This document shows positions 1 through 64,000 of a stretch of DNA of 64,000 nt, piece after piece. Within the stretch, counting starts at the first letter, position 1, and the number at the start of each line of letters is the position of its first letter. The notes under the pieces were generated by a model, which was given only the letters and a program-made list of their open reading frames with translations, did not search any database and was not told the DNA's origin. The DNA lies in contig OZ005690.1 in assembly GCA_963930775.1 (NCBI GenBank), positions 11,496,411 through 11,560,410 of the forward strand. The letters run 5' to 3'. The stretch is from Cliona cf. orientalis (taxonomy: Eukaryota > Porifera > Demospongiae > Clionaida > Clionaidae). Position numbers and translations under genes: made by a program.

Positions 1-2230
1 TCGACTCATTCTGCGTGCCCATATAAAAATTGTGGCATAATATGCTTTATAGACCCCTAAGACTTTTCTTCTTCCCTATTCCTTTTTTTCTTTTTTTCTA
101 CTTAGTGTGTAATTTTCAAGGCGACCAGAACACTAAGCAGAAAAAAAAAATTGTTCGAAAACCGCCACATAGTTGAGCTGGATGCATAGTAGAGCCATAC
201 AATGCAAGCAGGCAGCCTGAACTTCAAGTTTGTCAATAGTTGGTAAAGGTCGTCACGTTTATGTGCGCGCGACGCCCCGCCCCTCACGTAGCGCGTGGGC
301 GGAAAACATTGCAAATGCATGGCTTCCTATACAAACATATGGGGCAACTTCAAAGGGCCGTAACTTTAATTCTAAGGCGTGAATCAAAATTCCCCAGGGT
401 CAAATCTCTAGTTTCGACCCATTCTGCGTGCCCATGTAAAAATTATCTCCCCAAGTGCTCCCAAACCCCCCAAACATTAATTAATTATTTAAATCTTTTT
501 TTTTCAAGCTACCGTGCACACTAAGCAGAAAAAAAAAACTGCGGCACATAAGTATACGTACCTGCATTGTATAGGTTCGCACAAATTAATATGCACTTAG
601 GCTTACTTCATAAAATTTGATCATTTACCATGTAGATACACACACTGCAATACTTTATGTAAATGTACATTTGGTATATATTACTATGGTAACAACATCT
701 AAAGTCACTAAAAACAATTCTTCAGTAGAGCATCCATTCCATAGTCAAGTCATGTTCAAAACAGCTACTTTAGCCCACAATAATTTAATCAGTGTACAGT
801 GCCTGTACGATAATTTTAGCACTGGTATACCATAGTAACAATACCAAGTACCTTAGATGCCATTTCCACCCGCTCTAACTGCGCCTGCGGCACAGTTAGA
901 ACTTGTTGGAAATCATCTAAGGAGCTACCATGCACACTAAGCAGATAAAAGTGCCACATAATTAGAAACATGCATGTATATAATATTTACACGCTACAGT
1001 ATAATAATAATATAGTCATCCCGAGTATTACTGTAAAAAATGTCCAGAAACCACCACATAGTTGAGCTGGATGCCCATATACAATCGGAAACAAGGCCGT
1101 CTATGCTCCTAATAGAGCCTAGAAACTCAGAGTATATGATCAGTGTTGAGGTTCAGTACCAGTGGCCACGTTACTTCCTACTAGTACTCAAGATCACCAC
1201 AGCACACACACAAGGCTAGGGGAAGAGGTTCAGTACCTGTGGCCCCTGTAACACGTTACTTCGTACTAGTACTCAAGATCACCACAGCACACACACAAGG
1301 CTAGGGGAAAAGCACAAAACAATTTTAGTATGTTTCTCAACAGTAGATGTACCTTCCCACACACCCATTCACACATACATAATGTAAAACTATAGCTGTA
1401 TTACACCACCTACCTCTCAGCAAAAATGGGAGAGTTACTGTTGTGGCTGATTCTTCATCCTTTCAGCAAGTCTCTGGATACAATACCAGCTCCATGGTAG
1501 CCTATGCATGTACTGGACTAGCGATTTTCTAAATAACGCACACCGGGACTCAAAACATTGCAAACACATGGCTTCCCTATACAAACATATACATGTGTAG
1601 ATAAACTTTAAAGGGCCGTAACTTCAATTCTAAGGCGTGAATCAAAATTTTCTCATGTCAAATCTCGTTTTTCGACCCATTCTGCGTGCCCATGTAAAAA
1701 TTACATCCCCAAGTGTTCCCAGTTCCCCCACGAATTATTATTTTTTTTTCTTTTCTACTTAGTGTGTAACAAGCTAGCGTGCACACTAAGCAGAAAAAAA
1801 TTGTCCAGAAAACCACATAATACATCTAAGATGCATAGTAGAGCCATACAAAGCAAGCAAACAACCTAGGATGCACAGTAGAGCCATACAAAGCAAGCAA
1901 ACAACCTATACTCCAATTTTGAGAATTTTTCTAAATAATGCACACTATGGGTATTCCCCGTTTTTCACGTAGCGCGTGGGCGGAAAACATTGCAAACACA
2001 TGGCTTCCCTATACAAACATATGGGAAAACTTTAAAGGGCCGTAACTTTAATTCTAAGGCGTCAATCAAAATTCTACGCCATCAAATTTCGTGTTTTGAC
2101 CCATTCTGCGTGCCCATGTAAAAATTATGTCCCCAACTACTCCCAGTTCCCCCACGAATTATTTTATTATTTTTTTTTCTACTTAGTGTGTAATTAGTGT
2201 GTAATTTCTACTTAGTGTATAATTAGTGTA
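1..2230. repeat. cluster of ~400-bp terminal-inverted-repeat units
   Basis: At least three related units lie here, roughly 130-535, 925-1770 (interrupted) and 1777-2200. Each begins with a form of acactaagcagaaaaa and ends with the inverse, tttttctacttagtgt, so each looks like a miniature element with short inverted ends. The shared core includes gggccgtaactttaattc, attctgcgtgcccatgtaaa and agttgagctggatgcatagt. Further copies lie at 13190-13980 and 14650-14700. No coding capacity is seen. Confidence 0.75.
1148..1311. repeat. tandem duplication, ~80-bp unit
   Basis: Two adjacent copies (1148-1224 and 1225-1311) begin gaggttcagtacc and end caaggctagggga. The second copy has a ~9-bp insertion. 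It lies inside the interrupted middle unit of the 1-2230 repeat cluster. Confidence 0.8.
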
Positions 2231-2545
2231 TAATTTGTTTATAATATTTTATGCATTCTCAGCAACGGATACACAATAGCATACATACTAATGTTAAGTG
2301 CACCCACAAAAATTAAGTGACAGGAAAATAGTATACATTATAGCTACTATAGAGAAAACATTACATACTTCTTAACTGTTCAATAAAATGTTTATATGTG
2401 CAAGATGTGACACACTCACTGCTCAATGAATTCCAGACTGACATTGTGTGGGGAAAAAAGGAAAACTTATAAGAATTTGTGTGGGCAAATGGTTGAAATG
2501 GATGTTGACTTCTTGTTATTCTGTGTGTGTGTCTGTGTGGCTTGC
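2230..2545 (-). mobile_element. 5'-truncated LINE 3' fragment
   Basis: Read on the minus strand, about 60 codons before a stop near 2361 match the C-terminal tail of LINE reverse transcriptases: a Ser-Tyr-Lys-Phe-Ser-Phe-Phe-Pro segment, then VWNSLSSECVTSC. The equivalent tail in the intact LINE ORF2 at 46.6 kb reads SLWNSLPEGMTSC. The 3' flank at 2230-2360 resembles the 3' flank of the LINE at 14690-18060 (a cattctcagcaacgga / cattctttgcaaagga block and an acaatagcata block), so this is probably a short copy of that family. No start and no catalytic domain remain. Confidence 0.65.
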
Positions 2546-2628
2546 CACTCCTTTTCAGGGGCCAAATCAATAATCAATCAATCAATCCCTCACTGGAGGC
2601 CAAGAGTAGCTGATCAAACTCACCGAAG

Positions 2629-2994
2629 TTCTCACTGCGCTCGAACGTCGAATCTACCACCAGACCATGACAAAGAGCAGACATCGCCTCCCGCTTCGCT
2701 CGAGGCTCGGTGGCCTGCCGAGCAGGCCTGTCGAAACGCGCGGCGCATTAAGTTTAATAACAGTACATGCTCATAAACATGGCCCATTAGTACCGTGCGC
2801 ATGCGCAGATGGAAGCGGTTGCAGAGGCCACACCCCTCCAACTAAGTGTGCAATGGCGACGTTCTCGCTCTGCTCGAACGTCGTTACCGGACTACTGACA
2901 GGTATGACAAAGAACATACCTTGTCTCTCGCTTCGCTCGAGGCTCTGTGGCTAGCTCCAGCGCCTGCTTAGCAAGCTGGCCTCTCGAAACGCGC
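2629..2994. repeat. GC-rich tandem duplication flanking the CACTA insertion
   Basis: Unit 1 (2629-2746) and unit 2 (2861-2994, continuing after the CACTA element at 10530) share ctcgaacgtcg, gcttcgctcgaggctc and the end cgaaacgcgcggcgc. Unit 2 is interrupted by the transposon inside that last motif, and unit 1 preserves the uninterrupted sequence at 2732-2746. The block is much richer in G+C and CpG than its surroundings. No protein is recognised. Confidence 0.8.
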
Positions 2995-3006
2995 CACTAC
3001 AAGAAA

Positions 3007-3330
3007 GACTCTATAATCTGATCAGAAAAAGCCAGTATACTTGTGGTAATCTGTGAATCTTCTGTGATAATCTGATTTGGTTATCTGATTTAGCGTGGTC
3101 AGAATATGTCAGAACAAGTTCACAACAGAAATCTGAGCGTAATCTGCATTGGTAAAACTATCAGATACATCAACAGATTATATCAGAAAATATCAAGGAT
3201 ATTCTATGTCAGTATTCTGACTCAGTGTTGCTAGCAGACTATACTTCAGTAAATTATACCCACGTAGTAGCAGAATATCATGTCAGGAAATTGTCATACA
3301 ACTATATTACTGCTTTTACATTATGAATAA
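3007..3330. promoter_or_regulatory. left subterminal repeat zone of the CACTA element
   Basis: Short degenerate motifs (ctgatcaga, ggtaatctg, gataatctga, cagaatat, agaaaatatca) recur in both orientations. The matching zone at the other end (10290-10514) has attctgatcagataa, cagaataattcagat and agtatact. In plant CACTA elements such zones bind the accessory DNA-binding protein; that role here is by analogy. Confidence 0.6.
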
Positions 3331-3619
3331 TCATTTTTTTATTCTGTAATAATAGTATTATACAGGATACTTGATTATAATAAATAATATAATGGAGGGA
3401 CAAAAAGCATGGTGGTCATAATTGTGACAGTGAGTGTACGTGGTGCACTGGTGGTCAACGGCAAGTGTATGATAATGTGCATTGTACAAAACAAAGAGTA
3501 AAACGTGTATGAGTAGATGATAAGATGATACTAAGTAAGTTAGCAATAGCATAAGCAATAATTATGATGACATTGTCGTATAATAATATACAAGGAAGGT
3601 GATCATGAACTCACAAGAG
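3331..3619. other. non-coding spacer inside the CACTA element
   Basis: AT-rich sequence between the left subterminal zone and the end of the accessory gene. The short open frames seen here look fortuitous. Confidence 0.5.
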
Positions 3620-5130
3620 TCAATTATCAAGACTAGTCATACCAGCAACACTACGTATCCACCCTTCCAGATCAGACTCGTCATTATCGACATCATCGTT
3701 CAGCTCTGATGGAGATGAGGAAGCAACAGATCCAGCAGCCGAATTCTGTGGTGTACTAACCAAGGATGGAGCAGAAGAGGACAATGGCGTACTAACCAAC
3801 GATGGAGTAGAAGAGGACAATGGCATACTAACCAAGGATGGAGACAATGGCGTACTAATACTAGATGGACCAGGATTAGTGAAGGAAGTGTTAGGTGTTG
3901 AAGGACTTGCATTTTGTTGATTCTCCCCGTTCGGACTCAGAGATTGGTCATTCAAACAAAGTATTGCCCAATTAACAGCATTTTTTGGTACCGATCGTTC
4001 TGAGTTTGGGCCAATTTTTCGGGGCTTAAGAGGTTTAGAGTTGCTCTTTTTTTCTCGAGATTCCACATATCGATCATCGAGTGTCTTTAAGAATCGATCA
4101 CACTTAGTGCTTCTCCATGGTAATGAGCGCTTCACTAGGGTGGTATCATCGTCACTGTCTGTTTCTTCGTCAGTCATGTACTTCTCACTCAGTGACTGCA
4201 TGACTGTAATTTCTTGGCCAGTTGCACACTTCTTTCGCCTTTCATACAGCTATTTAAAAATGAGTGATAAAAGCAGCGATTTATAGACCTGTGTGAGCAC
4301 ACATACCCTTTGCCGACGCTGGATAATCCGATTATTTTTTGCGTTTTTTTTCTTTTGATCTGCTGTTTGTGGCTTCTGCTGCCTGACCAAATACTCATGG
4401 TACTTTTTTGCAGCGTCTGTAGTTAGCCAAAACAATGTTATACATATAGTACCACTGGTGAATTTATGCTACTTACAAGCTATGTCACTATGCTCCTTGT
4501 AGGAGCCATCGTTGATGACATCCTTAGTGATTTTGTCTGTCACAGCCTTGTTATGTGCCGAGTCGACCCTACAAAAATGTAATTAATTAATAAGGATTTA
4601 GAAAGCATAAGGATAAATAAAGCTTACCGTTCATCAGCACGATACTGATCTTCATCTTCAAACGATGAATGAAGTGTCCGTACACAGAGCTATAATAGTT
4701 GATTACTACATAAATGCATATATTAGATATTTTACATTAGCACTTACACTTAGACCACATGGACTCTTTCTATGTCGTTTAGACTTTGGAGTGTCTGCTT
4801 GCGGGGCTTCATTTTTCCTCTTCAGTGTTTTAATATCCCCCTCAAGGCGGTTAAGAGTGGAGTCGCGTTGCTCATTTTGTTCTTGAATTATTGCCAGCTG
4901 CCCTTGTACATCACTCAGGGTCACGCTTATGGATTGGAGCATTGATAACACTTGCTGGTTAGGCTGCGGCTCAGGGGATATTAATTCATTGCTTCGATAA
5001 AATGAATTGCCATTAGAAGGGTTGAGATATCTAAATGAGGGGAGATGGGTGTTAATGGGTGTCTTCAAACACAGTGTACTTACCGTCTTGGAATACTCCC
5101 AGCGTTTCGAAAACCTCCAGCTCCGTCCAT
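3620..5130 (-). CDS. CACTA accessory coiled-coil protein, 6 exons, 407 aa
   Basis: Exons on the minus strand: 5130-5084, 5030-4748, 4689-4628, 4568-4477, 4416-4307 and 4249-3620. All introns have GT-AG ends and all phases join, giving 407 residues from the ATG at 5130. Visible parts are a helical region (about residues 40-85, VLSMLQSISVTLSDVQGQLA), a basic patch (KSKRHRKS), and a second Lys/Arg-rich stretch (QKKKNAKNN, QRRQRLYERRKK). These are followed by an acidic stretch and a Leu-Pro-Trp-Arg-Ser motif (SLPWRSTKCDRFLKTLDDRY), then a Ser/Pro-rich tail with four near-repeats of STPLSSS..SLV. The LPWRS region reminds me of the vertebrate C14orf93 family; I cannot confirm that. It is divergent from the kinase gene across a 103-bp spacer. 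A role as the element's DNA-binding partner (TnpA-like) is inferred from position only. Confidence 0.7.
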
Positions 5131-5233
5131 TGCTTGCTCCTCTACCTATTAGCTCTCCCGCCTTTTTCAAACTGAATCACATGAATGTCACGTGATATTT
5201 TGGATAAGGTGTGGTTTCCAAGCAGTGCTAGCG
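5131..5233. promoter_or_regulatory. divergent intergenic region between accessory gene and kinase
   Basis: Only 103 bp separate the two opposing start codons (5130 minus, 5234 plus), so both genes must share a promoter region. No TATA-like box is evident. It contains the palindromic motif tcacgtga around 5190. Confidence 0.5.
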
Positions 5234-6390
5234 ATGAGCGATCGTGCTCGCGAGAGAAAGAAGCAATACAAGAAAAAGACGAGAAAAACACAGAGGAGTG
5301 GTCGAATAGAACGTTTAAAAGAATCTATTGTTCAAAGAAACGAAGAAGTTCGAGGCTTAAGTTGTCAATCATCACTACTGAAGACTGCTGTAAATAAGGC
5401 AAATATTACCACAAAAACTTTGAAAAAGTAAGCTTCTAAATTGTGTATCAATTCTATAACTTACTATAGCTACTATTTTGATATATTAGGAAACTTCAAG
5501 AAGCTGAACTTGAGAATGCGCTGTTAAGGGACCCAAATAGCCGTGCCAATCGCCTGCAGCGTCTTGGGTATCCTACCTTGGCCACCAGTGGACATCTTGG
5601 TCGAACTTCAGCTACATCACTACTATCGTGCATCAAGGTTATCAGTGATAAAGCATTCTTGTCAGAGTCAAAACAGTTGGGTGCAGGACGGTTTGGAGTG
5701 TGCTATTTACGTACTCTTGGGCACTACAAAACTTGTGTCAAGGTGTTCAAGCGAAACGACAATTCTGCATTTTGCCATGAAGCTAACATCCTTTCTAATT
5801 TTATTCATCCTAACTTGCCATATCTGTTCGGAGTGTGTGTAGGTGACCACCTTGCTGTTGTAACCAGCTTTCATGGTTACAGTGATTACTCGGTGACAAT
5901 TCATTCTGCTCTGTTTTCTACCTCATCAAAGATGGCAAGATTACTAAACGGAGTTGACTGGAGAAGGATCATGGTTGACATTTTATCTGGTTTAGAACAT
6001 CTTCACTCCCAATATAAAATTCTCCATAACGATTTGAAAGATGACAATATTGCACTAAGTAAAACTTCATCTCAGATTAGAGCAGTTATTGTTGACTTTG
6101 GTAAAGCTTGCAAGATTAGTGAAGGAAAATATTACTCTCTGACACAAGAGGAAAAGAAGCGTTATAAAACTCACCACCCCCAAATTGCACCTGATCTGTG
6201 TGACGGACATTCCAGGCAAAGTGCTACAACCGACGTCTATTCTGTTGGAAGAGTATTAAGCACAATTAATGTCCATTCATCACTTAACAATGATAGGATA
6301 AAAGAAGTATCTGAGCAATGTATGCAATATAATGGAGAGTTACGTCCAGACATAATTACATTAAAAAATGCTGTAACAATTGAAGTGTAA
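5234..6390 (+). CDS. transposon-borne protein kinase, 2 exons, 364 aa
   Basis: Exons 5234-5427 and 5490-6390 (GT-AG, phases agree) encode 364 residues. Residues 1-90 are strongly basic and helical (RERKKQYKKKTRKTQRS, then a leucine-containing coiled coil). A protein kinase domain follows: glycine loop LGAGRFGVCY (128-137), ATP lysine in CVKVFK (149), helix-C Glu in HEANIL (162), catalytic loop HNDLKDDN (244-251, HRD changed to HND with Asp246 kept), and DFGKA (267-271). The segments IAPDL and TDVYSVG correspond to the activation-segment APE and helix-F Asp. All residues for catalysis are therefore visible. The ATG at 5234 is preferred to one 42 bases upstream because the basic region begins there. 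It converges on the transposase with 58 bp between stops. It may phosphorylate element proteins or a host factor; this is unknown. Confidence 0.85.
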
Positions 6391-6448
6391 TAATTTTTTT
6401 ATTATTCATGACAGATTATAATATTATTATACTTCAGGCTATTTAATC

Positions 6449-9400
6449 TCAAAAGATTAAATTTGCACAACCAATTGGTGTAATAACAATAGTACTTCCA
6501 TTATTGTATGGTCTCTCTGGAAAACTCATTGAGGTTTTCAGTTGCATGCATCTTCCAGCTATTCTGCAAATCGGTAAAAATGAAGCTTCGCTGATACAGA
6601 CAAAGTTGGGAGACCACAAGGTGACTGGAGATAGAAGGTAATTCTTTTCAGGATGTTGTTTATACCACTCGGTGAACGCAAGTAGGAATGACATGGGTAT
6701 TTCCTCTGATGATCGTTTCAATACTACATTATGCTTTATATAGTACTGCACCTGTCCTGGTCTGCATGCTGCATGTAAATCAATAGTCTGATTGTTGTCT
6801 CCAAGCCAGTTGGCACATATGTAGCTAGCGCGGTCACTTTTAGCCATTTGTGACGCATACATCTTATCCACAATTTTCACCCTAGCAAATCGTCGGCAGA
6901 GTGGGCTGACATGGAGTACTGTGCCATCTGTTACCACTGCTTGATACATTTTAGTTAGAAAATCCACCTGGTACTGTTGCAAGGCATGTTCATACATTTG
7001 TCCAACAGGATAAATCAGGTCATCTACACAGCCAAAATTTAGCTCATGTAGGTTTATTCCCCTTGATAGATGAGAGTGCTTGATAAATAATTCAGAACTA
7101 GTACGAGTTTCTCTCAATGAGCCGACTGTCATCATTGGAAAAAACTGATTTAACTCTGAAAGCTGAGGAAGTGATTGAGGGGACTCCATCTGTTCAACAA
7201 ACCGAGTCATCATAGTTTTCTCGATCTGAAGGGATCGCTTGTTGCTTGGCGTCCTTCCTAATAATCCATTGCATCGTTCAAAACTGAAACACCAAGTAGC
7301 ATGTGCCGGACCATAATCCCTTAAACACTCGGCAAGATGGCAGTGTAAATGTAGGTTGATTGTGCAGCTTTCAGGACCATATATGGTTTCAAAACGTTTG
7401 CAAAACTCTAGCAGCAGTTGGTCAGCTCTATCTATGTCAGCATTGCTTATTAGAGGCTGGCAAATCAGGATGCACGCTTGTACAAACAACCACCAGCAGC
7501 TCAAATGATCACTGGGAAGCATATCATGAAGTAAATACAAAGAATAAACACATGTCCAGTTCTTCCACTGGTCCGCTGTCATACCAGCCATTCCACTATC
7601 AATCTTGTATGGTATTCGACCAATGTCGACGGGAACATTGGCATCTTGTATCCTTTGTTGCAGGATATTAAAATTAGATTTCGTGAGAAGCTTCAAGTCT
7701 TTCCATATAGACATTATATTCTTTGCTGTACCCAAAAATAAATTGTGCATAACATCTATCACAGGAAATCTTATGGCATCATAGTAGGGTAGTTCGAAAA
7801 GAATACAGTATCTTGCTCCATTTGCTTTCTCAATAACTTTTCTGTCAGCCTTTGTTCTTGATGTCAGTGTCTGGTATGCACTTTGACGATGGGCAGCATT
7901 AGTCCTTTTTGGCCATGAATCTCTATCAAAGCCTGAACAATCTAATGAATCATTAACTTTTGGGAAAGGTTTGAGGCACCGTGAACACGCCTTGTTTGCA
8001 TTGTGCCCGAGAAATCCAGCAGCTTTTCTCGTAGCAGGGATATCGGAGGATTGACATACTAGCACACAGCGAACAAATTGCCTCCCAGCTGAAGTCGTAA
8101 GCCAGATTCCGGAATAAAACTCTAAGAGTTCACTTACAAGTGGTCCAAGAAAGGAATTTATGTGCTTCTTTGGTTCTTTGGGACCTGGTATAATACCAAT
8201 TATCATGACATTTTCCTCACTATATCTGATATTTCTGGGTAGATTAATGATCACCGCATAAATAACACCAACCGAGTACGAAATATCTTTGTATGGTTGG
8301 AACCAGTCCACATTCATCAACATTCCTAAAATATTGTTTGGTTTTCTTCCTCCTGATGACATAGAAGACATGAATTCTTTCCATATTTTTCCATCCGTTA
8401 TATCACCCATCCTGGCATTATGTTTCTTCTTTTTTAGCCAAAGATTGCATATATCCAAGAAATTCGGCCGCTTCACCAATGTACACAATGCTGCTTTCAG
8501 ACCATAATAATAGTAAATTTTTTTTGGTCTGAACACGTACTCTTTCCTACGCTTTATACTGTTCAGAAGAACGGTATTGCAAGGTAGCCGAAAGCGATGT
8601 TGAGGGTGATTGGGAAATTCGACAAAGGAGCATTTAACAGATTGGGAAGAGGTGCCAACCCTTGTTACAAGTGTTTGTATCTTCTGGTCATATAGCATTT
8701 GACATGTTGGGCAAACAGTATACTCCTTGTATGGATCACTATTAATCTGTAGATAAGAATAGCAGCCTGGAATGCTTTGCGGTAGATATAGCTGACTGCT
8801 TAAACTTGGAATCCCAAAGCTTTGACCAATTAAAAGCAGCAAGTACTTGAAGAATCTGAGCAGCACAATGATTGCACGATTAGAAATATTATACACGATT
8901 CTGAACTTGAGAAGGAAGGCAACTATAACAGTGATAAGCTTGTCAATAACAACTCCAGGATTAAGGTGTGCTTCAGTGACATGAGTAGAATCTACTAAGT
9001 CTTGATCATCACTATCATCTGAGTCCTCAACAATAATGTTGTCTTCCTTAACACATTCATTGCTTGAATCTAAACAAACAATTACTCATAATAAGTAACT
9101 TGAAGGCTATAGTATATCCTAGTATACAAACCTTCATCAGTATCCGAGTCTTCAGGGGTCATTGGGTCATTGTCGGGTGGGAGATCAGAATCGGTAGGAA
9201 AATCCATATCATTGTGTGGATCATAAACTATAAATATACCAACATAATATCATAATTATAAACTGTGTAAGACTGGTAGGCCCACTGTCGCCTAGTCTCG
9301 CGCGCCAGCCCCTCCTACCCAAAGAGGGAGAAAGGGTCCGGTCAAATGCCTATATATAGGGCCCGTGTCCCCGCGCACTGTATAGTGCGTGCCAATCAGA

Positions 9401-10123
9401 TGCACGGAATAGTCACATGACTGCGCGGGCATGAAAGGAATGCAAATTAATGATTGTGCACGTGCGCGATCGTGCCCCAGTACAATGGAATGTTAATTTA
9501 TTTAAATTTGTATTTCTTATTCACGCACACCAGAAATAGTGACGTCATGCATTCCTCGGCGATACGGGTCCTTTACGCATTTGACCAGACCCCTTCTCTC
9601 CACATGCGTGAAAGGGAGCTGGCTCGCGAGCCTAACTGTCGCCTTGTCCCCTGGCTTTCTCAAGGCTCCCCAGCTGAGCCGTACCCTGAACATTAAAACA
9701 GCTGGGAAATCGCTCGGAGAGAGAGAGCCTGGGATGAGGCTACAGGAAATGAATAGCTATGTTTAAGTTACCGGTTTGATCCATTTGCGTATCCTCGATT
9801 ATCCCAGCATCATCGGCCGTCTCAACCAGGTGTGGCATAGTAGTCACAGTACTGCTACCGCTGTCCTTGTCACAGTGCGGCGTCAGCCATCTCTCCTCGG
9901 ATTCCACGTAGTACAAAGCTTTATGTGATCGATAGGCAGAATAAGAAAGTTCTTCATTACAATGCCCACAGAGTCTTCGAAGGTGCCTTCCACTGGAGGA
10001 GATAGCCATCTTTAATACTTGCATCGGATAGCTTACTAATTGGAGCTCACCAACAATATCATGTGATAGAAGGCGGGGCTCATCAAAGTGGCGGGTAAAC
10101 GGTAAGTCGGCATGGTCAGTCAT
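6449..10123 (-). CDS. TNP2-like CACTA transposase, 3 exons, ~1022 aa
   Basis: Exons 10123-9772, 9227-9132 and 9069-6449 join in phase to 1022 residues from the first Met; a Met at 10009 giving 984 aa is an equally good start. Exon 1 carries a CxxC-type finger (LCGHCNEELSYSAYRSHK). Exon 2 and the start of exon 3 are acidic (DSDLPPDNDPMTPEDSD). The body shows TNP2 family signatures: GIIPGPKEPKKHINSFLGPL, FLGHNANKACSRC, RFPVIDVMHNLFLGTAKN, and a DUF4218-like LHLHCHLAECLRDYGP followed by FSFERCNGLLGR. This is the enzyme that would excise and insert the element. A 342-bp miniature element lies in intron 1. No internal stop or frameshift is seen. Confidence 0.87.
9293..9634. mobile_element. Mutator-type miniature element in transposase intron 1
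   Basis: Its ends are near-perfect inverted repeats: TAGTCTCGCGCGCCAGC against TAGGCTCGCGAGCCAGC. The similarity continues inward for about 80 bp (ggtcaaatg and a g-rich block on both arms). It is flanked by a 9-bp direct repeat, actgtcgcc (9284-9292 and 9635-9643), the duplication length typical of Mutator-like elements. No coding capacity. GC-rich compared with the host element, which supports a separate origin. Confidence 0.85.
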
Positions 10124-10289
10124 CCATGTAGGGACCAGTGGTCTTGTTTAGGTGGCGCTAACACCTGCATTGTCTTCGATTCCTGAATACCTGGTTTGAT
10201 TTCCTCAGTGGTAATTTTGAACTAATGGTGGAAGGAATTAGACATGCTGGGGATTGTGCCATGGGAGGGGGTGTGTGCCATAAATACTG

Positions 10290-10514
10290 AGCTTAATAAT
10301 ACTGCAGAATATCCCTACTTGGATGTACTATAATCAGTTAACCAACAGAAAACTTGTGTGGGAGTATAGGTGTTAGTATTCTAGCTCAGATAAACCTATG
10401 TGGTTGATAACTATGTTAATATTCTGATCAGATAATTGAAGTACCAGAATAATTCAGATAAAGTACAGAACTACTTAAGATATTCTAAGTTAGTATACTC
10501 CAGAAAAAGATAGA
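10290..10514. promoter_or_regulatory. right subterminal repeat zone of the CACTA element
   Basis: Contains attctgatcagataa, cagaataattcagat, cagataaacc and agtatactccagaaaaa. They mirror motifs at 3010-3060, including the block cagaaaaagccagtatact in inverse order. Confidence 0.6.
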
Positions 10515-10529
10515 ATTTTTGTAGTGCGC

Positions 10530-10797
10530 GGCGCTTTCGCGCCGATCGTTCGATCGACAAAATGCGTCTCTAGCTGTAGCTATGGCCCGAGGCATTAAGG
10601 CCACTTTTCTTTGTGCACACGGTCCTACAGTTCTGACCAATCCTGAGCCATGTAGTGCGGACTTTCTCTCCGCCCGCGCCGCGCGTTCATAGCAACCGCG
10701 GGCGCTTCCAACGGACGCGTATCTATGCCCTCATGTAATGACGCGGACTATTATAGAAAATTGTCGCTCTGAAAATTATTAATTTTTCGTTGTATAT
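10530..10797. other. GC/CpG-rich flank with no recognised gene
   Basis: Directly continues the interrupted GC-rich unit. Palindromic pieces (gcgctttcgcgcc, gatcgttcgatc) are present. No supported coding region. Confidence 0.5.
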
Positions 10798-11405
10798 AAC
10801 TAGTGTCATGCAGGGCCTGTTTGGGGCGAGCCTGAGCTGAGCCTCTGAAAGTCTCTGTCAGTAGCCGAGACTCAAAAATTTTAATAAAGCCATAGCACGA
10901 TAGATCTTGAAGACCACTGATACAAACAATGACAGACAGTCCCCTCCATCCTTTGACAGTGCCAACAGTAAGTTTAATTGCTTCTATTATTTATATCAGA
11001 GTCATCAGTGAGCAGCACGTCTAATAGCCTATCTTTATCGTGTTCTTAGCTGGTCCTTGCGCTGTTGAGCTGACGACGAGCTCTGTCTCGTTCTCTCCTC
11101 CTTTGGAGCCTTCTGCTAATATTTCCACGGTGCGGTGTAGCTTGCTTGATTACAAGCATGAGTGTAAATTTGCAACTCGCTAAATTAGAACGTGTATATA
11201 CGGTCCGTATGTGTCAAAAAAACACGTGACTATGCTGACGCAAATGTTTTCATGCGGCCTTTTGAAATATACCGCGCAGCGCTGTACAATGTCTATGGCG
11301 GTTCGCGCGTGACGGACGTACCATACATAATAATAATAATAATATTATATGGATTGCGAGCGTTCACCTCGTCTATGTGGGGCTCGCTCAGGCTCGCCCC
11401 AATTA
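10798..11405. mobile_element. non-autonomous element, ggggcgagcctgagc family, copy 1
   Basis: Starts atgcagggcctgtttggggcgagcctgagc and ends with the inverse ggctcgctcaggctcgcccc at about 11385-11404, giving ~15-bp inverted ends. Interior blocks (ataaagccatagcacgat, agcagcacgtctaatag) recur at 12003-12360 and, inverted, at 63470-63880. No intact reading frame. Confidence 0.7.
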
Positions 11406-11456
11406 TATATATCCCACCTATGTATACTCTTGTACTATAACAAGTGGGGTATAACT

Positions 11457-11781
11457 CAGGGGCGGATCCAGGACATCAGGTAGGGGGGGTCATAAAGGAA
11501 TAATCGCGCGCGAATTTTTTGGCCACGCCCACTTTTGTGAAGACCACGCCCACATTATTGCCGCGAACGAGACAAACAGCCCTAGATGTCAATGGAACTC
11601 GACTTTTTCATCCTACAAACAGGTTTTTAGCCATATTTTGTGTCAGATCAAGGTTCATTAGTTGAAGGGAGGGTGGTAGAGCTGGCTATTTAGCCAAGCA
11701 CAGCAAGCTGGTACAAGATATTCAGGCCTGGAAGGGGGGGTCATCTGCCCCCCATGACCCCCCCCCCTGGATCCGCCCCTG
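11457..11781. mobile_element. miniature hAT-like element, 5-bp duplication
   Basis: Perfect 16-bp inverted ends CAGGGGCGGATCCAGG, flanked on both sides by taact (11452-11456 and 11782-11786). The ends are followed by G-runs and their complementary C-runs. Non-coding, 325 bp. Confidence 0.85.
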
Positions 11782-12002
11782 TAACTGTGATATATTCCCT
11801 CCCTGAGGGGTACAAAGGAATATATGATCCATATATTCCTCCCTGTGGCTATTATTTTGACCAATCAGAGCCACTGTTTTAGTTCACACAACCAGTCACC
11901 TCATCATACCCAACACATTTGCGTGTGCACCAGTACTAGTACTAGTACTATGGGCACCATAGTACACTGTGTGCATACAACCATACAACATAGGCATGGC
12001 CA

Positions 12003-12360
12003 TAATTACTAGTGACATGCAGGGCCTGTTTGGGGCGAGCCTGAGCTGAGCCTCTGTCAGTAGCTGCGACTCAAAAACTTTAATAAAGCCATAGCACGAT
12101 AAATCTTGAAGACTACTGGTACAGATCCAAGCAAACAATGACAGACAGTCTCATAGTGCCGTGTAGGCCTGTAGGTCTACAGCTGCATGATAGTCCCCTT
12201 CCATCCTTCAGTACCGACAGTCAATACAAAGTTTTACCAGAGTCATCAGTGAGCAGTACGTCTAGTCTATCTTTATCGTATTCTTAGCTGGTCCTTGCGC
12301 TATTGAGCTGATGATAGGCTCTATCTCGCTCAGAGTGTCCTCCTTTGGAGCCTTCTGCTT
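12003..12360. repeat. partial copy of the ggggcgagcctgagc family
   Basis: Same left end as 10798 (catgcagggcctgtttgggg) and the same interior blocks, through cctcctttggagccttctgc near 12350. The right inverted end is not present at the expected place. Confidence 0.75.
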
Positions 12361-12456
12361 CACGTGTTTTTTTGATACATTGAATTATTTCAGTGAATTT
12401 CGCCACTTTTTTGGCCACTTTATTACGACTATACTTGTTCTTTGCTACTGTTTAGT

Positions 12457-12585
12457 ATGAGTTCTACTAACACTCAATCTGCTGAAGCGAAGAGAGAGAA
12501 AAGGCTTCAAAGAAGGCGCGAAAGAGAGAGAGCGCATCGTGCGCCGTACAGAAGCTGTTTGATTTGGTGTATTTTGGCCGTTTAA
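12457..12585 (+). CDS. short Arg/Glu-rich ORF, 42 aa, doubtful
   Basis: ATG at 12457 opens a 42-codon frame with a charged helical stretch (EAKREKRLQRRRERERAHR). It follows a promoter-like AT-rich stretch. Similar Arg-rich segments occur near the N-termini of Helitron-associated proteins, but nothing downstream supports a Helitron, so it may be chance or a relic. Confidence 0.25.
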   Translation: MSSTNTQSAEAKREKRLQRRRERERAHRAPYRSCLIWCILAV

Positions 12586-12589
12586 CCAT

Positions 12590-13190
12590 TTATGGCTATA
12601 TGCTATATATATATACATGATTATTATATCATAGTGACGCCATTGATCAAGTACGTGTATATATAGCGCTGGCAGTACAGCTCGCTAGTGCGGTTTATAT
12701 ACATTCCTCATGGCTAGCTCGCTAACCGCACGCGCATAGGCCGGCCGCATAGGATGCATTACGTAATTGCATTTATGCGCGCGCGCAATCGACGCGTATA
12801 AGCTTTGGTATACATCTGGTATAGAGCGTTATTCGCCCTAGTATAAGACCGAATAAGTTGAATGTATATCACATGGATAAGCGCGCTTATACGGCCAAGG
12901 CTTAAACGATATCCTTCAAAGCCCGAATACGCACATATAAGCAACCGACCTACAGAGGTATAAGCCCAGCGGAAACCAGTCTTAATCTAATGATATAATA
13001 CAGTTTTAAGCCAGTAATAAGGCTGCGTATACTCATCGTTTTTTACAGTGAAATATGCAACCACTAAAACCATGAAGCCATGAAGGTTATATAATATGTC
13101 TGCACTGGGCCCTATCTGTAACTAGCTGCAGCTGCAGCTATACAGAATATAACTCAGTGGTTTTTTTTTTTTTTTTTTTTTTTCAAGCAA
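12590..13190. other. no gene recognised; ends in poly-T
   Basis: Mixed CpG-containing sequence with palindromic fragments (ctgcagctgcagct near 13127) and a run of about 23 T at 13160-13182, next to a new copy of the acactaagcag repeat. I see no supported coding exon. Confidence 0.5.
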
Positions 13191-13192
13191 GC

Positions 13193-13980
13193 CTATACAC
13201 TAAGCAGAAAAAAATTGTCCGAAAACCACCATATAATTGAGCTGGATGCATAGTAGAACCATACAATGTAAGCAGGCAGCCTATACTTCAATTTTGTCAA
13301 TAGTTGGTAAAGGTCGTCACGTTTATGTGCGCGCGAGGCCCCGCCCCTCACGTAGCGCGTGGGTGGAAAACATTGCAACTGCATGGCTTCCTATGCAAAC
13401 ATATTATGGGAAAGCTTCAAAGGGCCGTAACTTTAATTCTAAGGTGTGAATCAAAATTCCCCAAGGTCAAATCTCTAGTTTCGACCCATTCTGCGTGCCC
13501 ATGTAAAAATTATCTCCCCAAGTGCTCCCAAACCCCCCAAACATTAATTAATTATATAAATTCTTTTTTTTTTCTACTTAGTGTATAAAGTGTATAATAA
13601 CAAGGGGACCACACACTAAGCAGAAAAAAAGATGGTCCGAAAATCACCAAATAATCGAGCTGGATGCATAGTAGAGCCAAGTAGGCATCCAAATACCCAT
13701 ATATACAATGTTTGGTAAAGGGTCGTCAACGTACCCCGCGCACCCGTAATTTTTTTATGGGCAAACATGGCTTCCTATACAAACATATGGGGGTACTTCA
13801 AAGTGCCGTAACTTTAATTCTAAGGTGTGAATCAAAATTCCGCTTCCAAGAATTTTCCAGGTGCGATCCATTCTGCGTGCTCATATGAATAGTTTGTCAT
13901 GAATGGCTTCCCAGAGTCTCAAACATTATTTAATTAATTACATTACATTATTTTCTTTCTTTTTTTCTACAAGCTAAACC
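13193..13980. repeat. two further copies of the acactaagcag repeat
   Basis: Units start at about 13195 and 13610. The first is very similar to 130-535, sharing gtcaatagttggtaaagg and acgtagcgcgtggg. The second is more diverged and is broken by the element beginning at 13981. Confidence 0.75.
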
Positions 13981-14646
13981 ACAACCTAAGATAAAAGAAT
14001 TTTATCAACAAGTAATTAGTTAACGGTATGTCACCAGTTCCTATCATATTATGTCTGCTACAATAGGTCAGGTATGTGGTAAGGCAGAAAATCTCAACTT
14101 GCAAACATTGATTACTATACCCACTATAACGTCATAATACTAATGTACAACGTGACATCTGAGATCTGTGTATTTGTGACTTGGGGCTTGTATATGTAAT
14201 CATCCCCCAGTCTAGATCCAACATAAGGAGCATCACCCATGGAATGTTATTTGTGTATGTAGACTGCCTTTCCAGCATCACTGGCAATGAAAAAAAAGAT
14301 GGAAAAAAATTGGCCCCGGGTGGGATTCGAACCAGTGCACGCATTTGACACTGGTTGGCAGACACTGAGCTTAACCATTGCACCATCTGGACAGTAGTCA
14401 TTTCCTGCATACTTTAGTGGTCAGAAACTACTACGACTCGTACTTCAAAACTGAAAGCGAAAATCAAAAATCTGAGACGATTCAATTATTATTTTTGATC
14501 CACTCTACATGCTGATATAAAAATTATTGCACAATACCTTTTCCTGTGCTTCGAATGCATTATTTACATTACATTACATTACATTACATTACATTACATT
14601 AATTACATTACATTACACGCTCACATATTCTTTTATCTTAGGTTGT
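13981..14646. mobile_element. element with 20-bp perfect inverted ends
   Basis: Left end acaacctaagataaaaga at 13981 is matched by its exact inverse at 14627-14646. It interrupts an acactaagcag repeat unit: attattttctttctttttttctac occurs on both flanks. The interior holds a tRNA-like SINE fragment (14318-14392, minus) and an (attac)n run at 14562-14620. No transposase frame. I could not define a short target duplication. Confidence 0.65.
14318..14392 (-). repeat. tRNA-derived SINE-like sequence
   Basis: On the minus strand an A-box-like tggtgcaatggttaagc is followed about 40 bases later by a B-box ggttcgaatccc, then a T-rich tract. The acceptor and T stems do not pair properly, so this is read as a SINE head or pseudo-tRNA, not a gene. 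Confidence 0.55.
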
Positions 14647-14869
14647 AACAAGCTTTACATTATTTTCTTTCTTTTTTTCTACTTAGTGTGTAATTTGTAT
14701 ATAATAGTTTTTGCATTCTTTGCAAAGGACATACAATAGCATAAAAATTAATGCTAATATAGAATGTGTGCCCAAAATTAATGAAGTATGAATAAGGAGT
14801 TAATAACAAAACAAAAGATAATTATTAAGTTAGTAGTGAAACGATGATTAAAACTTAATTAAGCTGACT

Positions 14870-17782
14870 TCACACATTTAATTTGAACGATGATAAAGAA
14901 CAGGAGAGCAAGTCCAGAGGCAGTGAATTCCATGCTTCAATCGAGCGAATAATGAAGGAGTTCTGAAACTGATTGGTATGGAAACTTGGGTATGCAAAGT
15001 ACAAATGTTCAGGGCGGTTTGATGTAGCTCGAGTTGCTCTAGTGGCATGATGCTGGCGTATGATATCGGGAGGAAAGTAGCACAGGCTGTGAACAATCTT
15101 GAACATAGTACAAAGATCAAAGTAAAGTCTCCTCTGCTCTAGAGATGGAGCCTGAAAAAGTTCCAGAAGTGATTCATAACTCTGATCCCATGCCTTCCTG
15201 CAGATCTTAAGTGCCAATTTTTGTACGCCTTCGATCATCTGTATCTCGCCAACCTTATATGGACTCCACACTGCATTTGCGTATTCCAGACGAGGGCGAA
15301 CCAATGACAAATACAGTTTAAAGAGGGTGTCAGAGCTGGAGTGTTCAGAGAAGCGTCTATAAAGGATACCCAGTAGTCTTTTAGCTTTTGAACAAATTGA
15401 ATCGATGTGCTTAGACCAGCTCAGATCACTTGACATTATCAGCCCAAGATATTTGTAAGTGTCCACCATTTGCAACTCTTGGCCACATAGTTTCAAAGTT
15501 GGCAGGAGGTGTTGAGTCCTCTTTCTGGACACTGGCATGAATTTACACTTTTGTACATTGAGGTGCAAGTAGTTGTTGTCTACCCAATCTGAAATGGAAT
15601 TAATATCTATCTGGAGGTCAGAGTAGTCTTGATCACTCCGAATGGGCCTATATAGCAGATATCATCTGCATAAAGAGTTATGTGGCAGTTGCGGGATAGT
15701 TCGACTGAACACACATCATTTATGCAAATCAAATATATAGCAGAGGCCCGATCACAGACCCTTGTGGAACTCCAGATAGCACATTTGCAGGAGAAGATGT
15801 TGCACCATTGACAACTACTTGTTGCTTACGGTTTGTTAGATAGCTATGGAGCCATTTCAGCAAGAGCTTGTTGACGCCTATAGTCTCAAGTTTCTGAAGT
15901 AGAGCTCTATGAGGAACAGAATCAAAGGCCTTCTTGAGGTCGAAGAATACAGCCCCTACTTCGTGTCCCTCCTCCATTAACTGCAGCCAATTATGAGTAG
16001 TCTCCAGTAGAGCTGTCACAGTTGATTTGCCAGCTTGAAATCCCCATTGAAAATTGGAAAGTGGTTGGGTATTCTGTAAATGGTGATTGAGGAGACTGTA
16101 GATGTGCTTCTCTAGTAGTTTACTCAAAATTGGTAGGAGAGATACTGGTCTGTAGTTGCTAGGGCTGTTGTAGCAGTTGGCTTTCGGAATAGGTACAACA
16201 TAGGAAGATTTCCAGGACGTTGGGAAAACACCACTTGCAATCGATTTGTTGAATATCACTGTAATGGGATAAGCAATGGAGAGAGCAGTCATTTTTAGCA
16301 TCTTCCCTGAAACTTGATCAGGGCCATTTGCTTTTTTTGTATCTATTGTCTGTAGTAAATGAAGGACTTCTTCCTCTGAACACAATAATGTGTTGAGATT
16401 GTCAGGGTCATCCACTCCGTCAGTGATCAACTGTTGTGTGTCAGAGTCAGACAATGGAGATTGAAACATTTTGAGAAAAATGAGCTTAGCATATTGGCTT
16501 TGTCTTGATCTCCAATTGCTTCATTGTGATCGTCGTCTGTGAGTGTGGGGATAATCACAACATCTCTTTTCAGAGATTTAATTGTTTTCCAAAACTGCTT
16601 GTTGTTTGCGCTGTTAATACAGCTATCAAAATACTTTTGCTTAGCTCTTCTCAACATTGTCAGGGTCTTGTTTCGGGCAGCTTTGTACTTGTTCTTCCAT
16701 GATGGCAGTCCAGACACTTTAGCCCTCCGATACAACCATTTTCTTTTATGCATTGCACGAACAAGGTTCTTTGTCAGCCACGGTAAGTTCTTCCTTTGGG
16801 GTAGTGTACCCTTCGGTATACAGGTTTCCATCACGTGCATGAACTTTTGATTCCAGACATTAATGCATTGGTCCACATCATTGCTCTCCAGTAGAGCGTC
16901 CCAGTCACAGTCAAACAACATTTCATTTGCCCGCTCGAAGTCAGCTTGGGCATACCTCCAAATGGGCCTTGGTACTATTTTTGCTCTATCCATTGTTCTC
17001 CACTTCCATTTAAGTAAGATGCCATCGTGATCCGAGGTGGCCAATGGTGGTACTATATCACAGCCAGTCACTTGATGTGTAGAGGATACTAGTGCTAGGT
17101 CAATGAGGGACTCCTTTCCTGATGGGGCAACATGGGTGTGACCATTCACAACCTGAGTTAAACAAAATGTTTGCAGAATATTGGTCATCTTGTTATGAAG
17201 GGGGTGGTGTGAGTTAGAAAAATCTATGTTGAAGTCACCAAGAACTATAAGGTTAGAAAAATATGTAATATCTAAAGACTGTAAACAGTCATAAAAGTCA
17301 TCCATAACCTGCACAGCAGAGCTTGGAGGACGATAAAAAAGACCAATATTCAACTTAGATGTAGTAACATTAGAAGTAACACTCAGTAGCATAAATTCTA
17401 AGCTTGGGGACTTCACGATTACTTTGTAAGATAACGAATTATGGACCAGAAATAATATTCCCCCTCCATGCCTGTTGCGATCATGGCGAATTGTTGCGTA
17501 GTTAGGTATAGAAATCTCTGAATCGAGTACATCTTCGCTAAGCCACGTTTCAACAATGCATACAATCTCTGGGTGATGAAGAGAACATAGGGTGGCCAAC
17601 TCATCCATTTTTGAGTAGAGGCTTCTAGCATTATAATACAGTAGAGAAAGACAGCCATTTCGGGAGATTTGAGGTGAATCATTTGTAGTGGAGTGAGAGG
17701 AATTAGGAGAGAGAGTGAATGTAGAATAACAGTGTGGAGAGTGAGAGCTTTCGCCCTCCAGTGAGCCCTGCGAGGGGCTCAT
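14870..17782 (-). pseudogene. LINE ORF2 (endonuclease-reverse transcriptase), three frameshifts
   Basis: The first frame (17782 to about 16460) is the AP-type endonuclease: LYYNARSLYSK, CIVETWLSED, HDRNRHGGGILF, VLGDFNIDF, SLIDLALVS and SDHDG, followed by a linker. The reverse transcriptase starts in a second frame (about 16455-15735: VVPIPKANCYNSPSNYRPVS, FFDLKKAFDSVPH, SGVPQGSVIGPLL). It shifts again near 15730, has LYADDI at about 15675-15661, and shifts once more near 15645 into the C-terminal frame ending at 14870 (KYLGLIMSSDLSWSKHI, RPRLEYANAVW). Catalytic motifs are all visible but the three single-base shifts make it non-functional. The start overlaps the ORF1 stop as ATGA. Confidence 0.9.
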
Positions 17783-18039
17783 TGATGCCCTAAAAAAGAT
17801 GTAGATTGTGAGTCACTGATATCCTGGCTGGTGAGTATCTCAGCCGTTGATGAACTTGCGCTAGTATTAGACTCTTCCTGGTTTATTTGCGTTGGTTGAG
17901 CTTCATCATCTGCGTTTATAGTACCAGACTCTTCCTGGTTTATATGCGTTAGTTGAGCTTCATCATCTGCATTACTGCAATTTTGTTGGGGCTGGTTGCA
18001 ACTTAAGTACTGTTTAATGATAGTCTGGCTCATGTACAA
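17779..18039 (-). CDS. LINE ORF1 C-terminal remnant, 86 aa
   Basis: Frame immediately upstream of ORF2 on the minus strand, ending in TGA that overlaps the ORF2 ATG (ATGA at 17782-17779). It has two imperfect copies of ADDEAQ.T.INQEES. No zinc knuckle, PHD finger or coiled coil remains, so it is probably the 5'-truncated tail of a longer ORF1. Confidence 0.55.
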   Translation of the reverse strand: MYMSQTIIKQYLSCNQPQQNCSNADDEAQLTHINQEESGTINADDEAQPTQINQEESNTSASSSTAEILTSQDISDSQSTSFLGHQ

Positions 18040-18059
18040 GGTGGTTGTGATGTCAAATC

Positions 18060-19440
18060 TGGAAAGAGATGTTTGTAGCTACTACTATTGTGTGCGTTGC
18101 ACACTCCTAGTAAATTAAATGTAATCCTGTTATTATGCATGCATGTAGCAGTGAGCTCGAGGGTTCTGCACTCCTGTGCATTCATTAATTAGCAAATACA
18201 GTTCCGGCGAGGGTACGCGCAAACTTTACAATCTCATGCAAAACCGCGCGATATGTGATTTGATATTCATGACCATAGACAGAGTCTGATTTGCGAATAA
18301 ATCTCTTCTGAGTATAGTTTACCAGGATGTCAACACACTCTTCAACTATGATAGCTAGATGAAGTGTGTGATCGGGAGTGTAAACAGTGGACTGGACTGC
18401 TGGAATGGATTACCGGACTGACCTTTGACCTCAAATTTAGCCACTAAATAGGGCATACATATCAGATTAATAGCCACAAGTGACAAGGATGTTATTTGTG
18501 GGGAGCCTGGAGAATTTAAGCACAACTTGGTATCACTACTGGAGAAGAGAGTCTTAAATACCATGAGAAGTGTCTTAATAATTTGGTCAAGAAAGGGGTT
18601 GAAAACGGCCAAAAAACAGTTGGAAAATGGACTTAAAATTGGACAACTTAAGGTACTTAAAAACTACTGATCATGAAAAGGGTCTGAGTGGGGTATGAAA
18701 AGAATGTCACGGTGTAGAAACCAGTAGAGATCTTAAAGGTGTCTCAAAATGAAATATACGTTTAAAAATCATTATCTTCACTTTTTACATATTATTGAAA
18801 AATATTGACAATATTTTGACTCCATCAAATAATTTTTAGATTTGTTGGAAATGTATCTAAATCTGTTGCCCCAAAAATGACATGAATGTATTCAAATCCA
18901 TTTCATACATATATAAATTTTGTTTGATCATCAAGACTAAATTTTGTTTGATCATCGATGCATCAAGACTATGATTAAAAAGTTATCTGAAAATTTTGGA
19001 ATATTTAATTTTTTCTATATTTGAATTGTGTAGCTATAGCAAATCCATTTCATACATATATAAATTTTGTTTGATCATCAAGACTATGCATGATTATGAA
19101 TGTTCGTGACATGATATGGAAAGTATCATCACTCCGATTTATCGTTTTTAATCTCATCAAGAGCATGGTACAGTTTCAAAGGCCAGGCACATCTTATCTG
19201 TAGCTCGCTGCAAAACTATGCTAAGCGCACACTACGCCGTGATCGAGCCTAGCCGCATGTAATTACCGATTACTAATAGGGTGGGGTCTGGGCACGAGAC
19301 TATACGCCTATATATACAGTACGTGAGCGGTCATGTGACCAAAACCAAACACTATTTGTACGTACGTAGCTATGCAAGTCGGACAAGTCACAGCTGATCA
19401 TTGTCAACTTAGTGTAATAAAATTATAGAGCTGTAAAAAA
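18060..19440. other. AT-rich intergenic stretch, no gene recognised
   Basis: No coding frame I can support. A ~45-bp direct repeat (tttcatacatatataaattt.. followed by tgtttgatcatcaagacta) occurs at about 18898 and 19045, with a shorter partial copy between. Confidence 0.5.
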
Positions 19441-19496
19441 GTGATGAGTGCAAAGGCCAAGTGGCATAAACGGCACCCAAATTTTCGCGTGCTATT

Positions 19497-21350
19497 GTGA
19501 CAGGGTTTTTAGTCTCGGTATCTTCTATGGTTAAAAAAATTTCGCGGTGCCGTTCTTGCCACTTGATCCCAAGAAGACTCTCTGATCACGTCAGTGTCGT
19601 GATTCTTCACTTCAGTCGTCTGCTAGCACGACGGAAGTACAATTGGGAAGGGTGTATTCATCTCGAAACCAGATCATGGGTATATGAATACGGGCCTAGA
19701 AATTGATAAAAATTTGAATATAAAAATATAATCATCAGAGGACAAGGGGTGGTCATATATATATGCCCTGTGTTACCATTTGTGACCGCGATCAAAATAG
19801 TTTGATCGACAAAATCGGCCTTGATCGCTTGATTTTCGGCCCTTGATCGCTTGATCCTGGTGATGTAAAATGACGTTTCAGGTAATGGTCGTCATATCCA
19901 CTAGCTAAAAATGACTTTGATCGCTTGATCCTGCACTAAAATCGGCCTTGATCGTTTGATTTCATTTTGATCCCGGTCATAAATGGTAACACTAAGCGTA
20001 TATAAGTGACTACCCCTTGGAGGATAAACGAAGGTGGATTGGGGGAATAATTCGTTCTTCAGAAGTTTGTTCTCAAAAAAACCTACATAATCATCCAATT
20101 AGTTCTAGCTTGAACCATAAACTCCCGAAGAAAATTTGTTCTGATCTGGAGAAAACAATAGAAGACAATCCCTATTTAACAACATATCAGATTGCATGTG
20201 GCCAGGGAATTGGATATAGACCTGGATCAGCTGACATTGCTGAAAGTAGTTACGGAAGACTAGATTATCATAGGAAGAAAGCATTGAAGGAAAGTGGATT
20301 GACTTCAAGAGGAGTGCATGTAATATCGGAAATGGAAAAAATAGCAGACAAAATCGATAACAAGGACAGTCAAATTGAAGGTTCAATTACAGTTTCTAGA
20401 AGGTATCATGAAATAGGACGACCATACATGAGGGATTATGGAATATCTCCCAATTTTTCCTATCAATTCATAATGAGTCCACTAATGAGTAAGCTTCTCT
20501 CTGAAGCAGAATTTTTAGAAACTGATACTATACCTACAATGAAAATTCAGAGCTGATTTACTTGTTTAATGCAACCGTGTTTGATTATTATATAATACAA
20601 TGAAGTGGGCTGTTGTTGCTCGGATGAGAGGTAACAAGGAAGATACAAACTTCTACAAAAAGGCATTTGAGCTCATGTTTCATTATTGTCGCAAAGATCA
20701 TCCGAAGTTTAACGTAGGTGATACTCTGAAGGGCATTATAGTTGACTGGAGTGATACAGAAACAAAAGGACTCCGAGAAGTTGTAGGTGATAAAATAGCA
20801 GATAGTGTTCTAAAAGGATGTAATGTTCATTGGACATGGTCCTATCAACATGTTGCTGAAAAGGTTAATAGCCATGTACATATAAATAATAGATTGTTGG
20901 CTAAGGAAGCATTTTGCACAATTGCTAAACAAGTGATGTCGGTCAAGAATAAAGATGATGTATTAAGGTTGTTTGATGTTTTGCAAGCTGAAGCACCTAT
21001 ATCATCCCTTAAGTATCTGAATTTGCCCCTATCAGATGAACATTTTACTGTTGTAGACCAAGACTGTGATTGGACAGCAGCCTAGTCCTGGGTGCAGTGG
21101 TGGATTCGGCCCAAGCACCTACAAATGTTCCAAAAGAATAAAAGGCAAACAAGGTGTTACTGACAAGAGTGCAAAATTCGGGCCCCCAGACAAGAATGAG
21201 CACTTTACAACTCCTTTGCTGGACAGTGACGATAATTTTGAATCCCCTCCTCCTTCCAAAAAAGTGAAAGAGAATGATGGAGAAAAAAGGAAAGTAGTTG
21301 AAGTATTGTATTCCGATGGAATCTGGGTGGCTATCATCGTTTAATTTTAA
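19497..21350 (+). pseudogene. Mutator-like (MULE) transposase remnant
   Basis: A frame to 20556 has LHNHPIS, as at the end of a FLYWCH-type zinc-binding domain, followed by a helical region. A frame at 20600-21085 matches the MULE catalytic core: RMRGNKEDTNFYKKAFELMF, GIIVDWSDTETKGLREVVGD and VLKGCNVHWTWSYQHVAEKV. The usual first catalytic-Asp segment between them is missing, the reading frame changes at about 20556-20600 and again near 21080, and a Lys-rich tail follows in a third frame (21066-21344). The N-terminal FLYWCH part is cut by the miniature element at 19770-19992. Clearly inactive. Confidence 0.7.
19770..19992. mobile_element. miniature element with GTGTTACCATTT ends
   Basis: Inverted ends GTGTTACCATTTgTGACCG and GTGTTACCATTTaTGACCG (one difference shown in lower case), extending inward through gatcaaaat. 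Internal gatcgcttgat motifs repeat five or more times. 223 bp, non-coding. No clear target duplication. Confidence 0.75.
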
Positions 21351-21429
21351 TACTGGGAAGTGAGTTGTCCAGTTCTTTGACGATGATGAAACTACCGAGG
21401 TATCCTTTCCAGACAAGGAAGCGAGACTA

Positions 21430-21885
21430 TGCGAATAGCTAGCTAATTCATTTTTGAACGTGAAATCACTTACTATTAGTGCACATCCTCATAATCATTG
21501 CATCCATTACTATGGTGATTCTACATGCAATTTCTGAGCTAAATCAATCTGATTAATTATACTTTGATTTTTTTTTTCTTCAATAAATAATAATATTATT
21601 ATAGTACATGCAGAATAATTGGTCATATAAAAAATATATTATATTATTAGCTGCGCTATGTGCGATTCATCGATAGCCCACCAACAATAATTATTAACGA
21701 GATTGGATCAGAAACTCCCTGCTCAGCCCTACTGGTATAAATAGCTAATTATTATATAATATTATATTTCACAAGATTCATGCACCAGAAATTATATATA
21801 GACGCGTGTTCACGGCACATAAACTCGCCCTTGTATTAGATAAGATAAAGAGAAGCTTCTTGGGCTAGCGACAGCATGACTACGC
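21430..21885. other. AT-rich spacer, no gene recognised
   Basis: Runs of tataatattat and short palindromes only. Confidence 0.45.
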
Positions 21886-21888
21886 ATA

Positions 21889-22080
21889 CCGTATTTTCAG
21901 TTATTTCCGTCATTGTTTTATTTTCGTATGTCACAACCCAAATGAAATACGAAATGTAAATGTATGCGTATTCATAATATTAATGTATACGGTAAGGGGT
22001 CACTGCGTACGAAAATTACTTTGCATGAAAATTTAAAATTTGAATAATTTTTGAACGGAAATAATCCCGGCAAAATATGG
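21889..22080. mobile_element. Tc1/mariner-type miniature element (CCGTATTTTC ends)
   Basis: Left end CCGTATTTTCAGTTATTTCCG; the right end, inverted, reads CCATATTTTGCCGGGATTATTTCCG. TA lies on both sides (21887-21888 and 22081-22082), as for Tc1/mariner insertions. 192 bp, non-coding. Confidence 0.75.
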
Positions 22081-22667
22081 TAAATAAGAACGTTGTGTGT
22101 CACTAGCTATGTACGTAATAACACATGCGCAATAGGCACAGTTACAATAATTGAATGCTTTCTTTTGGTGGCTTATTTTCAACTCGAAGGGTATGTATGG
22201 TTAGCTATAAATCCAACGAGACAACTATATCTCATCACTGATAGGAGCACAGTGCATGGTAGTGCTTGACTTGGCCGGCATGATAGTCATTGTCCCCAAT
22301 ATAGGCACTGCCTTGAGTGTGGAATTTGATATGACACACCAACTAGAAGCAGTGTTCTCCCCAGCATACCTAAAGCATGTCTGCATGTCGCTGACAAGCC
22401 TTCAGTTCAGAATTCTCTTTGATGTGGGAATAGTGCTAATCCATAAGCTTTTATGTGGCCACAGTCTCCCCCCAAACTATGCCCTACTATTATGCCTTAA
22501 AATTTCCCTTGGGAGAAGACTGCCAAGGTTGTTATTGCTGTGAGCCATTAACCCCAGTACTCGAGCAGTCAATCCTTGACCCTTTTCTACAGATGCAACA
22601 TTGAAAGTGGGTATAAAAGGAAGCTACAATATTTTGTCATTGCCTGCAACTATAATGCCATGTAGTA

Positions 22668-22880
22668 CCGTATAGCCGGAAAACTTGGCGGGGAATTAAA
22701 TTTGGCGGTCTATATTACAGCTGCCAAATTAAAATCCGCCAAATTTCCTACTCGCATATAATACATATGGCGATCCCGTACCAAACCGCCAAATTTAAAT
22801 CCGCAAATTATTATTGTTCAAATAGTGATTTTGGGCTCAACTGTCAAATTTAATTCCAACCAATATTTTTGGCTATACAG
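22668..22880. mobile_element. Tc1/mariner-type miniature element (CCGTATAGCC ends)
   Basis: Ends CCGTATAGCCGGAAAA and, inverted, CTGTATAGCCAAAAAT, with flanking TA on both sides (22666-22667 and 22881-22882). The interior has several inverted gccaaatttaa motifs. 213 bp. Confidence 0.75.
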
Positions 22881-22889
22881 TATTAATAT

Positions 22890-23540
22890 TATTTATCATC
22901 AGAGAATGATTAGAAAAGGAGCAGGGGTCTGGAGGGGCTCATTACTTTGTTGATTGTCATAGACTAAACTTCCCTTTTCTCATAGCTGGTCACATAGTAT
23001 TATTATCATTAATTTTATCAAAGGGGTGTTTCCAGAGGGGCTGATTTATTGGTCTTAGTATTTTCATGTAACTTAGATCTTCTCTATCTTGTAGTGATAT
23101 TGATTGAGAAATCCAAGACATGAATTCTCTGAACACTGTTTAGTTGCACTATCTAAGACAAAATTTAATAATATTATTATTATTAGAGAATAATAATTTT
23201 TAATTTGATGTTGTCTGTGTTTTTCTCTTGCTTGTTGTATTATAATAATATATTATTATAAATACTCTAATTTTATGGTCATGGATCATGCAATTAATGA
23301 GTGCATAATTGCCATAATACTATAATAATATAGTAACAGTTAATTTTTATTCTTATGTAACTATGCATGCATGGGATGTTAGATAATGACCTTCAACTGC
23401 CCCTATAATAATTATAGGTGTGCCATGCACTTTACAATTATTAATGATTGTAATTTTCTTGTGTATAGTATTATCACAGTCGATGTACCTTGCTTTTAAC
23501 TCAAAATGAAATTCATAATAAACTTTAATTTTACATGTTA
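22890..23540. other. AT-rich spacer, no gene recognised
   Basis: Short (ataat)n palindromes; no supported exon. Confidence 0.45.
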
Positions 23541-23541
23541 T

Positions 23542-23678
23542 AGATAAACTACACACTACTGAGGTTATCACACATACACGAGGTGGTTGTGTAAATAGAC
23601 ACCGAGGCGGAGCCGAGGTGTCTATTTGCATAACCACCGAGTGTATGTGTGATAACCTCAGTAGTGTGTAGTTTGTCT
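23542..23678. repeat. long near-perfect hairpin
   Basis: Arms of about 62 bp (agataaactacacactactg through aatagacacc and its inverse) around a ~12-base centre, cgaggcggagcc. Only about six positions differ between arms. This is a foldback miniature element or its core; a related fragment lies at 23790-23825. Confidence 0.85.
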
Positions 23679-23872
23679 GGCTTGTACTACAGCTGTAGTT
23701 TAACTACCATCTATTGCTGACTAAGCATAGTATAACTGCCCTAATTGGCAGTTAGACTACACCTTGGTGGTCTATGTTAGATAAACTCTAGGCGGTGCCT
23801 TTGATGCACCCACACACTGTAGTACAAGAAATTAATATACTATACAGTAAATTAAATTATTACTGTGCATAG

Positions 23873-24403
23873 TCAGTCAATTAATATTAGAACCACTAGT
23901 AACATTAGGTAAGACAGGCTTTCTCTGGTGTTTGTAGCATTTACTTGTATATTAATTTTATTTCTCCTCCTAACCATCCTATGTGAATAAAACAAGTGTG
24001 TCTTGTTCATGGCACACAATATGTGCCTGAACCTTGATACCCACACAAATGTTTGCTCGCCAGCTTGAGTGTTAAAGTATCTATTCTCTTGCTTGATTTT
24101 GTCTGGTGAAAATCTTCTTTGACAATCTTGACTAACATGATTCGATAGATGAAATTTGTCTATAATTTTGTCGACATTCTCCCATAGCTTATCTAGTGGT
24201 GGTGGTAACGGGAGTGGCGATTTGGTGATTCTTAATCTACACAGATTACACATGTTGTCATAGGCTAGCACTACTCTTGGGAGAACTGAATCTTTGGCTT
24301 CCCTATATATTGCTAACAGCCAGTTGATGATGATGAGGAATACCTGGCATGGTGACTCTGACCTACAATCATATTGTGCATGCATAATAATAATTATTAT
24401 CAT
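23873..24403 (-). pseudogene. KDZ-type transposase C-terminal remnant
   Basis: Minus-strand frame of 176 codons. The conserved part is LAYDNMCNLCRLR, KFHLSNHVSQDCQ and NTQAGEQTFVWVSRFRHILC, then SHRMVRRRN. It resembles the last part of Kyakuja-Dileera-Zisupton transposases, with a YDN Asp, an FHxxxH block and an E in AGEQ. A splice acceptor-like tgtag lies just 5' of the conserved start (about 24361). No upstream catalytic exons were recognised within the window, so it is annotated as a remnant. Confidence 0.6.
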
Positions 24404-24544
24404 AATTAGCTCAGTATATGCTAATAAAATTATAGCATGCTCCGGATCCTCTAAGTCTATTAATTAATAAGCTATTAAGCATAATTATTATACAATGATT
24501 ATTGTAGGAATCATAATAATAATATGCCGCACAATAAATTAAAT

Positions 24545-24770
24545 TATTATGGGCTGACTCACTTGTGTGTACATTTGTTGGTAGTTGCCTAGCAACCAAA
24601 GTATTTATAGGCAATTTGCCAGCTATTGGAAGGGGTTAGGTCATTATAAAGTAGGCCAATGATGAATAGAGGTCAATTACCAACAAAATAGTTATCTGAC
24701 AGTAATTGGAGTGCATTTGACCATGCATGCATCTCATGCATCCCAATTACTGTCAGATAACTATTATGTA
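24545..24770. repeat. interspersed repeat with terminal hairpin, copy 1
   Basis: Shares a ~220-bp block with 31045-31275 (ttgcctagcaaccaaagt, taggcaatttgcc, aagtaggccaatgatga). The block ends in a hairpin, tagttatctgacagtaattg (24689) with its inverse (to 24763). Confidence 0.8.
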
Positions 24771-25530
24771 TTGCTCACTTAGATAGCAAAATAGTCCACG
24801 GAATATATAACTGGTTATGATAACACCATGCATGGGCTTACTATAATATAATACTATTATTACAGCAGATTCATAAATTGAAAAGTAGCCGGGACAAAAA
24901 CCATGTAATTAAGGCTTAATCATCTGCAACTGTATAGGAACAGTTTGCAGTACACTGTTAAAAGTGGGGTGTATTATATGCACACCTTTTGGGGAGATCT
25001 ACCTACCATTATGCTAGAGGTCCTTGCAGAGAGTAGCACAACACCCTAGGAGGTTTGTTTAACACCCCAGTAAATCCTGTTTAACACCCATAATATTCTG
25101 CTTAACACCCCAAAAAGTGTTATGTTTCACCCTACTAGGAGTACATTCTTACTGTTAGGTACAACCATGCAATCATCTTGTTTGGCTGAAAGTACATTGT
25201 AAGTCAAAATTTTAATAATGATTCAGAAATCAAAAAGAGTGCAAAAAGTACAGTAATAGCATGATAGGATAAATAAACTAAAAACTGTAAGTATGATAAG
25301 AGCAACATGTGGAAAGTGAATGTATCACAGTATAGCAGCATGTTAAAAAATGTAAGCCTGAGAATGTGATATTGGTCAAACAGCTGAAAGATTTTTGGTG
25401 AGTTTTGCAAGGCATGACAGTGACACCTGGTCATCAATGACCCTAAACAGAGACTTCTGAATAAACTAAAAAATTCCAGTAAGGCTTTCGGAGTAAACCA
25501 TATCAAAAAAAAAAATAACAACAAAACAGG
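24771..25530. other. no gene recognised; short ttaacacccc repeats
   Basis: At 25050-25120 four spaced copies of tttaacacccc/acaccc occur at roughly 30-base steps. The rest is AT-rich with no supported exon. Confidence 0.5.
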
Positions 25531-25858
25531 TACAATGGTGCAAGTTTCAAAGAAAAATATTGATCACAAGTGAAGTTATGACCATTTTTATACAATCGGG
25601 TAGATAGAGTCGTTTTGGGAAATAGGCGTTTTTTTAATTAAATTTTGTATGAAGTTGCATATATCGGAGGTATTAATTGCGCCCATAGCTATATTTTATT
25701 TCATACAAGTGTATGAACACAGTATATAAAAAAAAGCCAAAACCTTCAATTTTTGAGAATAAAAAACCAAAAATTGAAGGAAAACTGATTTTTCACATTT
25801 TGGCCATTATTAGAAAATGAATTTATGCTGAACGGTCCCTTTTCCTAGAGCAGGTCAC
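25531..25858. repeat. truncated copy of the gacctgctctgagaaaag element
   Basis: Matches 33289-33665 and 61788-62209 in the interior (atggtgcaagtttca, aaatattgatcacaag, ttatgaccattttta) and at the right end (cggtcccttttcctagagc). The left end is missing. Confidence 0.7.
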
Positions 25859-26006
25859 ATATATCCACTAAAAAAGATGGCAGACAAGGTGTAAGTGGCT
25901 TTTAGTCCCGTTTGGCACCCCATTGGGCATAAAACCTCAAGAGTTGGTTAATAATTATTATGTGTGACCTCCTAATAGTAGTGAAGTATGGTTTTATGTG
26001 CTTCAG

Positions 26007-26716
26007 GAGAACAAGCATTCTTGAAAACTCTTACTGGTGATTTTATGAGCGGTAAGGATTATACAATAGCTATTATGCGGAAATTAACCACATTCAAAAT
26101 TTAATTAGGAGTGAATAAAGGCAGTGATAAACCCAATCAATCTGTTGCTAAGGAGCCTAAAGGTATTACGGTAACAATAATAGAAATCTATAATAGCTAT
26201 AGCACACTGGATCCATACATAGGGCATAATAAGCACTTACTATTTTCAATTTTAGTGACTAAGCCAAAAGCTCGGCAAATGAAGTCTAAGAAGCCTATCA
26301 AAGGTACTATTATTGCTTAATATGTCATTTATGAGTATTAATTTTAGTGCTCATAATACTATAAGCAGTATGCATTATTGTCACATTGCATGTAATTGTA
26401 AATTTGCCAGAGTAGCTCTCATATTCAAGCCATAACTGCAATATTATTATAGGAAAGAAGAAACGGCAAGCCACAGCTTCAAAAAAACAAAGTAAGTTAA
26501 TAATAATCAATGTATAATCAGAATCATGATAATTTTCATTATGCAGAGAAGACGGTTTGTCCTAGCTGCTCTGTGATCTGTGGATCAAAGAAAGATGCTG
26601 GGGAGGAGTGGATAATGTGTGATTATGAAGGGTGTAGCAAGTGGTGGCACACTAAGTGTGCAAACGTAGAAATCCCTCCAACTGATGAAGAATGGATGTG
26701 TCCAGACCATTCATGA
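26007..26716 (+). CDS. 3' exons of a PHD-finger protein gene (partial)
   Basis: Five exons with GT-AG borders, all in the same phase: 26007-26051, 26109-26162, 26256-26303, 26453-26491 and 26547-26716. They encode a short hydrophobic helix (EQAFLKTLTGDF), a Lys-rich linker (KPKARQMKSKKPIK, GKKKRQATASKKQ) and a C-terminal PHD-type zinc finger: CPSC, then WIMCDYEGCSKWWHTKC, then WMCPDH, with Cys/His spacing as in Cys4-His-Cys3. The stop follows the finger directly. PHD fingers bind histone H3 tails, and some transposases carry one at the C-terminus. I cannot find the 5' part of the gene, so host gene or element tail remains open. Confidence 0.65.
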
Positions 26717-26719
26717 TCC

Positions 26720-28990
26720 AACTGTGCCTTAGTATAATATATACACACTAACAGATAAAGAAAAATTGATTAATTTTAAAATTATGATTAATTATGACAA
26801 TTGTTGAAAATTGTTGGATATTATAAGCTTTAATTTAGTATTATTGAGTTCATATTAAGCTATAATTAAATAAACGTGCATGGTCTTGAGGTTAATTATT
26901 ATTGTACTTGAGATTATGCCATTAGGAATGTGGCTTACACTACCAGACTCGTTCAATTACCTACAAGGGAGCCTAAAACTATAGTCAGCTATAATACATG
27001 AACTAGGTGTCCGTATCACAGACAGAGAAATAATATTCTTACTATATCAACGTTATATCTCATTCTTGCATAATTATGTATTACCTTATACAGATCATGC
27101 ACGTGCACTCAACAAAACTCCAACATCATGTCACTACAGATATGTGGGGGGAAGCTTCTCCATCAAAACTTCCAGCTTCCCCCTCCTCCCACCCAAACAG
27201 GAAGAAAGAATGAAAGAATAAAGGAAAAGGAGAGGTATCACAAGAGTGTAGATAATGGGGGGGAGGGGGAGGAACTATATACAATCAAGGGCGTATAAGC
27301 CCTTGGTAATACCATTTTTGCAAATAAGGACGTCGACGAGCCACCTTATTATTTAATTTATTTATAATACCACCTGCTAGGGTGGCAATCTAATAATAAG
27401 TAGGAGTGGTTACAAAATTGGGCGTGGTAACCCACCCATGGATCATGCATGTAGTAATCCCTTAGTTTATAGCTAATTAAGAGTATAATCACGTAATACC
27501 TCCAAGTCAGTGACATCCCAAAACACATCTGAATTGACATGAATGATTAATGGGGGGAGGGCCGGGGGATACAGTGTGTGAAATTTTTCACGTCCACATC
27601 TCCCGCAAACAAAATGAAACCCTGCATATCTTTCCTGGTAACTATCCATAATTCTACATAATAATTATAAGCCACATGACAACCCACAGCTACTCAGTCA
27701 ACCATTATTAGCCTCAATAGTTATCTCTAGCCTAGATTGTAGGTAGGGGTAGGCCGGCGTATAATTTTAAACATTTGAGAATTATACTAGCATATCATAG
27801 GCATCAAATGGCTTATCCTATATAGAGCACGCAATTGCAAGTAGCTGTTCCAATTGATATTTGTCACAATGCCTGAACTACACTTCTGAAGCATTATTAG
27901 GGATATTTTGGGAATCTAATATTCTGCACCAAAGCTTATTAAGCCTATATAATTTATGCCTTCATTACCCAGTGCGCATAAGCATTTTCATTGGATCAGA
28001 TAGTCATTAGCAGCGTGCAAAATGCTGAATTCAGTCGACCACTCTTTCTCCACAATATAGCTCAAAGTCCAGCGAACACTTATTAACTGTACCAGAAATT
28101 TATTGGCTGCATGCATACTTGAACAGCTAGCCTAGTAATCAGATGATTTTCCGACCTCTTATACTCTACGAAAGTAGCTCAAAGGCTGAGACTAATTACA
28201 TGTAATCTTCCAGCTTGCAATTGCTGCCAGTGCTTTTCTGAATTTGAAATTAATTATAGTGAAAGCACACCCATGCAATTTGGTTAGTATAGTAACAGTA
28301 TGTGGGTGCTATTATGTAATAATAATAATAATATTATGCTATGTTGACTGAATCAGATGATTACCTGATTTAAACTAGAGTTCTCTCGAGCACAAAACCC
28401 TCGGCGCGTTGCATGGCATTAGCTATATGCTTCAACAGTTGCATGCAGAAAAGGGGGTAGCTAAAGGACTGGGGCCGGGGTGAGATAGGGATGAGGCTAA
28501 TGTTATAGCTACTTGCACAGCAGTGTTATTCAAGGTTCAACGGCTCATAGCAGCAACAACCCTAGTGTGTTGCATCAAACTCCACGCTGTGGTGTCGACA
28601 TCAACTCAACTTCTGTCACTGTAGCCTAACCTTCAATTCTTGGGGACTTAGGTATAATATAGCTACATCTTAACTTGAAGGACTATGATGCAAAGCATGC
28701 GCATTGGCACAAGACTGAAGTACAGTGAGCAATATTGCACGTCCAATATTATTGCAACTCACTTGGGTTCAAGCACTGTTACAGTAATGCCATGCATGCA
28801 TACAAGCCAGAGGTACCACAAGAATACAGGCAGCTAAGCGTTGAAAAGAGGCCACTGTCATCCCACGATCGTCAAGTGGACTGAGCGGCGATGATGTAAC
28901 CGCGCATGCGCTGAGGGTTAATTGACGTACATACCGTATATAGCGCGCAACCTATTTATACGTTATTGCTAGCTCGGGCAAAGTCAAGAA
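26720..28990. other. intergenic, no gene recognised
   Basis: AT-rich with a purine-rich stretch (27205-27275, including gggggggagggggagg) and a short palindrome aagggcgtataagccctt at 27287. No open frame with family signature. Confidence 0.5.
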
Positions 28991-29006
28991 GCTTAGAATC
29001 GGCAAA

Positions 29007-29114
29007 TGCCACCAGAACTGGAGAACGAAGCGTTTTCAGCGAAATCCACACAATACATGCGTTTGAAATGCCATAAAGAATCATATAACACCGTCCTTGA
29101 AGCTCGCAAACGAG
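29007..29114 (+). CDS. possible first coding exon, 36 aa
   Basis: ATG at 29007 in a CpG-containing stretch opens 36 codons (MPPELENEAFSAKSTQYMRL, then KCHKESYNTVLEARKR) ending exactly at a donor-like cgag|gtatgt. No acceptor exon that continues it could be chosen; an inverted-end element begins 31 bp downstream. Unrecognised product. Confidence 0.3.
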
Positions 29115-29284
29115 GTATGTAGCAGTTAGCGAGTTTACAGACAGACCAAGGGCTTATCGACCGCCGAAGGCGGGAGAGGGCATGTAACTACGTGACCTAT
29201 CAAAATTCAAACCGTGTCTATATTGGGCTATTCCAGTTAATAAAGATACACCCCCATGGAAGAACACTATCACGTTTCCCCCCA

Positions 29285-29640
29285 TGACAATAATTAAAAC
29301 CACCTAAACACCCTCAAGACTAATTTATGGGCACACTTACCCTGATGACAATTTAATTGAAGCCACTTCACCCCTCAAGACGTCATTATGAATACACTGG
29401 GTACCCTCCGGACTAATTATGGGTATATATTATACATTTACCCTTATGACAACTTAATTAAAGCCACTTCCCCCCCCCCCCCCCCCCCCCAAGACGTCAT
29501 AATGACTACACTGGGTACCCTCTGGACTAATTATGGGTACATTAATTGTACCCTGATGACAACTTATAATTAATTGAACCCCCAAGACGTCATAATGAAT
29601 ACACTGGATACCTTCCGGACTAATTATAATAATATTAATA
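29285..29640. repeat. ~110-bp tandem repeat with poly-C tract
   Basis: Three to four copies of a unit containing aagacgtcataatgaatacac, tgggtaccctccggactaat and gatgacaatttaatt. One copy has a run of about 19 C at 29471-29490. Confidence 0.85.
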
Positions 29641-29649
29641 TACTTCCTT

Positions 29650-30090
29650 CACAGGTGAAATTAGCAATGATGGCTATTATTTTATTCCATAATAATATGA
29701 TTATTATCTCAAGCATTTTTGAATTGACATTACAGTGTCCATAGGGCACTGAGAGGTAGTGTCGATAGGGAGCTGCTAAATGGATGATGTCTGGGGTATT
29801 ACCCTTTAATTAGCAGAAACAATAAGGTAATTGATACTGTGCTTGAAGGGAACCACTGCAAAAACGGTAGGGGATTACTATTGAAGAATTGAATGTGTCC
29901 GTGGCACAGCCAAGAGAATTAATGCATTAAGTATATTACAATAATATAGAACAGCATGACTGGTGGATTGTAAGCTATACAAGACCTTAATTGGGGTGCA
30001 CAAGATGCATGATCGAATACACCCCAGGTAAGGTCTTGCATACAACGTACTAGTTAAGTTTCTCATGACTCCTCTCATCATTGGCCTACC
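29650..30090. other. no gene recognised; short hairpin
   Basis: An imperfect hairpin (aagaccttaattggggtgca with an inverse near 30018-30035) is the only structure noted. Confidence 0.4.
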
Positions 30091-30222
30091 CAGTGGCAGA
30101 GGATGACGGGGGGAGAGACGCAGTGGATGTGTCACATGTCTACCACAATAGGGATCTATTAAAGGACTATCATGCAAGGGGGGCACATGCCCCTGATGCC
30201 CCCCCTGGTTCCGCCACCTATG
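30091..30222. mobile_element. miniature hAT-like element
   Basis: Left end CAGTGGCAGAGGATGACGGG; the right end inverted is CATAGGTGGCGGAACCAGGG. ctacc lies on both sides (30086-30090 and 30223-30227). 132 bp with complementary G and C runs. Confidence 0.6.
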
Positions 30223-30812
30223 CTACCCTATGATCACCAATACCCCTCTGGTATCCAGTAATTTGCCTATAAGAACTTCTGTTGCTAGGCGATGGTCAAC
30301 TACGTACTGTGTACTGTATAGTCCATAATAATAATAACTATTATTATGGAGATTGTATGTGGTATTATGTATCTAAGTGGGTATGTGGTGTTATGTTACT
30401 TGTCAATGAGTGTGTGAGGGGATACAATAAGTTATAGTTATATGGCAGGCAGGCCAATACAAGACAATGGCTGCCATATAACTGACCTTGACATAGGAAT
30501 TTAATTAGTACCTATTAATTCTTTTATATTGAGCACAGTGTCACTGTGTACACTAACATGAACCTGTTTGAGACTCTAATCTCTGTATTGGAGAATATTC
30601 TGCCACTATTTACCTTGGCAATTATGTGTTTGAGCTGTATGATATTAGGGTATTAATTTGATGTGATTATTAGGCTAGGTATGTATTATGGATTATGAGG
30701 GTATATATGAGTATGTGTGATGTGATTGATAATACTCAATTGCGATTGAGGTGATTAGGGTACATTGTATTATTATTATATTGATCAATGATGGAATGGG
30801 TATGTGTATGAG

Positions 30813-30980
30813 CAGTGTTCCCCCCAGGAAATTTTCTTAAGTAGGTAAAATACTGATGTTCGTGTTTTCTTGGTGAGGTATTACAATAGTCTGTAATACA
30901 GTGCTCCGAAACTTTAACTCGGTATTCTGGAATCTAAACGCGGTATTTACCTCGATTACCTAGTTTTAGGGGGAACACTG
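30813..30980. mobile_element. miniature hAT element with 8-bp duplication
   Basis: Ends CAGTGTTCCCCCCAG and, inverted, CAGTGTTCCCCCTAA. Exact 8-bp direct repeats tgtatgag flank it (30805-30812 and 30981-30988), as expected for hAT. 168 bp, non-coding. Confidence 0.88.
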
Positions 30981-31044
30981 TGTATGAGTCAATGAAGTGA
31001 TAGTTTAATTGGGTATGTTTATGAATAGTTTGGAGGTATTAGAG

Positions 31045-31275
31045 TGTATGGATATTTGTTGATAGTTGCTTAGCAACCAAAGTTTTTATAGGCAATTTGC
31101 CGGCTATGGGAAGGGGTTGAATCATCATAAAGTAGGCCAATGATGAACAGAGGTCAACTACCAATAAAATAGTTATCTGCCAGTAATTGGGGTGCATGAG
31201 ATGCATTCTGCCAGTAATTGTGGTACATCCGACCATGCATCTCATGCACCCCAATTACTGGCAGATAACTATTAT
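31045..31275. repeat. interspersed repeat with terminal hairpin, copy 2
   Basis: Second copy of the block at 24545-24770. The hairpin here (31170-31271) contains an extra internal duplication of ctgccagtaattg.ggt.cat. Confidence 0.8.
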
Positions 31276-32230
31276 ATGTATACTAGTTAATTATTTGAGA
31301 GTGTGATGTGATTAGGGTATGATATGATAATATTATGTATGTGTGAAGTGATTAGGGTATGTATGAGTTGTTTTTAAGTGCTATGTGATTAGGGTATGTG
31401 TGATGTGATTAGGGTATTACAATAGAGTGTGACCTTTGAAGCTCTGAGTTTGAGAGTGAATGCTGTCTGAGTACATTGTATGTCATATAAATTTGGGGAA
31501 TGTGTTTAAGAGTATGATGAGATTGGAGCATATAATAGGTTACCAGTGAGCTTTGCAAACTCAAAGCAGTAACTTTTATGCAGCAGTGGACAGGTGTGTA
31601 CATAGTGACATTCACACTTTCCTTATAAGGAAGGTGTTAACCCAAACAGACTAATTATGTGCACCGCTAGGGCTGCATCACTCCATCTGTGGTGAAGACC
31701 ACCCTGAGCTTCACATACACAATCACTAACTCCATTGCACACACTGCATGATCCTGAATTGAGCTGGAGCCTCAGGAAAGTATAGATCAAGTACTGCTGT
31801 TGGCCAGCTTCATTCACCACGTACCCCTTCCCTCTCTTTGTGGATACTTTAGTAGTACACCAGCCAGACCCTCTAGCTCCTCCTTGTTTATTTTCTATTA
31901 CTGGGGGGGTATGAGTCCTCAGCCATATATAATTCCTGATAGCTCTATCTTACTAGCATACCAACAGTGCCATTCTCCCTGTGATATACTAGTGGAGATA
32001 ATAGAATGTTATTGTGAATATGGCCTATTAGTATATGCTATTTACCTAAACTTACATACTGGTATTCTGAAGGGGAAGCCTGGCTCGTTTCTAAGGGGTC
32101 AGAGTTGCATACAGAGGAGGGGGGCACTGGTTTATACATGAGTAATGATCACTATACTTTCTTGCTGTTGCTAACACCTGTCCTCGAGTTTATTATAGCT
32201 AGTTCACACTTGCAATTGTATGAAACATAT
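31276..32230. other. degenerate gtgattagggtatg repeats, then no gene
   Basis: From 31300 to 31420 the motif tgtgattagggtat recurs four times or more; related motifs occur at 30660-30790. The rest (31430-32230) has no supported coding exon. Confidence 0.5.
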
Positions 32231-32449
32231 CAGTGGCGTGTCCGAGGGGGGGCTCCGGGTGCTCGAGCACCCCCCTCAGCTCTGGCACAACAACCAGATC
32301 AGTAGCTCAGTGGCAACTCTTTATGCTGATAATCAACAACTGGTAGCCAGAACCAACAATGAACTTAAAATTCGCTTTGTAAGCAACGTTTTGGGCGCCG
32401 TGGCCTAAAATTTAGCACCTCCCTCCTTCAAATTCTGGACACGCCACTG
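32231..32449. mobile_element. miniature hAT-like element with 5-bp duplication
   Basis: Perfect 13-bp inverted ends CAGTGGCGTGTCC / GGACACGCCACTG, flanked by catat on each side (32226-32230 and 32450-32454). 219 bp, non-coding. Confidence 0.88.
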
Positions 32450-33288
32450 CATATTTAGCTGTCACAACAAAGATAGCTAATTATAATATTATTATAATAA
32501 ACAGTACCTCACTATTCACCTCTCGACAAGTGGCATAATATTAGGTAAATTTTAAAAAATCTTCTGGAGTTTTTGAGCTCAACAAGTAGCATCTCTAAAA
32601 CATTACAATACAGAAACTAGAGAAATATGGCAAGGCTCAACTGCTATAGTTATGCACATGTATGTGTATACGCACACCATGCGCATACAGAGTCATAACC
32701 CCTAGAAAAAATCATAATATTATGCAAATAAACATGATTGACATAGCTAGTCCATGACAAACAGAATGAGCACTGGCCCAAGTAAGCCCTATGACAATAC
32801 TTGAGCACATACTTATCATTAATTATTATGGTAATGGGGAGAGTTTGTTTGAAGGATAGCTTGGATTAAATTAATACCATATAGGTGAAAATATTGGCAG
32901 TCACATAAGTTAGGCAATTTGGGTCCCAATGGCGCATTTCACACTATTCAGCACTTTAAATTGATTTTAAATTGGCAGTTATGGTATGGTATCGCTATAA
33001 TATTATTATCTTATACTCTCTTGTTATTATGTGTACATATATTACATGCATGCAGATCAGAATTTAATTTAGAGGCATACCATCAACCCACCCAATTTTA
33101 TTCCCTGCCAAATTTTCCAGCTCTACGGTATTACGTAATTCTCCATAGGGATAATTATTAGCTAAGTCGACAATAATATAAATTATGTCCCTAGGGGGTC
33201 GATCTATATCTTTAGGGATAAATTATAAAACCAAAATCATGATGTAAATTAAAGCTAGGCTGTGTATCAGTATGTATCCAAATAATTG
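32450..33288. other. intergenic, no gene recognised
   Basis: AT-rich; no repeats with clear ends and no supported exon. Confidence 0.45.
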
Positions 33289-33665
33289 TGAACCGCTCTG
33301 AGAAAAGGGACCACTCGGGATAAAATTTCATTTTTTTTACTTTACCAGAAACTATAGGATTTTGGCTTCATATACATATTGATATGCTATGTTTATATAG
33401 TTGCAAATGTAAACTATCGTTAAGGGCGCAAACAATTTCTCGGACACATACAATTTAATACAAAATTTAATTAAATATACGCATTTTCCGAAAATCGAAT
33501 ATTATATCTATCTGTGTGTATAAAAATGGTCATGATTCCACTTGTGATCAATATAAATTTTTATGAAACTTGCACCATTGGATTCAGCACACACAGATCA
33601 ATCCTTGCTAAAAACTCATTTTTTATGAAATATCCCGAGTGGTGCCTTTTCTCAGAGCAGGTCAC
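33289..33665. mobile_element. palindromic-ended element (gtgacctgctctgagaaaag family)
   Basis: Left end gtgaaccgctctgagaaaag and right end inverted gtgacctgctctgagaaaag, both followed by a form of ggcaccactcgggata. Same family as 61788-62209 and 25531-25858. Non-coding. Confidence 0.8.
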
Positions 33666-34068
33666 GATTAGTCTGAACGGGTAGCTATATCTGACCCCTT
33701 TTGTTTATCCTATATTTATCCTGGTATGCACAGACATACTCTAGAGCTAGGATATATGTGATAGTGTGGTTCAATACTTCTACAGTGGAGTAGAATTCTC
33801 TGTATATTCCGAATTGGGACAGCTTAATAAGGTGTCCTGATCAAAAGTGTTCTCATTTCTGGGGTGGCACCTTTCTAGCTATACGTTGCTGGAACCATGC
33901 ATGGTGTCCTGATTAAGGGAGGTTTCATCATTTCAGGGATGTCCTTATAGAGGGGTTCCATGCACTGTATACTATAATAATATAGCACTGTGATACCATG
34001 GTTGTGGGAGCATCTGAGATGTATATGTAATTTAAGGCTGATGAGTAAATTATTTGGTTATTATTATT

Positions 34069-34234
34069 CAGTGTTTCCCCCAGCATACCTGAATCAGGGT
34101 GGGCCACCCGGTTTGACTTTGGGCTAATTGGATAAACATCAAAGAAATGGGTGGAGTTTAAAGCCACAACTTAATTAAAACCCTATGAATATCATTAAGC
34201 ACCCGGTTTGGATTCTATTCTGGGGGAATCCCTG
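34069..34234. mobile_element. miniature hAT-like element
   Basis: Ends CAGTGTTTCCCCCAGCATA and, inverted, CAGGGATTCCCCCAGAATA. attatt lies on both sides, but the flanks are AT-simple so the duplication is only weak support. 166 bp. Confidence 0.65.
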
Positions 34235-34622
34235 ATTATTAATAATTAATTGTATGATTTGATTCTCCCTCACTTCTTTAAAATACCCATCTACCCATCA
34301 GACAAATTATTAATCTAATTTAAGATACCCATCAGACAAATTATTAAATGTTATTTTGAGCCCATAAGACAGAAATTAGATTCTCCAAATAAAAACCCCT
34401 GAAGACTAATTAGTGTTCTTCCATGGGGGTGTATCCTTATTAACTGGAATAGCCCATTTAGTAATTACCGCAAACCGGATATAAGCGCCCTACCGGCGCC
34501 GCATCTATGCGCACGCGCAGAATACCAGTCTGGCCCAGCCCAGTAATTGGTACCGCGGTCTGCGGTCTCTGATCTAGAGCCATATGGCTCTCTAGGACGT
34601 AGCTAGATCGAAATGCAGCACT

Positions 34623-34835
34623 CTAGAGGTGAAGCCTGAAGGCAGTAGCCACGATCTCACAGTCGTCTTCGTGGCCCGTCGTTGACATCGCACTACTCTG
34701 GAATGTACCGCTGATCTTAGCGAACGATCTCCTTCGTACATTGTCACTGAGGTGATGATCGCGCTCGAATTCGTTGATATTTCTTAACAACTCGTCCAGA
34801 GGCCACACGTAAAGGCGACGGAGTGGAAACTAAAG
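34623..34835 (-). CDS. possible coding exon, unrecognised
   Basis: Minus-strand frame whose start region reads WPLDELLRNINEFERDHHLS, then DNVRRRSFAKISGTF. Composition is protein-like and the block is GC-rich relative to its surroundings, but I recognise no family and see no clear splice partner. Confidence 0.25.
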
Positions 34836-35074
34836 GACTCCTACGGTGGCCCTGACTCCTGCTCAACATCTCCAGCTAGCTCTGCCTTGTCACGTTGCCA
34901 GAATAACCACACCCCCTAACGTTAACTCCGTAAATCTTCCCTCACATCGTATAACTCCGAATAGTTACAAACTATTTATAGTATATCCGGCCCGAGCGTT
35001 TGAATTTTGATGGTTACACAGTACATATACGTAGTTACATGCCCTCTCCCGCCTTCGGCGGTCGATAAGCCCTT

Positions 35075-35150
35075 GGACAGACAGAAAGACAGACAGACAG
35101 ACAGACACACAAAACGACTACAGTAACCCTACGGCGCATGCGCCGAGGGT
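35075..35150. repeat. (cagacaga)n with a palindromic ggcgcatgcgcc head
   Basis: A cagacagac run is followed by aaaacgactacagtaaccct and the palindrome ggcgcatgcgccgagggtta. Related sequence in the other orientation occurs at 37746-37812 and near 28895-28918. Confidence 0.65.
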
Positions 35151-35508
35151 TAAAAAAAGACGACCACAAACATAAATTCAAAGACTAATATTGATAATAA
35201 TTATTCGACTCTATAAGTGCAGCCTGCTGATGAGTCCCAGCACTGAAAATATAGGGGACGAAAAGGTCATTCATATGACCTTCCAGGCCACTATAATATT
35301 ATATTTAATTATCACACTTATTGAGCTTCCATTTAATCACACTGTCTATGTTATTACAGCTATTATACTATGGTATAATAATGCAGTCTGAGTGTGCTCG
35401 CACACATCATCCATATAGTTGTAGCACATACTGTGATCTGATTGGACACTGATCATCAGAGGTCTCTATTTCTCATAGAGACGGTCACCTACAAGTTTTC
35501 ATAGAGAC

Positions 35509-36056
35509 CTACAAGTGTAGCCAAAGGCAGAGAAAGTCTGGCTGCCTCCAACTTCAGTTGAGTGTTCAACATGCAGCAAACAGCCTCTAGCAGTTCATAG
35601 TTATATACAAATCTGGGAGCTAATTTCCAGGTATGTATCTTGACAAATTACTGGAGACATATAATTATTATAGCTGCATGGTCCAGGAGTATATATAAGG
35701 GTTATGAGTGATGAACTACACATAATAATATTATTTTGGTCACAAGTTGTGGCTGTAAACTAGTGATTGCTGTTACAGTCTTATTATGATGTTGTACTAG
35801 TAATTAGAGACCGAGTCCAAGGTCTTTAAGCATTTTAAGAGACCCGAAAGCCCTAGGCTGGTATATAGCATCACGAGCGAAGCGAGCATCAAGGGTGCTA
35901 CTAAGGGCCTGAGGGTGTCTTAGAACCGTAGAGACCATATTGGACGAGATCTCTAACTGATTCAGAATATTATAGCAACTGTATCATGGTACTTGACCTG
36001 AGGATTAGGCTACTGTTGCACTGTGCATCTTTCTTTGCCTTTGGCTACACTTGTAG
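35509..36056. mobile_element. non-autonomous element with 28-bp inverted ends
   Basis: Left ctacaagtgtagccaaaggc (continuing agagaaag) is inverted at 36029-36056 with one difference. 548 bp. No open frame of note and no clear target duplication. Confidence 0.75.
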
Positions 36057-36069
36057 CTATAGGAAATTC

Positions 36070-37300
36070 TCGTACTCACAATTACAGAACATGCTTCAAA
36101 CACATTGCCAGTCAAAAAACTCAGAAAGACGATTGTTAACATCAAGTCAATGGTACTGATCAAGTTTGGTACTTCAAGGAAGTTGTATGTATATAGAATT
36201 AATTATACGAACTAAAAAGCTACAAAATGTGTACTAATTGCTGTGAATGTATGCATGCATATGGGAAATTCCTAGAATACACACGCAGAGTAAGTCACCA
36301 GTGCAATGACCACAGTGACTGTTTACACCACTCTAGATTATGAATATAGACACAAGAACAAAGGAACTGATCTGATTTTGGTGCCCAGAAAGTGTGGGGT
36401 GTACAAATGAGATCAAAAAGCTACAAGATATGTACAGTATCGATGAACATGAAGTATACACACAAATGCTCATCCTCACACGCACAGAAGTCACCAACGC
36501 CATGTCCAATGTTTACACTACTCCAGATTATGATTATAGACACAAAAAGAAAGGTACTAATCAAGTCTGGTACTCCAGAGATGTTGTATGTGGAATTGTG
36601 AGCTAAATAACTATGAAAATTTTACCGATTGCCATGAATGCATGCGTGTGCATAGGAATTCTCATACACACATATGTGCAGAACATGCCTCAACCACATC
36701 GCCAGTGACGAAACTCAGAAGTATGATTGTTAACATCAAGACTAAGGTAGTGTTGAAATTTGGAACTTCAGAGATAATATGGAAAGAATTGGAGCTACGT
36801 AAAAAGCTATGAAAATTGTACCGATTACAGTGAATGTATACATTGTATGCACATGAAGATTCCTTAGAATACACACACACAGAAGTCACCAATGCCATGT
36901 CCAATATTTACACCTCTCTAGATTATAGATATAGACATCAAAACAAAGGTACTGATCTAATTTTGGTACTTAGAAAGTGTGGGGTGTACAAATAAGACCA
37001 AGAAAGCTACAAGATGTGTACAGTATCGATTAATAATTCAGTACACGCAAAATGCTCATCCTCACACGCACAGAAGTCACCAATGCCATGCCTACTGTTT
37101 GTACCACTCTAGATTATGGTTATAGACATAAGAAAAAAGGTACTGATCAAGTTTGGTACTCTAGAGATGTTGTATGTGGAATTGAGAGCTAAAAAGCTAT
37201 GAAAATTATACCAATTACTGTGAATGCATGTGCACAGGAAGTTCTCATATTCACATGCACAGAACATACCTCAACCACATCACCAGTCAACGAAACTCAG
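36070..37300. repeat. higher-order tandem repeat, ~195-bp monomers
   Basis: Monomers contain variants of cagaagtcaccaatgccatg or cagaacatgcctcaaccaca, then tagattatg.atatagaca, aaaggtactgatca and tttggtact. Related segments recur at steps of about 590-600 bp (36090/36690, 36300/36890, 36490/37080), so about three diverged monomers form a higher-order unit present twice. Short open frames inside are by-products. Confidence 0.8.
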
Positions 37301-37745
37301 ATTATCTTATAAGCCACAAACTACTTGAGCATAACCACTAGTCTACTTGAGATACAAGCCACGTGGTCAGCAGCTCACCACCAAGACCATTAATTAAGGT
37401 ATGTACCTCTGGTGTACCTGAGCACTACTGTTATATTGTATGTTGTTGACTTCTATGCAGGGATTCTGACATCAGCTAGTGAACTATTAATATCATTCTT
37501 ATATATCTTGACATAAACTACTACAAATTATTCATGTTTGTGAGACAATTTAGTCACAAATCAGCTTAAGTCATCTTGTATCAATCCATTTTTTTTTGCA
37601 TTTGTATTTTCAAGGTAGCTATGTTGTAAATATTCCCTATTTTGATTAATTATTAATAATACAATCCTCTTCAATCTTGAAATCAGTCAATAATATTGGC
37701 AATGCATGATGATACAAAATGGGGATAGTTTATAACAATATGATA
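37300..37745. other. AT-rich spacer, no gene recognised
   Basis: No repeat boundary or exon supported. Confidence 0.4.
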
Positions 37746-37821
37746 TCTACCGTATTAACCCTCGCCGCAAAGCGTAGGCGGAGGGTTACTGCAATCGATT
37801 TTTGTCCGTCCGTCCGTTGAA

Positions 37822-38329
37822 CACAGTGCACGTAAACGAAAACGAGACAGTGAAACCAGCAAGAAGCACAGTATTGAAGAAAATGAACGAGATGTTGAAG
37901 AGGTATACAAACAATTGCTAGAAAAGCATAGTTCCAAATGGGATTCGCCAAGACTTAGGTTATGGGCTCGTTGCATTTGCACAGAACACCACAGCAGTTA
38001 TGAAGACCCACCAGATCTTCCAGCCTTTAAAGAACCTGAAACCAAGAAACGCAAGGAGTCGCTAACCGAAGCCTTGGCTGAAGCTGCTGTTGCATTCGCA
38101 TCAGCTATGTCTGGTAGCAGTCAAAATCAGGTGTGTCGCAGTGCCCATGTGGAGTCCGGTCCTAGTGTATCGGCAGTGTCCCCTGGAAAGACAGTGGAGC
38201 TGAGAATGAAAAACTATGAATAATTAACTCCGGGTTGTACAGCAACTCCATGATGATGGAATAATTGATGATAAAGAATTTGCGGAGCAAAAACAAAACA
38301 TTCTCACATTTCTACGTAAAATAAACTAA
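37822..38329 (+). pseudogene. decayed partner gene of a Tc1/mariner element (3' part)
   Basis: Homologous to residues ~165-370 of the intact partner at 56406-57909: HSARKRKRD matches SAHKRSRYD, LWARCICTEHHSSYEDPP matches MWAHLIHMNKHTSYDEPP, and the C-terminal LRVVQQLHDDGIIDDKEFAE matches LLRLQQLFDNGGLTKEQYTE. The C-terminal segment is in another frame after a shift at 38221-38228. The 5' part is missing; the left border joins a taaccctcgccgc repeat head at 37746-37812. It is convergent with a decayed transposase, 30 bp between ends, as in the intact element. Confidence 0.8.
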
Positions 38330-38359
38330 CTGGTTGGTTTGTATATGCATGTATAAAAA

Positions 38360-39356
38360 CTACGTATATATTCCGCTATGTTCAATCCATCCCTGACAAT
38401 CTTCCTCTGTTACTTGGGTGAAACTAGCGAGTAGTAGTGTCTGCAGATCTGTGATATGCATCATGTTAGCTTCAGCTGATTTAAGAGTGGTTTTTACTTT
38501 CGAGAAGAGCTCCTCAATAGGATTGAGATCAGGGGAGTATCATAATGGCGGTAGGAAAAGTGCTAGTGCTCCTACTTCAGAGATGGATTGCTTTACCTCT
38601 GCAATGTGGTGTATATATCGAACAATTGTCCAAAACGACCACTGAATGTGGATTAATGCCATTATAAGGCATCAAGTGTGGCAAGAGGTGGGTTTGCACA
38701 AAATTGTAGAATACCTCCCCAGTAGCTGTACCTTGAAAGGTCCGCACATCCAATAATCCAGCTGACATGCATGCGATCGCTGACTCAGAAACACGTTCCC
38801 CTCTGACCAAAAGTGCTTAATTTTTGGCAGGTTTTCCACGGATACTGTAGCCATATCTTCTTTGCTTGTTCCTAGCATCAGACCCAGTCTCGTCTACAAA
38901 GACGAACATCTCAGTGGCATAAACAGAGACCTCTGAGCTAAACTGCTCTCTCAGCATTGCATCTTGTTGCAAAGCTACTGTTCTCATCCGTTGACGGGTG
39001 AAACCACTCTTGTGTAAAAAGGTGCACAAGCTAACCTCTACCAGCAATGTAACTTCCAGTTCTTTTTGGATTTCATGCAAATAAATTCCGGGGTTTTGAA
39101 GAACAAGGTGTAGAACAAACATTTGAGCAGGTGGGGTAAGCTTTCTTGCTGCCTTCTCTTTTGGATAGGGTCTCTTATGTACACTCCCAGTGGTTTTGAA
39201 AAGAGCTACTGTTCTTTGAGCAGTTGATTTATCGACCCCGAGATTTTTTGAAATCTGATCAAATGTGTATCCCAATACCATCCTTTGGTAGACCATTCTT
39301 CACCTTAAGTCATCGCTATAAGCGCTTGAACGAGCTGGTTCATATGATGTTTTCAT
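38360..39356 (-). pseudogene. decayed Tc1/mariner transposase
   Basis: From an ATG at 39356 the minus strand aligns with the intact transposase at 58928-57951: YSDDLR-stop-RMVYQRM against YANDLRWRVIWQRI, then ISKNLGVDKSTAQRT, FVDETGSDARNKQRRYGYS, VVVLDNCSI and YSPDLNPIEELFSKVK. Damage: TGG to TGA at 39302-39300, a frameshift near 38817, another near 38610, and an inserted stop at 38542-38540. All three catalytic acidic positions are still recognisable. Confidence 0.85.
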
Positions 39357-39539
39357 AACAGCACCACACGGAATCAAAGCCAAGTTTGAAGTTCGCGGGC
39401 AGATCTAAATTTTTGAACACCGCGCGCGTGTTACGCCACTAAGTCTAAAATACGTAAAGTCTAAAACACCGGAAACGGAATGTAAAAAAAAGATTGCGCA
39501 TTTCCGGTGCGCAATGATAAAGCCTGGGCGAAGCCGCTT

Positions 39540-39595
39540 GGGAATTTGGCCTGGGCCTGTGCCCTGGGAGGCCCTGGTGTAGCTACGCCACTGCT
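39540..39595. repeat. isolated element end (cagtggcgtagctacacc type)
   Basis: Inverse of CAGTGGCGTAGCTACACCAG at 39575-39594, followed by ggcctcccagggc motifs. Only one end could be found, so no boundaries are given for an element. Confidence 0.4.
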
Positions 39596-39789
39596 CCCAC
39601 GTACTGCTATTCTTTACCATGAGCTGGAGGAGGAGGAGGAGGAGGACTTAAGTTGGTGGAATTGACCCCATTGCCAGCAGAGAGGATCGCAGAGCTACTT
39701 CAGCTCTGTCTGAAGTCAACCTACTTCAGCCACAACGGTGAGTTGTATGAGCAGAGGCAGGGCGCAGCCATTGGCTCCCCTGTATGGTT

Positions 39790-40926
39790 TAGATCAACCT
39801 TAAGTATAAAACTCCATTAATTTGATACTTCCGTAGATGTTTACAGAAATGTCAATGGATATTTATACTCAGTAATGTTGGCCAGTAGCTACCATAAGTC
39901 TAAAATTGAAATTTATCTATGACCGTACATCTCAAAGCTTAATGAAGGCAATATAAAGTTGATCATTCATATTTTAGACTTAGGGTTCAGAAAGATGTTA
40001 AGTATAAAAATTAATGTTGAGACCTGTATAAATAGTCAGTCTGGAGCATAATTCTTAGTCTATTTTATATGTTGCAGCGGAGTTTTATACTTATAATGTC
40101 TGCCTGAACCATAAGTCTAAAACACTGTAAATAGGAAATTATTAACTTTAGACTTAATTCTCTGGCCGATATCAAGCATAAATCTCCATAGAGATGTATA
40201 TTCATTTTTTTAACATTAGACTTTAACGATATCAAGTATAAATCTCCATAGAGATGTAGATTGATTTTTTAGACTTATGGTTTAGGTCGACGTTAAGTAT
40301 AAAAGTCCGTTGAGACTTCTGTGGATGTTTATATACTAGCCTCAATGGATTTTATACTTAACGTCAGCCTAAACCGTAAGTCTAAAATACTGTAAATAGG
40401 AAATTATTAACTTTAGACTTAATGATATCAAGTATAAATCTCCATAGAGATGTAGATTGATTTTTTTAGACTTATGGTTTAGGTCGACATTAAGTATAAA
40501 AATCCGTTGAGACTTCTGTTTATGTTTATAGTAGCCTCAATGGATTTTTATACTTAACGTCAGCCTAAACCATAAGTCTAAAACCACTGTAAATAGGAAA
40601 TTATTATCTTTAGACTTAACGATATCAAGTATAAATCTCCATAGAGATGTAGATTGATTTTTTTAGACTTATGGTTTTGGTCGACGTTAAGTATAAAAGT
40701 CCGTTGAGACTTCTGTGGATGTTTATAGTAGCCTCAATGGATTTTTATACTTAACGTCAGCCTAAACCATAAGTCTAAAACACTGTAAATAGGAAATTAT
40801 TAACTTTAGACTTAATTCTCTGGCTGATATCAAGTATAAATCTCCATAGAGATGTTTTTTAGACTTATGGTTTAGGTCGACGTTAAGTATAAAAGTCCGT
40901 TGAGACTTCTGTGGATGTTTATAGTA
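39790..40926. repeat. palindromic satellite, left array
   Basis: Tandem ~190-bp monomers made of inverted blocks: ttagacttatggtttagg, gacgttaagtataaaagtcc, then the inverses ggatttttatacttaacgtc and cctaaaccataagtctaaaa, then ggaaattattaactttagac and tctccatagagatgta. The outermost monomers (39790-40130) are the most diverged. The array resumes at 47046 after a 6.1-kb insertion. Confidence 0.9.
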
Positions 40927-41084
40927 CACTGTAAAAACAAGTGTGTTACCGTAACACGCATGTACCGTGTAGCATGTGTGCTAAATGGTGCGACGTGTGT
41001 TAAATTAGCATACTAGCACCTACACGTGTGCTACTATTGCACGCAAAACACTATTTAACATGCGTGCAGATGTGCCACTGTGTT

Positions 41085-41220
41085 ATAATAACCCACTAAG
41101 CATGTACCAGTGTGTTATAATAACCCACTAAGTATGTACCCGTGTGTTACAATAACCCACTAAGCATGTACCAGTGTGTTACTAGTAGTACCCATTCAGT
41201 GTGTCAAACTTACCCACTAA
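41085..41220. repeat. 32-35-bp subterminal tandem repeat
   Basis: Four copies of cccactaagcatgtaccagtgtgtta with small variations, near the left end of the CACTG-ended element; a likely protein-binding zone by position. Confidence 0.75.
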
Positions 41221-41870
41221 GCAATAGCTAGTCTTGCTGTGAATGACCTGGGGACTGTCATACTTTAAATGGTCCCCCCTATAAGCGGTCCCCCCGGACT
41301 GTCCATAGCAACTGTGCATGGTCCCCCCGCCATATACGAGAGGGGTCAGGGGCTGGGTTTTGGATATAGCTAGCTATATGGTTAGCAGGGTTAGTCTCAA
41401 GGGTTTGTATGGCAGACTATAGCGAAGCAAACTAATTTTAATCCACCTCAGCAACAGTTAATGTCTAATTGAGTCAAGTTCAACTCATAATTCAAGTGTT
41501 CACTGGGCCCAATCAGCTTATAAGACTGTGTGGAGGCTCAGTATAATGATTCAAGTATAGTAGCTAATAATTCCTTCACGGTATAGCCTGATTTCCAATC
41601 TTCCGACACTCTAGCTACTAAACTTGAGGAATTTTAATACTAGTAGCAGTAGTCATGCTAAATATACTTCAGCAGAAGGGACAAAGGCTTGAACAGCAGA
41701 CTGGGATGAAGCTCATAGCATCCAGCACCGCGGTACCGACGAGCGCACTCGATTCTAATTAAAGCGCACCGTTTTCTAATGAGCATGCTCAGTAGAGAGT
41801 CAAATTTGAATAGAACACGGCAGCTGCAAGTCAAAAAAAGCGGTTGAAGCTGGCTTTTAACTGTAAAGAC

Positions 41871-41985
41871 ATGGTGCTAGCAGTGAAAGATGCTGTCTAT
41901 GTACCTTGGAGGAGAGCGGTATCAGTGCTAAGGCAACTTAGCTATCTAAATTTACGTCCTCTTTCAAGCAACAGTCAACTTAAAG
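41871..41985 (+). CDS. possible first exon inside the CACTG-ended element
   Basis: ATG at 41871 opens 38 codons (MVLAVKDAVYVPWRRAVSVL, then RQLSYLNLRPLSSNSQLK) ending at a donor-like aaag|gtgag. The product is unrecognised. Downstream, splice-like motifs (tttatag|gtgtgaac at 42309 and 42489) suggest a spliced relic. Confidence 0.3.
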
Positions 41986-42179
41986 GTGAGAAAATGGCGT
42001 GACACTATAAACGATATTTTTTTGTTACTGAGCCTGATATCTTTTTGCTTATAGAGAGAGTTTCTGTAGTGCAAGTTCATATATGAACAAAAAGGTAAGC
42101 TATAATATATACATGATAAAGCTTAGTATAACTAGCTATGACAATTATTACTGTGACTATTTTCATGTGCTCCAGGTAG

Positions 42180-42509
42180 CTATCAGAAGTGGGCAAAAGT
42201 CGTGGACACCACTTACCCGAGGTGTGTATAAGTTGGCTCTGTGTTGTATAATTACTAGGCTATGAGTGCTGGCATGGCATTGTTATCCAGAGGTCTCCTT
42301 TCTTTTCATTTTATAGGTGTGAACATATATCAGCTAGCTACTATCAGAAGTGGGCAAAAGTCATGTGGACACCACTTACCCGAGGTGTGTATAAGTTGGC
42401 TCTGTGTTGTATAATTAGCTATGAGTGCTGGCATGGCATTGTTATCCAGTCTTTAATATTAGCTAGCTAATAGGTCTCCTTTCTTTCTCTTTTATAGGTG
42501 TGAACATAA
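42180..42509. repeat. tandem duplication of ~160 bp
   Basis: Copies 42180-42328 and 42341-42509 share ctatcagaagtgggcaaaag, accacttacccgaggtgtgt and ttttataggtgtgaaca. The second has a ~20-bp extra segment near 42455. Confidence 0.85.
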
Positions 42510-42889
42510 TTATATTATCATCAGACTCTGACCGAGATGAATGTGCAAGGTCATCAGTATTGGTGATTCTATCAAACTGTTGGGTGGACCATTGCAGAGT
42601 GAGAACAATCAAAATGTCTTTGACGCCATTTGTTTGTTTGTTTTCCGCTGTATATACAGTGTATACACACTTGATTGTTTTTTGCTCTTGTGTTTATTCA
42701 TATTTCAGTTCTTGTATACAAGTCATCATGTGTAATAATAACTTACGTGTTAAATTTACCTTTTTATATTGTGTCAATTTAACATACAAGGGTATGAGCA
42801 TGCGTGCTGGTTTAACATACACCCTGGTTCTTGAGATTCAACTGTCAATTGCAAAGCTCTCAAGTGATAGTAAACAGTCACAAGGAATA

Positions 42890-43894
42890 ATGCCTGGCAA
42901 AAAGAAAGCTACTTGTGATCTTTGCTGTGATACCCTTGACAAGGGGCAAGACATTTTAACTTGTGAAGGGGAGTGTGGTTGTACTGTTCACCGATATTGT
43001 GCTGGTGTGACAAAGGGACACTTTGAAAAGCTTTCAAAGAGCAGCACCCCTTACGTATGTGAATGGTGTAGTCTCAAGACGACACAATCCATCATACAAC
43101 AGCTTCAATCAGAGATAGCGAGTTTGAAGTTAGAGCTCTCAGAAGCCAAGGCGGCGCTCGCTGTTCGACCAAGCACAACGCCGCAGGCTACCTCCAGCAC
43201 TTACGCCGCGGCTGCATCTCGTCCACCTCGGAAAACTAGTGTTAACCATCCTACCAGAGGAGGTCAAGATCGGCTGCTATCTCATGTTTCCCAGGCTAGA
43301 AACCCAGCTAGCACTACAGCCAGCAGAGGTCAACGTATGGCGCGAGTTCCAGTCCAAGGAGTACGCCGTGTATGGAATACATATATCCATGCCTCTACCA
43401 AATCTGTTGAGAATGCTGTATCACGATTCTGCAAAGTAGAAGGGCTCAGAATCAGGCGTAAGACTCGCACAAATGACCGAACTGGCAAGTTAAACTGGTG
43501 GTTTGTAGTGTATGGTGAAGAAAGCACGCTTTGTGAGCTCGAAAGAAAGTGGGAGCCTCTCCAAACACAGACCTCATGGGCGCTGGAGAAGTGCACTAAA
43601 CCCAGTGACAACACTATCACTCAAGTAGCTGCTGAACCCAGTTTGGAACAGCCAAATGGAGATGAATCCCAGTCACAAGAGAATGCAACAAAGGATGAGA
43701 TTGGTAATGCCACTACAACTGCTACAACTGCAACACTTACTCTGGTAGATCCAGCCCATCCATCTGCAAATAGTTCTACATCTACAAAAAATGCCAGCAA
43801 TCAGTTAGATCAAACAATCTCTGTACCCAATCATGTGAATGCTACTGCAGCTTCTTTTTTAGGAGAGAGCAACGCTGCATCAACCAATCCATAA
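42890..43894 (+). CDS. LINE ORF1 protein with PHD-like finger, 334 aa
   Basis: The ATG at 42890 is preferred because the zinc finger starts directly after it. Residues 5-60 form a Cys/His-rich PHD-like finger (CDLCC, ILTCEGECGCTVHRYC, YVCEWC). A short coiled coil follows (IIQQLQSEIASLKLELSEAK), then a Ser/Thr/Arg-rich linker. A folded part around residues 155-235 (RVWNTYIHASTKSVENAVSR, RRKTRTNDRTGKLNWWFVVY) resembles the C-terminal module of CR1/Jockey-type ORF1 proteins that bind RNA. The tail is Asn/Thr-rich. A heptamer T TTT TTA at 43855-43861 lies in frame just before the stop. Confidence 0.8.
   Translation: MPGKKKATCDLCCDTLDKGQDILTCEGECGCTVHRYCAGVTKGHFEKLSKSSTPYVCEWCSLKTTQSIIQQLQSEIASLKLELSEAKAALAVRPSTTPQATSSTYAAAASRPPRKTSVNHPTRGGQDRLLSHVSQARNPASTTASRGQRMARVPVQGVRRVWNTYIHASTKSVENAVSRFCKVEGLRIRRKTRTNDRTGKLNWWFVVYGEESTLCELERKWEPLQTQTSWALEKCTKPSDNTITQVAAEPSLEQPNGDESQSQENATKDEIGNATTTATTATLTLVDPAHPSANSSTSTKNASNQLDQTISVPNHVNATAASFLGESNAASTNP
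43855..43861 (+). promoter_or_regulatory. candidate -1 ribosomal frameshift site (T TTT TTA)
   Basis: In the ORF1 frame the codons read tcT TTT TTA, exactly the X XXY YYZ arrangement. A -1 slip here enters the frame of ORF2, which is open without a stop from 43861 onward. The ORF1 stop is 31 bases downstream. I could not identify a clear stimulatory stem or pseudoknot by eye. Confidence 0.5.
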
Positions 43895-46713
43895 TAGCAA
43901 ACAAAGGTCATGTAAGTGTATTTTATTTTAATGTACGTAGTCTTTTACCTAAAATAGATAATTTAAGAGTAATTTGTTCTGTGTATAAACCGTGTGTTGT
44001 ATGTTTGGTTGAGACATGGCTTGACAGTTCAATTGATGATGTAGAAATCAGTATTCAGGGCTACACAATTGTTAGGCTGGACCGCTCCAGACATGGTGGT
44101 GGCATCCTTATTTATGTTTCAACATACTTATCACATTCCACCATGTTCAATGGTAGCCCTGAGTTTGAGTTTATTGTAATTTCTTTATCTAATTGTAAGT
44201 ATACATCTTCAAGTCCGGATTTCTATCTTGCTCTTTTCTATCGCCCCCCAAATTCAAATATTTCTTTGCTTGACACTTTATTTTCTACTTTGTGCAACCT
44301 AAATCCTATTATTTTTGTAAATTTTTGTATTATTGGCGACTTTAACATTAATTTTTTATCACCCCCTACTTATTTATATGATAAGCTTATGTCAGTCATG
44401 TCATCATTCAATTTATCTCAAGTCATATCTGAGCCTACCAGAGTTGTTAGTAATTCATCATCCCTCATTGATTTAGCCTTTGTTTCATCCCTTGGTATGG
44501 TGCAGTTGTGTGAAACACTTCCCCCATTGGCAAATTCGGACCACCTTGGAGTCCACCTTGAACTGTCAGCCAGAATACGCAAGAGTACACCCAAACCACA
44601 TGTAAGAAGGATTTGGCGATACAACTATGCAGATTTTGATAAAGCTATGGAGTTACTTGATGAAATTGAATGGGAGTCCCTATTAAATGAGAGTGATGTG
44701 GACCTGTATTGGTCTGCACTGAAAAACTATTTTCTGCAAGTAATGGAAGTCTGCATTCCTAATGCTATAGTTAAGGTGAAAAAGGATCTTCCATGGCTTA
44801 ACCAAGACATCAAGAAAGCCATACAAAAGCGTGATTCCTTGTATCGTAGACTGAAACGTAGCGGTACACCTGCAAACCGTGGTAAATATAACACAATGCG
44901 AAACAGAGTCGTTTATCTTATGCGTGAGAGTAAGAGGAACTTTTTCATTAAGCTAAATCAGGCAACTACAAAAGAATTTTGGAAACTACTGAAGCTTCTT
45001 AACCATAACAATGACTCCACAATACCTACACTAGAGGACAGGGGCACAAGCATTGATTCAAGCATTGATAAGGCAAATGCGCTAAATCGATTCTTCTATA
45101 GCTGTTTTAATAACGATTGTCCCGTTCTGTCTGAGTGCTCGTCTGTTTTCGAACTGGAAGCTGAATACTGCCCTCAATACCTATTATCTACTGAGGAGTC
45201 GGTGTTTGATTTATTGGCTAATCTCGACGCGACCAAGTCAACAGGCTGTGACGGAATATCGCCGAAAATGTTGAAATCTACTGCAAGTAGTATTGCTTTA
45301 TTACTCTCTAAGCTCATAAATCTGTCCATCTCTACAGGAAAATTCCCCAAAGAGTGGAAACTGGCCCGAGTTGTTCCAATCCCAAAAGGAAAAAGTAAGA
45401 GCTCGCTAGGTGGGTATAGACCCATATCAATACTACCTGTTGTGACCAAAATAATTGAAAGACATGTTGGAGATCTCATTCTTGCTCACCTCTCAAATTA
45501 TGCTCCCATTTCACCACGCCAGTGGGGATTTATGACACACCGTTCATCTGTATCAGCTTTAATTAAAGTATTTGATAACTGGGCACAAGCACTTGATGAA
45601 GGGCATGAAATTTGTGTGATATTCTTTGATGTACGCAAGGCTTTTGACCGGGTACCTCATCAATTACTTCTACGACAGATGCAGCATATGAACCTCAATC
45701 CTTACCTTTTGAGATGGCTTCATGACTACCTATCAAATAGATCACAGTTTGTTGCAGTCGAAGGTGAGAAGTCGAGCACTCTCCCAGTAATATCGGGGGT
45801 TCCACAGGGCAGTGTGTTAGGGCCATTACTCTTTATTACATATATTAATGATGTTGTCACAGTGGTCTCACCGGAAAGTGAAATAAACATGTTTGCTGAT
45901 GATATTGCACTATATAGAGTTATTAAGGCACCGGGTGATTATACGGCACTGCAGGGAGATGTAGATTCGATTGGAGCAATTGTAACTAGCAAGCATCTTG
46001 AATTCAATACTGATAAATGTCGAATGATGGTTATATCAAGAAAGCGTTCAAATTTAATACCTTCTCCCCCACTGTACCTTAATGGAAGTCAGCTTGACCA
46101 AGTGAAGAGCTATAAGTATTTGGGAGTGACTATCACTTCTAATCTTTCATGGCTACCCCACATTACATCACTCTGCAACAAAACCAGAAGATTGGTGGGA
46201 ATGGTATACAGGAAGTTTTACCAGCACTCAGATAGCCGCACCCTTCTCAAACTCTATCTGTCCATCATTAGACCGCACATTGAATATGCATCACCTGTGT
46301 GGGATCCATATCACAAGACTGAAATTGAAGCTATAGAAAGCGTTCAAAAATTTGCCTTGAAAATGTGTCTCAAGTCATGGAGTTCAAATTATGAACAATT
46401 ACTATTGGAAGCCAGACTACCAACACTCAAAGTGAGAAGATCAGCACTAAGTTTGGGTCACCTATACAAGATTATCAACAAGCTCACATATTATCCGGAA
46501 CCTCCAATAATTCAAAGAAAGATCCCTTACAGGAACAGGGGTATTAACGCTAACACTGTCTGCGTACCACATGCAACTACTACTGCATATCAACAGTCCT
46601 TCTATCCAAAAACTCTCTCTTTGTGGAATTCGCTTCCTGAAGGTATGACAAGCTGTACTAGCATTACTGGTTTTAAGCACCACCTGAAACAATCAAACTT
46701 ACAAATTAATTAG
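43861..46713 (+). CDS. LINE ORF2: endonuclease and reverse transcriptase
   Basis: Open from the frameshift heptamer to 46713 (about 950 codons). The endonuclease begins at FYFNVRSLLPKIDNLR (43924 on), before any ATG in this frame. Motifs: CLVETWLDS, LDRSRHGGGILIY, LFYRPPNSN, IIGDFNINF, SLIDLAFVS, NSDHLGVHL. Reverse transcriptase: ARVVPIPKGKSK, LGGYRPISILP, IFFDVRKAFDRVPH, SGVPQGSVLGPLLF, MFADDIALY (catalytic Asp-Asp) and KYLGVTITSNLSW, followed by the usual C-terminal tail. No RNase H. All catalytic residues are present, so this copy could be active. How ORF2 is started is unsolved: -1 frameshift or non-AUG reinitiation. Confidence 0.9.
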   Translation, partial: RREQRCINQSIIANKGHVSVFYFNVRSLLPKIDNLRVICSVYKPCVVCLVETWLDSSIDDVEISIQGYTIVRLDRSRHGGGILIYVSTYLSHSTMFNGSPEFEFIVISLSNCKYTSSSPDFYLALFYRPPNSNISLLDTLFSTLCNLNPIIFVNFCIIGDFNINFLSPPTYLYDKLMSVMSSFNLSQVISEPTRVVSNSSSLIDLAFVSSLGMVQLCETLPPLANSDHLGVHLELSARIRKSTPKPHVRRIWRYNYADFDKAMELLDEIEWESLLNESDVDLYWSALKNYFLQVMEVCIPNAIVKVKKDLPWLNQDIKKAIQKRDSLYRRLKRSGTPANRGKYNTMRNRVVYLMRESKRNFFIKLNQATTKEFWKLLKLLNHNNDSTIPTLEDRGTSIDSSIDKANALNRFFYSCFNNDCPVLSECSSVFELEAEYCPQYLLSTEESVFDLLANLDATKSTGCDGISPKMLKSTASSIALLLSKLINLSISTGKFPKEWKLARVVPIPKGKSKSSLGGYRPISILPVVTKIIERHVGDLILAHLSNYAPISPRQWGFMTHRSSVSALIKVFDNWAQALDEGHEICVIFFDVRKAFDRVPHQLLLRQMQHMNLNPYLLRWLHDYLSNRSQFVAVEGEKSSTLPVISGVPQGSVLGPLLFITYINDVVTVVSPESEINMFADDIALYRVIKAPGDYTALQGDVDSIGAIVTSKHLEFNTDKCRMMVISRKRSNLIPSPPLYLNGSQLDQVKSYKYLGVTITSNLSWLPHITSLCNKTRRLVGMVYRKFYQHSDSRTLLKLYLSIIRPHIEYASPVWDPYHKTEIEAIESVQKFALKMCLKSWSSNYEQLLLEARLPTLKVRRSALSLGHLYKIINKLTYYPEPPIIQRKIPYRNRGINANTVCVPHATTTAYQQSFYPKTLSLWNSLPEGMTSCTSITGFKHHLKQSNLQIN

Positions 46714-46854
46714 TATTATATATTATTACAATGTCATATATTTTAAATCTCATTTATTTCTATGTAGACATGCATTTAAATTAGCTATATAGCTACTTTG
46801 TGTGTCTTCTGCATATTGTGCAGTAAATTAGTATAAACAAAAAAAAAAAACATA

Positions 46855-46945
46855 CAAGGGGTATGAGCATGCGTGCTGGTTTAACATACAAGGGCATGAG
46901 CATGCGTGCTGGTTTAACATACAAGGGGATAGCATGCGTGCTTTA
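46855..46945. repeat. 33-bp tandem subterminal repeat
   Basis: Three copies of catacaaggggtatgagcatg plus cgtgctggtttaa at the right side of the LINE; the partner copy is at 42783-42815. They belong to the host CACTG-ended element. Confidence 0.75.
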
Positions 46946-47045
46946 TCAACACACTTGAATTTGACACACGTGTATAGTGTGCTATTTTAGAGGACATTCA
47001 TTTAACACGCGAACGCGTGTTAAAATAACACGTTTATTTTTACAG

Positions 47046-48640
47046 TGATAGCCTTAATGGATTTTTATACTTAACGTCAGCCTAAACCATAAGTCTAAAA
47101 CACTGTAAATAGGAAATTATTAACTTTAGACTTAATTCTCTGGCTGATATCAAGTATAAATCTCCATAGAGATGTTTTTTAGACTTATGGTTTAGGTCGA
47201 CGTTAAGTATAAAAGTCCGTTGAGACTTCTGTGGATGTTTATAGTAGCCTCAATGGATTTTTATACTTAACGTCAGCCAAAACCATAAGTCTAAAACCAC
47301 TGTAAATAGGAAATTATTAACTTTAGACTTAATTCTCTGGCCGATATCAAGTATAAATCTCCATAGAGATGTATATTCATTTTTTTAGACTTATGGTTTA
47401 GGTCGACGTTAAGTATAAAAGTCCGTTGAGACTTCTGTGGATGTTTATAGTAGCCTCAATGGATTTTTATACTTAACGTCAGCCAAAACCATAAGTCTAA
47501 AACCACTGTAAATAGGAAATTATTAACTTTAGACTTAACGATATCAAGTATAAATCTCCATAGAGATGTAGATTCATTTTTTAGGCTTATGGTTCAGGTC
47601 GACGTTAAGTATAAAAGTCCGTTGAGACTTCTGTGGATGTTTATAGTAGCCTCAATGGATTTTTATACTTAACGTGAGCTTAAACCATAAGTCTAAAATA
47701 CTGTAAATAGGAAATTATTAACTTTAGACTTAACGATATCAAGTATAAATCTCCATAGAGATGTAGATTCATTTTTTTAGACTTATGGTTCAGGTCGACG
47801 TTAAGTATAAAAGTCCGTTGAGACTTCTGTGGATGTTTATAGTAGCCTCAATGGATTTTTATACTTAACGTCAGCCAAAACCATAAGTCTAAAACCACTG
47901 TAAATAGGAAATTATTAACTTTAGACTTAACGATATCAAGTATAAATCTCCATAGAGATGTAGATTCATTTTTTCAGACTTATGGTTCAGGTCGACGTTA
48001 AGTATAAAAGTCCGTTGAGACTTCTGTGGATGTTTATAGTAGCCTCAATGGATTTTTATACTTAACGTCAGCTTAAACCATAAGTCTAAAATACTGTAAA
48101 TAGGAAATTATTAACTTTAGACTTAACGATATCAAGTATAAATCTCCATAGAGATGTAGATTCATTTTTTTAGACTTATGGTTCAGATCGACGTTAAGTA
48201 TAAAAGTCCGTTGAGACTTCTGTGGATGTTTATAGTAGTCTCAATGGATTTTTATACTTAATGTCAGCCTAAACCATAAGTCTAAAATCACTATAAATAG
48301 GAAATTATTAACTTTAGACTAAATTCTCTGGCCGCTATCAAGTATAAATCTCCATAGAGATCTATATTCATTTTTTTAGACTTATGGTTTAGGTCGACGT
48401 TAAGTATAAAAGTCCATTGAGACTTCTGTGGATGTTTATAGTAGCCTCAATGGATTTTTATACTTAACGTCAGCCTAAACCATAAGTCTAAAACCACTGT
48501 CAATTGGAAATTATCAACTTTAGGCATAATACTCTGACCGATATAAGTATACAAATCTCCATAGAGATGCATGTATGTGCGTAGATAAAGTTCAATTTTA
48601 GACTTATGACTTACGCCGACGTTAAGTATAAAACTCCATT
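47046..48640. repeat. palindromic satellite, right array
   Basis: Eight or so ~190-bp monomers identical in plan to the left array; neighbouring monomers differ by only a few bases (for example cgatatcaag against tggctgatatcaag). Copies decay beyond 48490, with diverged pieces to about 48850. Confidence 0.9.
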
Positions 48641-49089
48641 GAGTCTGTATTATACATGCATGTAGCTGATTATTGCTGTAATTGGATGTTCCTACTCAAG
48701 GTCGGCCTGGATCATAATTATTCTATAGGCTTTAATTGATAATAGTATCCTATTTAGCACAGATCTCAATGGAGTTTTACACTTAACATCTCAAAATGAA
48801 ATTGCCTCCTTTGTATTTAATGTCAGCCTGAACTATATGTAAGTCGTAAGATTAACTTTACTTTCAGAATAATATTAATATTATTTAAAATTGTGGAAGC
48901 GTCTGTGTAATATAATACAGAACTGCGTCATCGTATTCAATGTCATACATTTCTGTCAGCAACAGGATCATTATACCTATCAGTGAATACAATAATAATA
49001 ATTATTAGTAAGCAAGCAATAATCAATGCATTGTAACGATGCAAATGCGATCACGACCCGGTTGTGATACGCCGGTACATACGCCGCCG

Positions 49090-49330
49090 CGATCGCTGGA
49101 CGATATAGATGGCAGGGGCTGGGTGGTCAGGGGATGGGTTGCGAATGGTTAGCAGGGATAGTGTGGGAGGGACTGGGAGGTCTGGGGATGGATTGCGAAT
49201 GGTTAGCAGGGTAAGTCTCTAGGGTTTGCGTATACGTGGACTGGAGGGGCTGGGAGATCTGGGGCTAGGTTGTGAATGGTTAGCAGGGTTAGTGTGGGAG
49301 GGGCTGGGTTGTGTAGGGTTTGTCTATAAA
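49090..49330. repeat. minisatellite, ggttagcagggttagt type
   Basis: Three to four ~55-60 bp units with ggatgggttgcgaatggtta and gcagggttagtgtggg. Single related segments occur at 41335-41405 and, inverted, at 53447-53515. Confidence 0.75.
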
Positions 49331-49365
49331 ATAGTTGAAATAACGGCTGCCAGCAGCAACAACGG

Positions 49366-49440
49366 TGGTGGCCGAGTGCTTGGGCTCTTATGTATGGGAC
49401 GGAATAGAGCGGGGTTCGAATCTTGCTGTACACTTAGACT
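49366..49440 (+). repeat. tRNA-derived SINE-like sequence
   Basis: A-box-like tggccgagtgcttgggc followed by B-box ggttcgaatc about 40 bases later and then tttttt-rich sequence, as a pol III transcript would end. No matching acceptor stem, so a SINE relic is more likely than a tRNA. Confidence 0.5.
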
Positions 49441-49856
49441 TTTTTCTTTTTTTTCCCTGTCGAATTTTTCTAATTATAAGTGTTGATAAATCACATTTGC
49501 TTTAGATCACATTTGTGTAGTAACATGCATTTCGTACCTCTGGGATCAAATCATACGTCAAGTGTGTAGACACCGATTTTAGTGGTGCTACATCCTCACT
49601 CACTTGAATGAGATAATGAGTGATTTCTGATGCCTGCATGTTGTAATTATAGAAGCAAACTATAAGATTACAATATTGTTATGGAGAACACTCAGTGGCT
49701 CACCAAAGGGGGACATAATATCAGCAACGGCCAAGCACATGCCACGCTTTTTATCTCACTCTCCTTAATGCATTTCTCTAGATGTGATATAGACAGCCGT
49801 TTTGCAGCAATTCTCCAATATTATACCATCTTCTCTTTATCTTCACACAGGCTTCG

Positions 49857-52081
49857 GTAGTAGTACTTCATATCCGAGATTCGGACCAGAAGAAGAGTTT
49901 GTCCTAGAGACAGATGCCAGCCTTAATGGTTTAGCTGCTGTGCTTGGTCAACGACAAGATGACAGTCATGTTCACCCAATAGCCTATGGTTCTAGAAGTT
50001 TACAGCCCCATGAGACTAACTATGCTATCACCGAGCTTAATTGAAACACTTGCGTTGGTGTGGGCTGTGAAAATGTTCAGACCATATATATCCGGGGACA
50101 CCACTGTGTAGTACTCATGGATCACTCAGCTTGCACTTCGTTGTTGAATGCTGCGCACCCCTCAGCCAAGTTAGCCAGGTGGGCAATGGCTATTCAGGAG
50201 CACGATTTGGAGATAAGGCATCGTTCAGGAAGATCCAATCCAAGTGCAGATGCACTCTCTCGTAATCCTGTGGTTGCCCCGTTTGAGCAGCAACAGCAGA
50301 AAGAATGTGCCCATGCAAGTACTGCAAGTATCTAGTGACCCTGTGGGCATCGTCGATGAAGACATCCAGCGGCAGCGTTTGGAAGACATTGCAGAGTACC
50401 AGTGCAGTGATCCACAGCTGTCCCCAATGATTGATTACTTAAAAGTGGCATGGTCAGCTTCCGGAAGATGATCATGAGTCACAAGCTAGAAAGCTTGTCA
50501 TGGAACACTCACAATATGATTTGGTAGACAATCATATCCTACATCACGAGAATCCTGCTAATCGTGGGAGTTGGAGAGTGGTAGTACCTTCAGAGCTGCA
50601 ATCTGAGCTGTTGCAAGAAGCACACAGAGGAAAGTTTGTGGGGCACTTTGCGGAGAAGAGAATCTATGAGACTCTCAGGAAATACTACTGGTGGAAAGGA
50701 ATGAGAGGTGATGTCAGAAAGTACTGCAGATCTTGCATTGAATGTGTTACTAGAAGAGGACCTGGGAGAATGATACAACCCCCACTACAGAGCATCGATC
50801 CTGTTGGTGGGCCCTTCCATCGTGTGGGAGTAGACATAATTTTTACAACTTCCATTGACTGAGAGTGGAAGTCGCTACGTCGTCGTATTCCTAGACTGCC
50901 TCACTAAATGGGTCGAAGCTTTAGCTATCCCCGACCAGAGTGCAACTACTATTGCTAAGATCCTATAGTTGAAGAAATCTTTTGCCGTCATGGAGCACCT
51001 GAATTAACATTTGTGAATGTATCAAGTAAAAATTGGGCCTTCAGTTCGCTTGGCCAATTTCACCCCCCAAAGGTAGGAATAGGTGCAAAGTGTGATTCAG
51101 AGAATTTACAAAATTCACATTTCAAACTTTTTTAGGCTTTTCATAGAGGGGATTATATGGTTTTTATTGCATTTTTACGCTATTCAGACCATTTCACATA
51201 TCGAAGTGTTCCAAACGCCCAATTTTTACTTGATGTATTCACATTTGCTGTCAGATTGTGGTGCTAACTTTCTCAGTGATCTAGTACAAGAAGTATGCAG
51301 ACTTTTGTCAATAAAGAAGGTGAACACATCTGGATATCACCATCAGAGTGACGGACTGGTTGAGAAGTTCAATTCTACACTCTCTGCAATGCTCAGTAAA
51401 GTGGCAGAGGCTGGTAAAGACTGGGATCGTCACTTACCGTTTGTACCCTTTGCGTATTGGAATTCTGTTGAAGATTCTACAAAGGAGAGCCCCCTTTTAC
51501 TTACTCTATGGGAGAGATGCAAGGCTACCATCTCAATCAGTTCTAACTCAGCAACCATCTCCGTATGCAGTTGATGTTACAGACTATAAGACTGAGTTTG
51601 TATCCAATCTAAGTAATTCCTGGAAGCTTGCAAAGGAAAACATAACAGTTGCACAAAGTCAACAAAAGAAGCAACATGACAAGCATGCGAGACAACATCA
51701 GTTCAAGACTGGTGATCGCATTATGATCTATATGCCCTCAGCAGTAACAGGGAAGGCATGGAAATTGGCTAGACACTATCATGGCCCTTACAGAACTAGA
51801 GTTGAGTGTAACCCCATGCACCAATGTTGAAGCTAGAATTGTCGATGATCCAGATGCAGAAACGATTTTTGTTGCAGTCAACAAAGTCAGACCCTGCTAT
51901 CCTGAGCAGACGAATACTTTATGGAAAGGGCAGCGAAAATGGAACTGAATCAGGAACAGTTTCTAAGCCGACATTAAGCGAAACAACCAAGTCTAAATCA
52001 CAATCAAGTCCTACTCGCACAACAGGCCCAGTGACTCGTTCAATGACTCGCGATCGAGCTCATGATCAGCCAAATGATTGA
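49857..52081 (+). pseudogene. Ty3/gypsy polyprotein remnant (RNase H and integrase)
   Basis: Starts inside the RT/RNase H region (YPRFGPEEEFVLETDASLNG, AYGSRSLQPHE; then HHCVVLMDHSACTSLLNA and RHRSGRSNPSADALSRNP). Integrase zinc domain (EAHRGKFVGHFAEKRIYETL, YCRSCIECVTRRG) and core pieces (FHRVGVDII, FLDCLTKWVEAL, GYHHQSDGLVEKFNSTLSAM) follow, and a C-terminal segment KTGDRIMIYMPS. Protease and reverse transcriptase are absent. There are at least five frame breaks (near 50041, 50335-50500, 50862, 50967, 51525), and a 228-bp miniature element interrupts the integrase core. Inactive. Confidence 0.9.
51014..51241. mobile_element. miniature element inside the gypsy integrase
   Basis: Inverted ends tgaatgtatcaagtaaaaat and tgaatacatcaagtaaaaat, flanked by catttg (51008-51013 and 51242-51247). 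228 bp. Its insertion postdates the gypsy copy. Confidence 0.85.
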
Positions 52082-52096
52082 GGTCAATCTTTCCTC

Positions 52097-52400
52097 ATCA
52101 GGGGGAATTGTAATATTTTAGTAATTACTATAATATGATTATCTTTGTTGTGCAATAGTTCAGTCTATAGGTCAGTATAACACGTTCTAGAATATTCTGA
52201 TTTGTGCAGTATATTATAAGAATAGTGTGATAAACAGTCTTTGGTATGATGATGTATACATATGCAGTATTGATGTTTCTCCTATTCTATAATTATAACT
52301 TTTAAGCTGCTAAAGCTAATCTGATCGCTGTGCGAAGACCCCGCACATTACATGTCTATAATAAAAGTTTAATGTCCATCATGCATGCACAGGCTCATTA
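52097..52400 (+). repeat. polypurine tract and probable 3' LTR of the gypsy remnant
   Basis: catcagggggaa is a typical polypurine tract, followed by a TG start (tgtaatattttag) at about 52109 and a poly-A signal-like aataaaag at 52363. The matching 5' LTR is not in the window, so the right edge is approximate. Confidence 0.55.
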
Positions 52401-54120
52401 TTAATTTTTATTGATCATGATAGATTTAAAAATTAGACCTTGATTCATTGAGGTGGAGTCAACATCTTAATGATAAACTCAAGAATCATGTCTTATCGTA
52501 GGATCACAAAATTTAATTTTGACACCTCATAACACCCTGTCTGTGGCCGTACATGGCATGTTCTCCCATCCTGTGCATGTCTTGGATCACCACAACATTA
52601 TAGTATAGTCAACACCATTAACAATAATCATTACAAAATTTAATATAATGAATAACGATACAGAATTAAGTGTGCATGAAAATTAATGACATATGCTACA
52701 AACAATTGGAACTCCAATAGCTATAATGCCATGAAGAGTTAGATTTGCCATCGAGTTTGTTGAAAACCTGTAGGGTGAAAATAATAACAACATTATTGTC
52801 ATTGCATACAATAAGGAGAGTAAAGGTACAAATTATGTAGCGCAAATGAGAGGGAGTAACCTTGTTCCTAGACTCCACACTCAAGGAAGGAACGGATTTG
52901 GTGCACCTTGAGTGATTTCTGGGCTCAAAGACATTACATTCCACTAGTGTTACAAATAGACTGCCATTATAATAATATTATATGCCTAGCATGTCATCAT
53001 GTAAGTGTGGGTGGGAAGTGTGTGTCCACTACTTCGGTAATGATAACCCGGGGAATTGAGGATGTATTCACAGCAACTGATCAAATTGATGGTAATGTGT
53101 TGGAGCATTAATTTTTATTTGTGAATGTGTACTGCCACTAACAGTGCCTAATCAATGCATAGTGCATACAGGCAATGTGCTTTTGAGCACAACTAAGTGG
53201 ACTAGAATATGAACTGGTAAAGATCGTTGACATGTTCTGCTTGTGATATTATAGTACTGTATACTGTTTGGCTCAGCTAGCTCTGACAGAAATGCGATAC
53301 CTTATGAAACCAAATCAGAATCTATTCATGCACACAATAGTATATCTGTACAAGTTGCGCAGGGTATTATGACATTGCGCTCTACAGAGCTTTAGTTCTC
53401 TCTCTCTTTTTGGATCTCTTTTCTGATCGTTATTTTTATCCCTTTCATAGACAAACCCTAGAGACTAACCCTGCTACCATTGGCAACCCATCCTCAAACA
53501 GGGTTAGTCTTCAGAGTCTGCACGGGGGGTCCGAATATTTTGGGGGTCTAAATATCACGTGACAGATCATAAAATCAACGGCAATTTTCTGGCGTAATTT
53601 GGTCAAGCCATCAAGCTACATTTTAGAGTAAATATCAAGCGATCATGGGAGTCTTCCAGGAGGGATTAAGCAATCACAGCCCACAATAAGCCCAATCAAA
53701 TTTTATCCTGATCATGGTGTCAGTAGAGAAGTGATCACCCCTATATCTAAACTCGTGTGTGAATGCATAGGGCTACTTTTGCATATGCATGCACCAGGCT
53801 TAGAGGCATAGTAGTGCTAATATGCCTACTTTACATCAACAAAATTTAATAATATTAATATTATTATTATATAAAAATACTATGTTGAAGCTTCAAAATT
53901 GCTAGTTAGTTCATCAGTAGCTGCTTACCTGAATATTAGTGGTGGCATAGATTATAATATTATACAAATATCGAACTGTGGTGCTCTCTGTTTTGACAGC
54001 TGCCAGACATAGTCTAGCTAGCCACACCCTTCACGCCGCAGCCTTTCCTCAGTCACAGCCTTGTAAGGTCACAGTGCCTGCTGAAGAGGTTTCTCAAGAC
54101 TATTAATGCTAATGTAACGA
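52400..54120. other. intergenic, no gene recognised
   Basis: AT-rich. Contains a tctctctctc run at 53397 and an isolated piece of the gcagggttagt minisatellite (inverted, 53447-53515). No supported exon. Confidence 0.5.
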
Positions 54121-54129
54121 CTGGACTAT

Positions 54130-54320
54130 GATGGCTTCAAAAAGATATCTCCGCATACTGAGAAGGTACACGTACCTCCGCATGCAGAGCAGGGTGTCCA
54201 CATGCCAACAAACTGCCTCTGCATGTAGGACTAGCTCTCCACACAAAGAAGGTATGTCCGCATGCAGAGCTGGCTCTCCATATGCGTAGAAGATGCCTCC
54301 ACATGCGGAAATGGGAGTCG
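54130..54320. repeat. degenerate ~30-bp minisatellite
   Basis: Repeated tccgcatgcagagc / tccacatgc / gaaggta units, about six copies, bordering the foldback element. Confidence 0.6.
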
Positions 54321-54325
54321 TCCAG

Positions 54326-55558
54326 TATGGGGGATGGATAGTGTCAAAAGTACAGTCACTGTTTTGGAGGAGGGTAACTTCACTGAGGAGGGAGGTGGTT
54401 TCGACTGAAGGGGTGCTTTTCATTTGGAGGATACCACTTTTTGTGGAGAAGTGTGTTTTGTTCTCGAGGAGGGAATCTTGCTCATCTGGAGTAGGGGGTC
54501 ATACTTTGCTGGGGAGGGGTGCGTTTTGACGTTGAGGAGGGGGTCATACTTCGCTTGGGGGGGGGGGTGGTGCGTTTCGGTCTCGCTACTGAACAGAATA
54601 ATGTGGGTGTGGTACATTTTACACATGTATAAATCGTTAACATTTTTGTCCAAAATATTCATGCTGTGTGCTGGGAAGCAAGTAGCTTGAAAATGAGTTG
54701 TTTTGGAGTGCTGGTGGTGTCTCCTGTCATACAAAGGAATAATTGTATGTGCTGCAATTTATACATGCATAAAATGCCGTGTGAACTAATTTCCAAATAT
54801 CCGCGCTTCACTGAAAGAATATAGCACCTTTGTATGACAAGAGACACCAAAGAAGGCCCTGGGGACGAGGCTAGAGACACCAGTAACACATCTACATCGG
54901 TTCAAAATCATGCAACTAGATTCCCAGCCTATAATAATAATATTATAATATTATAGTCACATTCAAATTGCAAAGCACACAAGCGATGTTCTAGGCCATG
55001 GCACATGGCACAAATATTTGACATGCATGTGCGAAATGTGCCACACCCACAATGATAGTAATACGCACCGAATGCCATTACGTATTTATCGGTATCCTCC
55101 AACTGACACTTCTGCTCCACTCCATCGCTAGCTACGGCAGACTACTCCATTGGTTCAAATAGCTATAGGCCCCTCCTCCAGATCAACGTGTACCCTTTAT
55201 CCAGAAAAGTATGACCCCCTCCTCAAGATCAGTTGTACCCCTTCCCCAGCGAACTATGACCCCCTACTCCGGATAAGCTAGACCTCCTCCTCGAGATTCA
55301 AACACACCCCTCTCCCAGTGAAGTATGACCCCTACTCCGGATGAGCTATAGTTATACCCCCTCCTCGAGATTTAAACGCAACCTGAAGTATGACCCCCTA
55401 CTCTGGATGAGCTAGACCCCAACCTCGAGACAAAACACACCTCTCCTCCACAAAAAGAGGTATCCTCCAAATGAAAAGCACCCCCTTCAGTCGAAACCAC
55501 CCCCCTCCTCAATGAAGTTACCCTCCTCCTGTACTTTTGACACTATCCACCCCCCATA
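54326..55558. mobile_element. foldback element with long repetitive arms
   Basis: Left end tatgggggatggatagtgtc is inverted at the right end (gacactatccaccccccata). Arms of roughly 260 and 390 bp match over caaaagtacag, gaggagggtaacttca, gtggtttcgactgaag, tgcttttcatttggaggata and agtagggggtcatact. Each arm holds short G-rich (or C-rich) tandem units of ~50 bp such as gaggagggggtcatacttc. The loop contains an element with ggtgtctc ends at 54716-54848. No coding capacity. Confidence 0.8.
54716..54848. repeat. small inverted-repeat element in the foldback loop
   Basis: Ends ggtgtctcctgtcatacaaa and, inverted, ggtgtctcttgtcatacaaa. 133 bp. Target duplication unclear. Confidence 0.7.
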
Positions 55559-55588
55559 GGTCTGGTACATCATTCTGATTGTTAAGTA

Positions 55589-55960
55589 CCGTATTTCCTC
55601 GAGTAGACGCCGCGGCGACTAATTTTTTCCCTCTGCTGAAACTAGCGGCGAGTATTCGAGGGTGGCAACAAAAACTTTCATAGTAGTAGAACTGCATACA
55701 AGAATAATGAAAAGGTTTGTTCTAAGATCAATATCTAGCTGCTTTTCACCGTCTTCCTTCGTCAGAAGCTTTACTAGTCTCTTGATGGTTTTCTTGCATA
55801 CAGTAGCATTGCTCACAAGCGCGTGGACACCGTTTAAGGGCGTGGCAAGTGGGCTCTAATTAGAGAGTGCGGCGATAATTCGAGGGCAGCGACAGTAAAG
55901 ATCGGGCATGTGTAGCTAGCGGCGTCTATTCGAGGGCGGCGTCTGATCGAGGAAATATGG
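55589..55960. mobile_element. Tc1/mariner-type miniature element (CCGTATTTCCTCGA ends)
   Basis: Left CCGTATTTCCTCGAGTAGAC and right, inverted, CCATATTTCCTCGATCAGAC, with TA on each side (55587-55588, 55961-55962). gtattcgagggtggc-type motifs repeat near both ends. 372 bp. Confidence 0.85.
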
Positions 55961-56200
55961 TAAACATCATATAACATAAATTATCACCATGGCATTGAGG
56001 AATACATATCACTAAGGGCTTGTAAACTTCTATTACCTACATGTAACATAGCATATTATTGACAGCTATACAGTAGTGACCACCCCTTGAAAGGGATGGT
56101 AACTACTATACCCGATACCCACGACCAGGTGTTTTGATCCCGCTCAATTCAGTGTACTGGTGTTCACCTCAGTACTGCCGTTTGCATTTCACTTTGAACG

Positions 56201-56405
56201 AGGAATCCGGAATTAATTGGAAGTTCGTACCGTGTGCGCGTGATCGTGACGTAAACATTCCGATCACGTGCACGTGCATGCATATGCATATGATATCTAG
56301 CATGCACTTGCATGCCTGCGCATATGCTTGCATGCTGCATGCACTGAGCTGACTGTACTGTGTATGAATCATCTGGCCGTTCCACGTGTTTCCAGGTGAT
56401 GTACG
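56201..56405. promoter_or_regulatory. left subterminal region and probable partner-gene promoter
   Basis: Rich in short palindromes: gatcacgtgcacgtgc, catgcatatgcatatg, gcatgcctgcg. It lies between the inverted end and the partner gene ATG. Binding by the transposase or an E-box factor is only a guess. Confidence 0.4.
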
Positions 56406-57909
56406 ATGGCAGAAAAAAGAGCGCCTGCTGGTACTGGCACTGGCAATCCGTTGTCAGCTCACTGGTTGCTCCTGGCGAACATACAACGACAAATAGAAAT
56501 GTTACAGTCTAGTAATCCGAGCTCCCGAGCCGCCATGATACCCACTACGACCATCTCAGTGCAGCAGTTACAGCAGCAGGTATCACGTTAATTTTATTAA
56601 ATATTATAGTGTGTATTGGCCCTGTTTACATTACCAATGAATGTAGTCATCAGTGTCCCCAGATTTTTCGAGTCCTTTGAGGCTGCAAAAAGTGTAATGT
56701 GCATTAAATAGGATCATTGGTATATTATTTTCCTATAAATACCGTGCTTGTGTGTGTGTGTGTGTGTGTGTGTGAGTGAATGAGTGTGTGTGTGTGTACA
56801 TTCACATGTCAATCGGAGTGTGTGATTGTGTGCACATCTCAATTAGTATCATGTAGCTACTATTTACCACTGAATGTGTTTGTATGCATGTGTGTATGCA
56901 TGTGTGTATGGATGTGTGCTATGTGCTCATGTCCTTGGCTTATTTCCATTGTTTACAGTATGGAAACATTTTGGCTGGACCACAACTGAGTATATCGAAC
57001 TCTGGTTCTTTCTCAAATCCTACATCCTCAGCCGCTGTCCTAGCCTCATCTACAGCATCAAGCATACCCTCATCTATAGCATCAAGCACAGCCTCGTCTG
57101 CAGCAGGAACCACACCCTCATCTGCAGCACAAACTCCTCCACTTTCTCTCAAGATTGTGAATGAAAAGAAAAAGAGTGAGTATGTTGTGCAAAACCTGCA
57201 TCTAAATACTAGATTTTCATCTCTGGTTGCTTTAAAACGAGCAATACTTTCCAAGTGTGAAGATCGAATATCTATCGAGTCTGGATTTGGGTACATGCTA
57301 CCCGGCCATGGGGCGAGGAGGAAACAGCGATGGTTGATGTGTGATGACGATTTACAGGAAATGTACTCTGTTCATGATGGTAAAGAAGAGATAATGCTAT
57401 GGAGTTATGCTGCTAGCACCTCAAAGCGTCCATATTCTCAAGGTGACCCTGAAGAAGGCAGTAGTGCACACAAGCGCTCTAGGTATGACAAACAGATTGA
57501 CAAACTACAAGAGGTGGATGAAATTGAAGACAAGCTCCGGTCTAAGAATGAGGGGAAATACACAGAAGAGCAAATCAGGATGTGGGCTCACCTGATCCAT
57601 ATGAACAAACACACATCATATGATGAGCCACCAAACAAGAGATTCTGGAAGTCCAAATCATCTGGTATAGTAGCTACTGGGGCAACTACTTCTGGGGCTA
57701 CAGTGGCGACTAGTTCTGGAGCTGTGGGGGTGGCTACTTCCAAAGGTGTATCTGCATCCCCAGGAAAGAGAGTGAATCTTCGAGGGCAATGCATAGATCA
57801 ACTTCTCCGATTGCAGCAGCTCTTTGACAATGGTGGCCTGACCAAAGAGCAATATACAGAAATGAAGGAGGGGATAATGAATGAAATGAAAATGTTTGAT
57901 GAACAGTGA
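56406..57909 (+). CDS. transposon partner protein with SHOCT-like C-terminus, 2 exons, 374 aa
   Basis: Exons 56406-56579 and 56959-57909 join in phase 0. Residues 1-58: short helical start (LLANIQRQIEMLQ). About 70-105: Ser/Thr/Ala repeats. About 115-205: a compact domain (SLKIVNEKKKSEYVVQNLHL, SGFGYMLPGHGARRKQRWLM, DLQEMYSVHDGKEEIMLW) that may have a ubiquitin/PB1-like fold. Then a basic patch (HKRSRYDKQ), a helical part (EEQIRMWAHLIHMNKHTSYD), an Ala/Thr/Gly linker, and residues ~335-370 QLLRLQQLFDNGGLTKEQYT.., which fits the short C-terminal (SHOCT) motif pattern L..L...G.IT..E. A decayed homologue pairs with a related transposase at 37.8-39.4 kb. Function unknown. The (tg)n run at 56749-56800 lies in the intron. 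Confidence 0.85.
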
Positions 57910-57950
57910 CATGCACTTGAAAATGATACAGTACAATAGATAATCTAAAA

Positions 57951-58928
57951 TTAATAGCCACATTTTGTGATCCAGCCTTTGCATTGTGATTGTGTGATGC
58001 TAGCAAAACCAGCTTGAACAATATCTTTGTGTGGCATGATACCCAGCAGATCCTGATGTTCTTTGAGATAACCCTTCACATACCCAAAGGCAAGTTCTAT
58101 CGGGTTTAAATCTGGGCTATAAGGTGGTAGAAAAATTAGTAATATTCCAGCTTGAAGGAATAGGTCTGCCACTTCTTGTGTGTGGTGGATAGAGCAATTG
58201 TCCATCACAGCAATGGACATAGAATTGGAACCATCAAAGGGTCTCATTTCCGGAATCAGGCTTCCCCTAACAAAATCAAAAAAGACGTCACCATTCACTG
58301 AACCTTCAGTAAGTTCAAGTGCAATGAGACCATGAGATGAAAGAGCCGCAATTGCTGACACGCGCCTTCCCCGTACTAGCAGCTTTCTACAGACAGCCCT
58401 TTCTCCTCGTAGAGCATAGCCATATCTCCGGATTTGGTCCTTAGAATCTGACCCGGACTCATCGATCCATACAAACATCTCAGTTGGAAAGGTGTACACA
58501 CTGGCCATAAAGGAACTTCTAAGCTCCATTGTCCTTTGGAGAGCTACATGCTGCAGTTTTTTTCTTGTCAAGCCATGCTGGGCAAGCAAGCGGCAGATAG
58601 TAGAAAGGTCAACAGAGACTCCAGTAATTTCGTGTACTTTATCAACTATCTCCTTTAAGTGAAGATCAGGTGAAGCCATCACTAAACCAATCACGTACAA
58701 TCTATGGTGACAATCTAGTTTTCGCAGGGTATCACGGGTAGTTGCAGGCTTTGGATCAACTTCCCCAGTTGTTCTGAACCGATCAAAGATGTTGTAAGCT
58801 GTTCCTACAGCTATATTGAGATTCTTTGAGATTGATCTGAAGGACAAGTCTAGTGCAATTCGCTGCCATATCACTCGCCATCTCAGGTCGTTGGCGTATG
58901 GCGCTGTTCGTGTTGGTTCCGCAGACAT
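57951..58928 (-). CDS. Tc1/mariner-superfamily DD34E transposase, 325 aa
   Basis: The ATG at 58928 is chosen because the conserved helix-turn-helix region starts just after it; the longer open frame upstream reads non-protein-like. An N-terminal paired-like HTH (LSFRSISKNLNIAVGTAYNI, TRDTLRKLDCHHRLYVIGLV) is followed by the catalytic domain: VWIDESGSDSKDQIRRYGYA, AVMDNCSIHHTQEVADLF and FLPPYSPDLNPIELAFGYVK. There are 34 residues between the second Asp and the Glu, so DD34E. The enzyme would cut at the 26-bp ends and insert at TA. No damage seen. Confidence 0.93.
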   Translation of the reverse strand: MSAEPTRTAPYANDLRWRVIWQRIALDLSFRSISKNLNIAVGTAYNIFDRFRTTGEVDPKPATTRDTLRKLDCHHRLYVIGLVMASPDLHLKEIVDKVHEITGVSVDLSTICRLLAQHGLTRKKLQHVALQRTMELRSSFMASVYTFPTEMFVWIDESGSDSKDQIRRYGYALRGERAVCRKLLVRGRRVSAIAALSSHGLIALELTEGSVNGDVFFDFVRGSLIPEMRPFDGSNSMSIAVMDNCSIHHTQEVADLFLQAGILLIFLPPYSPDLNPIELAFGYVKGYLKEHQDLLGIMPHKDIVQAGFASITQSQCKGWITKCGY

Positions 58929-59089
58929 TATCGATCTCCCGCCACGTATTTCAAATTTCAACACTGTGACGTCATTGATGGTACGGCGCGCGCACGTGCA
59001 TACTGTATGAGCGGCGTTATATACCCGAAACCCGCTCCCAACTTTAGAAAATTTCCAGAGTATAAGGGAAAAAAAAAAGAAAGTCAATA

Positions 59090-59165
59090 AATGGAGCGAG
59101 GATCGAACTGGGGTCCATGGATCCATAGACCAGAGCCTTAGCCACTGCACCACGGTGAACGCCGC
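59090..59165 (-). repeat. tRNA-derived SINE-like sequence
   Basis: On the minus strand, A-box tggtgcagtggctaaggc, then ccccagttcgatcctcgc as B-box, then a T-rich stretch. Stems do not close as a tRNA. It lies inside the Tc1/mariner element upstream of the transposase. Confidence 0.5.
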
Positions 59166-59434
59166 TGCCAGGTGCTCTTTTGTCACGACTTTATAGACAA
59201 TAGTAGTACTAACCCTTGTGTGTCAAACACTACCCTAAACCAAAACCTACCGAGCCTTAGCGTTCATATTATAATACTGTGTGATTTAGCCCAGCCCCCT
59301 ACGGGGGCTGGGCCGTGTTCCTATTGCGCGCGGAGCGCGCGGGTTTCGGGTATATAACGGGATTCATACTGAGCTGTATACCGCGCGCGCGCGTTAACGT
59401 AACGCGTTCAAAGTGGAATGCAAACGGCAGTATA

Positions 59435-59860
59435 TATACTGAGCAGATCAGAGCTCAAATCATGCATACTTGTGGTATATCACGTGACTACGTAGGTAGG
59501 TTGGTAAGAACAGTGAGCTAATGTATCCCTTGCTGGACTCAGGGAGTGTCAAATAAGTAAGAAAGCTCTAATATTACTAGTAACAATGAATCTCAGGAGG
59601 AGGGGGGGGGGGTCCGGACCCCCTAAACCCCCCCCCCTCTGTATCCGCCTCGTGTACTTGAGACAACTGGTGTGACCAGAAACTAATGATTGACTTGGAG
59701 TGGCCTAATGCGGCAGGTCATTATGCATGCGGTGACATGATGGGATACACACACTCCGGCTCTAGATCTAGAACGAAGAATTCAGCAGACTCAATTAATA
59801 ATTACTGCCGTGGATAATGAGAACTTACAGTATATTATTATGTTATCATAGTAGTTATAG
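59435..59860. other. no gene recognised; G/C-run repeat piece
   Basis: At 59596-59650 a ggggggggggtccggaccccc hairpin followed by ctgtatccgcctcg resembles one end of a hAT-like miniature element, but the partner end is not clear. Confidence 0.4.
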
Positions 59861-59871
59861 CCTGTGACGGG

Positions 59872-59962
59872 GCCAGGGATTTATGGCAGTAAACCGACCC
59901 GAGTCCGAGGGCGTAGCCCGAGGACAAGGGCGCGGTTTACGTCGCCATAAATCCCTGGCAAC
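59872..59962. repeat. hairpin repeat
   Basis: Inverted arms ccagggatttatggc and gtaaaccg with their inverses around gtccgagggcgtagcccgag. Probably a foldback miniature element. Confidence 0.75.
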
Positions 59963-60539
59963 TGTGCTGTAACTATTATATATCCCACCTGATTGGCTAA
60001 AACATAGATCATATAGACTACGTAACCGGGATTGGAAACTGCTCACGTGAGCAATAGAGCCACTGGTGCAATCCGTGTCGCACAAAAAACCACAAAAATG
60101 CACAAAAATTGCGAAAAAAACACAAAAAATCATACATTTTCCCAATACTTTTGACAATAGCTACTAAACAGAAACACTTACAACCTTATAATTTAGCTAT
60201 CCTCGTGGACAAGGCCTTCTTCTAACTATTTGTAGTGACGAGAAGTTCCTTAGTTCAGTATCTGAGGTGTTCTAGTCCCAACAACGAGGCGACTTCAAGA
60301 TGGCGTCGGTTTTTTGTGCTTCTGGCAGTTTCTGGCTCAGCCGCAGCAGTGTATCCTCCAAATAGTGGCTATCCTAGTGCAGAGGCACCATTATATTTTG
60401 ACTTTGAGCTTCGGTTTTTGGTAGCTGCTGCCACGCGAATCCCGAAAGTGGGAGAGCTGTGCAGTATTGTACCTTTATACTATAGTTATACTTTCTTATG
60501 ATTATACCTATGAGAACTTTGCATTTAATTATACTAAAT

Positions 60540-61480
60540 ATACATATAATATACTGTATAAAATAATAAAAATTTGTAGCTATATGACCAGTATATTTTG
60601 TATATTTTATCCTCAGTATTGACTGACAATATTATATCATGGCTATATCTAATATTATATAGCTATATAAAATTATGATCCATGATATAGTATAGCTTCC
60701 TCTTATGAAGTTAGCTATACTGTATAAAGTGTATAGAATGTATAGTTATACCACTTTATATTTAACCTATACATTATATGTAAGGCCAATCAAACTACAT
60801 TGTTAGTTTCTCGTCCACCCATTTTTATATTTCTATGCGGGCGGGCGGTCATTATTCATTATTCATTATTCAATATTATGGCATTTTGAGGGTGTGGTTT
60901 CCTGGAACCACCCACATAATTAGCAAAAAAGAGGTGTGGCTGGTGTTTCAAGGCAATAATGAAGGCAGATGCGGTAGGTAAAAACAGACGCGGGAGGTGA
61001 CGAGAAACTAACATTCAAGTTTGTGTGGCCTAATTATAGTGTATAATTGTATAACGTATATTATTGTATAATTATTTTCTTTGTCATAATGAGCTATATA
61101 AAGTGTATAGAATGTATAATTATACAGCTTTATATTGAATCTATACATTATGATATATAATTATACTGTATAATTGTATAATGTATATTATCGTATATAC
61201 ATTGTAATTATTTTTTAAATATTGAAAAAATAATTATATACGATAATATACATTATATACAATTATACAGTATTATATGACGGTCACGATAAGCTGTATA
61301 AAGTGTATAAAATGTATAACTATACAGCTTTATATTGAATTTATACATTATATAATATAATTATACTGTATATTTGTATAATGTATATTTATTGTAAAAT
61401 TATTCTTCGTTGAGCTAATTATAATATAATTATATACTGTAACTATTAATTCAATATGAAGTGATATTATCATATATAAT
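60540..61480. repeat. AT-rich palindromic repeats
   Basis: The block tgtataaagtgtatagaatg, then a short tatacagc/actttatattg palindrome and tatacattat recurs at about 60720, 61105 and 61292. Very AT-rich; no exon. Confidence 0.75.
60783..61029. mobile_element. miniature element with aggccaatcaaact ends
   Basis: Left aggccaatcaaactacattg (then ttagtttctcgtc) and right inverse aggccacacaaacttgaatg (then ttagtttctcgtc). Contains a cattattcattattc run. About 247 bp, inside the AT-rich palindromic zone. Confidence 0.75.
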
Positions 61481-61680
61481 GTCTGACACTTGGAAAAAGT
61501 GCTTAAACTCGACGGCACGCGGTTGCTTTAACTTATCACGTCTGACACTTGGAAAAAGTGCTTAAACTCGACGGCACGGTTGCTTAAACTTATCACGTCT
61601 GACACTTGAAAAAGTGCTTAAACTCGACGGCACGGTTGCTTAAACTTATCACGTCTGACACTTTGAAAAAGTGATTAAAC
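61481..61680. repeat. ~57-bp minisatellite, 3.5 copies
   Basis: Units begin gtctgacacttggaaaaagt at 61481, 61540, 61597 and 61653 and contain gcttaaactcgacggcac, ggttgcttaaacttatcac. Periods of 59, 57 and 56 bp. Confidence 0.92.
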
Positions 61681-61787
61681 AGTGTATATTATACAAGTTA
61701 TACACTTTATACAATTATACTATATATATAGGCCCGGCATATACGTCTAAGAGTGATTGGGATATAATATTATATATTTTATATATT

Positions 61788-62209
61788 GTGACCTGCTATG
61801 AGAAAAGGGACCACTCGGGATATTTTATAAAAATTGAGTTTTTGGCATGGATTGATAGCTCTATGTGTGCTGAATCCAATGGTGCAAGTTTCATGAAAAA
61901 ATATTGATCACAAGCTGAGTTATGACCATTTTTATGCACTCGGGTAGGCATATTCGTTTTTCGGAAAATGCGCATTTTTAATTGAAATTTACATTAATTT
62001 GTATGCGCCCAAATAAATAATAATGCCCGTAACTATAGTTTACATGTTGCAACCCTATGAACATAGCATATCACTATGAAGCCAAAAATCTACTTTTTCT
62101 AGTACACCAAAAAACAGAAAAGTGAAAAATAATAATCTTCCACACATTTTAGCAATTATTAGAAAATGAAAAAATATCCCAAGTGGTCCCTTTTCTCATA
62201 GCGGGTCAC
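61788..62209. mobile_element. palindromic-ended element (gtgacctgctatgagaaaag)
   Basis: Ends gtgacctgctatgagaaaag and, inverted, gtgacccgctatgagaaaag, continuing ggaccactcgggatatttt / ggaccacttgggatatttt. Interior shared with 33289-33665. 422 bp, non-coding. Confidence 0.88.
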
Positions 62210-63165
62210 ATATACTATAATCTAATTGGTATAATTATATATCTATACAAGTTATACATGCATAGCAGATTCATGTACCATCTGTATATACAAGTTATAC
62301 TATGCATGTATAAAATGATATATTATTAGTATAATTTAATAATAGCTACCATTATGGCTGTGTTAGACAGTTATACGTATATTTGTAGTATATTTGAGTA
62401 TATTTTGTATATTGATCCAATCCTGCACCCTTATGGAAAGTGGTTTGTACAGCATCCTATGGGGCAAGTATGGACGAAGACGACTGAAATAGCAGTGAAC
62501 AACTTTGTACCCCGAAAAGACTGCCGTAGATAGTTGCGCTCTTCAAAAACTTTTGCTAGTAGTATTCTTCCATCATTGAACTTTACTTTCGTTACCTCCA
62601 CTTAGCTACAGCACCAACACAGGCTGCAGTAGAGCCATGTTCAGCTGCCTCGGTCTAGGGACACGGAGTGCCCCGCCATGGCTTGCAGTAACTCTATTGC
62701 TCATGTGAGCAGTTTCCAATCCCGGTTACGTAGTCTATATGATCTATGGCTAAAAGTCACGCGCACCGTAGTCTACATGCATAGCAACAACGGTTCTAAC
62801 CTAGCAACAATAATTTTGAACAGAAAGAGAGTTGCACAATAGCAAAGAAACAATCAATGACGGATGGCTTGAGTCACGGAACCATGGCTAGTTGAATCAA
62901 CCAGTGCTTCAGCTTTCCATGAATAGAAGACAGTCAGGTAGCTTCGAAAACAAATTTAGAATAGTTTCACTGTTCAACATGCAAACTTGGGCAAAGGCTA
63001 CTGAATGGATTTACGCTATCTAGACTTGCAGCTAGTACAGTTCACTTGCAATTGCACTGTTGAACTTACCATGTGGTAGAACTGTCAGATCGAGCGATAG
63101 CTAACTGGTTCCTGATTAGTGTCAATTAGTATAGTGCGCGTGAGTTTCCGTGTCTGTGTAAACAA
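62210..63165. other. no gene recognised
   Basis: Apart from the inverted block at 62690-62745 (see the 59995-62760 interval), I see no exon or element boundary I can support. Confidence 0.4.
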
Positions 63166-63177
63166 TGTCTACTACCA

Positions 63178-63885
63178 TAATTGGGGCAAGCCTGAGTGAG
63201 CCCCACATAGACGAGACAAACGCTCGCAATCCATATATTATTATGTTTATTGGGGCGAGCCTGAGCGAGCCCCACATAAACGGTAAAGCTGTGCGCGAAT
63301 TGTATATGTTTATATATATTATTATTATGATGTACGTCCGACCGTCACTCACGTATAGCTCTACGGACATAAGCGCGAAGTATTCTTGTGCGCAAATTTT
63401 CATGCCTGGGACACGGGCCGTATGTACGTCGTTCTGATTTAGCGAATTGCAAATCTTGTATTGATCAAGCAAGCTACCGTACATGTACCGCGCTGTAGAA
63501 GGCTCCCAAGGAGGAGAGAGCGAGGCAGAGCTCGTTATCAGCTCTACAGCGCAAGGACCAGCTATTAAAGAACGCGATAAAGATAGACTATAGACGTGCT
63601 GCTCACTGATGACTCTGATAACAGAGGCAATTAAAATTTTATTGACTGCCAGTCGGCACTGTATAGTAGGACGGAGGGGAATAGTCTATCGTATAGCTGT
63701 AGACCTACAGGCCTACACGGCACTATGAGACTGCCTGTCATTGTTTGCTTGGATCTGTATCAGTGGTCTTCAAGATCTATCGTGCTATGGCTTTATTAAA
63801 GTTTTCTAGTCGCAGCTCAGCTAGACATTCAGAGGCTCAGCTCAGGCTCGCCCCAAACAGGCCCTGCATGACACTATAGTTACTC
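63178..63885. mobile_element. non-autonomous element, ggggcgagcctgagc family, inverted copy
   Basis: Reverse-orientation relative of 10798-11405: attggggcaagcctgagtga at the left and ctcaggctcgccccaaacag, ggccctgcatgacacta at the right. A second copy of the left end (ggggcgagcctgagcgagcc) lies at 63261, about 80 bp inside, suggesting an insertion or duplication of the terminus. Confidence 0.75.
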
Positions 63886-64000
63886 CTCTTTCTAGTGTGA
63901 CCACATTGACTACAACTGCATCTAATGCAGCTCGAGATAAAATGTTCAAGGTACAATGAAAGTAATTAGCACTAGACAATAACACTAGTATAATACTGCA

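Follow-up and report, generated by a model that had tools for sequence, protein, structure and literature searches.

Tc1/mariner transposases are the standard example of transposition by a single protein, which is why they serve as tools; the transposases of single-gene elements move alone. Elements of the IS630/Tc1/mariner (ITm) group are reported to contain usually one open reading frame (PMC8533490). Multi-gene Tc1/mariner elements are already known in ciliates and among elements that captured Fanzor genes. Indeed, all 13 ITm elements described in Paramecium carry an ORF2 of unknown function (PMC5405496), and the Tec and TBE elements of ciliates are described as multi-ORF (PMC7325037). In addition, some mariner elements are reported to have captured Fanzor1, nuclease or methyltransferase genes, which lie with the transposase between TA-flanked ends (PMC3627910). 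Accessory genes are also described in other superfamilies, as in KolobokP and the fungal TET/JBP transposons (PMC9587614, PMC12730594). The nearest worked example for a mechanism is Harbinger, whose Myb-like protein is reported to bind the transposase, to enter the nucleus with it and to bind the element ends; the gene pair has a single origin, the trees of the two proteins show global congruence, and the partner evolves faster than the transposase (PMC9179366).

We describe here, in the sponge Cliona cf. orientalis, a further variant of the multi-gene Tc1/mariner theme. The sponge elements share with the DD34E/Tc1 and IS630-like single-gene elements their TA flanks, short inverted ends, DD34E signature and match to the IS630 equivalog, but differ from them by a second, convergent gene that is near-universal among the sampled transposases. 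They resemble the ciliate elements (Paramecium, Tec, TBE) in joining an ITm transposase to an extra ORF, whereas the ciliate elements have ciliate hosts, up to four ORFs and, in the largest, a tyrosine recombinase. Like the mariners with captured genes, they hold an accessory gene beside a mariner-type transposase between TA-flanked ends; those captures encode known enzyme domains or Fanzor1, whereas the sponge clade keeps one partner in which no enzyme domain was recognised. With Harbinger, as far as it is described, they have in common a transposase plus second gene, a single origin, congruent trees and a faster partner, but Harbinger belongs to a different superfamily and its partner is Myb-like, while the sponge partner has no firm Myb/SANT match. 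We found no description of this partner in the open literature, a scope beyond which Repbase, preprints and most subscription papers lie.

Structure of the element

The window (the whole stretch of 64,000 nucleotides analysed here, C2:11496411-11560410 in a genome of 216.8 Mb and 149 contigs) contains at 56175-59430 an IS630/Tc1/mariner transposon flanked by TA, which carries an intact gene for a DD34E transposase and, convergent to it, a two-exon partner gene. A preliminary description of the window had reported inverted ends of 26 bp, flanked by TA on either side, and the inverted-repeat match recovered them at 56173-56200 and 59405-59432, as 28-nt terminal repeats, 96% complementary, that comprise 26 bp once the outer TA (56173-56174 on the left, 59431-59432 on the right) is set aside. 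The transposase, announced there as intact, is indeed so: it occupies 57951-58928 on the minus strand and has 325 aa without stops. It matches DDE_3 (PF13358) above the Pfam cut-off (E 7e-27) and the IS630 equivalog at 123.7 bits (cut-off 100); several Pfam helix-turn-helix models match it, in its N-terminal region, all below their cut-offs. The spacing of the D-34-E motif is 34 in all 24 transposases of the genome in which the pattern matched (40 checked, the other 16 unscored).

The partner gene lies on the plus strand, and its exon structure, predicted from sequence, agrees with the two-exon, 374-aa gene first proposed. Exon 1 (56406-56579, 58 aa) is an open frame supported by comparison with a sister copy and is directly followed by a GT donor; the putative intron (56580-56958) has GT..AG borders; exon 2 (56959-57909) is an open frame that encodes 316 aa and a stop. 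The joined frame is stop-free over 374 aa. Family conservation delimits two blocks in exon 2, all coordinates being on the plus strand: block 1 (57136-57414, about 90 aa), with the family core GYIEPGHGxKGKxRW...DDDLxxMY, and block 2 (57472-57657), with the core WAHxIxMGKHxSxDxPPxxPF preceded by a basic NLS-like stretch. A third block, the SHOCT-like C-terminus (57751-57906), reads SPxKRxxLR...QL...L...G.I...Y.E and is marked by a weak Pfam match.

The sister copy, C1:31463285, is 2969 bp long, also has TA at its ends, and is 96% identical to the window element over element positions 576-2833 and 90% over 151-623; its partner gene has a frame break. Exon 1 is 96.6% identical in this copy, with two whole-codon gaps, and no homologue of it was recognised in the other lineages and regions searched. 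The right arm of the window element includes a separate repeat of about 360 bp with inverted ends of its own (59007-59366), which is foreign to the element proper: it is absent from the sister copy and has at least 37 other copies in the genome, 88-99% identical.

The window holds a second pair, which was first described as decayed, convergent and clearly diverged, and our comparison agrees. Its partner (about 37825-38323, plus strand) retains blocks 2 and 3 only in a broken frame, and its transposase (38363-39347, minus strand) has stop codons and a frame break; both were recognised by homology. This pair belongs to another lineage: its transposase is about 41-42% identical to that of the window element, but 73-75% identical to that of the C6:547445 lineage (64-66% for the partner). 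A TA-flanked end pair was looked for around 37825-39347 and not found.

Pairing of the two genes in the genome

Pairing was measured on the 150 best-scoring of 548 candidates for PF13358, a profile search independent of the partner. Contrary to the possibility, raised in the preliminary description, that most related transposases lack the partner, a convergent partner homologue stands beside 137 of these 150 matches within the Cliona cf. orientalis genome; none is listed for the other 13, and no partner was in another orientation. Possession of one gene, a usual rather than a defining trait of ITm elements, is therefore not the rule here. When six protein searches, including proteins of distant lineages, were combined with the profile search, 172 of 191 transposase places had a convergent partner, 17 had none and 2 had one in another orientation, so that the pair is adjacent and convergent as a strong tendency and not always, as had been asked. 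Uniform placement would yield about 1.4 pairs by chance, and the median gap between partner and transposase is 134 bp.

Seen from the partner side, the exon search gave at least 135 genome matches, including the window copy itself (at least 125 after merging), and the search with the window transposase at least 123. Among the listed partner matches, 90 merged places are near a transposase (89 convergent, 1 divergent), and none is listed near the other 35. Intactness of the transposase goes with pairing: 105 of the 108 full-length open transposases (at least 315 aa, no stop) are paired, and 32 of the remaining 42, which are short or interrupted. One of the three exceptions is a derivative (about C11:5512850-5514790, hit at C11:5513453) that keeps its ends and an open transposase with a partner without block 1; the two others are full-length open transposases without a listed partner. 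Conversely, 60 of 234 partner places have no listed transposase. The flanks of five of these were examined (in two cases the downstream side only), and four hold the remains of a convergent transposase; the fifth, C1:12907514, has no transposase within 1.5 kb on each side and is 98.4-98.7% identical to element-borne copies. Among these five places there is no evidence for a stand-alone host gene version of the partner.

Pairing follows the clade. At E up to 0.001, PF01498 (Tc1/Tc3-type domain) matches 23 places, 6 of them over the cut-off; 7 of the 23 are in the clade list and all 7 have partners, and the 16 outside it comprise 14 without a partner, 1 in a nest of clade elements and 1 near a partner. 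The traits that would place the elements with Harbinger, a Myb/SANT-like partner and a PIF/Harbinger transposase, were absent from the Pfam scans of both proteins.

Ends of the elements were compared for the 38 pairs flanked on each side by 350 nt or more, three regions holding more than one element having been left out. TA-flanked 24-mers matching at 18 or more of 24 positions were found in 24 of the 38, and in none when the right flank was reversed. Swapping right flanks between elements still gave matching ends in 10-12 of the 38, because ends are related between lineages, so that the reversed-flank control is the cleaner one. When ends are required to start with CTG or CAG (C2:5600228 has TTG on one arm), both genes lie between TA-flanked ends in 23 of the 38 pairs; 2 of these 23 were counted although the 24-mer test ranks a different end pair equally high or higher. 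The 23 elements represent about 16 lineages when near-identical copies are grouped and range from about 1.9 to 3.3 kb in length. TA target duplication at short inverted ends, an ITm trait, is thus present in the window element, in its sister copy and in these 23 pairs.

Selection and co-inheritance

Selection on the partner, for which the preliminary description had pointed to dN/dS, was measured as pN/pS on seven recent pairs, one per cluster, drawn from eleven close partner pairs, with exon 1 and the variable leaders excluded. The core shows 64 synonymous and 49 non-synonymous differences, giving a pN/pS of 0.21 (binomial p 1e-15 against neutrality), with single pairs between 0.12 and 0.56; 2 of the 14 copies belong to elements that lack a transposase or carry a broken one. 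The selection is purifying, and the gene is therefore maintained as a protein in copies that spread. For the transposase, six pairs give 0.35, a value pushed up by a single comparison that involves a broken copy (0.77).

Trees were built from 24 lineages, obtained from 37 pairs by removing transposases at least 95% alike, with the sister copy standing for the window element. The partner and transposase trees have 13 of 21 splits in common, and no conflict in which both supports reach 95. Their distances correlate closely (Mantel r 0.89; the highest value in 9,999 permutations was 0.56). The mean tree distance is 2.1 substitutions per site for the partner and 1.3 for the transposase. Transposase and partner have thus stayed together in inheritance as the clade diversified, and the earlier view that the partner was kept through the divergence of lineages holds for the whole set. 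The window element is almost certainly one member of a large and diverse two-gene IS630/Tc1/mariner clade in which both genes are under purifying selection. The suggestion that the partner does something for the element gains from its retention and from this selection; what it does, we infer below.

The partner protein

The partner comprises its three conserved blocks in lineages that are otherwise only about 25-50% identical. Linkers are Ser/Thr-rich, and that between blocks 1 and 2 is basic and Ser-rich. Assignment of a domain to the protein is weak: Pfam, NCBIfam, PHROGs and the PDB offer none that is firm beyond a weak SHOCT. For the SHOCT-like C-terminus that had been noted there is a Pfam match (PF09851) that falls below the curated cut-off, at 21.7 bits against 27 in the window partner and 19.3 bits in a distant member; 15 of 18 partners match SHOCT at E up to 1, with a best E of 3.1e-7. 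No PB1 match was returned by Pfam in the 18 members scanned, and no Myb/SANT match, apart from one weak SANT-linker match in one member (E 0.083). NCBIfam gave weak single-member matches at most, and a PDB search with a single partner and with the family profile gave no significant match. Against PHROGs, phrog_888 matched 5 of the 18 partners and phrog_2700 matched 4, both being families without known function. Scans of viral contigs, of bacterial and archaeal contigs and of phages found no relatives of the partner; the contig scans were seeded by short peptide patterns, so distant relatives could escape them. Similar predicted proteins are presumably present in other animals.

A PB1 or ubiquitin-like, beta-grasp fold for block 1, as had been considered, is a guess drawn from a suggestive residue pattern. 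Comparison with four PB1 domains gave 13.0 in hhalign local mode, against a 95th percentile of 13.4 and a maximum of 16.3 in 60 column shuffles; in global mode P was 0.064 and the register was colinear with the acidic motif. The local score lies below the 95th percentile of the shuffles, and homology is not established.

Nuclear localisation was approached by pattern counts. One-part NLS-like clusters were counted in 18 of the 24 partners, where 200 shuffles gave a mean of 12.2 and a maximum of 18, and in 10 of 24 transposases (mean 4.3, maximum 9). For the bipartite pattern the partners give 13 of 24, with a shuffle mean of 7.1 and maximum of 13, and the transposases 0 of 24 (mean 2.3, maximum 7). 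The partner counts reach the shuffle maxima without passing them, and the one-part clusters of the transposase exceed theirs, so that the nuclear clue is weak; the transposases may carry their own nuclear signal.

Function of the partner

One protein usually suffices for the known relatives; elements of the clade probably use two, because the second gene has stayed linked and under selection through deep divergence. The simplest reading is that the partner works with the transposase, since a dispensable helper would be lost from many active copies. We put at about 0.5 the probability that the transposase has in the partner an obligate or near-obligate accessory factor. Under this reading the partner would enter the nucleus by way of its basic linker and blocks 1 and 3 would mediate both its self-association and its contact with the transposase (a division of labour among blocks that is a guess). 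It would then aid assembly of the transposase on the element ends, or escort it into the nucleus, and copies without a working partner would be less likely to spread. The C11 derivative, which keeps its ends and an open transposase beside a partner without block 1, speaks against an accessory role, as do the two other full-length open transposases for which no partner is listed and the ability of single-gene Tc1/mariner transposases to move alone. Moreover, the transposase has its own helix-turn-helix region and so would not have to rely on a partner for DNA binding, and it may not need an escort, given one-part NLS-like clusters in 10 of 24 transposases, above the shuffle maximum of 9. In its strongest form the accessory reading makes the clade a two-component ITm branch not described before, in which transposition depends on an element-encoded, self-assembling nuclear adaptor and the one-protein rule fails clade-wide. 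We consider that version less likely than not, and offer it only as a joint claim with the proposition that the adaptor's family has weak matches at most in prokaryote, virus, Pfam, NCBIfam and PDB collections.

Some plant transposon accessory proteins counter silencing or steer insertion. The main rival has the sponge partner act likewise, facing the host outside transposition, against silencing or in steering insertion to permissive chromatin. Its faster evolution (2.1 against 1.3) would fit an arms race, and its Ser/Thr-rich, basic linkers a chromatin protein, but the core blocks are conserved with a low pooled pN/pS. The Harbinger Myb-like partner likewise outpaces its transposase (PMC9179366), so that evolutionary speed does not discriminate. 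This host-facing role is unlikely, though it is the alternative that retains most weight.

Less probable again is a self-limiting regulator that binds the transposase or the ends, damps transposition and so protects both host and element. Hsmar1, a mariner element, has been reported to be autoregulated (PMC3687335), and block 3, which resembles a short C-terminal domain, might serve multimerisation. A damping gene would be easily lost in the copies that spread best, yet the partner is kept in 105 of 108 full-length open transposases, and we consider the regulator improbable. A captured host gene carried as a passenger, without benefit to the element, is disfavoured to the point of being very improbable, since recent copies show purifying selection and the gene is retained in lineages with partners of only about 25-50% identity. 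Finally, chance neighbourhood or segmental duplication of one locus, suggested by three copies near the end of C1 that look copied together with common stop codons, is effectively refuted by 24 diverged lineages with their own TA-flanked ends on many contigs, where about 1.4 pairs would be expected.

With several near-identical copies that have open frames and TA-flanked ends, the clade can be tested directly in cells. Its retention of a second gene across deep divergence offers a natural experiment on the contribution of a helper, for which nuclear entry, assembly at the ends, target choice and escape from silencing are the candidates.

Abundance and arrangement of the two-gene elements

Taken together, the six protein searches and the PF13358 profile search give at least 172 places where a transposase of the two-gene clade has a convergent partner, whereas the Tc1/Tc3-type profile PF01498 gave only 23 matches over the whole genome, few and low-scoring, with 6 above the cut-off. 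Three adjoining two-gene elements, each of a different lineage, lie inside 8 kb on one contig (C3:9139663-9147425; regions L020, L031 and L055 span C3:9142272-9148925), and two further ones stand in tandem on another (L072, C13:3713952-3718240). Three copies near the end of contig C1 (C1:37208016-37209781, C1:37393897-37395662 and C1:37463214-37464979) carry stop codons of matching kinds in transposase and partner alike, and are perhaps segmental duplications rather than transpositions.

The window element itself contains a repeat of about 360 bp with 31-nt inverted ends (59007-59366), of which at least 37 further copies were found in the genome at 88-99% identity. Within this repeat, a stretch on the minus strand (59096-59163) was judged by eye to be tRNA-like; no tRNA was detected in the repeat by ARAGORN or Rfam (E up to 0.1).

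Partner variants and profile matches

One derivative (L069, C11:5512000-5516500) has kept its ends and an open transposase frame, but block 1 of its partner has been lost, leaving just blocks 2-3, which are 98% identical to its relative. Among the 18 partner proteins scanned, five matched phrog_888 (best E 3.9e-6) and four matched phrog_2700 (best E 1.6e-6), both PHROG families of no known function; the SHOCT-like end of the partner is perhaps the source of these matches.
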